A stretch of 64,000 nucleotides of DNA. Origin: Nostoc commune NIES-4072 (lineage in GTDB: Bacteria; Cyanobacteriota; Cyanobacteriia; Cyanobacteriales; Nostocaceae). The DNA lies in the NCBI RefSeq assembly GCF_003113895.1, contig NZ_BDUD01000001.1, positions 124,001-188,000 on the forward strand. Reading direction: 5' to 3'. The notes under the pieces are model-generated. The model saw only the letters and a program-made list of their open reading frames with translations, was not told the DNA's origin and made no database searches. The position numbers and the translations under genes are program-made. This document shows positions 1 to 64,000 of the stretch, piece by piece (the stretch's first letter is position 1; every line of letters begins with the position of its first letter).

Positions 1-1408
1 TAAGAAAATCAATAGCTATCTCTGTTAGATTAATAGTTGGAATTGAAGGGAGTTCTTTGTTGTTTTTAATTAGGGCTTTAACTCTATCAAGATACTCTTT
101 CCAAAATTTTCCAGTTATTAAAGCTCCTAACTCTGCCAAATGATCTATACGAATATCTTCTGCAAAATCGATTTCGATATTCTTAGCTAAAATACCTTTA
201 CGCTGGAATTGAGCCAAATTAGTAGCTTTATCTGCTGCCTTGCTGGTTTTTACTTTACTCGGTACTGCATCAACAGTAAACTGCATTAAGCCTTTGATGT
301 CGAGGAAGAGATTGTAGTAGTCAGCATATTTCATCCCAATATTTCCCCGACTAAATCCAACTTTTCGGAGTTGAAGTTGATTAGCGCAGAGTTGTTTTAT
401 CGTATCAATAACGCGATCACCTAATCCTTCTCGACTAATTTTTGGAGCATCTTTTCTAGCTAAATAAATTACTCCTGTGGGTAGGTAAAGCAGTATTTCA
501 TAGTAGGTTTGATCCTCAGTATTGAGGCTAGTATGTGCTTCCATTAAGGCATTATTAACTACATTAGTTAATACACCCCGGTTTTCAGCAATGCTGTGAT
601 ATGTAAATTTTAGTTGTCCATCACTCAAATTATGTATAACTTCTTGGAGCCTAGAGTTCTCTGCGTCCTGGGGATGTTTAACAATTGAGGCGAGAGAATC
701 AGCCAAACAAGTTAAATCAGACAGACTGCGAAGGGTACGGTCTTTGAGAAGAGGATTCAACCCAAATTCAGAAAAATTCCAGTTAGTATCCCAACGACGT
801 TGAGCATTATAAGCCATACACAACAAATCATCTAGATACTCAGGGTAAGCTTCAGGATTTTCTGGATTTATAAAGTTATCTAGTCCTAACTGGTGAACTT
901 TTTTATCAATAATTTCACGATGTTCTGCTAACGGCAACTTGCGGCAGTTTTCAGGTACATCAGGAAACTTTTCAAAATCATGTAAAATAAATCCAGCAAT
1001 TACTAATCTACGTTCTCGCTCTTTCACCACTCGCTGCACTGTGGTATTGAGTTTTTCTAAACGTTTCTCAATTAAATTTGCTGGGAATAATCCATTTAGT
1101 AAGTGAGTATTCAGCGATTGGTCAGCAGCGTTATCTCGTCTAACTTTAGTTTTCCCTTCTGCTTCTCGCTGTTGGTCAATTTCATCAAAAAACTTACCGC
1201 CTTTCGCCGTTACACCAATTGCTATCCGCAACAGATTTGGTAAAACATACTCACCAAAGTCTGCCATTACCTTATCATCTGGATTTTGAGCCTCAATTGC
1301 TTCTCGTAATAGCTTGAGTGTTAATAATTCGCCTTCGCTTTCAATAGTGCGGTTTGAAGAATCACCATCAAAACCAAAATCACCTGATAACCAATCATCA
1401 TTAGACAT
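1..1408 (-). CDS. cas10d: Type I-D CRISPR Cas10d/Csc3 large subunit, N-terminal part (runs off the left edge)
   Basis: The reading frame is open from an ATG at 1408 to the window edge, about 469 residues, roughly half the usual family length. An HD motif (ILHDFEKFP, residues about 141-149) marks the HD nuclease domain, which in type I-D sits on Cas10d and not on Cas3. Residues about 95-120 (ADQSLNTHLLNGLFPANLIE) match my memory of the family. The protein is the large subunit of the I-D interference complex. A GGAG lies 9-12 bases before the ATG, and the upstream DUF1016 gene ends only 16 bases away, so the two are probably co-transcribed. csc2, csc1, cas6 and the adaptation genes would be expected beyond the left edge. 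The call rests on motif recognition and on the adjacent HD-less cas3'. Confidence 0.88.
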   Translation of the reverse strand, partial: MSNDDWLSGDFGFDGDSSNRTIESEGELLTLKLLREAIEAQNPDDKVMADFGEYVLPNLLRIAIGVTAKGGKFFDEIDQQREAEGKTKVRRDNAADQSLNTHLLNGLFPANLIEKRLEKLNTTVQRVVKERERRLVIAGFILHDFEKFPDVPENCRKLPLAEHREIIDKKVHQLGLDNFINPENPEAYPEYLDDLLCMAYNAQRRWDTNWNFSEFGLNPLLKDRTLRSLSDLTCLADSLASIVKHPQDAENSRLQEVIHNLSDGQLKFTYHSIAENRGVLTNVVNNALMEAHTSLNTEDQTYYEILLYLPTGVIYLARKDAPKISREGLGDRVIDTIKQLCANQLQLRKVGFSRGNIGMKYADYYNLFLDIKGLMQFTVDAVPSKVKTSKAADKATNLAQFQRKGILAKNIEIDFAEDIRIDHLAELGALITGKFWKEYLDRVKALIKNNKELPSIPTINLTEIAIDFL

Positions 1409-1424
1409 TTTCAAACTCCATTTT

Positions 1425-2450
1425 TTACTCCACGCCTTCTAGCAACTTGGCAACTTGCTCTGGAGCCGGAAGCTGATTTTTTAATTCTTGAGGCAACGTA
1501 GAAAACAGTTTATAAGTTGCTATACCAATTGGTTTATTCGATTCTCTGAGTGCATACTCAACAATAGTTTTATCTTTGGATTTGCAAAGAATAATTCCAA
1601 TTGAAAGATTTTCGTCTGGAAATCGAGATAAATCATCTAAAGCCGCCAGATAAAATTGCATTTTTCCCACATACTCAGGTAGGAACTCTCCAGTTTTTAA
1701 CTCAATCGCAACTAGACATTTTAATTGGCGGTGATACAGCAACAGGTCAATAAAAAATTCTTTATCGCCAACTTCTAAGCGATACTGACTACCAACAAAA
1801 GTAAACCGCCCACCCATTTTTTGCAAGAATGGTTCAACTCTTGCCAAAATCGTCTGTTCTAGCTGTCGTTCACTGTGTTCATCTGCTAGTTCTAAGAAAT
1901 CAAAAGTATATTCATCTTTGACAGCTAGTTTTAATTGGTTACGGATTTCTGCTGGAACAGTTTTATCAAAGTTAGTCTGATTCAACAGAGTCTTTTCATA
2001 GGTTTGATTTTCAATTTGGTGAATCAAAACATTCTTTGTCCAGCCAAATTTACGAGTCATTCTGATATAGAATTCCCGTTCTAGGTCATCTTTGCACTTC
2101 TCTACAATGACCAGATTGTGAGTCCATCCAATTTCTCGCACCATTGGTGCGAGTTTTTCATTGTTGACATAAGATTCATAAAAAAGCCTCATCCGCCAGA
2201 GGTTAGCAGCAGAAAATCCGCTAATTCCTGGAAACTCTGCTTGTAAGTCTTTTGCTAACTGTTCTACTACGGATTTTCCCCAACTAGCGCCCTGCTGTTG
2301 AGTAACAATTATCTGTCCAATGTCCCAGTAAAGGTTAATCATTTCCCGATTAACTGCTTTTAGTGCTTCGTACTGAGCTGAACGAATACGCTGTTTTAGT
2401 TCCATTAGTAGATGTCTGTAATCGTCTGAAATGGGGTTAATCATACTCAA
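1425..2450 (-). CDS. DUF1016 (YhcG-type) protein with PD-(D/E)XK nuclease fold
   Basis: 341 residues. The N-terminal half (about 10-150) is the helical DUF1016 N region, with signatures such as NLYWDIGQ and GFSAANLWRMRLFYE. The C-terminal half carries a PD-(D/E)XK-like core, FFIDLLLYHRQLKCLVAIELKTG (about residues 232-254), followed by PEYVGKMQFYL. Family members are common in defence islands and next to restriction systems; their substrate is poorly defined. The gene lies between cas3' and cas10d, on the same strand, ending 16 bases before cas10d. This is not a standard position for a cas gene, so it is probably an accessory or inserted defence gene carried on the cas transcript. The domain call is firm; a role in CRISPR immunity is inference. 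Confidence 0.85.
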   Translation of the reverse strand: MSMINPISDDYRHLLMELKQRIRSAQYEALKAVNREMINLYWDIGQIIVTQQQGASWGKSVVEQLAKDLQAEFPGISGFSAANLWRMRLFYESYVNNEKLAPMVREIGWTHNLVIVEKCKDDLEREFYIRMTRKFGWTKNVLIHQIENQTYEKTLLNQTNFDKTVPAEIRNQLKLAVKDEYTFDFLELADEHSERQLEQTILARVEPFLQKMGGRFTFVGSQYRLEVGDKEFFIDLLLYHRQLKCLVAIELKTGEFLPEYVGKMQFYLAALDDLSRFPDENLSIGIILCKSKDKTIVEYALRESNKPIGIATYKLFSTLPQELKNQLPAPEQVAKLLEGVE

Positions 2451-2719
2451 CTCTAATTTCTAGAAGTCCCTAAACTCAGTTCAGTAAAATTGAACTGAAA
2501 ATTTCCTGTGATTTTTAGGAAAGAGGGAAGCTTTGCTAAAACTCATTGCTTTAAGATTTGGTGTTACCAGTGACTCGCTCAACCATCAGCTTTCAATCTG
2601 TTGGGGATAGAGACTACCTACGCCTGACCTTAATACCGCAAGCTGCTAATGAGTTTCCCTCTGAGATGGGGATTCTCTAATTTAGTCTAGAGAAATCCCT
2701 AGATAAGCTATCGCATCAG

Positions 2720-2917
2720 TTATGCTGCCAATAACCGATATTGAAATTGGTTATGAGCAACTTTTCGCTTTTCAATTAAGTAGCCTTTCTTGCGAGCTTC
2801 AAACACCGTGTGTCCAAATCGCCAACTAACCTTAGCGGCTAGTTCGTCGCCTAAATGCCACTTACCATCTTTGAGAACTGAAATTAGTCGCTCAAGGTTT
2901 GTCAATTTGACAAGCAT
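2720..2917 (-). CDS. Small winged-helix-like protein (65 aa)
   Basis: The ATG at 2917 is chosen over the upstream in-frame one at 2947 because a near-perfect Shine-Dalgarno sequence, AAAGGAGGTGAT, precedes it. The 65-residue product begins MLVKLTNLERLISVLKDGKW and has the pattern of a small winged helix (LKDGKWHLGDELAAKVSWRFGHTVFEARKKGYLIEKR). Similar tiny proteins accompany cyanobacterial toxin-antitoxin and CRISPR loci. It lies in the cas3'-to-cas10d interval, same strand. It may be a DNA-binding regulator; no target is visible. Confidence 0.6.
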   Translation of the reverse strand: MLVKLTNLERLISVLKDGKWHLGDELAAKVSWRFGHTVFEARKKGYLIEKRKVAHNQFQYRLLAA

Positions 2918-3131
2918 GATTATCACCTCCTTTAAAAACTCTCTCATACAAATACTTCAGCCCAAATGCTTGTTGTATGGGGACTTCAGCAATTTGTATA
3001 ATCTGACGCTACATAATGCGATAGCTCTTGTCAAGCATTTTAATAAGATCAGACTTATTCAACAAATGATAAGCGTTGACTTATTCAACCTTGTATGAAA
3101 TCCTTGTATACATGGAGCTTTACGCGCACAA

Positions 3132-3238
3132 AAAATAATCCTTTGAAATCCCTATTAGGGATTGAAACGAATAAGTCTGTGCTTAAAACCGTAAGCTCTT
3201 GTCATAAATCAACTAAAATCCCTATTAGGGATTGAAAC
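3132..3238 (+). CRISPR. Decayed two-repeat CRISPR remnant at the cas3' 3' end
   Basis: Two copies of the 37-nt repeat found intact at 37.1-37.3 kb occur here in decayed form. The copy at 3202-3238 matches at 32 of 37 positions, having lost the first five. The copy at 3132-3168 keeps its last 23 bases perfectly (AAATCCCTATTAGGGATTG plus AAAC, 3146-3168) but is diverged before that. Repeat ends are 70 bases apart, which fits a 37-nt repeat plus a 33-nt spacer (3169-3201). Read in the usual crRNA sense (repeat ending GATTGAAAC) the remnant points rightward, against the cas genes. The second repeat stops one base before the cas3' stop codon. Confidence 0.75.
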
Positions 3239-3239
3239 T

Positions 3240-5417
3240 TCAAACAACCCATATCTCATCTCCTTTGCTTTTAAACGTGTATGCAAGGGTATCCAGCAGC
3301 AGTGCAGAGTGACCAAAAGCGATCGCATAGGGCGCAGTAGCATCATGAAAGCTATACTGATCGCTGATGCCATAAATCTGAAAATTCATCGGTAGCCTTA
3401 GCCGCATCCGCACTTCAGCAAGAGGACGGCGAATCACGTAACAAACCAAACCTTCCTTTTTTAGGCGTTTGTTAATTTCCCCAACCCAATAGTTGTCAGG
3501 TTGCCAAATTTCCACACCTGTCAAAACCTGAACTTTCCAAGCGTCAGCAATTGGCTGCAAGTTTCCAGAATAGGTAAATTTCCAGTTCAACCGTTCCTCT
3601 CGGTAGGAACGCAACTTCATAAATGCTAGACAATGAGCAAATCTACCTTTGGCAATGGATTGTCCGGTGCGTTCTACGGTTCCTTTGAGTGTCCGTATAA
3701 ATGCCGCTTCCGTCCACATTTCAATTTCTAAATTGCCCAAAATACCCGGTAAATCATAGGTTTTAAACCTATCAGCCTCGTTTTCTTCCGTTAAGTCGTA
3801 TAAACCACATTGCAAAGGACTTGAACCTCGAAAACTAGCAGCATCCTCAGCAATGGGATTTCCTGATTTACCAGAAAGTGCTTGCCAATCTTTCGCCCAT
3901 CCTTGAATACGTCCGGCTTGTGACTTCAGACTTGTTTCAAATACTTCCTCACAAGCTTCTTGAAACTTGTCTCGGCTTTGTGCATACTGTTGTTTAATTG
4001 TGCGATCGCTCAACTGATAAAACAGCCAAAATGATTGCACAGCCCCCCATCGACGATAATAACCACGAAAATCGTTGATTTGTCGATAATTCTCAGTGAT
4101 TGTATTGTGAAAAAAGGGGCGATCGCAAATACTATTTACCTCTAAAGATGGAACATCTACCTTAAATAAACGCTCTACTAAGAAATTAGGAACAAGAGCA
4201 AAAGCTGTAAAATTATCAAACTTTATTTCATGACCATCTTTTTCATATCCATCATGTCTTCCTAAGCGTCCTAAACGTTGAATAAAGTTACCTGCATCGA
4301 ATGATTCAAAAATTAGAAAATTGATTTTGAAATCAACCCCAACATCAATTGTGCTAGTGCCAATAACCAAGTCAGCCGAAAGACTTCGCTCCTTTTCTCC
4401 TTTTCCCGATAGCCCTGTATTCTCTCCAACTTTCAATCCGTAAGGCTGTAAAATTTCCCGAAAAAATTTAGTTAGGCGTTTGACTGCTGCAATTGAGTTA
4501 AGAATGATTGCGCCTTTACTTCCTGGATACTGCTGAAACTGAGCCAAAATCAAATCACTATTCTCTTTTAGCCAGGTTTCCGAAGCTTTGAACGATGGTT
4601 CCAAAGGAATAAAATTCAACGAAATTGTCCGTGCTACCTGTCGCCAGCCCTGTGTTTGCAGTTGCTGACCTTCTTCTGGTGTATCGGGGAATTGATATTT
4701 ATTTTGTTTGAGAGGATCAATTTCTTTACAACGAAATCCTGCTTTTTCTAATCGCCCAATTAAGTTTGTATCTGGTGTGGCTGAGAGAAACAGAAATTTC
4801 TTGCGGCGATTTGTACAGCGAATTAACAACATTGTGTTAATCACGCTAGCAATTTGGGGAGCAGCAAAAACGTGAAATTCATCAAAAATAAATAAGTCAA
4901 AATCTTTATCAATTCTGCCCCATAACTTATCTGGACTATCGCCGTGAATTATATAAGCACCTCGATGTAAGTAGTGAAAAATATCAGGGTTAGTTAATAA
5001 TGCTTCTCTCTGGTTAGTCAGAGTTGCGATCGCAGCTCCTTTTTTCAATCCCTCATTTTCAGCATAAATCTCTAAATCAGCCCCACTGAGTCGCACTACA
5101 CGCGGCTGATTTGCTGGCTGGAATTTTTCTACATATCCTCTAATCTGCGTTTCTTGATCGCGGGCGAGTTCATTGGTTGGGTAAAGTCCGATTGCAGAAA
5201 ATTCACCCTGAAGCACTTCTAGATAAGCCGCTAGACTTTTACCATCGCCAGTCATTGCAGTGTTGAACACAACATCAATATTTGGATCGCGCAATGCTTC
5301 TAAAGTTGCGGCTTGATGCCAAGAAAGCAACCAATCTTTAGGTAATTTCACACCGTCAGGTGTTGGGACGGTTTGAGAATAAACAGGCTTGAGAGTAATT
5401 TTGTATGCTTCCGTCAT
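3240..5417 (-). CDS. cas3: Type I-D CRISPR-associated helicase Cas3' (no HD domain)
   Basis: A 725-residue superfamily 2 helicase. Walker A is TGDGKS (residues 56-61), with a DEFH box (FDEFHVF), motif III LFLSATP, GTSTIDVGVDF, and motif VI QRLGRLGRHDG. There is no N-terminal HD nuclease domain, as expected for type I-D, where the nuclease lies on Cas10d. It would unwind target DNA recruited by the I-D Cascade complex. The ATG overlaps the TGA of the upstream DUF5615 gene by four bases, so translation is probably coupled to the toxin-antitoxin pair. CRISPR-repeat relics begin one base after the stop codon. Confidence 0.92.
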   Translation of the reverse strand: MTEAYKITLKPVYSQTVPTPDGVKLPKDWLLSWHQAATLEALRDPNIDVVFNTAMTGDGKSLAAYLEVLQGEFSAIGLYPTNELARDQETQIRGYVEKFQPANQPRVVRLSGADLEIYAENEGLKKGAAIATLTNQREALLTNPDIFHYLHRGAYIIHGDSPDKLWGRIDKDFDLFIFDEFHVFAAPQIASVINTMLLIRCTNRRKKFLFLSATPDTNLIGRLEKAGFRCKEIDPLKQNKYQFPDTPEEGQQLQTQGWRQVARTISLNFIPLEPSFKASETWLKENSDLILAQFQQYPGSKGAIILNSIAAVKRLTKFFREILQPYGLKVGENTGLSGKGEKERSLSADLVIGTSTIDVGVDFKINFLIFESFDAGNFIQRLGRLGRHDGYEKDGHEIKFDNFTAFALVPNFLVERLFKVDVPSLEVNSICDRPFFHNTITENYRQINDFRGYYRRWGAVQSFWLFYQLSDRTIKQQYAQSRDKFQEACEEVFETSLKSQAGRIQGWAKDWQALSGKSGNPIAEDAASFRGSSPLQCGLYDLTEENEADRFKTYDLPGILGNLEIEMWTEAAFIRTLKGTVERTGQSIAKGRFAHCLAFMKLRSYREERLNWKFTYSGNLQPIADAWKVQVLTGVEIWQPDNYWVGEINKRLKKEGLVCYVIRRPLAEVRMRLRLPMNFQIYGISDQYSFHDATAPYAIAFGHSALLLDTLAYTFKSKGDEIWVV

Positions 5418-5800
5418 TTGTCTTTTCCCTCCACCTCAATATCCTGATATTCTTGAATACTTCCTTGTCGAATTATCCATAATTTACCAGCCACATCTGC
5501 TGCTTCAAGTCCAGCAATTAGAGTTTCTGTAACTGTACGATAATCTTCAAAACTAGGACGAGATGGTAAACGAATGACTAGAATTACTGTATAGTAAGAA
5601 GGATTATATTTAAGACGATTTCCAAATCCTCTATCTATCGTTACTAAACATCTATTCTCGCTACGACAAATATCAATTAATTCCTCATCATGAGTTGAAA
5701 TTAAACCTTGTTCTCGGACAGTGGCAACATCATGTCCTGCAAGACGCAATAATGTAGCTACTCGCAAACTACCAAGATTTTCATCAAGTTTAATATTCAC
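5414..5800 (-). CDS. DUF5615 PIN-like toxin-type nuclease
   Basis: 128 residues with the classic DUF5615/VapC45-like layout: N-terminal KLDENL with an acidic residue, DVATVREQGL, DEELIDICRSENRCLVTIDRGF, and a C-terminal strand-helix region. Acidic residues in DEN, DEEL and TIDRGF match the predicted PIN-like metal site. It overlaps the upstream DUF433 gene by four bases and the downstream cas3' by four bases, giving a three-gene translationally coupled unit. DUF433 plus DUF5615 is a recognised candidate toxin-antitoxin pairing. Whether it guards the cas operon or is a passenger is inference. Confidence 0.85.
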   Translation of the reverse strand: MNIKLDENLGSLRVATLLRLAGHDVATVREQGLISTHDEELIDICRSENRCLVTIDRGFGNRLKYNPSYYTVILVIRLPSRPSFEDYRTVTETLIAGLEAADVAGKLWIIRQGSIQEYQDIEVEGKDK

Positions 5801-6057
5801 TTTTTTGATTCCTTTTGCAATCCTAAAGGAATTTCTACATAACTATCTCTTGTCATCTCCGCAGCGTATGTAATACAGGCTAGGATATCTTCTCTTTCCA
5901 AACCGGGATATTCTTCCAATATTGTTTCTATTTTTTCTCCACTTGCAAGAAGGTCGAGAATTAAACTAACCCATATACGATGACCTTTAATACAAGGTTT
6001 ACCAAAACAAATATTTGGATCGATGGAAATTCGGGATAGTAAATCGTTCTTAGTCAT
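5797..6057 (-). CDS. DUF433 family antitoxin (VapB45-like)
   Basis: The frame is open upstream to 6192, but the ATG at 6057 is preferred: it is preceded by GGAGAAG at good spacing, and the product then starts at the conserved MTKNDLLSRISIDPNICFGK. The DUF433 signature is complete in 86 residues: the ICFGKPCIKGHRIWVSLILDLLASG helix-turn-helix-like part, then EEYPGLEREDILACITYAAE. It is the likely antitoxin and repressor of the operon. The WYL gene starts 169 bases away on the other strand, so this gap must hold both promoters. Confidence 0.85.
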   Translation of the reverse strand: MTKNDLLSRISIDPNICFGKPCIKGHRIWVSLILDLLASGEKIETILEEYPGLEREDILACITYAAEMTRDSYVEIPLGLQKESKK

Positions 6058-6226
6058 TGAAACTTCTCCAAATTTGTCGTAATTCTTCTCAATGAATCCT
6101 CTTCTCCTAATTCTATATTCGGACTTACACTTAAATAGTGTCCGTAACTGGTTGTTAAAAACTATATTGACACGCAAAATAGAAGTTGACAAGAGAGTTT
6201 ACGTATAAAGCACACGGACATTTTTA

Positions 6227-7093
6227 ATGAGTCGAAAAGGTCAATCCATTACACTGTCGATATCAGAACGTGATAAAGCCGAGCTAGAAGCGATCGCTCG
6301 TGAATTCGGTATGATGTGGGGAGAAGAGCCTAACATCTCGAAGTTAATTAAAGCGATCGCTCAACGTAAGTTACTCATCGGTAACAATAACGATTGGAAA
6401 GAACCACGCATCAGGGCATTACATAGATGTATCAATGCGTTGACAGACATCGGGCAAATTGAACAAGCCCAAATTATTGCAAACTTACTTCTCGAACGCA
6501 GCGAACTATCATTACCGTTGCGGGGCGAAATCGAACGTTTCTTAGAGAATTTGCCCCCACCTTGGCGCTTAGAAATAGATCGCTACATCTTGCGCGAAGA
6601 GCCTTTTCAGCTTTCCTATCAAGATGCAGCAGAGCGTGTGTTTAATTTTACCGTTCGCCATGCCAAAGTTACACCCCACGAAAAGCGGCAATATCTTGAT
6701 TGTTGGTGTGAAGAAACAGAAGGAAACTTTGATATACCAGAACTGGTTCACAACTGGAGTTTGCGATTAGACAGGATTACAGAAGCTGCTGTCATGCCAA
6801 TTTCTGGTGAGTGGCGTACTAATTTGGCTGAGATAGAAGTGGAAATGCATCTATTTGCTGGCTTGGCTTTTGCCTATCAAGCTAAACCAGAAGATGAAAT
6901 TAATGAATGGTTACCAGATAAAGCGCGAGTCCGGCGAGTTGTTAGGCGAGTATCTAGTACATTTTGGTTTATACGAGAAGTCATGCAGTACGCACCTGAT
7001 TGTGTAGTGATATTACCAGAGAATGTGCGCGATCGCCTGAAAGAAAAACTCCGCACCCTATGTCAGTTGTACGATATCGAAACCAGGGAATGA
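6227..7093 (+). CDS. WYL-domain regulator beside the type I-D operon
   Basis: 288 residues. The N-terminus (SITLSISERDKAELEAIAREFG) looks like a short ribbon-helix-helix or wHTH-type DNA-binding segment, and the rest has WYL-family features: RVFNFTVRHAKVTPHEKRQYLDCWCEE, then ELVHNWSLRLDRI, and a WCX-like C-terminus with RVRRVVRRVSSTFWFIREV. WYL proteins commonly regulate CRISPR and other defence loci; in Synechocystis a WYL protein (Sll7009) has been reported as a repressor of the I-D locus. It is divergent from the DUF433-DUF5615-cas3' operon, the normal place for a regulator of it. The ligand is unknown. Confidence 0.8.
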   Translation: MSRKGQSITLSISERDKAELEAIAREFGMMWGEEPNISKLIKAIAQRKLLIGNNNDWKEPRIRALHRCINALTDIGQIEQAQIIANLLLERSELSLPLRGEIERFLENLPPPWRLEIDRYILREEPFQLSYQDAAERVFNFTVRHAKVTPHEKRQYLDCWCEETEGNFDIPELVHNWSLRLDRITEAAVMPISGEWRTNLAEIEVEMHLFAGLAFAYQAKPEDEINEWLPDKARVRRVVRRVSSTFWFIREVMQYAPDCVVILPENVRDRLKEKLRTLCQLYDIETRE

Positions 7094-7097
7094 AAGA

Positions 7098-7358
7098 ATG
7101 CCAGAAATTAGCCGTTTTTTCGGAATTATCATCACGATGTACTATAACGACCATCCACCGCCACACTTTCACGTTCGCTACAATAACCAGAAAGCCATAG
7201 TCAGCATTCAAACCCTAGAAATTTTAGAAGGAGAACTGACTGCCAGACTCTTTAAACTGGTAACAGAATGGGCAATTTTGCATCAAGTCGAATTGATGGA
7301 AAACTGGGAACTAGCTAGAGACAATCAAACCTTACAGAAAATTTCCCCATTAGAGTAA
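7098..7358 (+). CDS. DUF4160 domain protein
   Basis: 86 residues with the DUF4160 hallmark at the N-terminus: PEISRFFGIIITMYYNDHPP followed by PHFHVRY, then EGELTARLFKLVTEWAILHQVELMENWE. Function is unknown; the family is nearly always paired with DUF2442, and such pairs are suspected toxin-antitoxin or regulatory modules. It follows the WYL gene by four bases and precedes the DUF2442 gene by three, so the three look like one transcript. Confidence 0.85.
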   Translation: MPEISRFFGIIITMYYNDHPPPHFHVRYNNQKAIVSIQTLEILEGELTARLFKLVTEWAILHQVELMENWELARDNQTLQKISPLE

Positions 7359-7361
7359 ATC

Positions 7362-7655
7362 ATGCTCAAAGATATAATTGCAGTTGAACCAAAAGAAAAC
7401 TATCAGCTTCACATCCGCTTTGAAGATGACGTTGAAGGAGTAATTGATATTAGTAAAATCGTTAAATTTACAGGTGTATTTGCGCCTCTGCAAGATAAAG
7501 AATACTTTGCTAAAGTGTGCGTCAACCCTGAATACGGAACAATTCAATGGGAATCGGGAGCCGACTTAGACCCAGATGTTATTTATGCTTTGATTACAAA
7601 ACAGCCCATTCCACAATATCAACTAAGTTCTGTTTCAGCTAATTCTGCTGATTGA
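7362..7655 (+). CDS. DUF2442 domain protein
   Basis: 97 residues. DUF2442 features are visible: AVEPKENYQLHIRFEDDVEG, DISKIVKFTGVFAPLQDKEYF, and VNPEYGTIQWESGADLDPDVIYALI. It is the usual partner of DUF4160, encoded three bases upstream. The family is thought to be antitoxin-like or DNA-binding; no experimental function is known to me. A ten-base-pair hairpin at 7696-7716 follows the stop and may end the operon. Confidence 0.85.
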   Translation: MLKDIIAVEPKENYQLHIRFEDDVEGVIDISKIVKFTGVFAPLQDKEYFAKVCVNPEYGTIQWESGADLDPDVIYALITKQPIPQYQLSSVSANSAD

Positions 7656-8364
7656 AATTACAAAAACCCAACCTTGAACTTTCCTTCAACTCTTTCCCTC
7701 TCCGACTCGGAGAGGGACGGTTTTACATAGTAAAACCAGGGAGAGGTTTTTATTTGCAACCCCTAACATACTTGACAAAAGTACACTTCCATAAGATGCA
7801 CTCATGTAGCCGTTATCTGCGATCGCCTATAGTCATCTACAATACGTAAGTAAGACAAATCACGTAATAACAAGGCTTCCAGACATCAATTCTAAAAATT
7901 AAAGAAAAAAATAATTACTAATTGCTTAAAAATTCCGGTTTATTTGGCTTTGGGGTGATAAATAAAAATAATAGCGTTGAATGTCATGCTTCTTAACACG
8001 AAGGATTACTGAAATTCTTCGTTGCTTTCAGGATGACCAGAGTACATCAAACAACATCTGCCGCCAATCAGTTTTTTGCTGGCGATAGTTCTGCGCTACC
8101 AAGCCTTTTGATGCAGCTACATCAATAGGCTTCTACCACAAAAATTGCTCTAGATGTATCTAAGTAACGCTGATAAAGTCTAAAGATGCCACAGTATCTA
8201 GGAGCGAATTCTAAAGCAATTGTAAAAGACTTGGTGCCATTTTGGCAGGTTTTTATCCCAAATATGGGATATTAGTAGATTGTACAAATCTCTATTGTTA
8301 TTCACTATCTACCGACAACTGCTGAGTACAAGTTTAAGTAATTTAATGAAGTAGGAAATAATAC
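7656..8364. other. Intergenic, 0.7 kb, with one strong hairpin
   Basis: A hairpin (CCCTCTCCGA, one base, TCGGAGAGGG) lies at 7696-7716, followed by a copy of the dispersed GTAAAACCAGGGAGAGG repeat that recurs near 44.3 and 63.4 kb. Two very short open frames (7981-8088, 35 codons with five cysteine codons; 8033-8128, 31 codons) lie upstream of the kinase gene, but neither has a ribosome binding site, so I do not call them genes. Confidence 0.6.
7696..7716 (+). terminator. Hairpin after the DUF2442 gene
   Basis: Ten-base-pair perfect stem with a one-base centre, 40 bases after the DUF2442 stop; only a short T run (GGTTTTAC) follows. It could be a weak terminator or a mobile palindrome. Confidence 0.45.
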
Positions 8365-9606
8365 ATGGTATTATCACTGTCTTCTCATAACGTTATCCAG
8401 TATCTGCTAGAAGCGGGGCTGTGTAGCTCAGAAGATGGCGCATCAGATAAATCTGAGTTGCCAGGAATTAGTAAGAACAATTTCGGTTTACTAGTGACTC
8501 TAGCAGATAATCGTCAACTGCTCATTAAACAAGAACGTAACCTTAAAAACAATGACGGCGCTCCTCATGAATTGTTCCAGGAGTGGCTATTTCATCAGTT
8601 GCTCCAGCAGTTTCCAGTTCTCGGCAATATTTCCGCCATTGCACCATTGGTAGTCCATTTTGACGAAGAAAATTCTATTCTTGTCCGCAACTACTTAGGT
8701 GATTATCTAGAGCTTGCGACATTCTACCACAACAATGATATTTTTCCACAAGAAATTGCTACTGCGATCGGCACTACTTTAGCGGGACTCCATCGCGCAA
8801 CCTATAACCGCCGAGAATATAAAGATTTTATGGCAACTGCTCCTCAAGGAGAGTTTCGCTATGGCTTTTACAATCCGGCGCAAGGGATAGAGTCAATTGG
8901 GCGGGAGATTTTTGGGACGGTTCCCACGGAGGCGCTGAAATTTTATTTACTATACCAGCAGTCTGAGAGTTTGGAATCTGCGATCGCTGATTTGGCTTAT
9001 GATTGGAATCCTTGCTGCTTGACTCACAACGACCTGAAATTGAACAACATTTTGGTTCATTCTAGGTGGGAGAAACTAGATAATTGTCTAGTACGACTAA
9101 TTGATTGGGAAGCTTGTTCTTGGGGAGATCCCGCTTTTGATTTAGGTACTTTACTAGCAAGCTATTTAGGAATTTGGCTCAAGAGTCTCGTAGTAGACCC
9201 CACCATTGAGTTAGAAGAATCTCTACATCTAGCATTGACACCGTTGGAGAGTTTACAACCTTCAATCATTGCTCTAATTAGGGCTTATCTAAATGCTTTC
9301 CCAATGATTTTGGAATACCGCAGTGACTTCATTGTGCGAGTTATTCAGTTTGCGGGGCTAGCACTGATTCATCAAATTCAGGATATGATTACCTGCCAAA
9401 AATCCTTTAATAATGCTGACATTTGTATGCTCCAAGTAGCTAAAAGTTTACTGACGATGCCGCAGCAAGGTGTACTAACTATTTTTGGGATATCAGAGTT
9501 AGAGATTCTGAATCCTGTAGCAAAAATCCATAAACTTACTCAACCTGTAAAAGAGCCACAGCTACTTCGTCTTTATTACGATAAAACTCGGCTGCGTGGT
9601 TGTTAA
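8365..9606 (+). CDS. APH/CHK-family phosphotransferase, LanK-like
   Basis: 413 residues with a protein-kinase-like fold of the aminoglycoside phosphotransferase type. The Brenner/catalytic loop is CLTHNDLKLNNILV (about residue 217-230) and the metal-binding segment is LIDWEACSWGDPAFDLG (about 245-261). The N-terminal lobe has LLIKQE as the lysine strand. The substrate cannot be read from sequence. A HopA1-family gene follows on the same strand; an APH-like kinase plus a HopA1-like lyase is the split dehydratase pair of class V lanthipeptide systems (LanK/LanY), so it may phosphorylate Ser/Thr in a peptide. Two non-ATPase-like extensions (about 1-40 and 375-413) are unassigned. Confidence 0.8.
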   Translation: MVLSLSSHNVIQYLLEAGLCSSEDGASDKSELPGISKNNFGLLVTLADNRQLLIKQERNLKNNDGAPHELFQEWLFHQLLQQFPVLGNISAIAPLVVHFDEENSILVRNYLGDYLELATFYHNNDIFPQEIATAIGTTLAGLHRATYNRREYKDFMATAPQGEFRYGFYNPAQGIESIGREIFGTVPTEALKFYLLYQQSESLESAIADLAYDWNPCCLTHNDLKLNNILVHSRWEKLDNCLVRLIDWEACSWGDPAFDLGTLLASYLGIWLKSLVVDPTIELEESLHLALTPLESLQPSIIALIRAYLNAFPMILEYRSDFIVRVIQFAGLALIHQIQDMITCQKSFNNADICMLQVAKSLLTMPQQGVLTIFGISELEILNPVAKIHKLTQPVKEPQLLRLYYDKTRLRGC

Positions 9607-9829
9607 TGGCAAGGAGTAGAACAATTCTGTTAGCGGATATAGGACTCATATTTGATTTTTGAACAAAACTCAGTACACCTTTATTCCTTCTTCCCAGTCC
9701 CCAGTTCCCAATCCCTTACCTTTAGGACTGATTCAGAAATCAAATCGGATTGCTATAGCTAAGGTTTAGCCCATTCTGGCTCCTGACTGCTGAATTCTGT
9801 TTTTTAAAGTTTAAGTTCTAAATGGATTA

Positions 9830-10912
9830 ATGCTAAATTACTCTATCAATCAACCGCTAACTTCTCTATTCGACATTGCTAAAAATATCCAGATTGAGTC
9901 TAATTTTTGTATTTATCATCCCAATTATCAACCCTTTGGTCTGCCGACTAAAATAGCTGAGAGATTTCAGCACAATTCTGTAGATTTACAACAGAAGTAT
10001 CTCACTTTACTACTGCGGAACTTTCTCTATGGGATCTATTACAATGGCTCTCTACAAAGTACTTTAGCAGTCAATACTGACACGCCAAAGCAGAATTTAG
10101 CAGATAATTCCATTTTGGAAATTGATTGGAACTTTTACGAGCAATTGCACGCCAGTAATCACGGTATAGGTTACTTTGACCCTCGATGGCAGGTGTTGCG
10201 TAAAGAACCTGATGGTACTATGGCGGTGACTAAAGGCGGTTTAACACTTTATGTTGAGCCAGACTGCCATTTAAAATCCAGCAAGAAATCTACCAAAGTG
10301 GGTGACATGGTAGCAATCTGGATGCCCAAAAATAGAATGCAAAATGGCTGTTACTTGGCAGTTAGCAATGTCGGACAAGAACAACTAAGTAACCCTGATG
10401 CTGATTTGGGAGCAGGGCGAATTTACTTTAACTTTACGCCATCTGGTGCGATCGCTCTCATGGAAAGTCTGACACTGCAATTGAATGCAGCCTCAATTCC
10501 CTTTAGCTTTCAGGTTCTCCACAATCCCAGTGCATACGGACGCTATGATTCGGGATTGCTCTACTTTGAACTCCCCGACTATCCAGCGATTCGCACAATC
10601 CTTGAGGCTGTTTATTTAGAAAATCAATCCTATTTCCAGCCCAAAATTCCTTTGTTTACAAAATTTTTAGCGCCGGGGTTAGGTTTAGCCGAAGAACCAA
10701 TTCAAAAATTTGCAGCACAAGAAAGTTTTGGGATGAACCGTTGCCAAATTGTCGCTAATGCTTTGTTTGAAGCTTGGCAAAAGGGTAAGAATGCGATGGA
10801 AGAACGGATGAGGACGATTGATGAACATTTTGCACGACACCTAATAGATTTACAGCGTCCTTATCTTAATCCAAGTTCTGAGGATATATATAAACCAATA
10901 CATTTGGGTTAA
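9830..10912 (+). CDS. HopA1-family protein, LanY-like
   Basis: 360 residues. The HopA1 domain covers about residues 130-330: KGGLTLYVE, a conserved GDMVAIWMPKNR, GRIYFNFTPSGAIALMESLT, IPFSFQVLHNPSAYGRYDSG, and a C-terminal SFGMNRCQIVANALFEAW. The family is named after a Pseudomonas type III effector, but free-standing bacterial members act as phospho-Ser/Thr lyases in class V lanthipeptide biosynthesis. It lies 223 bases after the APH-like kinase; the gap contains dispersed repeats, so co-transcription is likely but not certain. No LanX cyclase or clear precursor gene was found nearby. Confidence 0.8.
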   Translation: MLNYSINQPLTSLFDIAKNIQIESNFCIYHPNYQPFGLPTKIAERFQHNSVDLQQKYLTLLLRNFLYGIYYNGSLQSTLAVNTDTPKQNLADNSILEIDWNFYEQLHASNHGIGYFDPRWQVLRKEPDGTMAVTKGGLTLYVEPDCHLKSSKKSTKVGDMVAIWMPKNRMQNGCYLAVSNVGQEQLSNPDADLGAGRIYFNFTPSGAIALMESLTLQLNAASIPFSFQVLHNPSAYGRYDSGLLYFELPDYPAIRTILEAVYLENQSYFQPKIPLFTKFLAPGLGLAEEPIQKFAAQESFGMNRCQIVANALFEAWQKGKNAMEERMRTIDEHFARHLIDLQRPYLNPSSEDIYKPIHLG

Positions 10913-11099
10913 GGGTAAAACTCTTTGTCAAAGTCAATTTTTTTTAACGTATGAAACTTACGCACAGATAATGGAAAATTGAACCACAGAGACACAGAGA
11001 AGACGGAGTAATAAGAGTTTGAGATGTATGTTGCGTAAGTCAACATTTAAATATGGAATATCTTAGATAAGAAACAAAGAAATACAAAAATTGGGAAAA

Positions 11100-11121
11100 G
11101 GGTGGGCAAGCTTGCCCACCC
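11100..11121 (-). terminator. 22-bp perfect palindrome after nifH
   Basis: GGGTGGGCAAG and its exact reverse complement abut with no loop, 21 bases beyond the nifH stop codon. It can fold on either strand and could end nifH and the convergent HopA1 transcript, but it lacks a long T run and also resembles dispersed Nostoc palindromes. Confidence 0.5.
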
Positions 11122-11142
11122 TAAACCATTATTTAATTGGTA

Positions 11143-13206
<2,064 letters not shown>

Positions 13207-13216
13207 TTAAGGCAAG

Positions 13217-13281
13217 AGACGCGATAAATCGCCGTCTTTACAATAATCAGTCCTTTGTAGAGACGGCAATTTATCGCGTCT
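13217..13281. repeat. Inverted repeat of the 'agacgcgataaat' type
   Basis: Two 21-base arms (13217-13237 and 13261-13281) are reverse complements at 20 of 21 positions, around a 23-base loop. Similar AGACGCGAT elements recur at about 58035-58060. Probably a small non-autonomous palindromic element. Confidence 0.75.
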
Positions 13282-13507
13282 TCGCTTTGCGATAAGCGGC
13301 GTGTCATCAAAAAACCTTATCCGAACCGTATTGGAATAAATTTTGCGATCGCACCAAGCACCAAGCACCAAACACCCAACCCAAGCGATCGCAATTATAG
13401 TTAAGTTAAACAAAGTGAATTATCAAAAATAATCATAATACACAAAAAACTCCCTTTTCAAATAAAGGGAGTCAAGAGTTACTGATTAAAAATTAACTTC
13501 TACCATC

Positions 13508-13777
13508 ACGTTTCGGTGTTTCGCTCAGTCTGTAGCAGCTTCCGCTTTCCCTGTAGGAACTTCTGCTTTAACGTTTCGGTGTTTCGCGCAGCCTGTAGCA
13601 GCTTCCGCTTTCCCTGTAGGAACTTCTGCTTTAACGTTTCGGTGTTTCGCGCAGCCTGTAGCAGCTTCCGCTTTCCCTGTAGGAACTTCTGCTTTAACGT
13701 TTCGGTGTTTCGCGCACTCTGTAGCAGCTTCCGCTTTCCCGTTTCGGTGTTTCGCGCAGTCTGTAGCAACTTCCGCC
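13508..13777. repeat. 63-bp tandem repeat, about 4.3 copies
   Basis: Units start at 13508, 13571, 13634 and 13697, exactly 63 bases apart (21 codons), each starting ACGTTTCGGTGTTTCGC. The units are nearly identical, and a partial copy starts at about 13739. All six frames are partly open because the period is a multiple of three, which creates false open frames on both strands. No coding signal supports a protein. Confidence 0.9.
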
Positions 13778-13830
13778 ATGAAGATAGCTACGAGTATCAG
13801 ATGGCTGGAGGTATTTGTAAAAGCGCATCG
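13777..13830 (+). pseudogene. C-terminal relic of the 55.2-kb coiled-coil family
   Basis: Directly after the 63-bp repeats, the plus strand reads EDSYEYQMAGGICKSASKT. The intact protein encoded at 55199-55585 contains KDSREYEMAGGVRRSESLRKS. The shared D-S-x-E-Y-x-M-A-G-G-(V/I)-x-(K/R)-S pattern is too specific to be chance. Nothing recognisable of the rest of the gene remains, so this is a decayed paralogue or a truncated gene whose 5' part was replaced by the tandem repeats. Confidence 0.6.
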
Positions 13831-13864
13831 AAAACACAGGTTCCAATGTTCAGCCGGGGGAGTT

Positions 13865-16800
13865 TCAAATTGGCTGTTTGCGCCAATTGCGTTTTTTAAG
13901 CTTTGTTTGCCAAGACTCCATGTAAGTGTAGAAAACTGGCGTTAAATAAAGTGTGAGAAACTGCGAGAACACTAACCCCCCAACTACTGCTAAACCAAGG
14001 GGGCGGCGTGTATCTGCTCCGGCTCCTAAACCGAGGGCGATGGGTAGCGTACCCATAAGTGCTGCCATTGTCGTCATCATAATTGGACGGAATCTCACTA
14101 AGCAGGCTTCATAGATAGCCTCATAAGGGGTTTTGCCATTTTGACGAGCAATAATTGCAAAGTCAACCATCATGATCCCGTTTTTCTTCACAATGCCAAC
14201 CAGCAGGATAATACCCACGAAAGCGTAAATATTCAAGTCAACTTGAAACAGCAACAGCGTCAGCAGTGCCCCAAATCCAGCAGAGGGTAAGCTAGAAAGG
14301 ATTGTCAACGGGTGAATGAAGTTTTCGTAGAGAATCCCCAATACAATATAAATCACGAAGATGGCAACCAGTAGTAGCAGTCCTAAGCCCTGAATTGATG
14401 ACTGGAATGCCTGGGCTGAACCTTGGAAGCCTGTACTAATAGTAGGTGGCAGTGTTTGACGGGCGAGTTGCTCAATTTTCCCTGTGACATTACCGAGTGA
14501 CACTCCTGGCTTTAGGTTAAAGGAGAAGGTGACTGATGCAAGTTGCCCTTTGTGGTTGATAGTCAAGGGCCCCACATCTTTGCTCAAGGTTGCTACAGCG
14601 CTGAGAGGTACAAGTTGTCCACTGGGAGCGCGAACTGAGAGTAAATCTAGAGCGTTGGCATTTTGCTGATATTTTGGTTCTACGCCCATAATTACTTGAT
14701 ACTGGCTATCGGGAGCGTAGATGGTGGAAACTTGGCGAGTACCATAAGCATTACTCAGAGCAGTTTCGATTTGATTAGCAGTCAAACCTAAAGCTGAAGC
14801 TTGGTCGCGGTTAATATCTACTTTGACTTGCGGATTTTTAATTTGCAAATCGCTGTTGACATCTTGTAAATCTGAGAGCGATCGCAATTTCTCTTCTAAA
14901 GCTGGAGCGTATTGGTAAAGTTCCTGAATATTGGGACTTTGCAGAGTAAATTGATATTGCGCTTTTGTTTGTTGTCCACCTACATTAATCGCTGGGGGAT
15001 TTTGTAAGAATACCTTGATTCCAGGTACAACTGACAACTTCGGTCGGAGTTCCTGCACAACTTCATCGGCACTCAGATGGCGTTGAGAACGAGGCTTGAG
15101 TTCGATTAAAATTCTGCCAGCGTTGGCGGAAGCATTTGGCCCACCAGCCCCGACGCTGGAGTTCATCGAATCAACATTCGGATCGCGGTAAGCGATCGCA
15201 GCTACAGCCTGTTGATGTTTTACCATTTCATCAAAGGATATATCTTCTGATGCCTGAGTAGTTGCAGTAATTTGTCCAACATCTGCGTTGGGAACAAACC
15301 CTTTCGGCACAACTATAAATAGATATACTGTCGCTACAAGAATCGCCCCCGAAATCACCATTGTTGTGCGGTGATACTTGAGTGATTTTTTCAAACTCCA
15401 ATCATATCCGCCCAATATCACATTAAAAATGTTTTCGGAAAAGTTGTAGAGACGACGGTTAAAGCTTTGGATTTTAGATTTTGGATTTTGAATTTTGGAT
15501 TGGGAATTAAGAATTTCTCCCTCATCTCCCTCATCTCCCCCTGCTTCCCCTGCTTCCCCTGCTTGCTCATGATGAGGTGGACTCAAGAATCTCGAACACA
15601 GCATTGGCGTTAAGCTGAGGGAAATTACGCCAGAAACCAAGATGGCAACGCTGATAGTAACGGCAAACTCGCGGAATAATCGCCCCAGAATGCCTTCCAT
15701 AAAAAGTATCGGGATAAATACTGCTACTAAGGAGATGGTCATTGATAAAATTGTGAAACCAATCTCTTTAGAACCATTTAGGGCTGCTTCCATGCGGCTT
15801 TCGCCCATTTCCATGTGGCGAACAATATTCTCCAGCATGACTACGGCATCATCTACCACGAAACCTACTGAAAGAGTTAACGCCATCAGTGATAGGTTAT
15901 CGAGGGAAAAACCCAGTAGCACCATGACTCCAAAGGTCGCTACTATCGAAAGCGGTACTGCCAAACTGGGGATGACTGTAGCAGAGATATTGCGAAGGAA
16001 TAGAAAGATTACTAGCACCACCAGGGCGATGGTGAGTAACAGTGTGAATTGTACATCATCCACTGACTCCCGAATTGACTGGGAGCGATCGTAGAGAATA
16101 TCCATGTTCACAGCCGCCGGAATCTGTGTCCTAAAGGTGGGTAGCAGTTTCTTGATTGCATCCACTACTTGAACGGTATTAGTTCCGGGTTGGCGCTGAA
16201 TTGCTAAAACGATCGCCCGCACACCAGAATTTTGGATTGAGGATTTCTCCCCTGCGCCTTTACTCTCTTTCTTGACAGGAAAATACCAACTCGCAATCTT
16301 ATCGTTTTCCACGCTGTCGAGAACTTGACCTAGTTCCCCTAGCTGGACTGGTGCGCCGTTTTGATAAGCTACATTCAAGGAGCGATAGCTGGCGGCATCG
16401 TTGAGTTGACCGTTTGCTTGGATGGTAGAATTCTGCTCTTGACCGTAAAGTGTCCCAGTAGGTAGATTGACATTTCCGTTAGCGATCGCATCTGCTACTT
16501 CATCAATTCCTATTCCTTTGACACTCAGCGATTCCGGGTCAACCTGAATTCGTACCGCATACTTTTGGGAGCCGTACACTTGCACTTGCGCCACTCCATC
16601 CACCATTGAGAGACGTTGTGCTAGCAATGTCTCAGCGTACTTGTCTACAGTTGACAAAGGCAGAATAGACGAATTGAGGGAGATGTAAAGGACTGGCTGA
16701 TCCGCCGGATTTACCTTTCGGAAAGATGGCGGATTAGGCATATTTGTAGGCAGCTGCCTCGCTGCCTTAGAAATAGCAGATTGCACATCTTGGGCTGCCC

Positions 16801-17107
16801 CGTCGATATCCCGATTTAGGTCAAATTGCAGCGTAATCTGGGCACTACCCAAAGAACTGGTAGAGTTCATCGAACTCACTCCCGCGATGCTAGAAAACTG
16901 CTGCTCTAAAGGAGTTGCTACCGAGGAAGCCATCGTTTCTGGGCTAGCTCCGGGTAAGTTAGCTGTTACCTGGAGTGTTGGATAATCCACATTAGGCAAG
17001 TCGCTAACGGGTAGCTGTTGGTAACTGATCAGCCCAAATATCAAAATGCCAACCATAACTAGAGTTGTCATGATTGGACGCCGGATAAATAGCTCGGAAA
17101 TGTTCAT
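13865..17107 (-). CDS. RND efflux pump, inner-membrane transporter (AcrB/HAE1 type)
   Basis: 1080 residues, starting MNISELFIRRPIMTTLVMVG. Proton-relay residues are present: GFVVDDAVVMLENIV in TM4 and GIVKKNGIMMVDFAI in TM10. Two large periplasmic porter regions follow TM1 and TM7. It would pump drugs, lipophiles or siderophore-like compounds together with the adaptor encoded upstream on the same strand (17352-18758). Odd feature: residues about 511-548, in the cytoplasmic loop between the halves, are made of in-frame low-complexity genome repeats (EAGEAGGDEGDEG, SKIQNPKSKIQ), and a second such stretch (KKESKGAGEKSSIQNSG) lies near residue 281-297. The lengths remain in frame, so the pump is probably functional. 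Confidence 0.93.
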   Translation of the reverse strand: MNISELFIRRPIMTTLVMVGILIFGLISYQQLPVSDLPNVDYPTLQVTANLPGASPETMASSVATPLEQQFSSIAGVSSMNSTSSLGSAQITLQFDLNRDIDGAAQDVQSAISKAARQLPTNMPNPPSFRKVNPADQPVLYISLNSSILPLSTVDKYAETLLAQRLSMVDGVAQVQVYGSQKYAVRIQVDPESLSVKGIGIDEVADAIANGNVNLPTGTLYGQEQNSTIQANGQLNDAASYRSLNVAYQNGAPVQLGELGQVLDSVENDKIASWYFPVKKESKGAGEKSSIQNSGVRAIVLAIQRQPGTNTVQVVDAIKKLLPTFRTQIPAAVNMDILYDRSQSIRESVDDVQFTLLLTIALVVLVIFLFLRNISATVIPSLAVPLSIVATFGVMVLLGFSLDNLSLMALTLSVGFVVDDAVVMLENIVRHMEMGESRMEAALNGSKEIGFTILSMTISLVAVFIPILFMEGILGRLFREFAVTISVAILVSGVISLSLTPMLCSRFLSPPHHEQAGEAGEAGGDEGDEGEILNSQSKIQNPKSKIQSFNRRLYNFSENIFNVILGGYDWSLKKSLKYHRTTMVISGAILVATVYLFIVVPKGFVPNADVGQITATTQASEDISFDEMVKHQQAVAAIAYRDPNVDSMNSSVGAGGPNASANAGRILIELKPRSQRHLSADEVVQELRPKLSVVPGIKVFLQNPPAINVGGQQTKAQYQFTLQSPNIQELYQYAPALEEKLRSLSDLQDVNSDLQIKNPQVKVDINRDQASALGLTANQIETALSNAYGTRQVSTIYAPDSQYQVIMGVEPKYQQNANALDLLSVRAPSGQLVPLSAVATLSKDVGPLTINHKGQLASVTFSFNLKPGVSLGNVTGKIEQLARQTLPPTISTGFQGSAQAFQSSIQGLGLLLLVAIFVIYIVLGILYENFIHPLTILSSLPSAGFGALLTLLLFQVDLNIYAFVGIILLVGIVKKNGIMMVDFAIIARQNGKTPYEAIYEACLVRFRPIMMTTMAALMGTLPIALGLGAGADTRRPLGLAVVGGLVFSQFLTLYLTPVFYTYMESWQTKLKKRNWRKQPI

Positions 17108-17351
17108 GCTAAGTGAGGAGTAAGGAGTACTGTTAGCGGTAGCGGGGCGTAGCCGTGCTGAGGAGTGCTAAGTACAGCTTTAGGTAAATTCGTGGCGATT
17201 TGAGGGTTAAAGTTTAAACGCAGAGGGGCGCAGAGGTAAGCGCAGAGGCACACGGAGAATTCGCTACGAATTAATGAAATGCTGTACTAAGTGAGGAGTA
17301 AGGAGTTCTGTTAGCGGTAACGGGGCGTTTACCTGTGTTGAGTAAGGAAGT

Positions 17352-18758
17352 TTATCTTTGTCTCCCTGCTCCCTGCTCCCCTGCCCCTCTGCTTCCTACT
17401 TCCGGTTTCACTTGGACTGTGGCACCAGGCACTAGGTTGAATTGTCCATCAGTGACTACTTGTTCGTCTGGTTTCAACCCTTGCTTAATCACTGTTTCGT
17501 TCCCAACGGTGTCACCTACCGTAATTGGACGCATTTCTGCTGTTTTGTCAGGTTTGACTACATACACAAACTGTCCCTGTTGTCCACTTTGTACTGCTTG
17601 GGAAGGCACAGTAATGGCATTTGGTTCTTCGCTCAGTTTGAGTACTACATTGACAAACTGCCCCGGAAACAGGCGCTCGTCAGCGTTGGCAAAAGTACCC
17701 TTAAGTTGAATTGTGCCTGTTTGGGTATTGACTCCACTATCAACAAAGGTGAGTTCGCCTCGTACCGGATGCCCTGCATCTTTAGGAGGTAAAGCATCAA
17801 CTGCTAATTTGCCGTTATTAGCACTGTATTTTTTGATGTCTGGCAGCAGTCGCTGTGGAATGGAAAAGTTGACATAAATCGGGCGAATTTGGCTGATTGT
17901 AATCAGTGGATCATCGGCATTCGCTTGTACCAAATTGCCTTGATTTAGTTTGAGGCTTCCTGTACGTCCAGCAATTGGTGAGTAAATAGAACTGTAAGAA
18001 AGCTGAACTTTGGCATTAGCGATCGCAGCTTCATCTGAAGCTACTGCTGCCTGGGCATTTTGGACATCTGCTTGGGCTGCCGCCACTGCTGCTTGAGCAT
18101 TTGCCACACCACCTCGATCTGCGTTTACCGTTGCCTGTTGAGCATTAGCAGTAGTCTGATACTGTTCCGCCTGTTCTTTACTGATTGCCCCTTGCTTGAG
18201 CAAGCTAGCATAACGTCGAGCCTGCACATTTGCATTTGTTGCCTGGGACTTATCCTTCATTACATTCGCTTTTGCCTGGTTCACCTGGGCGATCGCTTGT
18301 AGCACATTTGCCTGTGCCTGTTTCACCTGCGCTAAATCTTTGGCTTTGGCAGCATTAGCTTGCATCAGTGCGGCTTGTAGAGGGCGGGAATCAATTTTAA
18401 ATAACAAGTCTCCTTTCTTAACGTTCTGTCCTTGCTGAAAATAGACTCCCGTAAGTTGTCCACCCACTTGAGACTTGACAGATACTGTAGAATATGCTTC
18501 TACTGTTCCCGTAGCCGATAGCTGTATTGGAATCGTTTTTTGAGCCGCAGTAGCAACCACCACTGGTACAGCTCGTTTTTTTCCTGTTTCTTTTCCAGTT
18601 GATTGGGCTTCGGAAGCATTACAGGCACTACACAAATAGGCCAGACTTAAAATAAGTAGCGAGAACCGCCCTCTTTGAATAACGCTCTGAAAACGAGGAA
18701 CAGTTTGAGCGGCCAAGGACGAAGAGTTTATCGTCTGAACAGGGGCTAAACAGCGCAT
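17352..18758 (-). CDS. RND efflux periplasmic adaptor (membrane fusion protein)
   Basis: 468 residues. An N-terminal hydrophobic segment (about 30-46) and nearby cysteines suggest a signal peptide, possibly lipoprotein. Next come the first lipoyl half (TVEAYSTVSVKSQVGGQLTGVYFQQGQNVKKGDLLFKID), a long Ala/Gln-rich coiled-coil hairpin, the second lipoyl half (IYSPIAGRTGSLKLNQGNLV), a beta-barrel and a membrane-proximal domain. It links the RND pump to an outer-membrane channel. The pump gene follows after 244 bases of repeat-containing DNA on the same strand. The last residues (GSRGAGEQGAGRQR) are translated genome repeat. The start is uncertain; no good Shine-Dalgarno sequence is seen. Confidence 0.9.
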   Translation of the reverse strand: MRCLAPVQTINSSSLAAQTVPRFQSVIQRGRFSLLILSLAYLCSACNASEAQSTGKETGKKRAVPVVVATAAQKTIPIQLSATGTVEAYSTVSVKSQVGGQLTGVYFQQGQNVKKGDLLFKIDSRPLQAALMQANAAKAKDLAQVKQAQANVLQAIAQVNQAKANVMKDKSQATNANVQARRYASLLKQGAISKEQAEQYQTTANAQQATVNADRGGVANAQAAVAAAQADVQNAQAAVASDEAAIANAKVQLSYSSIYSPIAGRTGSLKLNQGNLVQANADDPLITISQIRPIYVNFSIPQRLLPDIKKYSANNGKLAVDALPPKDAGHPVRGELTFVDSGVNTQTGTIQLKGTFANADERLFPGQFVNVVLKLSEEPNAITVPSQAVQSGQQGQFVYVVKPDKTAEMRPITVGDTVGNETVIKQGLKPDEQVVTDGQFNLVPGATVQVKPEVGSRGAGEQGAGRQR

Positions 18759-19199
18759 ATCAACAATTCTGGAGGAAAGGGGAAAAGACAGACACGTACT
18801 AGCTTGTCATTAGACATCGCATTTTCCGCAAAATGGATGGTTGGTTGCGATTAATCTAATTAGAGAAGCGTAATATTAGTTAAGCTAAACATTAGTGTAC
18901 TAATATTATGTTTTTTCGCCTACCCCTTTAGGAGAGAAATTGTTGTTAAATTTTATGTAAGTTTATTTTACGAAGGCGTAGTTTACCGCCGTAGGCATCG
19001 CAGTTTATCTTTCAGCCCAAATAAATATTTTGACTCATCTCACGGCTACAAAAACATCGCTTGTCTTTCCGACATATTGCGATCGCGACACTCGTAGACT
19101 CGTTAACGCTCCGCTATCGTTTTCATAAAAAGCCGTGCAAAAATCAAAGTCATTAGTACCAATGACTAATGACCAATGACTGATGACTAATAACTAAAT
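18759..19199. other. Intergenic region with efflux-operon promoter and heptamer repeats
   Basis: Holds the inverted repeat at 18869-18906 on the upstream side of the adaptor gene. Near 19151-19198 there is a run of TAATGAC/CAATGAC heptamers, a short tandem repeat class that recurs at about 21535-21565, 41530-41600 and 62293-62332. Confidence 0.6.
18869..18906. promoter_or_regulatory. Perfect 10-bp inverted repeat upstream of the efflux genes
   Basis: TAATATTAGT (18869-18878) and its exact complement ACTAATATTA (18897-18906) are separated by 18 bases; an inner ATTAGT-N2-ACTAAT also exists. It lies 111 bases upstream of the adaptor start. It could be an operator for a TetR- or MarR-like repressor; no regulator gene is adjacent. 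It is AT rich, so an RNA hairpin role is less likely. Confidence 0.4.
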
Positions 19200-20069
19200 T
19201 TAAGCAGCACAAAAAATCGGGGCAGGTTTGGAACCCGCCCCGACATCTGATATACTGCGCCCAACGGCTGTTGCTACAGGCTTTAAACTATCAACTAAAT
19301 GCACCATATCTTCTAAAGAAAGTGCTTGACGAGCATCAGAAACAGATTTTTCTGGTTCTGGGTGACATTCAATAATTAATCCATCAGCACCGCAAGCGAT
19401 CGCAGCCCTAGCGACAGGTGCAACCAACTCTCGTTTTCCAACGGCATGGGAAGGATCTACAATCACAGGCAGGTGAGTTATTTGTTTGAGTGCTGCCACT
19501 GCCCCTAAATCTAGAACGTTACGGGTGTAATCATCGAAACTGCGGATACCTCTTTCGCACAACACCACATCAGCATTCCCGTGGCTGAGGATATATTCAG
19601 CAGCCATAACGAATTCTTCAATTGTCGCTGCTAAACCACGTTTAAGTAGTATTGGTTTACCAGCTTGTCCCAAAGCTTTGAGCAAGTCGAAGTTTTGCAT
19701 ATTGCGGCTACCAACTTGAAGCATATCAGCATGGGCGGCGACTACTTCAATTTGAGAAATTGACATAACTTCGGTGACAACTGGCATAAGGTAATGCGAT
19801 CGTATCCTTGCCAAAATTTCTAATCCTTCTTCTCCCATACCTTGGAAAGCATAGGGAGATGTGCGGGGTTTGTAGACACCGCCACGCAACCCTTGGACAG
19901 ATGCAGTAGATAGCATTTGGGCGACTATCTCCATTTGTTCTAGACTTTCAACAGTGCAGGGGCCGCCGATAATTACCAGTTCTTCGCTCCCGAAAGCGAC
20001 TTTTTTTGAGATTTTAACGATTGTTTGGTGGTTCAAATGAGATTGTGCGGCAAGTTTGGCGTTAATCAT
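19200..20069 (-). CDS. aroF: 3-deoxy-7-phosphoheptulonate (DAHP) synthase, type I-beta
   Basis: 289 residues. It condenses phosphoenolpyruvate and erythrose 4-phosphate, the first step of the shikimate pathway. Motifs: GGPCTVES with the metal-ligand cysteine at 38, KPRTSPYAFQG, DPSHAVGKRE, and ECHPEPEKSVSDARQAL. There is no N-terminal ferredoxin-like or chorismate-mutase regulatory domain, so no allosteric site is obvious. Instead, the 5' leader (20070-20420) looks like a transcription attenuator with an aromatic leader peptide. An AGGAG precedes the ATG (TTAGGAGAACGAAACC). The last 18 or so residues (SDVGAGSKPAPIFCAA) come from an inverted-repeat element fused to the end. Confidence 0.94.
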   Translation of the reverse strand: MINAKLAAQSHLNHQTIVKISKKVAFGSEELVIIGGPCTVESLEQMEIVAQMLSTASVQGLRGGVYKPRTSPYAFQGMGEEGLEILARIRSHYLMPVVTEVMSISQIEVVAAHADMLQVGSRNMQNFDLLKALGQAGKPILLKRGLAATIEEFVMAAEYILSHGNADVVLCERGIRSFDDYTRNVLDLGAVAALKQITHLPVIVDPSHAVGKRELVAPVARAAIACGADGLIIECHPEPEKSVSDARQALSLEDMVHLVDSLKPVATAVGRSISDVGAGSKPAPIFCAA

Positions 20070-20114
20070 GGTTTCGTTCTCCTAAAAATTGAGTATTGGG
20101 CACTATTTTGCGAT

Positions 20115-20149
20115 AAAAAAAAGCCCGAAACCTTTGAAGAGTTCCGGGC
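20115..20149 (-). terminator. Intrinsic terminator in the aroF leader, with competing antiterminator
   Basis: On the minus strand GCCCGGAAC (20149-20141) pairs with GTTTCGGGC (20131-20123), nine pairs, then eight T (20122-20115). The 5' arm contains CCCGGAA, which is exactly complementary to TTCCGGG at 20187-20181. That segment is the last codons of the leader peptide, so the two pairings exclude each other. This is the layout of a ribosome-controlled attenuator: a ribosome finishing the peptide masks TTCCGGG and allows termination, while a ribosome stalled at the aromatic codons leaves it free. Confidence 0.85.
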
Positions 20150-20177
20150 GCGTTCTGAATCATCGACATGACGCTAT

Positions 20178-20240
20178 TTACCCGGAATTTAGTCTGGGCC
20201 AAAAGTAAAAGCCATAAAACCAGCTATTTAAATAAGTCAT
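20178..20240 (-). CDS. Aromatic-rich leader peptide of aroF (20 aa)
   Basis: ATG at 20240 and TAA at 20180-20178. The peptide is MTYLNSWFYGFYFWPRLNSG: three Tyr, three Phe and two Trp within residues 3-14. AAGGAG (20258-20253) provides a ribosome binding site. It sits between the probable promoter (20457-20429) and the leader terminator (20149-20115) of a DAHP synthase gene, whose end products are exactly these three amino acids. Known leader peptides of amino-acid operons have this composition and position. No annotation is likely to include it because of its size. Confidence 0.85.
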   Translation of the reverse strand: MTYLNSWFYGFYFWPRLNSG

Positions 20241-20262
20241 GACGATGAAATTCTCCTTAAAA

Positions 20263-20343
20263 CAACAAAAACCGCAGAGTTCGCTCTGCGGTTCACCGGG
20301 GGGTTTCCGTTAGGAAACTCAATTCACTCCCTGTGAACCACCC
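20263..20343 (-). ncRNA. Structured leader RNA with its own terminator-like hairpin
   Basis: Upstream of the leader peptide, the minus strand contains GGTTCAC (20341-20335) pairing with GTGAACC (20298-20292), enclosing GTTTCC-TAAC-GGAAAC. Directly after comes ACCGCAGAG-CGAA-CTCTGCGGT with a T-rich tail (TTTTTGTTGTTTT). The first outer stem and the second hairpin share the ACC bases, so they compete. It could be a separate small RNA, a ligand-sensing element or a first regulatory terminator. I could not match it to a known riboswitch. Confidence 0.55.
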
Positions 20344-20428
20344 TAAACCAAAAATAAAAGTAGGAATTTGTGTGAAGCATTTGTGGGGCTTTTGCTAGAA
20401 AACTTAATAAATATGCCTATTTAAAGTA

Positions 20429-20457
20429 ACATTAACAGGAACACTAGGCGGTGTCAA
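20429..20457 (-). promoter_or_regulatory. Probable promoter of the aroF leader transcript
   Basis: TTGACA (20457-20452), 17-base spacer, TAATGT (20434-20429). The -35 box is perfect and the spacing optimal; the -10 box is weak. It would start a transcript near 20420, about 350 bases before aroF. Confidence 0.5.
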
Positions 20458-20964
20458 GACCCCCCACAAACTATAAAAAAAGCGATAGACTCAGTACAAA
20501 TGTGGGAGTAAAGACTAGTAACGCTTGGCAAAATTCAAAATCACGCCCTGTTCTGATTGTGTAGTGAAGTGAAGTGCTAGTTGCTTGTTTGCGTAGATAA
20601 AGAAAGCTGCTTGTTATTAGATATCACTCTAGTTAATAAGTTTACAAATTATTGTTGTGTCATGACTAATGGGTAGTGTAGATGATCAAAAATCAATGGT
20701 AAAAAATCTAAAAATTCAGAATCTGGCGATTCTCTAAAAGAAGAGAATACAGCAAAATCAAGGTCATCAGAGAGAACTCTAAAGGGTGACTTCCGTCTCT
20801 GAGAAGTTTAAAAAGCCAGGATTGAGAAGTTAAAATATATAATTCTCCTGACTTGTCACCTCAACTTGCGAAAGCTTATTACAGACAATTGACGATCGCC
20901 ATACATTTTTCTTACCTAAGTCCTCATTGACCAGATCAACTTTTTAGGATCATTCAGTTTGATT
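20458..20964. other. Intergenic, 0.5 kb, divergent between aroF and 20965
   Basis: AT rich, with no reading frame of note. It contains the upstream part of the aroF promoter and, near its right end, presumably the promoter of the next gene. Confidence 0.5.
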
Positions 20965-21459
20965 ATGCCCAGTTCCAAAATCTTAGCCCAATCTTTCGAC
21001 TATTATGGAGTTTACCCCTGCCCAGTCTGTCGGATAGGTAAGATTTCTCACATGCCAATGATGGAAGCTATGGCTTGTGACTTTTGCCAAGAGATTTTTA
21101 CAGTCAACTTAGAACTAGAGCAAATCAAGATGCCTTCTAGACAACCACCCTTAATTTGGCGTTGGAATGGGTTTAGTTGGACAGAAGGCCAGTTGGAAGG
21201 CGTGGAATTAGGTTGGGGTTATGGACTAGCAGCAGCAATTTTTGTAATTCTTCCCACTTCTTTAATTGGCATAGTAGCTTACTATTTCCCTGCTAATCTT
21301 AAGGAACCCATTACTTGGACACCATATATTTGGACGATATTAACTTTCTTATCACATTTATCAATTATTGTTTGGATTGTGATTGAAATTTATCAAATTC
21401 CAGTTGCAGCATATTTGAGAGCGATCGCTCGATGGAGAAATGGGGAGATGGGGAGATGA
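20965..21459 (+). CDS. Membrane protein with N-terminal zinc-ribbon-like motif
   Basis: ATG at 20965 is preferred to an in-frame TTG two codons upstream. About 164 residues. CPVCRIGKISHMPMMEAMACDFC has two CxxC pairs suggesting a small zinc ribbon (about 17-41), followed by a W-rich stretch and two transmembrane helices (about 80-103 and 115-140). Function unknown; similar short proteins are found in cyanobacteria. The final residues (RWRNGEMGR) coincide with a genome low-complexity repeat (ATGGGGAGATGGGGAGATGA), so the original C-terminus may have been altered. Confidence 0.75.
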   Translation: MPSSKILAQSFDYYGVYPCPVCRIGKISHMPMMEAMACDFCQEIFTVNLELEQIKMPSRQPPLIWRWNGFSWTEGQLEGVELGWGYGLAAAIFVILPTSLIGIVAYYFPANLKEPITWTPYIWTILTFLSHLSIIVWIVIEIYQIPVAAYLRAIARWRNGEMGR

Positions 21460-21632
21460 GGAAGTGGCAAAAGAGGAGCAGGGGGAGCAGGGGAGGCAGG
21501 GGAAGATGAGGGAGCGGGAGAAACTAATGCCCTATGCCTAATGACTAATGACTAATGACTAATGACATAATGATGCAGCGAATAAATGGCTCCATCACTC
21601 ATAATTAAGTTGATTGTCCACCAAAATATCGT

Positions 21633-22331
21633 ATGAGCGATCTGGAGCACTACTATAGAGTTTTGGAATTAGAGCCTGGGGCAACACTTGAAGAAGTGAA
21701 CCAGGCTTACAAAGATTTAGTCTTTGTTTGGCATCCCGATCGCATTCCTAAAGACAATCTCCGTTTACAGCAGAAAGCACAAGACAAGCTGAAAGCCATA
21801 AATGAAGCTCGTGAAAAGTTGCGCTCTCTAAAAACCAAACATCAAACCACACATCACTCACCACCACCTCAACAGGAAAAACGATCTCAAACAACCCAGA
21901 AACCATACTCACCGCCACCTCAACAAGAAAAACCATCTCAAACAACCCACAAACCACCAAAGCAAAACTCAGACTTGAGTGGTAAAGACTACAGTCGGGC
22001 AAATTTGAGCAATAAAGACTTATCTGGCAGAAATCTGAGTTATGCCAATTTGAGCGGTGCTAATCTCAGCGATACTTTTATGCACAAAGTCAACCTCAGA
22101 GGGGCGAATTTATCTGAAGCAAATTTATTTCGGGCAAACCTACTTTTAGCGGATCTTAGAGAGGCGAATTTACGCGCCGCTAATCTGATTGGAGCGGATC
22201 TCAGTGGGGCTGACTTGCGAGGGGCCGACTTAACAGGAGCGCGGATTCGTTCTGGTGAGCGCCTTTTAGTTAAACTAGTTGGTACTAACTTAGCAGGGGC
22301 AATTATGCCTGATGGTTCAATTTATCAATAG
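21633..22331 (+). CDS. J-domain protein with C-terminal pentapeptide repeats
   Basis: 232 residues. Residues 1-65 form a DnaJ domain with the HPD tripeptide at 34-36, so it can probably stimulate an Hsp70/DnaK. Residues about 68-113 are a Pro/Gln/Thr linker containing a duplicated SPPPQQEKPSQTT-like unit. Residues about 114-228 are pentapeptide repeats (ANLSN, ADLRE, ADLSG and so on) forming a right-handed beta helix. The architecture is typical of cyanobacteria; the client is unknown. The start codon has no clear Shine-Dalgarno sequence. Just upstream is a TAATGAC heptamer run. Confidence 0.9.
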   Translation: MSDLEHYYRVLELEPGATLEEVNQAYKDLVFVWHPDRIPKDNLRLQQKAQDKLKAINEAREKLRSLKTKHQTTHHSPPPQQEKRSQTTQKPYSPPPQQEKPSQTTHKPPKQNSDLSGKDYSRANLSNKDLSGRNLSYANLSGANLSDTFMHKVNLRGANLSEANLFRANLLLADLREANLRAANLIGADLSGADLRGADLTGARIRSGERLLVKLVGTNLAGAIMPDGSIYQ

Positions 22332-22375
22332 CTGAGGCTGCGCTACGAAAAAGCAATCAAGCAGTTATTGTTTGG

Positions 22376-23347
22376 ATGCAACAGATGATAGTGGCACAGC
22401 GTTGCTGTGCCCTTACAAGTGATCTGTATTCCAGATCCCTACAACCTGCCTGTAAAATTGAATATGATACCTCAAGGCTTTTAGGCACTGTGAACTTTTT
22501 TATTGGTTGTGCTGTTTGGGCATATAAAGGTTGGGCGGACGAACTCTATCCCCAAGGCACTCGTACTGCCGATTTTCTGCATCTCTACAGTCGTCGCTTC
22601 ACCACTGTAGAAGGTAACACCACCTTTTATGCCGTGCCTAACCAAGAAACTGTAACCCGTTGGGCTGCCGAAACACCAGCAGGTTTTGAATTCTGTCTGA
22701 AACTACCGCGAGATATTACCCATCAAGGATTGCTGAAACCTTATATTCCGGCTGCATTAAAATTTCTGGAAGGGATGCGTCCTTTAGGTAAGCGTCTTGG
22801 CCCGATATTTGCCCAGTTACCACCCAGTTATGCACCTACATTGCTTGACGATTTGACCAACTTTCTGGAAGCTTGGCCACGTACAGAAACACCCCTAGCG
22901 TTAGAAGTTCGGCATCCCGACTGGTTCAGAGAACCCCATGCAAGTAATTTGACGACACTTTTAAAAAGGCTCGGTGTGGGACGGGTATTGTTAGACTCGC
23001 GCCCCATTTACACTGGAGATGATGACCCTCAGTTGCAATCGGAACGGCGTAAACCTAAATTACCGTTGCAATTGAGTGTGACAGCACCTTTTACTCTAAT
23101 TCGATTTATTTCTCATCCAAATTTATCAGTGAATCAGCCGTTTATGGAAGAGTGGGTGAGGCAGATTCAGCAATGGTTGCAAATGGGAGTGCGAATTTAT
23201 TTCTTTGTTCATTGTCCAATAGAAGCGCGATCGCCTAGCACAGCCCGTCACTTCCAACAGCTATTGGAACAGAGTCACACACCAGTTCCACCCCTACCTT
23301 GGAATAACCTTGAGCATCCCCCTAATCAACTCAGTTTATGGTCTTGA
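22376..23347 (+). CDS. DUF72 (YecE-like) TIM-barrel protein
   Basis: 323 residues. Family features: FFIGCAVWAYKGWADELYPQGT, a FTTVEGNTTFYAVP strand, PAGFEFCLKLPRDITH, GPIFAQLPPSY, and ALEVRHPDWF. The fold is a TIM barrel; the biochemical role is unknown. The first 35-40 residues look unlike the family and coincide with a repeat-like stretch (GGCACAGCG TTGCTGTGCC palindrome), so translation may really begin at a GTG near 22490 (VNFFIGCAVW). Confidence 0.88.
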   Translation: MQQMIVAQRCCALTSDLYSRSLQPACKIEYDTSRLLGTVNFFIGCAVWAYKGWADELYPQGTRTADFLHLYSRRFTTVEGNTTFYAVPNQETVTRWAAETPAGFEFCLKLPRDITHQGLLKPYIPAALKFLEGMRPLGKRLGPIFAQLPPSYAPTLLDDLTNFLEAWPRTETPLALEVRHPDWFREPHASNLTTLLKRLGVGRVLLDSRPIYTGDDDPQLQSERRKPKLPLQLSVTAPFTLIRFISHPNLSVNQPFMEEWVRQIQQWLQMGVRIYFFVHCPIEARSPSTARHFQQLLEQSHTPVPPLPWNNLEHPPNQLSLWS

Positions 23348-23644
23348 AAAGCAGGACGTAAGGAGTAGGGTAACTAAGCCCACAGAATGAGATTTCTAAT
23401 TTTTTAACTTTTACAAAATATTTCATGTTTAGTAATAAAAAAAGAGCGATAATTAGTGTTACGATACTTTCTTGTTAAAGCTTGATATTCCTTTTTGCTT
23501 GACAAAAGGTGTAATAGCCCTCTTGGTTAAATGGCAATGAGGCTTTAGGTGATACATAAGTATATTTAACAGAAAAGCATTGAATTTTGATGTAAATGTG
23601 ATTTAAGCGAATTTTTTGAGACAGTTACACCAAAGGAGGTTGAA

Positions 23645-24085
23645 ATGAGTCGTCTTCTTTATGAAAATTCAGTCTCTTACAAAGGATATCTCATCATTCC
23701 ATTTGTGTTTGGGAAACTTGATAATTACGAAATTTATTCGTATAAATTGCTATCAGAGGTTGGGCACACAAGCCAATTTCATAAAGCAGAAAATCCAGCA
23801 GGAATCTATGGAAGTAACGTTAGTAATATCATTGATATTGCTAAAGAACATATTGATAAAAATTCAGAGTTTGTTAGCCGGAAAGATAATTTTAAATCTC
23901 GCTACATTTCCCGAAACAATTTGATAATTATTTCCCAAGAAGGTGACAAATATTTTTATGACCATTATCCACCAGAGTTATTGAATAATATTGCAGCTCC
24001 AAAATTATTCCAATCCGAATATGAATGTTTGAGTTGGATTAAGCAAGGGCTGAATGGGGAACATGTGCGGCAAAGAGCTATTTGA
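23645..24085 (+). CDS. Hypothetical protein (146 aa)
   Basis: A strong AAAGGAGG ribosome binding site stands before the ATG, so it is a real gene. The product is soluble, with no membrane segment or signal peptide, and many Tyr, Asn and Lys. I recognise no domain. Composition is more AT rich than the neighbouring genes, a possible sign of later acquisition. Confidence 0.7.
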   Translation: MSRLLYENSVSYKGYLIIPFVFGKLDNYEIYSYKLLSEVGHTSQFHKAENPAGIYGSNVSNIIDIAKEHIDKNSEFVSRKDNFKSRYISRNNLIIISQEGDKYFYDHYPPELLNNIAAPKLFQSEYECLSWIKQGLNGEHVRQRAI

Positions 24086-24490
24086 ATAAGGTAGGAGTTA
24101 GCCCTTAAAACAAGCTTTATTCTGGTTTTAAGAATTAACTTCTGTACCTAACTAAGTTAAAATATGCTATGGATTGTCCATTTGTGCCAGAAGCAGCACG
24201 AGCCGAAGTTATTCGCCCACACGTTGGCAATTAAGTTTTATGCTGCTGCGATCGCTATCTCAATTGCAGTTGTTCAGCCTTGGTTTTCGCTCTATTAAAC
24301 TGGGATATTGTAGCTAAATTCATACGGTTGGTAGTATGTATGAGCGATCGGGGGGCATTAAATATTGCTTTCTCCCATTCCCGTACTCCCCATTCCCTAT
24401 TCCCTTTAATTTTTATTTGCTCTAGACTCGACCTTAACGCACCTTTATCCGATCATGAAGAATGATTAAGAAAAACGAGTATAGACAAAT
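24086..24490. other. Intergenic, 0.4 kb
   Basis: A 44-codon frame at 24164-24298 (MLWIVHLCQKQ...) and a 61-codon frame at 24280-24465 lack ribosome binding sites; the latter crosses a CCCATTCCCGTACTCCCCATTCCC low-complexity repeat. I call neither. The stretch may be decayed coding DNA. Confidence 0.5.
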
Positions 24491-25759
24491 ATGATAAAAA
24501 TGCTAGCTGAAAACTTGATTGGAATTGACACAAGATTACAAATTAATTGGGTTTGGCTAAATGCCAGCTTGCAGTTTGTTAGTTGGGGACTTTTTTCACT
24601 TTTACTCGCTGAGGTCTTGAGAGACAGTTACCATGCTTTGTGTCACCAAGTCAATTGGCTTGCTAAATGGCACAACAAGCACCACATGGCTTATCGCCGT
24701 GATTTATCAATAGTTTCCCTGAAAGTTTACCAAGAATCCCAACTCTATCACGACATTTTAGAGTCGAGTCTACTGCTAGTGGTATTGGTAGTCATTGCCT
24801 TAATTGTCCAGCATAAGGGGTTATGGCTGGGAGTAGCTTATGGTTGCACCTTCTTGTATGGCGCGTCTGTACGATATTTCCAGGGAAAAATTGATACAGA
24901 CTACAACCACCTACCCGGCCCTTTAGAGACAATACCATCCATTTGGTGGGTGAATCGGACTTACCATTGGCGGCATCATTTTGATGATGTCAACGCTTAC
25001 TACAGTGGTGTTTTTCCCCTAGTGGATAAAATTCTTGGTACAGGACTGTCTCTTAAAGGTAAAACCATCGCTTTAACCGGAGCATCAGGAGCGTTGGGAC
25101 AAGCATTAGCGGCTGAACTTGTAAAGAATAATGCTAAAGTCGTGGCATTAACCACTAATCCAGAAAAACTAGTAGAGCAAGTTGGGGTGAAGGTGGTTCC
25201 TTGGCAGTTGGGTAATGAAGCCAATTTAAGAGATAGTTTAGAGAAAGTAGATATTTTAATTATCAACCACGGAATCAATGTCTACGCCAGCCGCACATCG
25301 GAGGCTATCAATACCTCATACGAGGTGAATACCTTTTCAGCATTGCGGTTGATGGATATATTTTTGACAACTGTAACAGGCCCACAAGCAAAAGCAACCA
25401 AGGAAATCTGGGTGAATACTTCTGAGGCTGAGGTTTCTCCAGCACTGAGTCCGCTTTATGAACTCAGCAAAAGAGCGTTAGGAGATATTGTTACCCTGAA
25501 GCGTTTGGACGGGGATTGTGTAATTCGCAAGCTAATTCTTGGCCCATTTAAGAGTCAACTGAATCCTTATGGAGTGATGTCTGCACAGCAAGTTGCTCGT
25601 GCTATCTTGTTTTTCGCTCGACGAGACTTCCGAAATATTATTGTGGCAATAAATCCTCTCACCTATCTGCTATTTCCCTTAAAAGAAACCAGTGCGTCGC
25701 TATACTATCGAGTCTTCAGCCGCACAGCGAAAAGTGAACAGGAGTTACGCAAACAATAG
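24491..25759 (+). CDS. Bifunctional sterol desaturase/short-chain dehydrogenase
   Basis: 422 residues in two parts. Residues about 25-180 are a fatty-acid-hydroxylase/sterol-desaturase domain with membrane helices and His clusters (SYHALCH, HNKHH, HWRHHF) that bind a di-iron centre. Residues about 185-400 are a Rossmann short-chain dehydrogenase with TGASGALG and a YELSK catalytic pair near residue 325. This fusion is a conserved cyanobacterial protein; it probably modifies a lipid in membranes, substrate unknown. It is a single gene on its own strand block. Confidence 0.9.
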   Translation: MIKMLAENLIGIDTRLQINWVWLNASLQFVSWGLFSLLLAEVLRDSYHALCHQVNWLAKWHNKHHMAYRRDLSIVSLKVYQESQLYHDILESSLLLVVLVVIALIVQHKGLWLGVAYGCTFLYGASVRYFQGKIDTDYNHLPGPLETIPSIWWVNRTYHWRHHFDDVNAYYSGVFPLVDKILGTGLSLKGKTIALTGASGALGQALAAELVKNNAKVVALTTNPEKLVEQVGVKVVPWQLGNEANLRDSLEKVDILIINHGINVYASRTSEAINTSYEVNTFSALRLMDIFLTTVTGPQAKATKEIWVNTSEAEVSPALSPLYELSKRALGDIVTLKRLDGDCVIRKLILGPFKSQLNPYGVMSAQQVARAILFFARRDFRNIIVAINPLTYLLFPLKETSASLYYRVFSRTAKSEQELRKQ

Positions 25760-25934
25760 CCGAAACCCTCATTTTCACGTAGGGGCAGTTTATGAATTGC
25801 CCTTGCGTAGGCGTAGTTTGTCACAGGCGATCGCTCCGAGTGAGTGCTGATTATTTAATATTGAAAAAAGCCTATGATTATGCACTTTTAAACTGGTAAA
25901 GCTATTTTGTACTAGATTTTGAGCAATTATTGCC

Positions 25935-26321
25935 CTAACATAAAATACTGATCAAGTAAGAACGAATTGCTTGGTCTACAGTTACAATTGTTAAATTATG
26001 TTGTAAAGCTTGACAAATCAGCATTCTATCAAAAGGATCGCGATGTAATAATGGTAAATTCAAGAGTTGAGCAACACTTCCTTCATCTAGGTTAAGACTA
26101 CTGATTAAATGCTGCTGACGCTGTTTGATAAGGTAGATTTCAGGTGATTCTGGTAATGGTAATTTACGTAATTGATATTTAATAGTTGCTTCCCAAACTG
26201 AAACGCAACTTAAATATACGTCGTTATTTAAATCACGAATGCTATTTTGTAAATGAATTGGTAATTTCTGATCGCCACTAATAAACCATAAAAAAATATG
26301 GGTATCTAATAATAGTTTCAT
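25935..26321 (-). CDS. PIN-domain toxin (VapC family)
   Basis: 128 residues. The PIN core is complete: MKLLLDTHIFLW (first Asp), EATIKYQLRKL (Glu), HRDPFDRMLICQAL (Asp pair), and TVDQAIRSY (last Asp). It is expected to be a Mg-dependent RNase. It overlaps the antitoxin gene upstream by four bases (26318-26321). Closest in type to PIN toxins paired with Phd/YefM antitoxins. Confidence 0.92.
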   Translation of the reverse strand: MKLLLDTHIFLWFISGDQKLPIHLQNSIRDLNNDVYLSCVSVWEATIKYQLRKLPLPESPEIYLIKQRQQHLISSLNLDEGSVAQLLNLPLLHRDPFDRMLICQALQHNLTIVTVDQAIRSYLISILC

Positions 26322-26557
26322 TTACCCTCAAAACTATTCAAAATCTCTTCAGGTAATGGACTATCAAAATCATCAGGAACAATGAACTCCCCAGCACATA
26401 ACCCATAAGGTCTAATTTGTTGAGAAGTGGGTGAAACTGGTTTAATTTCTGCAATAGGTTTACCTGATTGCGTGATAATAATACTTTCTCCTGCTGCTAC
26501 TTGGCGAAGATAGCTAGTTAGATTTCGTTGGATTTCATCAAGTGTTACGGTTAACAT
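26318..26557 (-). CDS. Phd/YefM-type antitoxin
   Basis: 79 residues beginning MLTVTLDEIQRNLTSYLRQV, then AAGESIIITQSGKPIAEIKPV, the Phd/YefM DNA-binding fold. The C-terminal tail (GEFIVPDDFDSPLPEEIL) is the usual toxin-binding part. It is translationally coupled to the PIN toxin that follows and probably autoregulates the pair. Confidence 0.92.
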   Translation of the reverse strand: MLTVTLDEIQRNLTSYLRQVAAGESIIITQSGKPIAEIKPVSPTSQQIRPYGLCAGEFIVPDDFDSPLPEEILNSFEGK

Positions 26558-26784
26558 GATATGTGTCTGTAGGAATATTTATAGTATATCAAGTTAACAG
26601 TTTGAAGTTATGACAATGACTATTCCAAATTTAGCAGCAGCTTTTAATGATTAGACTCATAAAATACCGTTAACGAAGGATAAATCATAAATGATCCGCT
26701 ATACTAAAGATTAAGAAATTATTGGAAATCTACTAAAAACATCTATTAATTTTTATCAAAATAAACACGCAATCTTCTTATCAA

Positions 26785-27147
26785 TTATTTAAACATATAA
26801 TTTAATACCTTTATAGCATATTCTGTAAAAACTGTTTTATCAAAGTATTGCCATAGTAGCTTTAAGCTGCCGCCCTGACATTTTAGCTCACAAATCTTAT
26901 AAGCAGTATCACAATCAATTCCTACTGCCTCAAAAAGCTTAAATAGAGGATAATTAAAATGCCAGGCTAATCGTTTTACTACAGCAAGGTCTTCCTCTGA
27001 AACAGGATAGTATGTTCTGTTAAATGATTGTAAAATATACTCATAAGATTCTCCACAAGCTATCAACTGTCCAAAATCACCAATTAACCCATCAGGCAAG
27101 TTTGTTCTTTCTAAAGTTATACGTATGTAATCGTTAAAATCAGACAT
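26785..27147 (-). CDS. Hypothetical protein next to xisI
   Basis: The frame is open to 27207, but the first 20 codons overlap the end of xisI; the ATG at 27147 (MSDFNDYIRITLERTNLPDG) is preferred. 120 residues, mainly helical, soluble; no family recognised. It follows xisI by 25 bases on the same strand, so it probably belongs to the xisH-xisI transcript. Confidence 0.65.
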   Translation of the reverse strand: MSDFNDYIRITLERTNLPDGLIGDFGQLIACGESYEYILQSFNRTYYPVSEEDLAVVKRLAWHFNYPLFKLFEAVGIDCDTAYKICELKCQGGSLKLLWQYFDKTVFTEYAIKVLNYMFK

Positions 27148-27172
27148 AAAGTTTTTTGTTAAGTTAATTAAT

Positions 27173-27505
27173 CTAAACAGATGCAAAACCAGTAAACTGG
27201 CGAACATAAGGTGATCTAAAACCTAAAACAATATCTGTTGTCGGCACACCTAATTCTACTAATTGATCAGCTATTCCTTCTTCAGTAAAATCGCGTTGAA
27301 TCCAAATTTTATCATCCTTGATACTAATATGAATTGGGCATCCATACACTCTTTCTTCATCATGCCATCCCACATATACTAATAAATAGCGATCGCGTTC
27401 TGTATCAAAGACAATTTCGGTATTTTCTAAATCTTCCTGGGGTTGCTCATTTGCATATTTATAGATGATTTTTTTCACTAATTCCCGATAATCTAATTTT
27501 TCCAT
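27173..27505 (-). CDS. xisI: XisI-family protein (fdxN element excision controlling factor)
   Basis: 110 residues: MEKLDYRELVKKIIYKYAN, then DTERDRYLLVYVGWHDEERVYGCPIHISIKDDKIWIQRDFTEEGIADQLVELGVP, the complete XisI pattern, ending VLGFRSPYVRQFTGFASV. In Anabaena XisI works with XisH and XisF in excision of the fdxN element, yet XisH/XisI pairs are far more widespread than that element and may have another role. The ATG overlaps the end of the original xisH frame. No fdxN element or xisF is in this window. Confidence 0.92.
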   Translation of the reverse strand: MEKLDYRELVKKIIYKYANEQPQEDLENTEIVFDTERDRYLLVYVGWHDEERVYGCPIHISIKDDKIWIQRDFTEEGIADQLVELGVPTTDIVLGFRSPYVRQFTGFASV

Positions 27506-27912
27506 AATACTATTTCCTGTTTCTGAACATGAAAAACGAATAATTTGATTTCATACCGTTCTAATACACTTTGAATAAAAGAATCTATAAAAAACTCTTG
27601 ATAGATGTCTTTAGATATTGCTAAATATAATACTCGCTCAGATTCCTTTTGTTCTAATGCTACCCTCTAGTTCAAAAATTGACCTATAGCTGTATGGAAC
27701 TCTGAGATTGCTGACACCCCAATAAAACTTTTTACCTCTACTGCTATTTTTTGCTCATCTTTTTCAGCCGAAATTAACTTTTGCGCTCCTAAGTCTATTT
27801 TAATTCTAATTTGTTCCGAGAGTTTAAAAAACAAGGGATCATGTGTAATTTTCCAGCCATCTTTTTCTAAGGCTACTTTCACAGTATTATGAAAAATATC
27901 TTTTGCTGACAT
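27493..27912 (-). pseudogene. xisH: xisH interrupted by one in-frame amber codon
   Basis: Translation from 27912 gives 81 residues (MSAKDIFHNTVKVALEKDGW ... EFHTAIGQFLN) and then TAG at 27669-27667. Without that stop, the same frame continues for 57 codons (RVALEQKESERVLYLAISKD, then IYQEFFIDSFIQSVLERYEIK) to a TAG overlapping xisI, giving the normal family length of 139. At the stop, homologues have Tyr (FINYR), so TAT/TAC to TAG is the simplest history. XisH has a PD-(D/E)XK-like core; its E-V-K (AVEVKSF) lies before the stop. A truncated product or suppressed readthrough is possible. Confidence 0.85.
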
Positions 27913-28023
27913 ATAGAAAATAATAATCTAAGTCATATCTTACCTGATTTTTTAAGTAAGCTGTTGCACTTTGCGCTCTCTGTATCTACCCTGCGGGTTC
28001 TGTTTGCAGTATGCGCGAAACAC

Positions 28024-28055
28024 AAAAAAAGGGATAAGCCCAAAAGCCTATCCCC
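28024..28055 (-). terminator. Intrinsic terminator of ahcY
   Basis: On the minus strand GGGGATAGGC-TTTTG-GGCTTATCCC is followed by seven T. It lies 24 bases beyond the ahcY stop codon. Confidence 0.85.
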
Positions 28056-28078
28056 AAAAAAATCAACTAATCAATGTA

Positions 28079-29742
<1,664 letters not shown>

Positions 29743-31413
29743 GTGCGCTTTCAATTTTTGGCGTTGGCTTTGCCCGCCGTAGGCATCGCTAGTTCAATGG
29801 CTATAGCTGTTGTATCTGTGCCAAAAGCCACAGCCCAAATTCCTTCGTTACCTCAGCTGCTACCATCTCCCAGCAGTGTGAGTAATGATGCAAATAATAG
29901 ACTTGTTACAGGCTGGATTTATTTAGATGGTCGTCGGTTATTTCAGATAGCGGCATCAAGAAGCAACTTTCCTGAGCGTTCAGAAGATATCCAAAAGAAG
30001 TTGGAGAAAATTGCCCAAAATTACTTCCAGTCACCAGCAAAAACAGCAGTCAAGGTAGAAGTTCGTGAAGCCAACGGATTACCAGTAATTTATGTCAACG
30101 GTCAATACCTGATGACCATTACTTCTGAGGATGCTGGACTCCGAGAGGTAGATATATGGACATCGGCAAATCAAATCAAAGAATCGTTGCAAGAAGACTT
30201 GCAACAAGCAAAGCAAGAAAGACAAACTCAATTTTTAATCGACCAAGGCAAAATTGCTGCGGGCATTGGACTGACAATGATTGTGATGAGTTGGGGGGTA
30301 TATAGCTGGCAAAGGCGTTCCAAAAACGATGCAGTACACCCCCTTGCCTCCCAACCCCCCAGAGGGCCCCTACCAACAGCAGCAGCCCAACCAATTGCAA
30401 CCCAACTGAATCAACAGGAACATCGACATATCCAAGAAGTCAAAAGACGATTGTTTCAGCTAACTCAAGCCGGAATTTGGGGAGGTGGAAGTTTCTTTAT
30501 CTTGGGTCTATTTCCCTACACACGACCATTTCAGGTAGGCATTCTCACAGCTGCCCAATTTCCTTTGCGATTAGGTGTTGTGTTCTTGGGAACTTACGTA
30601 GCAATCCGTCTCATCTATGCCCTCATTGACCGTTTCACCACCACTCTGATCAGCAGTGGTGCTTTATTGACTCCAGAAAGTTCTGAACGGCTGCAACTGC
30701 GAGTTTCTACATTTTCCGGCGTGACTAAAAGCATCGCTACTGGTATCTGCGTAGGAGTAGGCTTTTTGCTAGCCCTAGTATCATTGGGGATAGATATCGT
30801 TCCCTTGCTAGCTGGTGCGAGTTTAGTTGGTGTTGCAGTGTCTCTAGCTTCGCAGAACTTAATTAAAGACGCGATTAATGGCTTCCTGATTATTTTAGAA
30901 GACCAGTACGCTTTAGGCGATGTGATTACTGTGGGAGACGTGGGAGGTCTAGTAGAAAATCTAAATCTGCGGATGACCCAAGTGCGTGATTCCGAAGGGC
31001 GTTTGATCACAATTCCCAATAGTGAAATTAAAGTTGTTGCCAATCTTTCTAGCCGTTGGTCACGAGCCGATTTAACGATCCCCATCGCCTACCAAGCCGA
31101 TATTGAAAAGGCTTTGAAATTAATTGAAAGTATTGGTTTTGACATGGATAAAGAACCGCAATGGGAGCGTCAAATTCTGGAAACACCGCAAGTTTTGGGG
31201 ATAGATCAATTTGGCGATCGCGGTTTAATTATTCGTGTATGGATTAAAACACAGCCCCTAAAACAATGGGATGTAGCACGGGAGTTTCGCCGCCGCCTGA
31301 AAGTTGCCCTAGACGAAGCTGGAATTTCCATTTCTGTTCCTCAGCAAGCAATTTGGGTCAATGATGAGCAATTGTTAAATTTTCAGAGTAATGGCAATGG
31401 CAAAGCTAATTAG
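29743..31413 (+). CDS. MscS-family mechanosensitive ion channel
   Basis: 556 residues starting at GTG with an AAGGAGGTG site. An N-terminal signal peptide (about 1-32, ending ATAQ) leads to a periplasmic domain (about 45-150), one TM (about 165-185), a Pro/Gln-rich repeat-like linker (HPLASQPPRGPLPTAAAQP), then the MscS core: TMs, a pore helix with GAASLVGVAVSLASQNLIKDAINGFLIILEDQ-like sequence, and the beta-domain DVITVGDVGGLVENLNLRMT. It would release solutes on hypo-osmotic shock or act in signalling. Confidence 0.9.
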   Translation: MRFQFLALALPAVGIASSMAIAVVSVPKATAQIPSLPQLLPSPSSVSNDANNRLVTGWIYLDGRRLFQIAASRSNFPERSEDIQKKLEKIAQNYFQSPAKTAVKVEVREANGLPVIYVNGQYLMTITSEDAGLREVDIWTSANQIKESLQEDLQQAKQERQTQFLIDQGKIAAGIGLTMIVMSWGVYSWQRRSKNDAVHPLASQPPRGPLPTAAAQPIATQLNQQEHRHIQEVKRRLFQLTQAGIWGGGSFFILGLFPYTRPFQVGILTAAQFPLRLGVVFLGTYVAIRLIYALIDRFTTTLISSGALLTPESSERLQLRVSTFSGVTKSIATGICVGVGFLLALVSLGIDIVPLLAGASLVGVAVSLASQNLIKDAINGFLIILEDQYALGDVITVGDVGGLVENLNLRMTQVRDSEGRLITIPNSEIKVVANLSSRWSRADLTIPIAYQADIEKALKLIESIGFDMDKEPQWERQILETPQVLGIDQFGDRGLIIRVWIKTQPLKQWDVAREFRRRLKVALDEAGISISVPQQAIWVNDEQLLNFQSNGNGKAN

Positions 31414-31772
31414 AAATTTGGATTTGTTAATCTGGCACTTATAAATGTAGGGTGGGTTCTGGCTTGCCGTGATCCACCCTACAAGATTACAAATGTCTGA
31501 CTAGAAAAAGAGCCTCTAATCAGCCATTCCCATGCTGTGCATGGGAACGAGAGAATAGAATGAGCCTTTGAACTCCGTGAATGAGTCTTTTAGCTCCATT
31601 AATGAGTCTTTTGGCTCCATTAATGAGTCTTTGAACTCCACTCCCTTGCTCTCCTTGGCTTCTTAAAAATTCCCAATCCCCAATTTTGTGCGATCGCCTA
31701 TACTAAGCCTTAATAATCCTTATATTAATAAAAAGCTACTACCTCACTAACGAGTCTTGAATTCCCTAATTT
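31414..31772. other. Intergenic with a hairpin and 21-bp tandem repeats
   Basis: GTAGGGTGG and CCACCCTAC (31447-31482) form a hairpin after the MscS stop. Four 21-base units of the type AATGAGTCTTTTAGCTCCATT follow at 31559-31642; three are near identical and the first is diverged. Confidence 0.75.
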
Positions 31773-34700
31773 ATGTTTGTCAATACCTTCATCAGACGTC
31801 CAGTCCTGACGACGGTCTGCACGTTCATTATTTTGCTGCTGGGAAGCATCTGTATTCCGATCCTTCCCATTTCTCAGCTACCAGACCTCGCCCCAGTGCA
31901 AATCACCGTTAACTCCAACAATATTGGTGCGGATGCTCAAACTACAGAAAATACTGTCACCAACATTATTGAGCGACAAATTAATGGTGTTAAAGATGTA
32001 TCTTATATATCTTCTAATACGGGTAATGATGGTTCCAGCAATATAACTGTCTCCTTCCCAACTAATGTCAATAGCGATATTGCTCAAGTAAACGTTCAAA
32101 ATAAACAAGCACTCGCTTCACCGCAATTGCCAGATACTGTTCAACGAACAGGTGTCACCGTTGAAACAGCATCGAGCAGTCTGCTGCTCGTCTATGGATT
32201 TTACTCAGAAAATAATGAGTATGACAACATTTTTATCAGCAACTATGTTGATCTATATATTTTCGATCAGATTAAACGGCTTCCTGGTGTAGGAAGTGCT
32301 AGGGTTTTTGGGGAACGCAAATATGCCATGCGTCTTTGGCTTGATCCCAACAAGCTTGCCCAACATCAACTAACTCCTCAAGATGTGACAACTGCCCTGC
32401 AACAACAAAATATTCAGGTAGGTGCAGGGGCGATTGGTAAGGAACCAGCGCCAGATAATCAAAGTTTTGAATTTGCTTTACGAGCAACTAGCCGATTTAA
32501 AGATGCGGCTGAATTTGAGGATATGGTGCTGAAGGTTAATCAAGGTGGCATTAATAGCACCACTGATAGCAGCATCACTAATAACACCATTAATAGCACC
32601 CTAGTTAAGGTTAGAGATGTTGGTCGAGTTGAACTGGGAGCAGAGAACTATCTCGCTGATGCCAAATTCACTATCCCAGGAAATGCTCCCAAAGCAGCCG
32701 TGGGTTTGGGGATATATCAACTTCCAGGTAGTAATGCTTTGGATGTTGCCCATGCCGTTGAAGAGCAGATCAAAATACTAGAGAAGAGTTTTCCTCCTGG
32801 ATTAAAAGCACAGTTGGCATTTGATACCACTCCGTTTGTAGAAATTTCTTTAGAAGAAGTTCTGCACACTCTGGTTGAGGCGATTATCCTGGTGGTCTTG
32901 GTAATTTTTGTCTTTTTGCAAGATTGGCGTACCACGATTATTCCCACTGTGGCAATCCCGGTTTCCCTGATTGGGACATGTGCGGCTCTGTTGGTTTTAG
33001 GATTTCAGATTAATACACTGACCTTATTTGGTTTTGTTCTAGCGATCGGTATCGTCGTGGATGATGCCATTATTGTGGTCGAGGCAGTTGCAGTCAAACT
33101 AGAGCAGGGCATGAGACCCTTTGAGGCCGCTGTCGAAGCCATGAAAGAGTTAACTGGGGCAATCATTGCCACTTCACTTGTACTCATGGCGGTATTCATT
33201 CCCGTAGCATTCATTCCGGGTACTACTGGGATTGTCTACAAACAATTTGCCTTAACCGTTGCTTGCTCCATTGCCATTTCGACCTTCAACGCCTTAACCT
33301 TCTCTCCGAGTATGGCAGCCATCCTCATGCGCCCGGCTCAGACTCCACGGGGGCCTTTAGGTTGGTTCTTTACACAATTTAATCGGGGATTTTCCTGGTT
33401 CACGCGCCGATATGTTGGGTTTGTTAGCTACCTTACCCATGTCAAGCCAATTGTAATTGGGGTTTTCATTACTGGTTTATTAGCAACGGTTTTGATGTAC
33501 AGAGCAGTGCCTACCGGATTTATCCCAGAGGAAGACCAGGGTTACTTCTTTGTAATTGTCCAGGGGCCTGACGGGGTTTCTTTGCAGTACACTGAATCTG
33601 TGATGAACAAGGTGGTTAAAGAAGTAACATCGGCCCCCGAAGTTAGAGCTAGTTTTATGATCAGTGGCTTTGGTTTCGATGGTAATGCTTCTAATTTAGG
33701 CATTGCCTTTGCTAACCTGAAACCCTGGAAAGAGAGAGCTAATGAATCTCAATCTGTTTACGGCATACTTCAGAGGCTAAACAAAAAGCTCTCTACAATT
33801 ACAGAAGCCAGAGCGATCGCTGTGAATGCTCCTCCGGTTAGAGGATTAAGTACTACAGGTGGTTTTGAGTTTATCATTCAAGACAAAACCGGAAGTGCGC
33901 CGATTGAAACCTTGGTTGATACTGCTCACAAATTCATTGCAGCCGCAAATAAAAACCCTGCTCTCCAACGAGTCTTCACTCAGTTCACCGCAGACACTCC
34001 CCAATTTGACATTCAGGTAAACCGCAACCAAGCCAAAGCTCTCAATGTCGAGATTAACGACATCTTTGGGGCATTGCAAACTTACTTGGGGTCGCAATAT
34101 GTGAATAACTTTGTCCAAGGACAGCGACAGTATCGAGTATATGTCCAAGCAGATGGGGTTTTCCGTTCTAATCCAGATGATATTGGCAAGCTGTATGTTC
34201 GATCTGCAAGCGGGGCAATGATTCCGTTGAGCAATCTGGTGAAAGTTACTCCCTTTGTGGGGCCAAAAACCATCGCCCACTATAACTTGTACAGGTCAAT
34301 CAAAGTCCAGGGCGCTCCGGCTCCTGGTGCTAGTTCTGGACAGGCGATTAAAGCGATGGAACAGCTAGCAGCAGAAATGTTACCTCAAGGATTTGGTTAC
34401 GAGTGGACAGGGACTTATCTCCAAGAAAAGACATCTGGGGGAGCTACAGGCTTGATTTTTGCCTTAGCGATCGTTATTGTCTTTCTGGTGCTATCGGCTC
34501 AGTATGAAAGCTATATTGACCCAATCATTATTTTGCTGACAGTTCCCTTAGCAGTCTTGGGAGCAATGACGGCAATTTGGCTACGTTCTAATATTTTCAT
34601 GGCAACTAGCCTTTTCCCGAAAGTGGTAGATGATATCTATTGCCAGGTGGGTTTGGTGACTTTGATTGGTCTAGCTGCCAAAAACGCGATTTTGGTTGTG

Positions 34701-35105
34701 GAATTTGCCAATCAGCTGCATGAGCAAGGCATGAGCTACACACGGGCGGCGGTGAAAGCCGGGCAAGAACGTCTGCGACCGATCTTAATGACTTCCTTTG
34801 CCGCGCTGTTAGGATTTTTGCCCTTGGTGATCTCTCAAGGGGCTGGAGCCAGTAGCCGTTGGTCTTTAGGAACAGCGCTCTTTGGGGGGCTGATGCTTTC
34901 AACATTCTTGAGTTTGTTCTTAGTACCAATTCTTTATATCTTAGTTAAGAGCTTGGCTCAGGCTGTATTTTCTCAGAAGCGATCGGGTGGCTCAAAACCT
35001 CCAGATTCTCCAAATGGAACTTCAGGATCTGAACATAGAGTTTTGCCTGCTGGCTCAAGTCAGCCAGAGACACAGCTCAGGTCTCAGCAGGATGGGATAA
35101 CCTAA
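31773..35105 (+). CDS. RND efflux transporter (HAE1 type), no adaptor gene nearby
   Basis: 1110 residues beginning MFVNTFIRRPVLTTVCTFII. Proton-relay motifs GIVVDDAIIVVEAV and GLAAKNAILVVEFA are intact; the TM and porter layout is that of HAE1 pumps, closer to AcrB than the copy at 13865-17107. No membrane-fusion gene adjoins it, so it must share an adaptor encoded elsewhere. The last 50 residues (GSKPPDSPNGTSGSEHRVLP ...) are low-complexity and non-conserved. It stands alone, 360 bases after the MscS gene. Confidence 0.92.
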   Translation: MFVNTFIRRPVLTTVCTFIILLLGSICIPILPISQLPDLAPVQITVNSNNIGADAQTTENTVTNIIERQINGVKDVSYISSNTGNDGSSNITVSFPTNVNSDIAQVNVQNKQALASPQLPDTVQRTGVTVETASSSLLLVYGFYSENNEYDNIFISNYVDLYIFDQIKRLPGVGSARVFGERKYAMRLWLDPNKLAQHQLTPQDVTTALQQQNIQVGAGAIGKEPAPDNQSFEFALRATSRFKDAAEFEDMVLKVNQGGINSTTDSSITNNTINSTLVKVRDVGRVELGAENYLADAKFTIPGNAPKAAVGLGIYQLPGSNALDVAHAVEEQIKILEKSFPPGLKAQLAFDTTPFVEISLEEVLHTLVEAIILVVLVIFVFLQDWRTTIIPTVAIPVSLIGTCAALLVLGFQINTLTLFGFVLAIGIVVDDAIIVVEAVAVKLEQGMRPFEAAVEAMKELTGAIIATSLVLMAVFIPVAFIPGTTGIVYKQFALTVACSIAISTFNALTFSPSMAAILMRPAQTPRGPLGWFFTQFNRGFSWFTRRYVGFVSYLTHVKPIVIGVFITGLLATVLMYRAVPTGFIPEEDQGYFFVIVQGPDGVSLQYTESVMNKVVKEVTSAPEVRASFMISGFGFDGNASNLGIAFANLKPWKERANESQSVYGILQRLNKKLSTITEARAIAVNAPPVRGLSTTGGFEFIIQDKTGSAPIETLVDTAHKFIAAANKNPALQRVFTQFTADTPQFDIQVNRNQAKALNVEINDIFGALQTYLGSQYVNNFVQGQRQYRVYVQADGVFRSNPDDIGKLYVRSASGAMIPLSNLVKVTPFVGPKTIAHYNLYRSIKVQGAPAPGASSGQAIKAMEQLAAEMLPQGFGYEWTGTYLQEKTSGGATGLIFALAIVIVFLVLSAQYESYIDPIIILLTVPLAVLGAMTAIWLRSNIFMATSLFPKVVDDIYCQVGLVTLIGLAAKNAILVVEFANQLHEQGMSYTRAAVKAGQERLRPILMTSFAALLGFLPLVISQGAGASSRWSLGTALFGGLMLSTFLSLFLVPILYILVKSLAQAVFSQKRSGGSKPPDSPNGTSGSEHRVLPAGSSQPETQLRSQQDGIT

Positions 35106-35295
35106 CTTTTGCCGTTTCTTCTCTCTACAAGAGCGCGAACCCAAGAATGAGAAGCACCCATTATCAGCAAAGACTTAAGAAGTGAAAATGTGATGTCCAT
35201 AACATCCTTTAACTCTGATACCATTTTCTGTAATTTCCTGCTTGCTAAAAAAATTAGTCGAATAGAAATTAAGTACTTAGATAAGGAAAAGTGAA

Positions 35296-35733
35296 ATGGG
35301 ACTTAGTGAGGGACTTTTGAACCCAACCAAAAAGGCTATGGTTATAAATGACTGTTGCAACATGATAGAAGGACAGCTTGCATCCAAGTCAGGCATGAGC
35401 GGCATCGCTTTAAAAACCGCCTTCGCCGCCCTGAAGGGAATCAAACCAGGGTATATCCCCTACGTCGTTGAGCAGATCCTGCCGCAGTGCTTCACAGCAC
35501 TTGATCCCATCTGGAGTGAAGGCGTACAAAAAGGCAATCCAATTGAATACCTGAATGCGAATCGCTCTCAGACGGCAGACGCACTACTCGGTGTCACCGA
35601 TGCTAGAGTTAAGAATGCCAAGCGCCAAATCGTGCGAGGAACCTATGAAAAATTTCGCGGTTCAGCCAAAAAGCACGTAGAAGAAGCAGTGCCAGACTTA
35701 GCCAAAGTAATCGATAACTACACTAAGTCCTGA
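35296..35733 (+). CDS. DUF6918-like conserved hypothetical protein
   Basis: 145 residues, soluble: MGLSEGLLNPTKKAMVINDC, then CNMIEGQLASKSGMSGIALKTAFAALKGIKPGYIPYVVEQILP. The GLS-G-A-K-x8-KxIKPG-IP pattern fits the DUF6918 family as I remember it. Function unknown. AAGGAAAAGTG precedes the ATG. The base composition in the middle of the gene is slightly more GC rich than surrounding DNA. Confidence 0.75.
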   Translation: MGLSEGLLNPTKKAMVINDCCNMIEGQLASKSGMSGIALKTAFAALKGIKPGYIPYVVEQILPQCFTALDPIWSEGVQKGNPIEYLNANRSQTADALLGVTDARVKNAKRQIVRGTYEKFRGSAKKHVEEAVPDLAKVIDNYTKS

Positions 35734-36161
35734 GCCAGAAGGGAAGAATCACATTGAAAAATTCAGAATCAATTAATGGGGGATTCAGACCTGCGACTAA
35801 TTAAAGACCACTAAACCGTAGATTTAGTGGGGAGCTTAAACCCACTTATTCAGACGCTCGTAGACTCCTTCGCGTTGCGCTATCCGGTTTTTTGGTCAAA
35901 ATTCCTGCTGTTAGCGATAGCGGGGCGTTTAGCCCATTTTGACTCCTGACTCGTGAATTCTATTTCGATAAACGTATGCCACCGTTCGATGCGTCGGTGG
36001 CTGGCATACGGGGAAAAGATTACACTTGTAGGACTAAGGTTTTTGTCCAGGGTCTTGAGTTATATATATATCTACTAAATTTCCTGATACTTACCGAGTC
36101 AGCTTGAAAGAGCAAATAATCAGAAACTATCTGAATTATTGTTTGAATAAACTTTCAATTT
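35734..36161. other. Intergenic with dispersed repeats and one long hairpin
   Basis: A hairpin at 35973-36010 (CGTATGCCACCG / CGGTGG-ct-GGCATACG) is the most stable fold. Around 35928-35964 there is a copy of the GTTTAGCCCATTTTGACTCC repeat that also lies at 9763-9800, between the kinase and HopA1 genes. Confidence 0.65.
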
Positions 36162-37076
36162 ATGAAAAAAGTTACCGTTTATCGATACCGCACTTATGGA
36201 CTAATTGGGTTAATATCTTTAACTGCCGTATTAAGTACACCTACATCTGCCCTAACACAGTTGGCGGATGATTCCCCAATTGGGCAAACTTCCATCCCTG
36301 CTTCTAACTTAATCTGGCCGACTCAAGGGTTTATTTCTCAAGGCTTCCGCAAATATCAACATGAAGGAATTGATATTGCAGGGGTATCTGGAACTCCTAT
36401 TGTTGCTGCTGCATCTGGTACAGTCATCAAAGCAGGTTGGGATAATTGGGGATTAGGCAATGCTATAACTATTAAACATCTTGACGGCAGTATCACTGTT
36501 TATGGTCACAATCGCCGTTTGTTGGTGAGCAAGGATCAACAGGTCATTCAAGGTCAAATTATTGCTGAGATGGGATCTACAGGCAACAGTACAGCGCCTC
36601 ATCTGCACTTTGAAGTTCATCCCAATGGTCGAATAGCTGTTGACCCCCTTCGTTTGTTAACATCTTTAACTGCAACTGTTGGTTCTGCTTCTAAAGTTCA
36701 GCAAGTGGATAACCAAAACCACCCAGTCTCAACACCCCCACTAGCAAAACAAGTTTCACCTTCACAGCCAATTTCAATAGGTTTTGCACCTGTTAGCACT
36801 GATACTAAATGCAATGGAGTTACCATCATTGAGGGTGAGACTGCAAGTATTCGTGTAAAAGTCTGTGAAGAAAATGGTCAGTTATTTTATATTGGGCAGT
36901 TGAAACAAGACCCAAACAAGCCTATAAAAATCGCAGCTTTAAATATTGGCAAAGGCAAATATCGAGCGGATAATGGTAGTTTTTATTATTTAGTCAGCCC
37001 TGAAAAAGTGGAAGTTTGGCGAAATGGTACTCAGATGCGTTCTGATAGGTTTTATAATTTAACAAAATCGCCATAA
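36162..37076 (+). CDS. M23 family metallopeptidase (LytM-like)
   Basis: 304 residues. A signal peptide or membrane anchor covers about 12-35. The M23 domain (about 50-165) has the zinc ligands in KYQHEGIDIAG (H..D) and HLHFEVHPNG (HxH), with GDSTG-like GSTGNSTAPHLHF. It would cut peptidoglycan cross-bridges in the periplasm. The C-terminal 100 residues contain two cysteines (CNGVTII, VKVCEENG) and resemble a small beta domain, not assigned. A CRISPR array starts 32 bases after the stop codon. Confidence 0.92.
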   Translation: MKKVTVYRYRTYGLIGLISLTAVLSTPTSALTQLADDSPIGQTSIPASNLIWPTQGFISQGFRKYQHEGIDIAGVSGTPIVAAASGTVIKAGWDNWGLGNAITIKHLDGSITVYGHNRRLLVSKDQQVIQGQIIAEMGSTGNSTAPHLHFEVHPNGRIAVDPLRLLTSLTATVGSASKVQQVDNQNHPVSTPPLAKQVSPSQPISIGFAPVSTDTKCNGVTIIEGETASIRVKVCEENGQLFYIGQLKQDPNKPIKIAALNIGKGKYRADNGSFYYLVSPEKVEVWRNGTQMRSDRFYNLTKSP

Positions 37077-37107
37077 TGTAATTAATAGAGGATATGGTAG
37101 GCAGTGC

Positions 37108-37299
37108 GTTTCAATCGCTAATAGGGATTTTAGTTGATTGCAATCTATGGGAGAATTCGCCGTCACCAGCAAGTAAAAATTGTTTCAATCCCTAATAGGG
37201 ATTTTAGTTGATTGCAATCTGAATTGGGAATTGAGAAAGACTTATCAGGCGAAGTAAAAATTGTTTCAATCCCTAATAGGGATTTTAGTTGATTGCAAT
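37108..37299 (-). CRISPR. CRISPR array with three repeats and two spacers
   Basis: Repeats of 37 bases at 37108-37144, 37182-37218 and 37263-37299; plus-strand form starts GTTTCAATCCCTAATAGGG and ends TTGATTGCAAT. The first copy has one change (C to G at 37117). Spacers are 37 bases (37145-37181) and 44 bases (37219-37262). In crRNA sense the repeat ends GATTGAAAC, so the array reads leftward, the decayed repeat is leader-distal, and the leader lies at 37300 and beyond. The repeat is the same as the relics beside cas3', so it is assigned to type I-D. Both spacers share their first 11 bases (AATTTTTACTT), which is unusual. Confidence 0.9.
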
Positions 37300-37535
37300 A
37301 GCTGGCGTTTGAAAGGCCTGTCTTATTTAGTTTTCAAGGTTCAATAGCGCGAATAGCAAAATCATAACATGAGGAGTGACAATTCTGCTAAACGAAAATA
37401 GCTGAAAACCAGTCCACATAAGGTGCGCGGATGGGTTAAAGATACTATAGCCGTTAAGTCCTTGCATACACGACAATTCAGCCATTTTTGTAGTCACCTC
37501 TTCACCAACACCTACCCATTCGCGCACTGGACAAA
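37300..37535 (-). promoter_or_regulatory. Probable CRISPR leader
   Basis: The minus strand between about 37535 and 37300 is AT rich, contains a TATGAT box near 37373, and ends with TTGAACCTTGAAAACTA shortly before the first repeat, a motif I associate with cyanobacterial CRISPR leaders. A 66-codon open frame here (37327-37527) has no ribosome binding site and is not called. Confidence 0.55.
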
Positions 37536-37665
37536 AAAACTAGTCTGATTGCAAAGCAGTTCATTGTCCATGAGCCTAGTACAGACTTTCTTTCATTTCT
37601 AGCGAAAACAATTGCCACTTATCAAACCTCTGCGTTTCACTTTTAATCTCAATGCGTTATAAAAC

Positions 37666-38433
37666 TTAAAATTTTTCCTTAGCAGCTAACATCTGTAAAA
37701 TCTTTTCTACATGATCCAACTCTCCAACGATTCGCCGAATTGGGTGCGGCCAAACTTTGACAAGGGTAGGAGTTGCAGAAACCTGATTGAGTTCTGCTTG
37801 TTCTGGATGAGTTAAAACATCAATCACTTTCAAAGTATAAGGATGTCCCAGCGATCGCTCCAACAATTCGTGTAAATTTTGCAGAATACGTTCGGTTGTA
37901 CTGCTATGTCCGGCAACAAACAATCGCAGAACATAGCCTTGTGTAATGGCTTCCTTTTTTTGTACTATTACAGGTTGATGGTATTTTGGCACAGGTTCAG
38001 AAAGGTCTAAACGAACAATTAAGTCGTGATCCTCCCAAAGCTGCGGGAATGAGGAACGATAAGTTGTTAATACCATGCGATCGCACAATCCCTCCTGCCA
38101 AGGAGCTGCTTGCCATACTAACTCCCCTGTCGCAAAAATGGCATTAAGCAAAGCTTGATGTCTAATGACAGCCGGATAAGCTTCAGCAAAAGTACGCACT
38201 TGTTGAGTACGTGGATCTAACCAGTGGTCAATAGTTGCAGTATAACAAGGCACTAAAAAGTGCGGTGGCTCTGGTAAATCTAGGATTTCTTGCAAAGCCG
38301 AACACAAATGCAAATGCCATCTACCTTGTTTGCTAGGGTCGATGCAGTAAATTAAATCTCCTCCAGGTGTGAATAGGGCAATACCTTTAAACAACTGGGG
38401 TGTAGATAGTTTGTTTGTCGTTAAATTATTCAC
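37666..38433 (-). CDS. Protein with C-terminal KaiB-like (SasA-N) domain
   Basis: 255 residues. The C-terminal part (about 166-252) reads GYVLRLFVAGHSSTTERILQ, then YTLKVIDVLTHPEQAELNQV and SATPTLVKVWPHPIRRIVGEL, closely matching KaiB and the N-terminal domain of SasA (thioredoxin-like fold). The N-terminal 160 residues (FTPGGDLIYCIDPSKQGRWH, LCSALQEILDLPEPPHFLVP, then a DHWLDPRTQQVRT region) are a conserved cyanobacterial domain I cannot name. KaiB-like domains bind KaiC; a role in clock output or control is inference. It follows pilT on the same strand after a G-rich repeat tract. Confidence 0.8.
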   Translation of the reverse strand: MNNLTTNKLSTPQLFKGIALFTPGGDLIYCIDPSKQGRWHLHLCSALQEILDLPEPPHFLVPCYTATIDHWLDPRTQQVRTFAEAYPAVIRHQALLNAIFATGELVWQAAPWQEGLCDRMVLTTYRSSFPQLWEDHDLIVRLDLSEPVPKYHQPVIVQKKEAITQGYVLRLFVAGHSSTTERILQNLHELLERSLGHPYTLKVIDVLTHPEQAELNQVSATPTLVKVWPHPIRRIVGELDHVEKILQMLAAKEKF

Positions 38434-38516
38434 AGAGGTTAGGAAGCTAAAAGTAAAAATTCTCTCTTTTACCTTTTACCTTAGCTATAACCGCAACCAG
38501 GATGACAAAGATATTT

Positions 38517-38681
38517 GGGAGTGGGGAGTGGGGATTAGGGAGATGAGGGAGATGAGGGGGATGAGGGGGATGAGGGGGATGAGGGGGATGAGGGGGACAA
38601 GGGGGATAAGGGGGAATATTGAAGAAGTCTCTTCTCCATGCCCAATGCCCAATGCCCAATGCCCAATGCCCAATCCCCAAT
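38517..38681. repeat. 9-bp G-rich and 7-bp CCCAATG tandem repeats
   Basis: 38538-38614 is about eight copies of a 9-base unit of the GGGGGATGA type, giving several runs of five G separated by four or five bases, a strong G-quadruplex candidate on the plus strand. 38636-38681 is about five CCCAATG heptamers. Both lie between the pilT stop and the KaiB-like gene. Confidence 0.9.
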
Positions 38682-38682
38682 C

Positions 38683-39957
38683 TTAAACTCGACCTCTGAG
38701 AAACTGTGCCATTTCGTTAGGAGTTGGTGACATTTCTAAAGCAGTCTCTTCAGTGATGCGACCGTCTTGGTAGAGATTGAGCAATGATTGATTCATCGTA
38801 ATCATGCCGTCAAAGCCAGCTTGTTTCATCAACTCGCCAATTTCATCATACTTACCATCTTTGATCCATTCTTTGATAGCCTCAGTATTGATCAGCACAT
38901 CGTGGAAAGCAGCCCGCTTCCCGTCAGTTGTACGGCACAAACCTTGGGCAATTACTGCCACTAAAGACTCAGATATTGCCACCCGCATTGCATCTTGTTC
39001 ATCACCAGAGTAGAGATTGAGAATCCGTTCAATGGTTTTGACAGCGCTATTGGTGTGTAGGGTTCCCATAACTAAGTGACCAGTCTGAGCGGCTTTTAGA
39101 GCGGTGTTGACTGTTTCCTTATCCCGCATTTCCCCCACCAGAATCAAATCTGGATCTTCCCGCAAAGCTGCTTTCAAAGCGTTGTCAAATTTCCGGGTAT
39201 GCATTCCCACTTCCCGTTGTTTGACTAAAGACTTGCGGCTTTGATGGATAAATTCTATTGGGTCTTCAATGGTGATGATATGCTTGGACATCTCCTTATT
39301 GATGTAGTCAACCATCGCCGCCATTGTGGTGGACTTACCAGAACCAGTGGGCCCAGTCACTAAAATTAAACCTTTGTGATGATGGCAAATATCCCGAAAA
39401 ACTGGAGGTAATCTCAACTGTTCCATAGTCAAGATTTTTAGCGGAATCAACCGCAACACCATTGCAGGCCCTTTAAGGGAGCCAAAAACATTAATCCGCA
39501 CGCGAGCAAAGTCATATTGAGTTGCTCCGTCAAATTCTAAGTGTTCTTCAAAGCGCTGAATTTCCCCTTCACTCATCACCTCCCGTAACCAACTCATAAA
39601 AGCTTCTTTATCTGTTTCTGGATAATCCGTTGGTTGAATTTCTCCTCGGCTGCGGAAGCGCGGTACTTCACCTACACCCAAGTGAATGTCAGAATATCCC
39701 TGATCGAAAGCTTCTCTGATTAACTTCGCTAAAGTCAGTTGTGAACTGCTGTTTTTAGGGGCAACTGAACTAGGTATTGGCGGTGGACTAACCGGACGAT
39801 GACCTGCAACAGGCGCGTTGCTACTCCTATCTGACATATCCAATGTTTGTGTCATCTGCCTCTGGGTACTAGAGGTTGGCGGTGGGGGCGGCGGCATTGG
39901 TGGCAGGTTACGTCCAACAGCAGAGTTAGAATTTGATGGAGACTGTGATTGTGTCAT
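38683..39957 (-). CDS. pilT: Type IV pilus retraction ATPase PilT
   Basis: 424 residues. After a Pro/Ser-rich N-terminus (about 1-70) come the PilT N-domain, Walker [11 protein letters not shown], the Asp box ([10 protein letters not shown]), Walker B ([14 protein letters not shown]) and the His box ([12 protein letters not shown]). The C-terminus has AIAQGLCRT, typical of PilT. It drives pilus disassembly in twitching motility and DNA uptake. No other pil gene adjoins it. The KaiB-like gene follows on the same strand. Confidence 0.95.
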
Positions 39958-40693
39958 ATATCTTCACATTTGGCAGTTAAAAAGTTGAATTAACGAGAAG
40001 TCAAGTCACTTACTTCGATGACTTTTGGAGAGTGCTTGCGTGCAAGCTCTAGTGGTGATGAAATGGATTGAAATTTTAGAACTATGTTCAATCCATTTCA
40101 TCCACCTCAATTTGTATCTTTTTTTTATTGAAATTCCACTAGTCAGATTACTTAAATAAATTATTTAACCTATCCACCCTGGTTTAACACACGGAAGGAC
40201 TCAAACTTCTTCAGAAAAAATACATAGATATTTTAGTAATTAATAATACTTATAGCAAAATATAAATATTCTGAGCTTTTTAGATGAGAAATTTATCCCA
40301 CGCATGGACACGAATTGCCAGCAATTAACAGCACAAACACTAGCAGATCATTTATTCAGCCCATCTATGAATTATGAGAACCAATACTAATTTTTATAAG
40401 AAATGTTAAGTAGAATAGGATTAATATATTGGGGATCAAGGTTAAAAGCTCATACCTTTTAGCTTATATATCTGAAGGCAGATGCACAAAACAAGTTGTT
40501 TGACATAGATATAAGCGCTGACTTTTTATTCATAATTACAAAAAATTAACTGTAAACTTTAGTAAATAAATGCTCATTTTCTCTATTAGTTTTTATATAC
40601 TGAATTTCACTGAGAAACAAAATCAGTTTACTCGCCAAAAGCGAGAGATGACTGAAAATTAAAATTCGTTGTGTATTTTTGGGAGGAAAAGTC
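39958..40693. other. Intergenic, 0.7 kb, divergent
   Basis: AT-rich DNA carrying the promoters of pilT and of the membrane protein at 40694. No reading frame or repeat of note. Confidence 0.5.
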
Positions 40694-41068
40694 ATGGTTT
40701 CTGCTCAAAGCTCTAATCTAGGAAAGACCTACTCCTTGTTGATGATTAAAAGCTTTTTAATATGGACTTTTACATTAGCAGTATGTTTGTTAGTTGTCGG
40801 TTTTCCGCTAGTTGTCTTGATGGCTACGGTCGGATGTCTGTTGTCGATCATCTTACAATCTGTAATGCCTGTTAGTGCTGTTTTGCTTGTAGCAGGCGCT
40901 TTAATAATGTTTAATGTCATGGCAGTTGTATTGGCTGCGGGTGTACTAACTGTTAAAGGAGTTCATCCCAGTGAAATTAAATGGTTAAGCTGGTTGCATG
41001 GAGAGGCAGACCAAATGCAGGCTACTGTTTACGCTGCTTGCCCTTTAACTTGTGAGATTAAAATGTAG
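40694..41068 (+). CDS. Small membrane protein (hypothetical)
   Basis: ATG at 40694 is chosen because GGGAGGAAAAG stands before it. 124 residues with two or three transmembrane helices (about 22-48, 50-72, 74-92), then a soluble tail with IKWLSWLHGEADQMQATVYAACPLTCEI. No family recognised. Two near-identical terminators follow. Confidence 0.7.
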   Translation: MVSAQSSNLGKTYSLLMIKSFLIWTFTLAVCLLVVGFPLVVLMATVGCLLSIILQSVMPVSAVLLVAGALIMFNVMAVVLAAGVLTVKGVHPSEIKWLSWLHGEADQMQATVYAACPLTCEIKM

Positions 41069-41083
41069 TCATTACAGGTGAAT

Positions 41084-41129
41084 ACGACAAACAGTGCGTC
41101 TGCCCGGTTTAGCCGGGTTTTTTCATGCT
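41084..41129 (+). terminator. Intrinsic terminator, copy A of a duplicated segment
   Basis: CCCGG-TTTAG-CCGGG followed by TTTTTT. The surrounding 46 bases (ACAAACAGTGCGTCTGCCCG...) recur at 41175-41220 with a few changes. Confidence 0.85.
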
Positions 41130-41174
41130 GTTTGTGATTTTACTTGTGACAAGGCCTGGTCATTATAGATAAAT

Positions 41175-41220
41175 TCGATAAACAGTGCATCTACCCGATT
41201 AAGCCGGGTTTTTTTATGCT
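41175..41220 (+). terminator. Intrinsic terminator, copy B of a duplicated segment
   Basis: ACCCG-ATTAAGC-CGGGT with seven T after it; the stem is weaker than in copy A. It starts 91 bases after copy A. The pattern suggests a local duplication rather than two separate terminators. Confidence 0.8.
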
Positions 41221-41588
41221 TATTAGACCTCTTGCAAAAGTGCTTTTTGCACTCTTGGGGAAAAGGGTAATGGTTTTAGGTTAAAGGGTAGTATTTAAAC
41301 CTTTTCCCTCTTCCCCCTTACCCTTTTCCCCTCTTCATTTTCCTGACAAATGCCAAGAAGTCTATTGTGTGATTATCCTTTTAAGGAAGTCGGCACAATA
41401 AAACCAAACTGTGTGAAGAAAAGTAAATAAGTCTCAAACCCTTTTGCGTCCTGCTTTATGCCAACGATAATTGTTTACGCTGACTTACTTATATTTATAG
41501 TTTGTGTGATGATTGATCGCTACCTATTGACTATTGACCATAGACCATTGACTATAACCATTGGCAAATGACAGATGGCTAATGACTA
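41221..41588. other. Intergenic with low-complexity and heptamer repeats
   Basis: Contains AAGGGTAATGG/CCCTTTTCCCC tracts (41260-41340) and a run of CATTGAC/TAATGAC heptamers from about 41525 that continues into the wecB start codon. Confidence 0.7.
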
Positions 41589-42719
41589 ATGACTAATCAA
41601 AAACGTGTTTGCATTATTTTGGGTACTCGTCCAGAAGCAATTAAACTAGCTCCTGTGATTCAGGTTTTCCAAAAGTCTTCAAGTTTTGAGTCGCAAGTAA
41701 TTCTAACTGGACAGCATCGAGAGATGGTTGAGCAAGTTATGCAACTGTTCAACATCAAAGCAGATTATGACTTGGAAATTATGCAGGTTCAGCAATCTCT
41801 AAATGATATTACCTGCCGTAGTTTACAAGGGTTAGAAGCATTATTTAAGGATAAAAAACCAGATTTAGTGGTGGTGCAGGGAGACACTACTACGGCTTTT
41901 GCCGCAGCTTTGGCAGCTTTTTATCAAAAAATCCCTATCGGTCATGTAGAAGCAGGTTTAAGAACTGATGATATCTTGAATCCTTACCCAGAAGAAGCTA
42001 ATCGACGGTTGATTTCTCAAATTACTCAGTTGCACTTTGCGCCTACTCCTTGGGCTGTGGAAAATTTGCACCGTTCTGGTGTTTTGGGTGAAATTCACAT
42101 GACGGGTAACACGGTAATTGATGCGCTGTTGAATGTAGCTGCAACCCAAGCAGTTTGTAATGTACCAGGCTTAGACTGGGATTCATACCGCGTTCTGTTA
42201 GCAACAGTTCATCGTCGAGAAAATTGGGGAGAACCTCTGTTAGCGATCGCTCAAGGCTTTTTACAAATCTTAGACAAGTTTCCTGATACAGCTTTGCTAC
42301 TACCATTACATCGCAATCCCACAGTGCGAGTTCCATTACAAGAACTTTTAGGGAATCATCCCCGAATTTTCTTGACAGATCCTCTCGATTATGGTGAGTT
42401 GGTGGGTGCAATTGGGCGATCGCATCTTTTGCTCACTGACTCTGGTGGCTTGCAAGAAGAAGCCCCCAGTTTGGGAAAACCAGTATTAGTTTTAAGAGAT
42501 ACCACCGAAAGACCAGAAGCTATTGCAGCCGGTACAGCGAAACTTGTAGGCACTACAAGTGAGAACATTTTTGCAAATGCTGCTGAGTTACTTAGTGATC
42601 CAGATGCTTATGCAGCAATGGCAAATGCAATTAATCCCTTTGGGGATGGTCATGCAGCAGAGCGCATTTTGCAGATTGTACAAAATTACCTGGGTCTTTC
42701 ATCAGAAACTTCAACTTAG
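41589..42719 (+). CDS. wecB: UDP-N-acetylglucosamine 2-epimerase (non-hydrolysing)
   Basis: 376 residues. It makes UDP-ManNAc from UDP-GlcNAc for cell-surface polysaccharide. Motifs: GTRPEAIKLAPVI, TGQHREMV, VQGDTTTAFAAALAAFY, HVEAGLRT, YPEEANRR, HRRENWG, and the C-terminal DSGGLQEEAPSLGKPVLVLRDTTERPEAI. The start codon lies inside a TAATGAC tandem repeat and has no Shine-Dalgarno sequence; the next start candidates would remove conserved residues, so 41589 is kept. Confidence 0.96.
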   Translation: MTNQKRVCIILGTRPEAIKLAPVIQVFQKSSSFESQVILTGQHREMVEQVMQLFNIKADYDLEIMQVQQSLNDITCRSLQGLEALFKDKKPDLVVVQGDTTTAFAAALAAFYQKIPIGHVEAGLRTDDILNPYPEEANRRLISQITQLHFAPTPWAVENLHRSGVLGEIHMTGNTVIDALLNVAATQAVCNVPGLDWDSYRVLLATVHRRENWGEPLLAIAQGFLQILDKFPDTALLLPLHRNPTVRVPLQELLGNHPRIFLTDPLDYGELVGAIGRSHLLLTDSGGLQEEAPSLGKPVLVLRDTTERPEAIAAGTAKLVGTTSENIFANAAELLSDPDAYAAMANAINPFGDGHAAERILQIVQNYLGLSSETST

Positions 42720-43288
42720 GAACTTAAAGTGAACAAAATGCAAAATTTCTGTTTTTCAGGGTGCATAAAATCCGCTTTTCTGCCGATTTTTTTACTTCAA
42801 AAAGCTCCATGTCTCATATCATGTCCGCATAAATAGTTATGCTAACCACAATACTGCTCGCTTTGTGCATTTTTAACTCGGCATTGGGTTTAGGGAAAAG
42901 GTTACTGGGTTTAGGTTAAAGGTTTTTTCTTTGCCCTTTCCCCTTCCCCTTTTCCCCAAAACCCGACAAGTATTGATGCTAACCACAACCATTACACCCC
43001 ACCCTCAACCGCTCCCTGCTCTTCGGCAGGAAAGACAAAGCGTAGCTTTGGCGGGATGGGGTTCTTCGGGTTTAATAAGCAATCAAGCGGACATGATATC
43101 AGACGATAGCCGAGCGTGGGATGAATGATTTATCTCCATCCCACAAAAAAATAGTAGAATCAACAGATTTTTAACGAAGAGGCAGTTCTAAAAGGGGGCT
43201 AAAAGTTTGGGGAAATGACCTTATCCAGAACTGTTCTATCCCCCTTGCTCTCTGCTCCCTTGCCTCTTTATCAAAGGGTGACTTTTGG
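42720..43288. other. Intergenic built of dispersed repeats
   Basis: Contains GGGTTTAGG/CCCTTTCCCC tracts (42890-42965) similar to those at 41260-41340 and 44165-44230, and GCAGGAAAGACAAAGCGTAG around a palindromic stretch. A 65-codon frame (42931-43128) lies wholly in repeat DNA and is not called. Confidence 0.65.
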
Positions 43289-43957
43289 CTAAATACCTAA
43301 AGCTCCTCGTGTTTCGGGTCCCACCGTACCATCTACAAGTAGACCTTTACTTGCCTGAAAGCTTCGGACTCGGTTAACAGTTTCTCGACCGTAAATTCCA
43401 TCAACTCTGAGATTACCTAAAGCTGTTTGAACATCTCTTACAAGCTGACCTCTAGAACCAGGGGTAAGAATCACCGAACCGCCAACACCACCAGGTCTAG
43501 TTATAGGAGCATAGTTAGGTCTATTACCAACCCACCGAGCAAAAACATATCTACCCGTAGAAAGCCTAGCAAAACCGTTTTCATACCTTTCAATGGCTGG
43601 AAGTGTTGTGCCATTTGGTAGGCAATCCACGTATGAGTAGTTAGTGCTTGGGCCTGTACGGATACGCAAACAACTGCCGTTAGTCCTGACAAATGCAGCC
43701 GTACTAATTTGAATTTGGGCAGCAGCAATAAGTAATACACCAACACCAGCTAAAGCTAACCAAGCTGAAGATTTAAGAAGTTTTTTCCAATTAAATTTAG
43801 CTTTGGTAATTCCAAATGTCTCTTCTTTATTAATAACTATGTCAAAAGATGTAAGAGGTTTTTTGTTATCTAATTGAGATTTAGAGGAATTATATTTGGT
43901 GTTTCGAGATGCTTCTTCTTGAGCAATAAACATTTGAGAATAAGCAAGATATTCCAT
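43289..43957 (-). CDS. SH3-like and peptidoglycan-binding domain protein
   Basis: 222 residues. Residues about 60-83 are a transmembrane anchor. Then come an SH3-type domain (NGSCLRIRTGPSTNYSYVDCLPNGTTLPAIERYENGF; two Cys likely disulphide) and a C-terminal PG_binding_1 domain with repeats of the GLxVDGxxGxxT type (LRVDGIYGRETVNRVRSFQASKGLLVDGTVGPETRGAL). It is probably attached to the membrane and binds cell wall. GGGGTG precedes the ATG. Confidence 0.88.
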   Translation of the reverse strand: MEYLAYSQMFIAQEEASRNTKYNSSKSQLDNKKPLTSFDIVINKEETFGITKAKFNWKKLLKSSAWLALAGVGVLLIAAAQIQISTAAFVRTNGSCLRIRTGPSTNYSYVDCLPNGTTLPAIERYENGFARLSTGRYVFARWVGNRPNYAPITRPGGVGGSVILTPGSRGQLVRDVQTALGNLRVDGIYGRETVNRVRSFQASKGLLVDGTVGPETRGALGI

Positions 43958-44521
43958 AATGCACCCCTTTATATGAAAAAATGAGTAAATACAGAAAAAA
44001 CTGAATTTCTCTGTATTTATTCTTAGTATATTTTATATCTCTGTATTGTCAAAAGGTTTTTGCTGGTAGCGGAATTAAGAAAAAATAAAATCAACGTGAG
44101 TTCGATAAACCTCTCACTACCTTGAACTTTAGTTCAAAGGTGTCCCTCTCGCCCCAATACTTCTCGGTTAAAGGGGAAGGGGAAAAGGGAAAAAAAGCTT
44201 TAACCCTTCCCCTTTAACCTTTTCCCAAAACCTGATTCCGGATTAAAAATGCAAAACCCGAGAAGTATTGCCTCTCGCCCGTCGAAGAGGGGCCATTTTA
44301 TGTAGAAAAATCAGGGAGAGGTCTTTTTGATTGAGCTAATTAAGCGGATACTTCGCAGTGTCCAGATCCCCGACTTCTTAAAGAAGTCGGGGATCTAACT
44401 TTTCACTATATATAATCCGTCGAATTCACGTTGAAATCAGTTAAAAGATTTCTACAAAAATAAATAAAATTTAGTAAAAGCTTTTTTGCTTACTGGCTCC
44501 TTCTTTATGCGTCCAAATATG
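43958..44521. other. Intergenic with dispersed repeats
   Basis: Contains the CCCTTCCCCTTT / AAAGGGGAAGGGG pair (44170-44225), and a copy of the AAAATCAGGGAGAGGTCTTTT repeat at about 44310. CCCCGACTTCTT/AAGAAGTCGGGG (about 44370-44395) forms a strong 12-bp hairpin. No gene seen. Confidence 0.65.
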
Positions 44522-44932
44522 TCAAGCGTATTGTTCGAGTCTAGCTAAATTAACAACCGTAGATGCTAATTCGTCTAAATCTATCGGCTTACAACGGTAT
44601 ATATCATAACCTGCTAATAATGCACGATTACGGTCTTCGTCGAAAGCAGATGCCGTCAGAGCAATAGCTGGAATCTTTCTCCCTCGCCTTGCTTCTATAT
44701 TTCTGATCTTTGTGAGCAGTGAGCAGCCGCTCTCATCTGGTAAATAAATGTCACTAATCAGGATGTCTGGTTTAAAAAATGACATTATTTCTAGAGCATC
44801 ACCTGCCGAAGCAGCTGTAATAATCTCTGCTCCGTCTATTTCAAATAGAAAGGTAAGTAAGGTTCTCGTATCAGGGTCGTCATCCACAATGAGCAATCGC
44901 AGACCTTTAAAAGACATCGACTGATTAGACAT
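44522..44932 (-). CDS. Receiver-only response regulator
   Basis: The ATG at 44932 (MSNQSMSFKGLRLLIVDDDP) is preferred to the upstream in-frame one at 44998. 136 residues forming one receiver domain: acidic pair in IVDDDP, phospho-acceptor Asp in ILISDIYLP, the Thr in ALTAS and the Lys in YRCKPID. There is no output domain, so it probably passes a signal on within a phosphorelay or binds a partner. No kinase gene is adjacent; the three Crp-type regulators begin 190 bases away. Confidence 0.9.
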   Translation of the reverse strand: MSNQSMSFKGLRLLIVDDDPDTRTLLTFLFEIDGAEIITAASAGDALEIMSFFKPDILISDIYLPDESGCSLLTKIRNIEARRGRKIPAIALTASAFDEDRNRALLAGYDIYRCKPIDLDELASTVVNLARLEQYA

Positions 44933-45122
44933 TATTTCACCGCCGTGTAGCTGAAACACCATCAAATCGCATGTATTTATAAATGCGATTTGATGCATAC
45001 TTTACTAAATCTTAATGGAACTAACTGGCAAACGTCTGTCCGGTGTCGGACATAGTAGGTTAAAATTATTCACTAGTTATTCACTAGCGATGTCTACGAC
45101 GGGCTACGCCTACGCGCCTTGG

Positions 45123-45833
45123 CTAATTGTCCAGCAACCGAGCAAATTCGTTTTGGATAACTCGATAACACTCACAGGAAGTTGCTTCCAAATCTTCCCG
45201 ATTCAGGATGCTAATATGACCACGCTGATAGCGAATTATTCCGGTTCGGCTCAGGGTATTAGCCGCTACTGTCACACCGGAGCGCCGTACACCCAGCATC
45301 TGGGCAATAAATTCTTGTGTGAGCGGAAAATCCTCTAATTGCAGGCGGTCAGAGACTGTCAGTAGCCAACGAGCCAGCCGCTCCTCTAGGGTATGAAAAC
45401 GGTTGCAGGCACATCCTTGCGCCAGTTCAGTGTATACAGCTTGTACATAGCGCAGCAGCAGGTTTTGAATAGCTCCGCCCTGATTGAACTCGGTTTTAAG
45501 TATATCTGCATCCATCTGCATAGCAGCACCTGAAACCTGCACAAACGCTTTTGTGGTTGTTGTATTGCCTCCTAAAATTACTGGGATACCGACCATGCCT
45601 TCATTGCTCACTATCCCAACTTCCACCATTGAGCCATCTTCCATACTACTGACAATAGAAACTACTGCGTGTTGAGGAAAATAGACGTGTGCGATCGGTT
45701 CTTTTGGTTCGTAAATTACTTGCCGAGTCGAAAGCGAAACCAACTTCAGGTGTGGAACAAGACGCTGATAATCATTAGTTGACAAAGCCGCGAGTAACTT
45801 ATTTACTTGCGGCTTAAAAGTGTTTTCCCTCAC
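45123..45833 (-). CDS. Crp/Fnr-type regulator, paralogue 1
   Basis: 236 residues. The N-terminal half is a cyclic-nucleotide-binding-like beta barrel (RQVIYEPKEPIAHVYFPQHAVVSIVSSMEDGSMVEVGIVSNEGMVG), which lacks the usual cAMP phosphate-binding cassette. The C-terminal winged helix has EFIAQMLGVRRSGVTVAANTLSRTGIIRYQRGHISI. Two conserved cysteines (ACNRFH, SCECYR) occur in all three paralogues. Two similar genes lie upstream on the same strand (45919-46665 and 46855-47592). The signal sensed is unknown. Confidence 0.92.
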   Translation of the reverse strand: MRENTFKPQVNKLLAALSTNDYQRLVPHLKLVSLSTRQVIYEPKEPIAHVYFPQHAVVSIVSSMEDGSMVEVGIVSNEGMVGIPVILGGNTTTTKAFVQVSGAAMQMDADILKTEFNQGGAIQNLLLRYVQAVYTELAQGCACNRFHTLEERLARWLLTVSDRLQLEDFPLTQEFIAQMLGVRRSGVTVAANTLSRTGIIRYQRGHISILNREDLEATSCECYRVIQNEFARLLDN

Positions 45834-45918
45834 TGAACATTAAAAAAATAGATAAATTTGCTCAAAATACTTTAAATCAAGTTACTTTTGCGAGTCTGTT
45901 CGGTTTCGCACACATAAC

Positions 45919-46665
45919 TCAAAAAAATTTTTCGGCTCGGTTACTGGGCAAAAAGCCCAGTAACCGAGCAAATTCGTTTTGTATGACTCGATAACACTCG
46001 CAGGAAGTTGCTGACAAATTCTCTCGGTTCAAGATGTTAATATGACCACGGTGATAGCTGATCATTCCGGCTCGGCTGAGAGTGCTAGCCGCAACTGTAA
46101 CGCCGGAACGACGCACACCTAGCATCTGAGAGATAAATTCTTGCGTGAGGAAAAAATCTTCTGATCCCACACGGTCAGAGACTGTCAGTAACCAACGAGC
46201 CAGCCGTTCGTCCAGTGTATGCAGACGGTTACAGGCAGCTCCTTGCGCCAGTTCAGAATATATAGCTTGTATGTAAGACAGCAGCAGGGTTTGAATAGCT
46301 CCGCCCCGATTGAACTCGGCTTTAAGTACATCTGCATTCATCTGCATAGCAGCGCCCGAAATCTGCACAAATGATGTTGTGGTTGTGATCTTGTTTCCTA
46401 AAATTACCGGGATACCAATCATGCCTTCACTGCTCACTATCCCAACTTCCGCCGTTGAGCCATCTTCCATAGTGGCAACTATAGAAACCATTGAGTTGTG
46501 AGGAAAATAGACCTGTGCGATCGGTTCGCCTGCTTGAGAAAGAATTTGCGGAACTTCGAGCGAAACTAGTTTTAGATGGGGGAGAAGACGCTGATAATCA
46601 CTGGCTGGCAAAGCTGCAAGCAGCTTATTTAATGGTTGCTGAAAGATATTTTCATCTAATGACAT
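45919..46665 (-). CDS. Crp/Fnr-type regulator, paralogue 2
   Basis: 248 residues, clearly homologous to its two neighbours over the whole length; its helix-turn-helix (FISQMLGVRRSGVTVAASTL) is nearly identical to paralogue 1, so both may recognise the same site. The sensor domain has SIVATMEDGSTAEVGIVSSEGMIGIPVILG. The C-terminus has an extra LGFLPSNRAEKFF tail. The gap to paralogue 1 is 85 bases. Confidence 0.92.
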   Translation of the reverse strand: MSLDENIFQQPLNKLLAALPASDYQRLLPHLKLVSLEVPQILSQAGEPIAQVYFPHNSMVSIVATMEDGSTAEVGIVSSEGMIGIPVILGNKITTTTSFVQISGAAMQMNADVLKAEFNRGGAIQTLLLSYIQAIYSELAQGAACNRLHTLDERLARWLLTVSDRVGSEDFFLTQEFISQMLGVRRSGVTVAASTLSRAGMISYHRGHINILNRENLSATSCECYRVIQNEFARLLGFLPSNRAEKFF

Positions 46666-46854
46666 TAGAAGCCACTCTTCTTAAATTAGGTGACTTTAGA
46701 AAAACCAACTCAGGGCATAAGGAAAGGATTTAAGGGTCAGATCCTAATGTCAAAAGGTGTATTCACTAAAGAAACATAGGAGCAATCTAAAAAAGCTTAA
46801 ATTAATACACTTGTTTAAGTCTGTGCACTTCCGTACATAGAAACTTAAAAAAAC

Positions 46855-47592
46855 TTATTTTCGTCGTTTATTGGGCTTATTGTCCAATAAACGAATAATT
46901 TCCTCTTCTAGTATCTGATAACATTCACAGGAAGTTTTTTCTAAAGCCTCTCGATTCAGAATCTTAATCTGACCACGGTGGTAGGCGATCATTCCAGCTT
47001 GGCTCAGGGTGCTAGCTACTTCGGTGACACCAGCGCTATTTACACCCAGCATCTCTGAGATAAATTCTTGGGTAAGCGGAAATTCCTTTGATTCCAGACG
47101 GTCAGAGATTGTCAGCAGCCAACGAGCCAGCCGCTCCTCTAACTGATGAAGACGGTTGCACACAGATTCTTGTACTATTTGAGTGTATACACCTTGCACA
47201 TAGCACAGCAGCACCGTTTGAAGCGCTGCACTCCGATTGAACTCGCTTCTGAGTATATTTGCATCGATTTGCATGGCACTGTCTGGAATTTGCACCAATG
47301 CAGTTGTGGTTGTGATGTTGTCTCCTAAAATCACAGGCATACCCACCATGCCTTCATTACTCACTAAACCAACTTCCATTGTCGAGCCATCTTCCATAGT
47401 GGTGACAATAGAAACCACTGCGTTATGAGGAAAATAGACCTGTGTAATCGGTTCGCCTGTTTGGTAAAGGACTTGCCGATCTGAAAGTGGAACCAGCTTC
47501 ATGTGGGGAATAAGACGCTGATAATCACTGGCTGGCAGAGCTGCAAGCAACTTATTTGCTGGTTGCTCAAAGGCATTTTTGTCTAATGACAT
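46855..47592 (-). CDS. Crp/Fnr-type regulator, paralogue 3
   Basis: Start set at 47592 (MSLDKNAFEQPANKLLAALP), where TAGGAGAATTCC precedes the ATG; the open frame extends 13 codons upstream. 245 residues. Its recognition helix is different from the other two (EFISEMLGVNSAGVTEVASTLSQAG against LGVRRSGVTVAA), so it probably binds another target. It is the most upstream and the most diverged of the three. Confidence 0.92.
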   Translation of the reverse strand: MSLDKNAFEQPANKLLAALPASDYQRLIPHMKLVPLSDRQVLYQTGEPITQVYFPHNAVVSIVTTMEDGSTMEVGLVSNEGMVGMPVILGDNITTTTALVQIPDSAMQIDANILRSEFNRSAALQTVLLCYVQGVYTQIVQESVCNRLHQLEERLARWLLTISDRLESKEFPLTQEFISEMLGVNSAGVTEVASTLSQAGMIAYHRGQIKILNREALEKTSCECYQILEEEIIRLLDNKPNKRRK

Positions 47593-47804
47593 TGGAATTC
47601 TCCTAAATGTAGCCGTCTCTAGAAAAGGCAACTTACGGCATAAGGAGAAAAATCAAGAATTTGATCCTATATGTCAAAAGGTGTATTCCCTAAAAATGTT
47701 TTAATAAAAGATTAGATTTTTATATTTATTATAAACATATTTATAATAAATATAATTAAATTAGAAATTTACTCTAGCAAATAAATCCTGATACACTCAA
47801 AAAA

Positions 47805-47834
47805 GGTAGGGGCAATTCATGAATTGCCCCTACC
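47805..47834. repeat. 30-bp perfect palindrome
   Basis: GGTAGGGGCAATTCA followed directly by its reverse complement. A related sequence (GTAGGGGCAGTTTATGAATTG) is at about 25784-25804. A dispersed palindrome class; could also act as a terminator. Confidence 0.85.
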
Positions 47835-47933
47835 GATCTACCTCACATGAATGAAAACCGCCATATAGCTCACTAAAGCATTTATCATCTATCTAAAGGT
47901 TGAGAGCAAAATAATAGAAATTGCATAGCAAAG

Positions 47934-47989
47934 TAGCCCGCCTCAGAATAAATTCTGAGTCTAATAGCGAAAGTCGTCTAAAGACGACT
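47934..47989. repeat. 56-bp dispersed palindromic repeat, copy 1
   Basis: Starts TAGCCCGCCTCAGAATAAAT and contains the hairpins CTCAGAATAAATTCTGAG and AGTCGTCTAAAGACGACT. It matches copy 2 (49152-49207) at 54 of 56 positions, in direct orientation. The two flank the gene at 48063-49100. Confidence 0.9.
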
Positions 47990-48062
47990 GAGAAAATGTT
48001 ATGGCCTGTTTTAAGGAGCCTCCTGAAAGATATTCCTGTTGGGAGCATTGGAACGAATTACG

Positions 48063-49100
48063 TTAGCGAAGCGGTAGCGAGGAACGAGCGTCATTACGAA
48101 TTACAACTTTACCAAAGTGAGCCGCACTTTTGAGGTAATGATAAGCTTCTCGTGCTTCAATGAAAGGGAAAACTCGATCAATAATTGGTTTAATTTGATG
48201 CTGTTGCATCGCCTGATTCATTGCTTCAAACATTTCCCGGCTGCCAACATAAATGCCTTGAACTGTTAAACTTTTAAAAAGTATTGGCATGGGGTCAATT
48301 TCATTTCCTCTACCTGATAATACGCCAATCAAGCTAATACCTCCTCCAATACGGACTGCTTGCAGTGATTTTGGCAGAGTACCTGCACCGCCTACTTCTA
48401 CTACATGATCTACACCTGTGCGATTGGTTAATTGGTAAACTTGCTTTTCCCAATCTGGTGTTGTTTTGTAATTGATTGTTTCGTCAGCACCAAGCTGTTG
48501 AGCTAGTGCCAATTTCTCATCACTGCTAGAAGTAATAATTGCTCTAGCACCATGTATCTTGGCAAACTGGAGAGCAAAAATCGAAACTCCCCCCGTACCG
48601 AGTAATAAAATACTATCACCTGCGCGAATATTGCCTTTTGTCACCAGTCCATGCCAAGCTGTGACTGCTGCACAGGGTAAGGTTGCGCCTTCAATGTAGG
48701 ATAGATGGTCAGGTAATATTACCAAACCATTTTGGTGTAATACGACATACTCAGCTAGCATTCCATTGATACCGCCTCCTAAATCGGATTTCATTTTCTC
48801 TTTGGTTAAAGAGCCATAAATCCAGTCTTGGAAGAAAATACCAGCGACGCGATCGCCTATTTTAACCCGTGTCACACCTTCGCCTACCGCCACGACTTCC
48901 CCCGCACCGTCAGACAGGGGAATTAAGGGATATTTTTGTCCAGAACCGTAAGCTCCTTCAATGACTAGCAGATCGCGGTAATTTAGGGATGTTGCTTTGA
49001 CTTGAATGAGAACTTGTCCCGCAGTCGGTTTTAGTTCAGGGCGATCGACTAATGCGAGGGCATCAATCCCGGCGTTGCTTTGAATTTCGTAAGCTTTCAT
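48063..49100 (-). CDS. Zinc-free alcohol dehydrogenase/quinone oxidoreductase family protein
   Basis: 345 residues, MDR superfamily. It has the GroES-like half (VKATSLNYRDLLVIEGAYG, PLSDGAGEVVAVGEGVTRVKIGDRVAG) and the Rossmann half with LLLGTGGVSIFALQFAKIHGA and VVEVGGAGTLPKSLQAV. The structural-zinc cysteines and the catalytic Cys/His set of zinc ADHs are absent, pointing to an NADPH quinone-oxidoreductase-like enzyme. The last ten residues (NDARSSLPLR) are encoded by the dispersed repeat with GAGCGTCATTACGAATT. It stands alone between two copies of a 56-bp repeat. Confidence 0.9.
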   Translation of the reverse strand: MKAYEIQSNAGIDALALVDRPELKPTAGQVLIQVKATSLNYRDLLVIEGAYGSGQKYPLIPLSDGAGEVVAVGEGVTRVKIGDRVAGIFFQDWIYGSLTKEKMKSDLGGGINGMLAEYVVLHQNGLVILPDHLSYIEGATLPCAAVTAWHGLVTKGNIRAGDSILLLGTGGVSIFALQFAKIHGARAIITSSSDEKLALAQQLGADETINYKTTPDWEKQVYQLTNRTGVDHVVEVGGAGTLPKSLQAVRIGGGISLIGVLSGRGNEIDPMPILFKSLTVQGIYVGSREMFEAMNQAMQQHQIKPIIDRVFPFIEAREAYHYLKSAAHFGKVVIRNDARSSLPLR

Positions 49101-49151
49101 TGGCGGATTCCTTTTGCCAAAGATTATATACAGGGCTATTTCATTCTCATC

Positions 49152-49207
49152 TAGCCCGCCTCAGAATAAATTCTGAGGCTAATAGCAAAAGTCGTCTAAA
49201 GACGACT
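49152..49207. repeat. 56-bp dispersed palindromic repeat, copy 2
   Basis: Same as copy 1 with two changes. After it the element continues with AGTCCACTAAAGTGGACT and GGAACTTTAGTTCTGGGCGG (to about 49275), so this copy is longer and made of four nested hairpins. Confidence 0.9.
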
Positions 49208-49323
49208 AAGGAAAGGCTTTTAGTCCACTAAAGTGGACTTAAGCTATTAGCTCGGAACTTTAGTTCTGGGCGGTTTATGTTTAGAACGAAATAGCCCTAC
49301 TCTAAATTGATAGTCATTTCACC

Positions 49324-52300
49324 TTATGAGCTTGGTTGCTGATCGGGAAACATACATTTATCAGAATCGCAACCACTAGGGCCAGCCTCTGCCATTTCGC
49401 CTAAATCGTAGCGGCTTAAGACTGCACAGAAATCATCTGTTTTGCGCCGTGCTTTCACTTCTTGATTTAAGCGATTGTAAGTTGGTTTATCTATCGGTTC
49501 AAATGGCAAACGTGGGAATGATTGTAAATCATCAAAACGAGCTAAAAGAGCGGCTGAAATATATCCTTCATCATTCTGGATAGTTTCGTAAATGCGCTGT
49601 CCTAAAGGTTCGATCTCATCAGAACGAAGTTCTAAAGTTGCTGATGTGTTGTGAGTCACGTACCAACGTTGAACCTGGAGGACAAAATCAAATTGGGCTA
49701 AGACTGAAAACTTAGAAACATCAATTTCATCAGCCCCTGGTAAATCAGCCCAAGATACAGAAACAGGGATTTCTACTAACCACTCACTCACCCGTGGATC
49801 AAAGGGATCGTTGAGCAAATTGCCCTGTTCATCTTTATCTGATTGAGAGGGAATGACGTTGTAACCATAGTCAATACAAGCTAAGGCTACTGGGTCATTT
49901 TTGCCGAAGGTGATGCGGCGAATAAATCTTTGCGCTTTTGGGGGATGCCATCCTGAACTAGCATTAGTTAATAATGCCTTCGTGCCACTGGGCTGGACTG
50001 TAGTGCAACGATTTGGACGCTTGAAATTATGGCGATCGCAGTAATCCCAAACTACCCTATGTACAATATCTTTCCAAGAACTTAGATATTTTTCTTCCTC
50101 ACGCTTGAAAGCTAATCCTTGTGGAGTTGCAGGTCTTCCGGCTTCCCACCAGCGCAGCCAATCAACACCAAAAGCATGGACAAAGAAATCAAATAAACCT
50201 GTAAAAGAAACTCCCACAATCGGATCTAATTCACGGCTGTATTGATAACGTGGTTCCAGGAATTTGTGATTTAAAAGTGCTGCTACAGATAGCGCCCCAG
50301 CAGTGAAAGCTTCCTCTTGTTCTTTATAGTTATGTGGATCGATTTGATTGAGGTGAACCTCTGACAAATTGCAGTTACCAGTTAGGGTATTACCAAATAC
50401 TCCTTTGTGATGTTCTGGTTCATTGAAGCAATAAGTATCGTGCAAACTTGGTAATTCTTCTACACCTCTGACTATTTGCCATTTACCTTTGTGTTTTGCG
50501 TCACACCCTTTGCTCACATCCAAACGCTGGCAAGGAATTTGTCCACAGTCAGTAATTTGCAAGTAGTATAAATCTTGACTGCGAACACCAGAGTTAGTTA
50601 CTGACCCTTTATGAGCGCAGAGATTTAAAGAAGAACGGATACCGCATTTAGTTAGTAATAACTGCACTCGATACGCACGTTCGTAATCAGAAATGTAAAT
50701 CCTAATGCCATTGCTATGTGTATTTGTGCCATCTGTATCGGCTAAACCAGCAATAAAGTGCAAAATTGCTTGGCGATTCCAACTAGCAATTACATTCAGT
50801 GACTCTGGATTTGTTTTTAAACTCTTTAAAAATTCTCCAGAAAAACCTAAGTCTGTTACATCTATAAAAGTTGGTAAGTAGTCATAGTTTCTTTCAGGAG
50901 ACTTACTTCCGATTACAGATAAAGCTGCTTTTTGTTCATAGAGTCTAACTTTGGCATTACCATTTTGGTCTGTAGTTCCATCTCCTACAGCTATCCCCAA
51001 AGTATAGGCATAACTTGGATCGATATTTAACCCACTTTCATACTGAATCATAAAAGGCTCAGTATGAATGGCATATCTACTAACATCCATCAAATCCTTG
51101 GTTTGCACTTCTTTGTATTCTTTATCAAATCTATCTTTCACAAAGAAGCGATGATATTCGGTTGCATCTAAGTAAGTACCATCTGCAAATTTGACTCGAT
51201 ACAGCTTGCGTTCGCTACCAGTTTTAAATGGCGTTATTTGACTCCATTTTTGACCATTCCAAATCTCAATTTCATCTCCAACAACATCTTTGATTTTATG
51301 CATTCCATCTTTAGTGATGAGCAAAGTATCACCACTCACACAATGGAAGTTAGCGCCAATTATCTCACCACACGGATTTAAACCGTAGCGAGCTAAACGA
51401 TGTTCTAGCTCATTAGCATCAATATTTGGATAGCGTTCCTGTAACCACTGTTTTGCTGTTCCTTGTTCATAAGCTTGCAAAAAATTAACTTTGTCAGATT
51501 GTGTTGGCAGCAAATCAATGTTTGATCGCGCTACGGCTTCACCAGCCCATTGAATCGCTCCCTCGCCACTATAATATTGTTTGCGAACGGCATTAAGACA
51601 TTCTTCTAAGGTTGGCTTGCGGTGAAAAACTCTCGTATGGTTCGCCATCCTGAGTGCATCACGCTCTGGATCAATTCGCCAGTTGCCACTTTCATCTTGC
51701 TGCCATAAGTTATCTTTGGCATCAGCAAACAAACTATCTTCACTAGAACCTTGCCTCATGCCAGCACTATTATGTGTCAGATAGCCATCGCAATAGAAAC
51801 AATGAGCTTCTTCGACTTCAATATCGTAAGTGTGGACATGATCGTAACTGCCTAGTCCTTTCACAGTGACTGGAATATCTAGCGAGATATCAGCTTCAAC
51901 GATATAGCGCTCATAATTGGCATCAACAGTGCGAGAACCTTGGAATCCCATATCTCGCATCTCGCTATAAGTGTAAGCTTCTTGCATGATTGCACCAGGG
52001 ACGGTAAAACCATACATTTTCAATCCTTTTTTCACACACCCTTTAGCTGAGTGTGGTGCAATGAGTGCGTTATAACGCTCTTTAAGGGCTGGAATTGTTA
52101 GGTTGTACTTTACTTGCCATGTTTGCTGTTGTGGATGGGTAATGCTAATTCTGCCAGCGATCGCTAAACTGGATAAAACTGCACTAACTTGTCTAATAAA
52201 TGACCGATAGACTGAGGTAACTAAGTGAGGGGGTCGGTTATTGACAGCACCACCACTGTCCATTAATCCAGCTAGGTAAGCCGCCCTGATATCTACTGAA

Positions 52301-53814
52301 CCTTGCAAAATAAAACTAGGAATTGCTAGGGGAATATTAGGTTGCTTAATGTAGCGATAGAAATACTCAGCTAGTCGAATAGATGAGCAGATTGATTTGG
52401 CAGTGTTTTCGCCCTTGATTACTCCATGAGTAGCAGTCAATCCAAATAAAGCTAAAACAGCATCTATCTTGGCTTGAACTCTAGCTGTGAGTTCTGCATC
52501 TAAGCTGTTCATTGTCCATTCAACCCGGCCATAAGGCTTATCATACTTATTGCGACCGAGAGCAATATAGCCGTCACCGTGGGTTAACCCAATTAGCCAA
52601 GCAACCTCAGATGTTAATTCGGGAATTACAAACGACTTAGCTGTGCGACTGTTTGAGGGTCGAGATTCAGTAAAATCAGGGGGGAGATGGGTAACTGTAC
52701 CAGGTAGAACTTGTGTGTTGTGCAGTAGGCGATCGCCCTCAACTAAACTTGCAACCGATTTCCAAGTAATTCCCCCTTGAGCATCTGCAAGAACTGCTTG
52801 TCTGTGGTTTAAAGTTGCTCTTGGGTAAGTCGCATTAGTTTCAATTTCATAGACATCCTGAAATCCTTGGTCGAATTTATCAACAACTCGCCGAAATCCT
52901 AAAGGAGTTTGTACTAGATCGCCCACTTGGACATCGCAAATGGGAACAAGACCTTTGGAAGTATGAACTAAAGCATCTTCAGGTAGACAGCGCCGAATAT
53001 TACCTGCAACAATTGTTACAGCAGCTTGATCGATTAACAGACAGCATTCAACTGAATTTAATTGCCGTCCTACAGCTTTATTTAGGATGGAAGCACAACG
53101 CTGATAAAGTCCGGGCAATTTTATAGGATTAGCAACTCCTCCAAAGCCGTTGAGAGTTTCTCCTGCTTTTCGGACATCACTGATGTCAACTAATACTTCA
53201 ACTTCTCCTGAAAATCGTTCATTAGTGGAGAGTTCTAATAGGGCTTGATATGATTCAACCCAACCTTCACGGCTATCTCCAACGTGAATAGTGACGTTAT
53301 TGCCTTCTATATGAGTTTCAGTATATTCACGCCGTTGTTGAACAGGAGTGCTGCCAATTTCGCCTTGTACAGTAACATTCAATTGATTACGGATGGGGGG
53401 CAACTGGTTAATAAATTGTGGTTCTATGACGGCTCCAGTACCACAGCCCATCATTGCCAAATCCATCATTAATCCGAAGGCACTCCAGTCTTCGAGATTG
53501 GTGGAGGTGCAATTATAAGCCCCAGAAAAATTCTTTGGCTTGGTTATCCAGTCTGTACCACCAACCCACAGCCAGCGTCCACTGGGCATAGCTTTCAAGT
53601 TGCGCTGCATTTTATCGAGGATGACAGCTTCTTCTTGAGTGAGCTTTCCTAACTCGACTAAGCCGAGTAAAGTGCGATCGCATACCTCATCCCATGTTTC
53701 CCTTAGTCCTGCCTTTGTGCGGCGGCTATAGGTTCTAAAAAATACGGGATTAGCAGCCGGTGCTGTTTCGGGAAACTTTGCACTCTGGCGTTTTCTTTCG
53801 AGTTCTCGAACCAT
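49324..53814 (-). CDS. nrdJ: Adenosylcobalamin-dependent ribonucleoside-triphosphate reductase, with two inteins
   Basis: 1496 residues, of which 766 are the host enzyme: 1-275, 683-824 and 1148-1496. It reduces ribonucleotides to deoxyribonucleotides with a B12 radical. Catalytic residues are visible: Cys in YNCTST (102), the NPCGEI pair with Cys815 and the Glu, and the redox pair CDSDKC at the C-terminus (about 1482-1487). The single-chain, C-terminal Cys-pair layout fits the monomeric class II enzyme. Intein 1 (276-682) lies at GNIRR/SAGMRQG; intein 2 (825-1147) lies directly after NPCGEIIGANFH, at the active site. Without splicing the enzyme would be inactive. No cobalamin riboswitch was seen upstream. 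Confidence 0.95.
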   Translation of the reverse strand: MVRELERKRQSAKFPETAPAANPVFFRTYSRRTKAGLRETWDEVCDRTLLGLVELGKLTQEEAVILDKMQRNLKAMPSGRWLWVGGTDWITKPKNFSGAYNCTSTNLEDWSAFGLMMDLAMMGCGTGAVIEPQFINQLPPIRNQLNVTVQGEIGSTPVQQRREYTETHIEGNNVTIHVGDSREGWVESYQALLELSTNERFSGEVEVLVDISDVRKAGETLNGFGGVANPIKLPGLYQRCASILNKAVGRQLNSVECCLLIDQAAVTIVAGNIRRCLPEDALVHTSKGLVPICDVQVGDLVQTPLGFRRVVDKFDQGFQDVYEIETNATYPRATLNHRQAVLADAQGGITWKSVASLVEGDRLLHNTQVLPGTVTHLPPDFTESRPSNSRTAKSFVIPELTSEVAWLIGLTHGDGYIALGRNKYDKPYGRVEWTMNSLDAELTARVQAKIDAVLALFGLTATHGVIKGENTAKSICSSIRLAEYFYRYIKQPNIPLAIPSFILQGSVDIRAAYLAGLMDSGGAVNNRPPHLVTSVYRSFIRQVSAVLSSLAIAGRISITHPQQQTWQVKYNLTIPALKERYNALIAPHSAKGCVKKGLKMYGFTVPGAIMQEAYTYSEMRDMGFQGSRTVDANYERYIVEADISLDIPVTVKGLGSYDHVHTYDIEVEEAHCFYCDGYLTHNSAGMRQGSSEDSLFADAKDNLWQQDESGNWRIDPERDALRMANHTRVFHRKPTLEECLNAVRKQYYSGEGAIQWAGEAVARSNIDLLPTQSDKVNFLQAYEQGTAKQWLQERYPNIDANELEHRLARYGLNPCGEIIGANFHCVSGDTLLITKDGMHKIKDVVGDEIEIWNGQKWSQITPFKTGSERKLYRVKFADGTYLDATEYHRFFVKDRFDKEYKEVQTKDLMDVSRYAIHTEPFMIQYESGLNIDPSYAYTLGIAVGDGTTDQNGNAKVRLYEQKAALSVIGSKSPERNYDYLPTFIDVTDLGFSGEFLKSLKTNPESLNVIASWNRQAILHFIAGLADTDGTNTHSNGIRIYISDYERAYRVQLLLTKCGIRSSLNLCAHKGSVTNSGVRSQDLYYLQITDCGQIPCQRLDVSKGCDAKHKGKWQIVRGVEELPSLHDTYCFNEPEHHKGVFGNTLTGNCNLSEVHLNQIDPHNYKEQEEAFTAGALSVAALLNHKFLEPRYQYSRELDPIVGVSFTGLFDFFVHAFGVDWLRWWEAGRPATPQGLAFKREEEKYLSSWKDIVHRVVWDYCDRHNFKRPNRCTTVQPSGTKALLTNASSGWHPPKAQRFIRRITFGKNDPVALACIDYGYNVIPSQSDKDEQGNLLNDPFDPRVSEWLVEIPVSVSWADLPGADEIDVSKFSVLAQFDFVLQVQRWYVTHNTSATLELRSDEIEPLGQRIYETIQNDEGYISAALLARFDDLQSFPRLPFEPIDKPTYNRLNQEVKARRKTDDFCAVLSRYDLGEMAEAGPSGCDSDKCMFPDQQPSS
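50374..51342 (-). other. Intein 2 in NrdJ (323 aa), endonuclease motifs intact
   Basis: Starts at Cys825 (CVSGDTLLITKDGMHKI) and ends TGN before Cys1148. Block B is TEYH. The LAGLIDADG-type motifs LGIAVGDG and IAGLADTDG both keep the acidic residue. The penultimate residue is Gly (LTGN/C) instead of His, with HHKGVFGNTLTGN as the last block; some natural inteins tolerate this. The intein sits in the active-site NPCGE region of the enzyme, with Cys as the +1 residue. Confidence 0.92.
51769..52989 (-). other. Intein 1 in NrdJ (407 aa), homing endonuclease motif damaged
   Basis: Starts at Cys276 (CLPEDALVHTSKGLVPI) and ends HN before Ser683. Block B is TLNH, the C-terminal blocks are VHTYDIEVEEAHCFYCDGY and LTHN/S, so splicing residues (Cys1, penultimate His, last Asn, +1 Ser) are all present. 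The LAGLIDADG pair is LIGLTHGDG and LAGLMDSGG: in the second motif the catalytic acidic residue is Gly. The endonuclease is therefore probably inactive, although the intein can still splice. Confidence 0.92.
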
Positions 53815-54064
53815 ATACTAAGTGTCTTGCGTTCTTGTTGCGTGCGGACAGACTATGACTATACGCCAAGTAGTTTGAGTATTAAAGATTGTCAAATTGT
53901 CCACTTTACGCTAGTTATAAGCCGTAGTATTTGCAACAAAAATTTATGATGTATAATATTCTTCACCCTTGGGTAGCATCTCAAACTCAAGTTTTAATTA
54001 GCACATATAAATTTATAAGTAAAATCTCTTTATACCGATTCTTAACTTAGCGGAGGCATAAACT

Positions 54065-54574
54065 TTGCTGAAAATTATGCAGGTAGAAATTGACGAACAT
54101 AAATCTCATATACACCAACTCTTTTGGGAATATTTTAACGAGACTAAGTTGATATTCAGCCATCAGTTTGGTATCAATTTAGATGTGAATAAATTCTTTG
54201 AGCAATATATGACTCAACTGCACGAATTTATACCCCCTTCAGGACGCTTGCTTTTGGGACAATACGAGGCAAAAATAGCAGGCTGCGCTTGCTTGCGAAA
54301 AATTGGTGAAGATATTGGCGAAATTAAAAGGATGTATGTAAGACCAGAATTTCGCAAAAAAGGAATCGGTAGAGCATTATTAGAAACTATCATCAATGAA
54401 GCTTCTAATATTGGTTACTCAAAGATTCGTTTAGACAGCGCCCCTTTTGCAAAGGAAGCACATACACTTTATCGTGTATATGGCTTTCAGGATATAGAGC
54501 CGTATTTAGAAAAGACAGAGATTCCTATAGAATATCGAGCCAACTGGGTTTTTATGGAATTAGTTTTAAAATGA
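54065..54574 (+). CDS. GNAT-family acetyltransferase 1
   Basis: 169 residues if translation starts at the TTG at 54065, which has a CGGAGG site nine bases upstream; the ATG at 54077 is too far from it. GNAT motif A is clear: IKRMYVRPEFRKKGIGRALLETIINEA, with YSKIRLDSAPFAKEAHTLYRVYGFQDIEPY. The acyl acceptor is unknown. The last bases overlap the start of the next gene (ATGA), so translation is coupled. Confidence 0.88.
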   Translation: MLKIMQVEIDEHKSHIHQLFWEYFNETKLIFSHQFGINLDVNKFFEQYMTQLHEFIPPSGRLLLGQYEAKIAGCACLRKIGEDIGEIKRMYVRPEFRKKGIGRALLETIINEASNIGYSKIRLDSAPFAKEAHTLYRVYGFQDIEPYLEKTEIPIEYRANWVFMELVLK

Positions 54575-55080
54575 TCAATATCCGTTGTGAAACTCTGTCA
54601 GACTACACAGTAATAGCTGAGGTGAATACATTAGCCTTTGGGCAAGAAAATGAGGCTAAATTTGTAGAGAAAATTCGCTGTTCTGACCGCTATATTCCAG
54701 AACTTTCTCTGGTTGCAGAGATTGATAATGTTGTAGTCGGTCATATTTTATTCAGCTACATTGACCTGGTGAGTGAAGAAACACTACAGGTACTCGGTTT
54801 AGCACCTTTGGCAGTTCATCCAAAGTTTCAACGACAAGGTATTGGTAGCGCACTAATAAAAGCAGGGTTAGAAATAGCAGAGGCAAAGAAAGAAGCCATA
54901 GTGATTGTCCTTGGTCATCCCCATTTCTATACTCGCTTTGGTTTTCAGCCTTCTGTTGTTTATGAAATCGAGTCTCCTTTTCCAGTACCAGAGGATGTCT
55001 TCATGGTTAAACCACTGCAAAGTTATCAAAAAAGGTATAAAGGAAAAGTTTTTTATCCATCTACTTTTGATGGAGTGTAA
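54571..55080 (+). CDS. GNAT-family acetyltransferase 2
   Basis: 169 residues. Motif A: LGLAPLAVHPKFQRQGIGSALIKAGLEIA, then VIVLGHPHFYTRFGFQPS. It resembles the YhbS-type N-acetyltransferases. It starts within the stop codon of the upstream GNAT gene, forming a two-gene operon. A repeat with GCGTCATTACGAATT follows the gene. Confidence 0.9.
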   Translation: MINIRCETLSDYTVIAEVNTLAFGQENEAKFVEKIRCSDRYIPELSLVAEIDNVVVGHILFSYIDLVSEETLQVLGLAPLAVHPKFQRQGIGSALIKAGLEIAEAKKEAIVIVLGHPHFYTRFGFQPSVVYEIESPFPVPEDVFMVKPLQSYQKRYKGKVFYPSTFDGV

Positions 55081-55198
55081 CTCGCGCACAAATTCAGGGA
55101 TGAGGCAGATGAATAGGAAATTAGCCGAATGCTGCGCGTAGCTTGCTTCGGTATAGAGGTACGCGCAGCGTCTTGTAGAAAGCGTCATTACGAATTAG

Positions 55199-55585
55199 TT
55201 AAACACTCTGGCTTGATGCTTTCTTGGCAATAGTTTTTAAGCGAGTTGCTCTGCTTTTACGGAGACTCTCACTTCTGCGAACTCCACCAGCCATCTCATA
55301 TTCGCGGCTGTCTTTGCCGTATTTAAAAGCAATCCCTGTGAGCATTTTCTCTGAGAAAGCGCCCAAAGTTTGTTCTAACTCTTCAAGTTCTAATTTGGAA
55401 GAGTCAATCATGCTGAGAATAGTGTTATGCCCCTCTAACTTGGTACGTACCTGTTCAAGTAATTGTGTCAGGTTTGTTAAGTTATAAGCATCCCCAAGAT
55501 CCAGATTGGGATTTATTGCTTTGAGTCCAGCGAATCTTAACTCAGCATTTTCTAAAACGCGAGATGTGCGTTTTCTTTGAGACAT
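55199..55585 (-). CDS. Conserved coiled-coil hypothetical protein
   Basis: 128 residues, strongly charged, with a predicted coiled coil at about 40-80 (LLEQVRTKLEGHNTILSMID, SSKLELEELEQTLGAFSEKML) and a conserved C-terminal block YGKDSREYEMAGGVRRSESLRKSR that ends in a basic tail. A relic of the same block lies at 13777-13830. No known function. The start is preceded by AAGGAAATAAATCT. Confidence 0.7.
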   Translation of the reverse strand: MSQRKRTSRVLENAELRFAGLKAINPNLDLGDAYNLTNLTQLLEQVRTKLEGHNTILSMIDSSKLELEELEQTLGAFSEKMLTGIAFKYGKDSREYEMAGGVRRSESLRKSRATRLKTIAKKASSQSV

Positions 55586-56406
55586 AGATTTATTTCCTTG
55601 TGAGGTTTCTAAAATTACTATGCCCTACTGAAGCTAAATTTTGGTTCAGCAAAATCCACAATAATTATTGTGTTTTGTAGCAGAATTTCTCAGTATACTA
55701 AATTAAGTATAATTTTATACTTATAAAGTAATGCGTTATCGTGCAGTGCAACGCACCCTACTACAGAATAAGCTGTGTCAACTCCAGAACAAGCTGTAGT
55801 TACTAAAACTTGTTCGTTTGTAACTCTAGAACAAGCTGTAGTTACTAAAACTTGTTAAGTGATAAGTTCAGAACAATCTGTAGTAACTAAAACTTCTACT
55901 TTACTTATCACTTAAGGACTTTGTATAATTAATAAATGATTTTTTTAAATAAAACTAAAGTTTTATTTATATAACGACAACTATTTGTAACTAAAGTATC
56001 TACATTTATTAGTACAGCTTAAGTTGTATAGGATTACTATTTGATTTTTGAACGAAATTAAGTATTGTAGAGTGTGTTAGAACGGAGTTCGTAACGCACT
56101 ATGAACACGAGTTTGATGCCGTACTCTCCGTGCTAACACATCCTACGTATATTTTCTCCAAATCAAACCGGATTCTTATATTAACTACAGATGTTAGTTT
56201 AGCTATCAAAGGATGAGTTTTTGTAACTGATTCTCTTAAAACTAGAAAAATAATTAAAAGAGGTATTTGTTGAGGCTGGCTACGATTCTCAGGAGAAAAT
56301 TATTGGCCTTGTGCAAAGAGGTTAAACGAGTGATAAAGAAGTTTTCTGTATATTCAGACAGGAATTCGTCGTCATGCTTGATATATTAGGATTGAGAAAA
56401 AGATTA
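55586..56406. other. Intergenic, 0.8 kb, with 42-bp tandem repeats
   Basis: Three 42-base units start at 55786, 55828 and 55870; the first two are near identical (AGAACAAGCTGTAGTTACTA...), the third is diverged. A GTGCTAACACATCCTAC / GTAGAGTGTGTTAGAAC pair near 56065-56150 forms an imperfect inverted repeat. No gene seen. Confidence 0.75.
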
Positions 56407-57780
56407 TTAAACTATTGGTGCTGAAACTACACCCTTTACCTCTAATGCAGCCGCAACCCGTAAAATTAAAGCTTCGTTATATGGTGCTGCTATCAATTGC
56501 ACACCTAAAGGTAAAGTATTTTGGTGCTGAATTGGTACTGATAAAACTGGTAAACCAATAAAAGATAATGGTTGAGTAAATAATCCTAAATGAGGACGGA
56601 CAAGAATTTCTTCCCCATCCAAAATCATGGTTTGTTGACCAATTAGCGGTGTGGAAATTGGTGTAGTTGGGGCAAGAATTATATCTACATTTTGAAAGAC
56701 TTCCCGAACGCGATCGCGGTACCATTTTCTAAAGCGTTGTGCTTGCAGATACCAGCTACTAGGAATTAACGCCCCAGCTAAAAAGCGATCGCGTGTTGCT
56801 GAATCAAAATCTTGAGGACGACATCGCAATTTATCCAAATGCAGATTTGCGCCCTCACTAGCTGTAATCACAAAAGCTGCTGCACGGGCGCGGTGTGCTT
56901 CTGGTATGGTTACGTATTCAGTGACATCCAAAGAATCAGCTATCTTTTGCACTGCTGCTAAAGCTTCCGGTTCTGCGCCTTTGGTGAAATAATCAGCTGC
57001 AATGGCAATTCTGATATCAGAAATATCTTGTTTAAGTTGTGGTAAAACCAATTCAGGCGGACGCTTTGTGCAAACTGGATCGCGATCGTCTTCTCCTTGA
57101 AGCACATCAAACACCGTGGCGATATCCTGCACCGAACGCGCAAAAGGGCCAATATGGTCAAAACTGCTAGAAAATAAAGCTACGCCAGCACGAGATAACC
57201 TTCCGTAAGTCGGCTTTAAACCAAAAACGCCACACAACGCCGCCGGAACGCGAATTGAACCATTGGTATCAGAACCCAATGTTAACGGTACTAACCCAGC
57301 AGCAACAGCAGCCGCCGAACCACCCGATGAACCACCAGCAACTCGCTGTAAATCATGGGGGTTGTGAGTAGCACCGTAATGGGAGTTTTCTGTAACAAAC
57401 CCATAAGCGTACTCATCCATATTTAAAGCGCCAACCAGCACAGCACCCGCTTGTTTCAGCTTTGCTAATGCGGTTGCATCTTGGCTTGCTGCTGGGTTCT
57501 CTGCATTGATTTTCGACCCCGCCAGAGTCGTTCGCCCTGCGATATCAAAGAGATTTTTCACCGCAAAAGGTACACCAGCAAGTATTCCAGGATGATTACC
57601 TTGGGCGATTTCCCTGTCAATGCGGGCTGCATCTGTTAAAGCCGTTTCAGCAATCACAGCCGTAAAACAGTTAAGTTGATTATCTTGCGCTGCTATTCGT
57701 GCGATCGCAGCCTTGGTAACTTCCACCGCGCTAACTTTGCCTTCACGTACAGCAGCAGCTATCGATACAGCATCATTCAT
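56407..57780 (-). CDS. AtzE-family amidohydrolase (amidase signature)
   Basis: 457 residues. The amidase-signature triad is present: Lys in PFAVKNLFD (about 73), Ser in GGSSGGSAAAVAAG and the second Ser in GSDTNGSIRVPAALCG. It matches the AtzE type (1-carboxybiuret hydrolase), best recognised by the ALNMDEYAYGFVTENSHYGATHNP segment and by the DUF4089 partner encoded just upstream. The stop of that gene overlaps this start by four bases (57777-57780). No other cyanuric acid gene is seen, so in this organism the substrate may be different. Confidence 0.9.
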   Translation of the reverse strand: MNDAVSIAAAVREGKVSAVEVTKAAIARIAAQDNQLNCFTAVIAETALTDAARIDREIAQGNHPGILAGVPFAVKNLFDIAGRTTLAGSKINAENPAASQDATALAKLKQAGAVLVGALNMDEYAYGFVTENSHYGATHNPHDLQRVAGGSSGGSAAAVAAGLVPLTLGSDTNGSIRVPAALCGVFGLKPTYGRLSRAGVALFSSSFDHIGPFARSVQDIATVFDVLQGEDDRDPVCTKRPPELVLPQLKQDISDIRIAIAADYFTKGAEPEALAAVQKIADSLDVTEYVTIPEAHRARAAAFVITASEGANLHLDKLRCRPQDFDSATRDRFLAGALIPSSWYLQAQRFRKWYRDRVREVFQNVDIILAPTTPISTPLIGQQTMILDGEEILVRPHLGLFTQPLSFIGLPVLSVPIQHQNTLPLGVQLIAAPYNEALILRVAAALEVKGVVSAPIV

Positions 57781-57959
57781 GGTTCAAAAACTGGTGCAAC
57801 TTCAATATCCTCTGGTAGCGGAAAAGAATTTACTAGATTAGCGATCGCACTAATTCTCTCAAAATTTGCCACCACACCATCACGATACTCATCCCTTAGC
57901 TGCAAATCCAACAACAACGCCATAAGATCAACATATTCATCTACATTAAATCTTTCCAT
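57777..57959 (-). CDS. DUF4089 (AtzG-like) small subunit
   Basis: ATG at 57959 (MERFNVDEYVDLMALLLDLQ) is preferred over 58007, because the extra N-terminus (NWYNEPRRRQGRKEE) is translated repeat DNA. 60 residues, DUF4089/AtzG type: LRDEYRDGVVANFERISAIANLVNSFPLP. In the characterised system AtzG stabilises AtzE; this gene overlaps the atzE-like gene by four bases. Confidence 0.88.
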   Translation of the reverse strand: MERFNVDEYVDLMALLLDLQLRDEYRDGVVANFERISAIANLVNSFPLPEDIEVAPVFEP

Positions 57960-57995
57960 CTCTTCTTTGCGTCCTTGGCGTCTTCGCGGTTCGTT

Positions 57996-58098
57996 ATACC
58001 AATTCAATTAATGATTGCAACACATCCTTGGGTAAAGACGCGATGAATCGCGTCTCTACAAAGGGTCTATTTGTCGCATTCTTTTTTCAAATTGGTAT
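57996..58098. repeat. MITE-like element, 103 bp
   Basis: Terminal inverted repeats ATACCAATT (57996-58004) and AATTGGTAT (58090-58098) enclose a central palindrome, AGACGCGATGAATCGCGTCT (58034-58053). The last base of the element is the last base of the DUF952 stop codon. No transposase gene. The class resembles the inverted repeat at 13217-13281. Confidence 0.7.
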
Positions 58099-58448
58099 TA
58101 TTCTAAACTTATAACCTCTTTCGGCAACACAAAAAATCCATTCTCCCCCGCCTCAAAATCAACAACCTGAAACACAGCATCAATATTCAACTCACCATAA
58201 ATATGAGGAAATAAATTACCTACCTCCGCAGCTTCATAACGAATTTCAGCTTTAACTTGTTCAGAATCAATGCAAAGAATTACCAAACCCTTTTGATTAA
58301 CAAAAAAGCGATTCGCCACCCAGATAACTTGTGCTGCTGTCGAACAGTGGATAAATCCTTCCGAGTCTAACGTATCACCCCGATAGGTTCCAAGAATTTT
58401 TGCTTGTTCCCATTGTTTGCTTTTGGTGATATGTAAAATAGTGTTCAT
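58098..58448 (-). CDS. DUF952 domain protein
   Basis: 116 residues. DUF952 signature: ILHITKSKQWEQAKILGTYRGDTLDSEGFIHCST, then LVILCIDSEQVKAEIRYE, and FPHIYGELNIDAVFQVVDFE. The family has an ADP-ribosyltransferase-like fold, function unknown. Its stop codon is formed by the end of a MITE-like element, so the natural C-terminus may be slightly changed. It is divergent from the glutaredoxin gene. Confidence 0.9.
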   Translation of the reverse strand: MNTILHITKSKQWEQAKILGTYRGDTLDSEGFIHCSTAAQVIWVANRFFVNQKGLVILCIDSEQVKAEIRYEAAEVGNLFPHIYGELNIDAVFQVVDFEAGENGFFVLPKEVISLE

Positions 58449-58464
58449 GGTAATTAATTAACTA

Positions 58465-58752
58465 ATGCGATTAATTTTATACAGTAAACCTGGCTGTCAT
58501 TTATGTGAAGGCTTGCAAGAAAAGCTAGAACAAATCCAAAATCTTAGTTTCGAGTTGGAAGTTAGGGATATTACGACTCGTGAAGATTGGTTTAGTGCAT
58601 ATCAGTATGAGGTGCCGGTACTTTATTTATCGAACCGCCAAGACGCCAAGGGCGCGGAGGGAGAAATTATAGAAGCACCATTGCCTCGTCCTTCTCCTCG
58701 TGCTAGTGTGCAGCAGTTGGAGCAAATGTTGCGTAAGTATTTAGCCAATTAG
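58465..58752 (+). CDS. Glutaredoxin-like (DUF836) protein
   Basis: 95 residues. LILYSKPGCHLCEGLQEKLEQ has a CxxC redox motif (10 and 13), followed by ITTREDWFSAYQYEVPVLYL with the cis-Pro. A stretch NRQDAKGAEGEI (about 57-68) matches the genome repeat CGCCAAGACGCCAAG and is probably an in-frame insertion after the cis-Pro strand. It is a thiol-disulphide protein of the DUF836 type. The neighbour murE is 53 bases downstream. Confidence 0.9.
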   Translation: MRLILYSKPGCHLCEGLQEKLEQIQNLSFELEVRDITTREDWFSAYQYEVPVLYLSNRQDAKGAEGEIIEAPLPRPSPRASVQQLEQMLRKYLAN

Positions 58753-58805
58753 AAAAAAATAATGCAGAATAAGCGCAAGATTAAGAAGGTGACGAGGTTC
58801 ACAAA

Positions 58806-60305
58806 ATGAAATTGCGGGAATTACTAACGGCGGTGGACAGTGTTGAACAATTGCCTAGCCATCCGATGGAAGATGTGGAAGTTAGGGGTTTGAAGACGAA
58901 TTCCCATGCTTGTAGTGCGGGAGATTTGTTTATTGGGATGCCAGGAACGCGGGTTGATGGTGGGGAATTTTGGCAAAGTGCGATCGCATCCGGGGCTGTA
59001 GCTGCGATCGTTTCTCCCGAAGCTGCACAAAAAAATCCTCCCACAAATGAGGCTGTGGTCATTAGTGCAAGTAACATAACTCAAGCTTGTGCCCAGATAG
59101 CTAGTGCTTTTTACGGTTATCCGGGGCGAAAACTCAAGCTGGTGGGTGTGACTGGTACAAATGGCAAAACTACAACTACTCATCTGATTGAATTTCTGCT
59201 CATTAAAGCTAATCTAGCTACAGCTTTAATGGGAACTCTCTACACTCGTTGGGCAGGTTTTGAGCAAACTGCTGCCCATACTACGCCCTTTGCGGTGGAA
59301 CTGCAACAGCAGTTAGCAGAGGCTGTAAAGGCTGGTAGTGAATTCGGAGTGATGGAAGTAAGTTCTCACGCTTTAGCCCAAGGTAGAGTGTTGGGTTGTG
59401 AATTTGAGGTGGCGGTATTCAGTAATCTTACCCAAGACCATCTCGATTATCACACCGATATGGAAGATTACTTTGCCGCTAAAGCGTTGTTATTTAGCCC
59501 TAAGTATCTCAAGGGACGAGCAATAATTAATGCTGATGATTCTTACGGTAAGCGGTTAATTGCCTCGTTAGATTCTCAGCGCGTTTGGAGTTACAGTGTC
59601 AACGATAACAGCGCTGATTTATGGATGAGTGATTTAAGTTACCAGCCAAATGGTGTCAGTGGTACATTACATACACCAAAAGGTGATGTAGCTTTTCGAT
59701 CGCCACTAGTCGGTCAATATAATTTAGAAAATCTTCTTGCAGCCGTAGGAGCAGTTTTACACTTAGGACTAGATTTGCAGTTAGTAGCGTCTGTGATACC
59801 TGAGTTTCCCGGAGTTCCCGGACGGATGGAAAGGGTACAAATTGATGCTAACCAAGATATAAGCGTGATTGTGGATTATGCCCACACACCGGATAGCTTG
59901 GAGAATTTACTGAAAGCGGCACGCCCGTTTATACCTGGTAAAGTGATTTGTGTGTTTGGTTGTGGAGGCGATCGCGATCGCACTAAGCGCCCAAAAATGG
60001 GTAAAATTGCGGCTGAGTTAGCTGATGTTGCAGTGGTGACATCGGACAACCCCCGGACTGAAGACCCAGAACGGATTTTGCAAGATATTTTAGCGGGAAT
60101 TGCTGACACAATACAACCAACTGTAATTTGCGATCGGGCTACTGCAATTCGTACCGCAATTTTACAAGCACAACCCGGTGATGGAGTGTTACTTGCTGGT
60201 AAAGGTCACGAAGACTACCAAATTCTCGGCACCGAAAAAATCCATTTTGATGACCGAGAACACGCACGCGACGCTTTGCATCAAAGACTGAACATACAAG
60301 CCTAA
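58806..60305 (+). CDS. murE: UDP-N-acetylmuramoyl-tripeptide synthetase MurE
   Basis: 499 residues. It adds meso-diaminopimelate to UDP-MurNAc-Ala-Glu. The P-loop is GVTGTNGKTTTTH, and the DNPR motif (TSDNPRTEDP) shows meso-DAP specificity. Full family length, with the Mur N, central and C domains. It follows the glutaredoxin gene with 53 bases between; a heptamer tandem repeat begins three bases after the stop codon. Confidence 0.97.
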   Translation: MKLRELLTAVDSVEQLPSHPMEDVEVRGLKTNSHACSAGDLFIGMPGTRVDGGEFWQSAIASGAVAAIVSPEAAQKNPPTNEAVVISASNITQACAQIASAFYGYPGRKLKLVGVTGTNGKTTTTHLIEFLLIKANLATALMGTLYTRWAGFEQTAAHTTPFAVELQQQLAEAVKAGSEFGVMEVSSHALAQGRVLGCEFEVAVFSNLTQDHLDYHTDMEDYFAAKALLFSPKYLKGRAIINADDSYGKRLIASLDSQRVWSYSVNDNSADLWMSDLSYQPNGVSGTLHTPKGDVAFRSPLVGQYNLENLLAAVGAVLHLGLDLQLVASVIPEFPGVPGRMERVQIDANQDISVIVDYAHTPDSLENLLKAARPFIPGKVICVFGCGGDRDRTKRPKMGKIAAELADVAVVTSDNPRTEDPERILQDILAGIADTIQPTVICDRATAIRTAILQAQPGDGVLLAGKGHEDYQILGTEKIHFDDREHARDALHQRLNIQA

Positions 60306-60742
60306 TTTGGGCATTGGGCATTGGGCATTGGGCATTGGGCATTGGGCATTGGGAATTGGGCATGGGAAAGAGGACTTGGGGACTCTTGAGAATTGGGGAC
60401 AAGGGGAAACACTTTAGGACTTACGCACACTCTACGAATTCTCGGCGCTCTTGGCGTCTTGGCGGTTCGAGAAATTAAGCTTTTTAGCAATTTTTGCGTA
60501 AGTCCTAACTTGTTGCAAGTTCTAATTTAAGTCCCCTTGTCCCCTTGTCCCCTTGTCTCCCCTGCCCCTCTCTGCCTCTTCCCCTACTCCCTCATTCCCC
60601 ACTCCCCACTCCCCACTCCCTCGTAGATGTAGTTTTTTATAGTTAATGTTTATTTCGGTGGGATTTTTGTAAAAAATGCACACATAAAGGTGAAAATCGA
60701 AGACAGAGTTATTTCTTGCTTCATTCAAGTTGTGCTTAACTC
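60306..60742. other. Intergenic with TTGGGCA and CTTGTCCC tandem repeats
   Basis: Six TTGGGCA heptamers at about 60307-60365; three GTCCCCTTGTCCCCTT-type units and CCCCACTCCCCACTCC runs at about 60530-60625. Short frames here are repeat artefacts. Confidence 0.85.
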
Positions 60743-62221
60743 ATGAATGTTTCTCTGGCTAAGGATCTGTCTGTTTATCAACTAGTTATGGGAGTGCAAG
60801 CGCCTCCTAAACCATTGTCCCTCAGTCCTGCTACTCTGCTATCACTGGTGAGAGCGCAAATTGACTTACTAATTGAGCAGCAAATTGCAGCTACTTTATG
60901 GCTGAAGCTACCACCAGAAAAAATTTGGCAATCAGAACTAGCGCGTTATCAATCCTCGGTAGGTGCGTCTAGTCTCATTTATACTTGCCAAATTGACGAG
61001 AGTGAAAAAAGAGAAGATGAGGGAGCAGGGGAAGTAGGGGAAGAAAATACCCCCTTATCTTCCTCATCTCCCTCATCTTCTTTATCCCCCTTATTCCCTC
61101 ATCATGTCCGCGTTCACCTATCACCAGATAGCCAAATGCGACGGGAAAACTTTCTGATGGTGTTATCGCCCCAGTTTTGCAGTTTAATTTTGGCTAATCG
61201 ACCACTTAAAAAACACAAAAATAAGACATCGGGGAAGGTAAATACTAATAAAAACCAACCGTTACTAATTATAAATAGTCTTGAAGGGAGAATAATTCAA
61301 CAAGTATTAGATGGTATCGAACAAGCAATTACCCCAGAATCATCTCCAATTCCTGTTGATTTTACTTGTCCAACTGCGCCCCAAGGCGCACTGATGAATC
61401 AACTGTTTGCAAAACAACTTTTGCGACAAGATGAAATTAATCGTCAAATCATCGCAGTACGCACCACCAAGTTGCAACAGCAAAATCAAGAACTACAAAA
61501 TAAAGAGCAACTTAAAGATGAATACTTAAAAAATGTGTGTCAGGAATTGCGTACACCCTTGACGCACATGAAGACAGCACTTTCATTATTGAATTCCCCT
61601 AATCTTAAACCCCCCCAGCGACAACGTTATTTACAAATGTTAAATACCCAGTGCGATCAGCAAAATTCCCTGATTACTGGTTTGTTGGAACTGGTGCAGA
61701 TGGAACGTAATTTAGAAGGAACAGCTTTAGAGTCGGTGCGACTCTCAGATATTGTACCGGGAGTAGTTAGTACTTACCAACCTCTAGCCCAAGAAAAAGG
61801 GATTATGCTAGCCTACACCGTACCCACTGAACTTCCATCTATTTGGTGTGTGACTGGTGGGCTGAGGCAGATTGTGATTAATCTGCTGCATAACAGCATT
61901 AAGTTTACTCCTAATGGGGGTGAAGTATGGGTGCGTGCCCGAATTCAAGGCGATTATGTCCAATTAGAATTCCGCGACACAGGTATTGGTATTGCCGAAA
62001 GCGAGATTCCTAGAATATTTGACCGATTTTATCGTGTGCGTACAACAGCAAATGAAGATTATGGTGGTGCTGGGTTGGGGTTAACAATTGTACAGCAATT
62101 GCTGGTGCGCTCTGGCGGTTCTATTTCTGTGAAAAGTAAATTATATGAAGGTTCCACATTTACAGTGCAACTGCCAAGCGTTGGCGATACCCCAAAAGCG
62201 ATCGCAATAGAAAATGAGTGA
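60743..62221 (+). CDS. Histidine kinase-like protein with Gln in place of the H-box His
   Basis: 492 residues. Residues 1-230 resemble a DICT-type sensory region (SVYQLVMGVQAP, ENFLMVLSPQFCSLILANRP, LLIINSLEGRIIQQVLDGIE). A coiled coil (about 235-262) leads to the DHp helix NVCQELRTPLTHMKTALSLL, where the phospho-acceptor His is Gln267 (codon CAG, 61541-61543). The ATPase part is intact: NLLHNSIKFTPNGG (N box), DTGIGI (G1), FYR..G (F box), GAGLGLTIV (G2). Residues 86-121 (REDEGAGEVGEENTPLSSSSPSSSLSPLF) are translated genome repeat. It cannot autophosphorylate in the usual way, so it may act as a phosphatase-type or pseudokinase sensor. Confidence 0.88.
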   Translation: MNVSLAKDLSVYQLVMGVQAPPKPLSLSPATLLSLVRAQIDLLIEQQIAATLWLKLPPEKIWQSELARYQSSVGASSLIYTCQIDESEKREDEGAGEVGEENTPLSSSSPSSSLSPLFPHHVRVHLSPDSQMRRENFLMVLSPQFCSLILANRPLKKHKNKTSGKVNTNKNQPLLIINSLEGRIIQQVLDGIEQAITPESSPIPVDFTCPTAPQGALMNQLFAKQLLRQDEINRQIIAVRTTKLQQQNQELQNKEQLKDEYLKNVCQELRTPLTHMKTALSLLNSPNLKPPQRQRYLQMLNTQCDQQNSLITGLLELVQMERNLEGTALESVRLSDIVPGVVSTYQPLAQEKGIMLAYTVPTELPSIWCVTGGLRQIVINLLHNSIKFTPNGGEVWVRARIQGDYVQLEFRDTGIGIAESEIPRIFDRFYRVRTTANEDYGGAGLGLTIVQQLLVRSGGSISVKSKLYEGSTFTVQLPSVGDTPKAIAIENE

Positions 62222-62421
62222 TCATTTACAATTATCCCCTGAGTTAACTTTGTGATGCTATAGCAATCCTATTTGAGTTATGAAAATTTTAGTTATTAGT
62301 CATTAGTACCAATGGCTAATGACTAATAACTAGATTTACCCACGGCAATTCAATAAAACGAGCGTAGGCGTAGCCCGCCGCAGGCATCGCACAAGCGTGT
62401 CACAAAGACTTACGATGATTC

Positions 62422-63090
62422 TTAGCTAGAAGTTTTTGGTAGCGCGGCGCTAATTTGGCGGAGCATCATAACTTGCCAATAAGGTACAGGAGCCAGCAAT
62501 ACAGTACCAGTTCCCTCAAAAGTATTGACGATAAACTCACCAGAAGTCATCGAACCTAAAAGAGATTTGGTAGCTTTTTCAACGCGATAATTTAAGGTAC
62601 TTGTGCGAGCTATGGCAAAATTTCCATCCACAACTAATCGGTCATTTCGCAAATTTATTACTTCTACAGGGCCTTGTGCTGCCATCACTACTGTACCCCT
62701 GCCTTTAACTTTTGTTTGAAACAATCCCTCGCCACCAATTAAGCCTGATACAAATTTGTTGCGTTCAACTCCTACTTCTACAGTGCCATCACTAGCCCAA
62801 TAAGCGCCACTATCTAAAATCCATTCACTACCGTCTAATTCTAAAATGTGATATCCCGATAACGAAGGCTCTAAATATAATTCACCAGTGCCTGTATATG
62901 TAGGACGGAAAATATTTTCTCCCGTGGCTAGGGATTTTAAAAACCCGCCTGCTGAAGGAGCTTTAGATTGCATCTGAATGTTGCCACGTATATAGTACAT
63001 AGCACCAGATTCAGTTCGGACTGTTTCGTTTTGTAAAGTTACCTTGACTAAACGTAAGCTTTCTTTCTCTATTACTTCAAAACCTGCCAT
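62422..63090 (-). CDS. AIM24 family protein
   Basis: 222 residues of the AIM24 (DUF124) type, a double beta-prism fold: VRTESGAMYYIRGNIQMQSK, ATGENIFRPTYTGTGELYLEPSLSGYHILEL, GGEGLFQTKVKGRGTVVMAAQGPVEVINL, GEFIVNTFEGTGTVLLAPVPYW. Function in bacteria is unknown. AAAAGGAAAA precedes the ATG. It is isolated on both sides. Confidence 0.9.
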   Translation of the reverse strand: MAGFEVIEKESLRLVKVTLQNETVRTESGAMYYIRGNIQMQSKAPSAGGFLKSLATGENIFRPTYTGTGELYLEPSLSGYHILELDGSEWILDSGAYWASDGTVEVGVERNKFVSGLIGGEGLFQTKVKGRGTVVMAAQGPVEVINLRNDRLVVDGNFAIARTSTLNYRVEKATKSLLGSMTSGEFIVNTFEGTGTVLLAPVPYWQVMMLRQISAALPKTSS

Positions 63091-63520
63091 AATTTTCCTT
63101 TTAATGTTTGCAGAAAGGTGTTCTTGGCTCTTAACTAGAATTTATATACATTGTTGCCATCTATTTTTACAGATGGCAAGTCAGAAAAATTTAATCAGAT
63201 TGTTAAACAAAGTCTATTTGATGAAAATGAATTATCTGTGTTCAAAAAAAATAGGTCAACCTAATTAAACATAAAATCCTTAGTAAATAGATCCCCGAAT
63301 TCTCTGAAAAGTTGGGGATCTATTGTTGTGTTTTATATCTACTCATCTACTGTTTAATTTAGCGTGAGTTCTACGGGTTATATTGTGTCCGCATAAATTA
63401 GTCGAATAAAAAGATATCTCCCTAGCTTTACTACGTAAAACCAGGGAGAGGTTTGTCGAACTCAGGTTAATTTAGAGTGAATATTTATAATTTTGAAAAA
63501 TAGTTGATGAATCTTCACTC
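63091..63520. other. Intergenic with one dispersed repeat
   Basis: GATCCCCGAATTCTCTGAAAAG / GTTGGGGATC around 63288-63318 forms a hairpin, and ACGTAAAACCAGGGAGAGGTTTG at about 63434-63456 is a copy of the dispersed repeat found at 7727-7750. A 74-codon frame at 63044-63268 is not supported. Confidence 0.55.
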
Positions 63521-64000
63521 TTAAGCTTTAGCTCCAAATTGATGTTTATTGCTAACTTCTAGAGGGAGGAAAATCGTCAAAACTTCCCCATAGTGTGGAC
63601 GCTGGCGCACAATCAATTTACCGCCGATCGCTTGAAACAAATGCTTGGTTGCGGCGATATTCAAACTAATCGTACCCGTTTCTGGTTGGAACATCAGCAA
63701 TTGACCTAGAGCTTTGCGAATTGGTGGGGTTGCAGGTATAGCGGCTTTACTTGAATCTTTGCATCCAAATTGGGGTGATAATTGTAACTTTAGTTGATCT
63801 CCCGCCGGAATGACTTGTACTTGAATATGGCTACCAGCAGGTAAGCTGCGAGTGAAATTCTCTATCAAACCAGTGAGTACCTGATCTAGTATCATGGGAT
63901 TACTCACCACAGTTGGTAGTTGCTGGGGTAAAACGACATTTAAAGTTAAGCTCCGCCGATGCGCGGCTTGTTCCCAACGGGGAATGCTCTGTTGCAACAC
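63521..64000 (-). CDS. Histidine kinase, C-terminal ATPase part (runs off the right edge)
   Basis: 159 residues visible, open to the right edge. They show a HATPase_c-like layout: QVLTGLIENFTRSLPAGSHIQVQVIPAGDQLKLQLSPQ (N-box-like with ENF), SLNIAATKHLFQAIGGKLIVRQRPHYGEVLTIFLPLE at the end. The G1 box is poorly conserved and a 20-residue insertion replaces the usual loop, so the domain is divergent. The N-terminal sensor region lies outside the window. Confidence 0.75.
   Translation of the reverse strand: MLQQSIPRWEQAAHRRSLTLNVVLPQQLPTVVSNPMILDQVLTGLIENFTRSLPAGSHIQVQVIPAGDQLKLQLSPQFGCKDSSKAAIPATPPIRKALGQLLMFQPETGTISLNIAATKHLFQAIGGKLIVRQRPHYGEVLTIFLPLEVSNKHQFGAKA

Follow-up and report, generated by a model that had tools for sequence, protein, structure and literature searches.

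What controls transcription into aroF, the DAHP synthase gene of Nostoc commune NIES-4072, in the 64,000-nt stretch of DNA that was analyzed here (the window)? DAHP synthase catalyzes the first committed step to Phe, Tyr, and Trp, and biosynthetic genes of this kind have a well-known precedent in the enterobacterial trp and pheA systems, wherein trpL and pheL encode leader peptides rich in the end product and an antiterminator competes with a terminator, all within a single module. The initial annotation proposed an attenuator of this type before aroF. The comparisons presented below support that proposal and also show where it was incomplete: there are two such devices in series, the second has an additional helix (P0), and the arrangement reaches across the class. 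The aroF leader RNA can, with considerable assurance, be read as two ribosome-mediated transcription attenuators in series behind one upstream promoter, and these tandem switches probably let transcription through only upon ribosome stalling from aromatic shortage.

On the minus strand, the order is promoter, LP1, terminator 1, LP2, terminator 2, and aroF, with the following elements:

20429..20457, minus strand: putative promoter, with a -35 box TTGACA (20457-20452), a 17-nt spacer, and a -10-like TAATGT (20434-20429), recognized from sequence
20324..20380, minus strand: leader peptide 1 (LP1), MLHTNSYFYFWFRVVHRE plus stop codon, recovered by an aromatic-cluster pattern in 204 of 206 loci
20329..20339, minus strand: 5' arm of antiterminator 1, GGTTCACAGGG, within the final LP1 codons, from covariation in 61 and 100 sequences
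20303..20318, minus strand: inner hairpin P1b, GTTTCC/GGAAAC, between the arms of antiterminator 1, from covariation in both alignments
20290..20300, minus strand: 3' arm of antiterminator 1, CCCGGTGAACC, overlapping the foot of terminator 1, from covariation and the duplex test
20269..20294, minus strand: terminator 1, stem-loop GAACCGCAGAG-CGAA-CTCTGCGGTTT followed by a T-rich tract, from the terminator scan and the 61-sequence alignment
20253..20258, minus strand: Shine-Dalgarno-like AAGGAG of LP2, directly after the T tract of terminator 1, recognized from sequence
20229..20248, minus strand: 5' arm of helix P0, spanning the LP2 start codon, from minimum-free-energy (MFE) folding, covariation, and own-versus-swapped pairing
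20178..20240, minus strand: leader peptide 2 (LP2), MTYLNSWFYGFYFWPRLNSG plus stop codon, matched by pattern in 192 of 206 loci
20181..20187, minus strand: 5' arm of antiterminator 2, TTCCGGG, in the final LP2 codons, from pairing tests
20160..20180, minus strand: 3' arm of helix P0, comprising the LP2 stop codon and the sequence beyond it (TAAATAGCGTCATGTCGATGA), from the same three kinds of evidence as its 5' arm
20142..20148, minus strand: 3' arm of antiterminator 2, CCCGGAA, within the 5' arm of terminator 2, from pairing tests
20115..20149, minus strand: terminator 2, a stem-loop (20149-20123) and eight T (20122-20115), from the terminator scan and folding
19200..20069, minus strand: aroF, DAHP synthase of 289 aa (NCBIfam NF006421 at 397.7 bits, TIGR01361, PF00793)

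The gene 3' of the leader is the DAHP synthase that had been named from the sequence, and the Trp, Tyr, and Phe codons of the leaders correspond to the end products of the pathway entered by this enzyme. The accompanying suggestion that the enzyme lacks a regulatory domain receives indirect support, in that the 289-aa protein covers positions 70-337 of a 338-position family model and its N-terminal part is absent. The final aroF codons themselves contain a strong GC-rich hairpin followed by six T (19199-19261, minus strand; coding tail GAGSKPAPIFCAA), which looks like a palindromic repeat or a terminator fused into the C terminus of the gene.

The interval 20115-20457 had been described accurately in its downstream half: the 20-codon frame at 20240-20178 reads as stated and has its own AAGGAG upstream, eight of its residues 3-14 are aromatic (Y3, W7, F8, Y9, F11, Y12, F13, and W14), TTCCGGG at 20187-20181 is the exact complement of CCCGGAA at 20148-20142, and the strong terminator claimed at 20149-20115 consists of the stem and the eight T listed above. 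LP1, its terminator, and the -35 box, which lie in the same interval, had been missed. In module 1, GGTTCACAGGG (20339-20329) pairs with CCCGGTGAACC (20300-20290) with one A-G mismatch in the window, and no clear Shine-Dalgarno sequence is seen there for LP1. In module 2, the segment 20250-20112 folded alone reaches -43.8 kcal/mol, as against -27.3 ± 3.6 for 200 shuffles. In the window, just 28 nt lie between the stem of terminator 1 and the start of LP2, so that space for a second promoter is scant. Of 196 loci, 190 have a TTGACN box at 20-130 nt upstream of the LP1 ATG, most commonly at 76-77 nt, as opposed to 20 of 196 shuffled regions. The promoter scan of the window did not list the -35/-10 pair before LP1 because TAATGT matches TATAAT at fewer than four bases.

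The combination of an aromatic short frame and a terminator exceeds what chance would give. Both strands of the 64-kb window were scanned for ORFs of 10-45 codons in which some stretch of 12 residues has at least six aromatics and which are followed within 110 nt by a terminator; only LP1 and LP2 were returned, and 11 such ORFs when the terminator was not required. Likewise, when the stricter threshold of 7 in 12 aromatic residues was applied, with a terminator, to both strands of 516 kb from 80 related loci, LP1 or LP2 accounted for every one of the 99 ORFs (95 assigned by pattern and four by eye). Within the same genome, aromatic-rich short ORFs also precede pheA, trpE-like genes, and the paralogous DAHP synthases (L002-L004, L229-L232), and no strict-type terminator was found upstream on the strand of the gene.

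A check of the region upstream of aroF in other Nostocales had been proposed along with the attenuator, and the leader frame is kept there. The initial annotation would have been refuted had leader frame or stems proved unconserved among relatives, and this is not what the relatives show. Among the relatives, which are the best 80 of at least 554 and mostly Nostocales by name with one Trichocoleus, both LP1 and LP2 occur in 77 of the 77 with enough upstream DNA; the three left out (L016, L041, and L050) have contig ends that leave 102, 67, and 47 nt upstream. This count combines a scan of 600 nt upstream with a maximum of two hits and a scan of 1200 nt upstream: the longer scan shows LP1 or LP2 where the shorter did not, and the shorter shows the LP2 of L005 and the LP1 of L009 and L071, which the 1200-nt pattern missed. 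In most of these best 80 of at least 554 relatives, a second aromatic leader precedes the first by about 140 nt. LP2 and aroF are separated by about 120 to about 700 nt (L069) across L005-L084, which means that gains or losses of DNA after terminator 2 have left the modules untouched.

Beyond these relatives, a covariance model of module 1 (R1), built on 61 dereplicated sequences of the 77, window included, matches 134 of 388 genomes of the class, one match per genome. A second model (R2), built on 100 R1 matches, finds module 1 in 143 of the 388, again once per genome, spanning 72 of 159 genera and, by an eye count, 16 family labels; 245 of the 388 have no module-1 match, eight of them among the 148 genomes with a protein match at E ≤ 1e-90. 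Of the R1 loci, 130 of 134 were retrieved (30, and 100 of the remaining 104; G251, G270, G288, and G368 were left out), and 129 of these 130 have downstream a match to the DAHP synthase, 58-100% identical to the window protein. The exception is L147, wherein the contig ends at that point, and one of the 129, L094, is a remnant.

The reverse search, from protein to leader, gives a comparable picture. Four of the 148 protein-match genomes (G013, G020, G033, and G072) were treated as carrying paralogues rather than orthologues, their matches being 54-55% identical with open frames of 344-380 aa. Among the 144 orthologue genomes, R2 matches 140, the remaining four carry at least module 2, and at least one module is present in all 144. 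The four comprise G057 with divergent copies of both modules, G348 and G230 with module 2 only, and G326 with a module 1 foot at the contig end plus module 2. Three genomes are matched by R2 only: G109 falls below the protein cut-off and has the gene and both leaders (L136), G128 is a contig end, and G116 is a remnant. In 132 inspected orthologue loci (127 fetched loci plus G057, G156, G230, G326, and G348), both modules are present in 123, module 1 only in six (L132, L163, L164, L170, L187, and L194), module 2 only in two, and one is cut; for the other 12 of the 144, the coordinates put the model match shortly 5' of the gene and in the same orientation. In the remnant of G116 (L225:1220-1560, minus strand), module 1 leads into part of a DAHP synthase (residues 46-104 by tblastn); no 3' half of terminator 1, no module 2, and no further piece of the gene turned up at this locus. 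In several genomes of the same family (e.g., genus label g5), the DAHP synthase (E ≤ 1e-90) and the leader are both missing, which suggests joint loss of the two. Given the 16 family labels, the tandem arrangement might tentatively be seen as an old feature of the class.

The residues of the leaders suggest what has been selected. By a looser pattern, LP1 was recovered in 204 and LP2 in 192 of 206 loci, which were gathered via the gene or via the RNA model, the latter including LP1 sequence; the LP2 losses are in part failures of the pattern, as L129, L142, L149, L167, L169, and L200 do show LP2. With percentages conditional on the aromatic cluster that the pattern itself demands, five positions of the LP1 core are F/Y/W in 93-99% and a sixth in 79%, and the core of the LP2 sequences ending in SG is 89-99% aromatic, as compared with 14% at the Gly/Ser position between its two runs. 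Trp, Tyr, and Phe are present in 203, 201, and 204 of 204 LP1 and in 192, 189, and 192 of 192 LP2, with ATG starts in 200 of 204 and 177 of 192, respectively. Core substitutions are mostly within F/Y/W, and Leu, Ser, Cys, Ile, and Val are rare among the listed residues. This interchange is read as selection for aromatic codons, as would be expected of a sensor of tRNA charging. The good conservation of the peptides within the Nostocales set could also be accommodated if they were arrest peptides that sense a free ligand in the manner of TnaC; such an account is quite improbable, for F, Y, and W replace one another at the core class-wide, LP1 differs from LP2, and it would be odd for excess product to induce a biosynthetic gene.

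As for the RNA helices, the check on covariation in the Nostocales gave a divided result. Over the 61 sequences, antiterminator 1 with P1b is 97.8% paired and shows four two-sided changes versus 0.3 in shuffles, whereas antiterminator 2 is 93.9% paired with no two-sided change, slid controls scoring higher on covariation; terminator 1, with 99.7% of cells paired and nine of ten pairs never varying, gives no covariation signal because it is nearly invariant. P0 is 84.7% paired in the same set, with 31 two-sided cells against 11.0 ± 2.7 in shuffles (none of 500 as high) and at most 21 in slid controls, and with seven pairs showing two-sided changes against 4.6 in shuffles (12 of 500 as high) and up to eight in slid controls.

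The divergent set comprises 100 hand-chosen loci of the 130, and its alignment leans toward the R1 structure because it was fitted to R1. In this R1-fitted alignment, antiterminator 1 with P1b is 91.8% paired, 14 of 17 pairs have two-sided changes, and the two-sided cells number 140 as against 50.9 ± 5.3 in shuffles and at most 38 in slid controls. Taken separately in the same R1-fitted alignment, the antiterminator 1 helix has 94.5% of cells paired with two-sided changes in 8 of 11 pairs, and P1b is 83.7% paired with such changes in 6 of 6. An alignment-free comparison, wherein the tail of each leader was duplexed with its own or with other sequences' terminator arms over 2000 permutations, drew on the loci that passed, 150 of 206 in module 1 and 181 of 206 in module 2; at least one of the module-1 calls, that of L188, is wrong. 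For module 1 (n = 111), own duplexes average -23.5 versus -19.1 kcal/mol swapped, the best permutation reaching -20.1, and the own duplex beats the mean swap in 103 of 111. For module 2 (n = 94), the values are -16.5 versus -14.6, with a best permutation of -15.3, and own beats mean swap in 68 of 94.

The pairing of antiterminator 2 extends beyond its CCGGG core. Among 92 divergent loci, the three successive bases that flank the core are paired in 87, 85, and 66% versus 79, 63, and 64% when shuffled. Only the first two exceed all 5000 shuffles, and the third carries no signal; the second flanking base is U-A in 38 and C-G in 34 cases. For P0 in the divergent loci, own pairing averages -11.12 versus -9.03 swapped (best of 3000 permutations, -9.87) and beats the swap in 76 of 108, whereas the negative control, LP1 with its own post-stop region, gives -10.57 versus -10.18, within the permutations. 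Covariation is thus strong for antiterminator 1 and less strong for antiterminator 2 and P0. Two divergent loci have leaders of unusual extent: in L131 (G277), the LP1 stop comes early, just before the antiterminator 1 arm, and arm and partner have changed together (GTTCGCCCGGA/TCCGGGCGAAC); in L097 (G381), LP2 has no stop before terminator 2 and its frame continues through the terminator, with CTCCGGGC/GCCCGGAG pairing still possible.

Strong covarying RNA structure is also what one would expect if the leader were bound by a protein or a metabolite (T-box, riboswitch, or TRAP-like) and the ORFs were incidental. This is extremely unlikely: a search of 18500-21500 against Rfam found no family at cut-off, conserved ORFs supply coding bases on which the structure depends, and the aromatic codons of LP1 are constrained although they lie outside antiterminator 1 and terminator 1. 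The Rfam search returned two sub-threshold matches only, both far below cut-off and set aside: NsiR1 (19.8 of 39 bits) on the terminator 2 hairpin and mir-8521 (25.9 of 80 bits) on the hairpin at the aroF 3' end.

Codons and helices together suggest the following mechanism, in which we infer that the leaders are translated and that the terminators act in vivo. Trp, Tyr, and Phe codons are clustered in each short leader ORF, the end of which falls within the 5' arm of its antiterminator. When charged aromatic tRNAs are plentiful, the ribosome would reach the stop codon and cover the arm, and the terminator would form; if even one of the three ran short, stalling of the ribosome in the aromatic cluster would leave the arm free, and the antiterminator would capture the terminator by its foot or 5' arm ahead of its completion. 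RNA polymerase would have to pass both terminators to reach aroF.

The geometry is compatible with this. The accessible portion of PMC3641672 quotes a ribosome footprint of 12-15 nt from the P site; a stalled ribosome was assumed here to cover 12 nt counted from the first base of the A-site codon. By this arithmetic, in the window, the edge of a ribosome on W11 of LP1 or W14 of LP2 falls immediately ahead of the antiterminator 5' arm or where the arm begins, a ribosome on F12 of LP1 would cover four bases of the arm, and one at the stop codon covers the arm.

Folding with these ribosome positions gave different outcomes on truncated and on full-length transcripts. If the transcript stops short of the 3' arm of the terminator while the ribosome occupies the last aromatic codon, an antiterminator of at least 5 bp is in the MFE fold in 147 of 150 loci for module 1 and 174 of 181 for module 2, as compared with 95-110 and 98-111 in tail-shuffled controls. 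When the ribosome is placed at the stop codon, 142 of 150 and 177 of 181 loci have at least 90% of the terminator formed, and none has the antiterminator. When the full-length RNA is folded with the ribosome held at the last aromatic codon, at least 90% of terminator 1 is formed in 96 of 150 loci, with antiterminator 1 alongside in 145; for terminator 2 the figure is 140 of 181, with an antiterminator 2 of at least 5 bp in 86. Placing the ribosome three codons earlier lowers the terminators at least 90% formed to 39 of 150 and 109 of 181, respectively, and in full-length folds of the window sequence itself both terminators stay complete or nearly so. As the terminators persist in full-length folds, the switch would need a folding order or, in module 1, loss of the terminator foot.

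The persistence of terminator 1, a complete intrinsic terminator that is formed in 96 of 150 full-length stalled-ribosome folds, might be taken to mean that only module 2 attenuates, with LP1 and terminator 1 forming a separate upstream transcript or a free-standing gene for a small RNA or small protein; G230 and G348, with module 2 alone, would be in line with this. A conserved -35 box just before LP1, the covariation of antiterminator 1 with LP1's own codons, and the six genomes with module 1 alone before aroF all speak against that reading, as does the nearest upstream ORF of at least 100 aa (20959-21459), which is divergent on the opposite strand, and we consider it very unlikely. The simpler notion that terminator 1 ends an upstream gene was rejected: no ORF of at least 100 aa lies upstream on the same strand, and hence there is no such gene for it to end. 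Two attenuators in series remain the favored reading.

The two modules differ in their predicted untranslated states. In MFE folds of untranslated module 1, antiterminator 1 reaches at least 7 bp in 127 of 140, and the terminator foot is intact in 25 and broken in 74. In those of untranslated module 2, P0 reaches at least 5 bp in 142 of 178 and the terminator foot is intact in 147 of 178. The folds predict that, without translation, module 1 reads through and module 2 terminates, i.e., opposite defaults. P0, by pairing the LP2 start codon with post-stop sequence, would hold untranslated module 2 in the terminating state. In this it resembles the 1:2 protector of trp and pheA, which keeps an untranslated leader terminated, and it differs in pairing the start-codon region with the post-stop region and in belonging to another gene with two modules; the order of its arms implies a pseudoknot with antiterminator 2. 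One might venture, short of even confidence, that the leader is a two-stage gate on entry into aromatic biosynthesis, with module 1 open unless LP1 is finished, and module 2 shut unless LP2 starts and then stalls. Module 2 would be shut by default because P0, once its 3' arm has been made, masks the LP2 start codon.

Parallels might be struck with known systems. Both modules show the hallmarks of the trp/phe type: an aromatic leader ORF, an intrinsic terminator before aroF, and a conserved antiterminator, weaker in module 2. According to the accessible parts of PMC11802643 and PMC4046766, Corynebacterium glutamicum has a ribosome-mediated attenuator, aroR-aroF (Neshat et al. 2014), before a DAHP synthase gene, with Phe-Tyr-Phe codons in aroR and expression rising under Phe limitation. 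The Nostoc locus is alike in placing an aromatic leader attenuator before such a gene; as far as those parts go, the actinobacterial system has one leader with no Trp codons mentioned, whereas Nostoc has two, each with all three aromatics, and P0. Available sections of PMC8632094 describe, for Acholeplasma, uORFC-13-1, a uORF with a terminator exclusively upstream of aroF, for which the speed of Phe incorporation was proposed as the control; this is a computational case from another phylum, with 24 sequences and a single uORF with at least one Phe codon.

For tandem leaders, the closest precedent is Salmonella mgtCBR, which the consulted part of PMC3641672 presents as having two tandem leader ORFs, each altering downstream transcription, and as a "singular example". 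Two leader ORFs before what is putatively one transcription unit are likewise seen in the cyanobacterial sequence. In Salmonella the mgtCBR signals differ (ATP and proline) and the hairpins are unlike intrinsic terminators, whereas both cyanobacterial modules carry aromatic codons and end in intrinsic terminators; different signals per module are not indicated by codon content, as both have Trp, Tyr, and Phe codons. In the open-access literature, outside of which lie most subscription papers, no description of a cyanobacterial aroF attenuator was found; cyanobacteria, Nostoc, aroF, DAHP, and aromatic are all absent from the accessible text of PMC2965389, and that of PMC12125101 has nothing on aroR. 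What is new is the occurrence across Cyanobacteria of two aroF attenuators in series, each with Trp, Tyr, and Phe codons, single aroF attenuators and tandem leader ORFs being known types. A 2016 leader-gene paper (PMC4833913), in its accessible part, speaks of no reliable data for attenuation in cyanobacteria. As far as the open-access literature shows, ribosome-mediated attenuation could here be documented for the first time in the phylum, a claim put forward with reserve as part of the reading with opposite defaults.

The signature accompanies every orthologue of one type of DAHP synthase in the class sample (144 of 144), and it bears on how cyanobacteria regulate the shikimate pathway, the source for scytonemin and engineered aromatics. 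The locus also offers a concrete test of transcription-translation coupling, namely, whether the position of a ribosome can steer RNA polymerase in cyanobacteria. It further poses a question of design: why should there be two attenuators with the same codon repertoire and opposite predicted defaults? If these defaults are true, full aroF expression would need both active initiation and a shortage of aromatic tRNAs, and aroF would stay off when translation fails otherwise, e.g., in darkness or upon energy loss.
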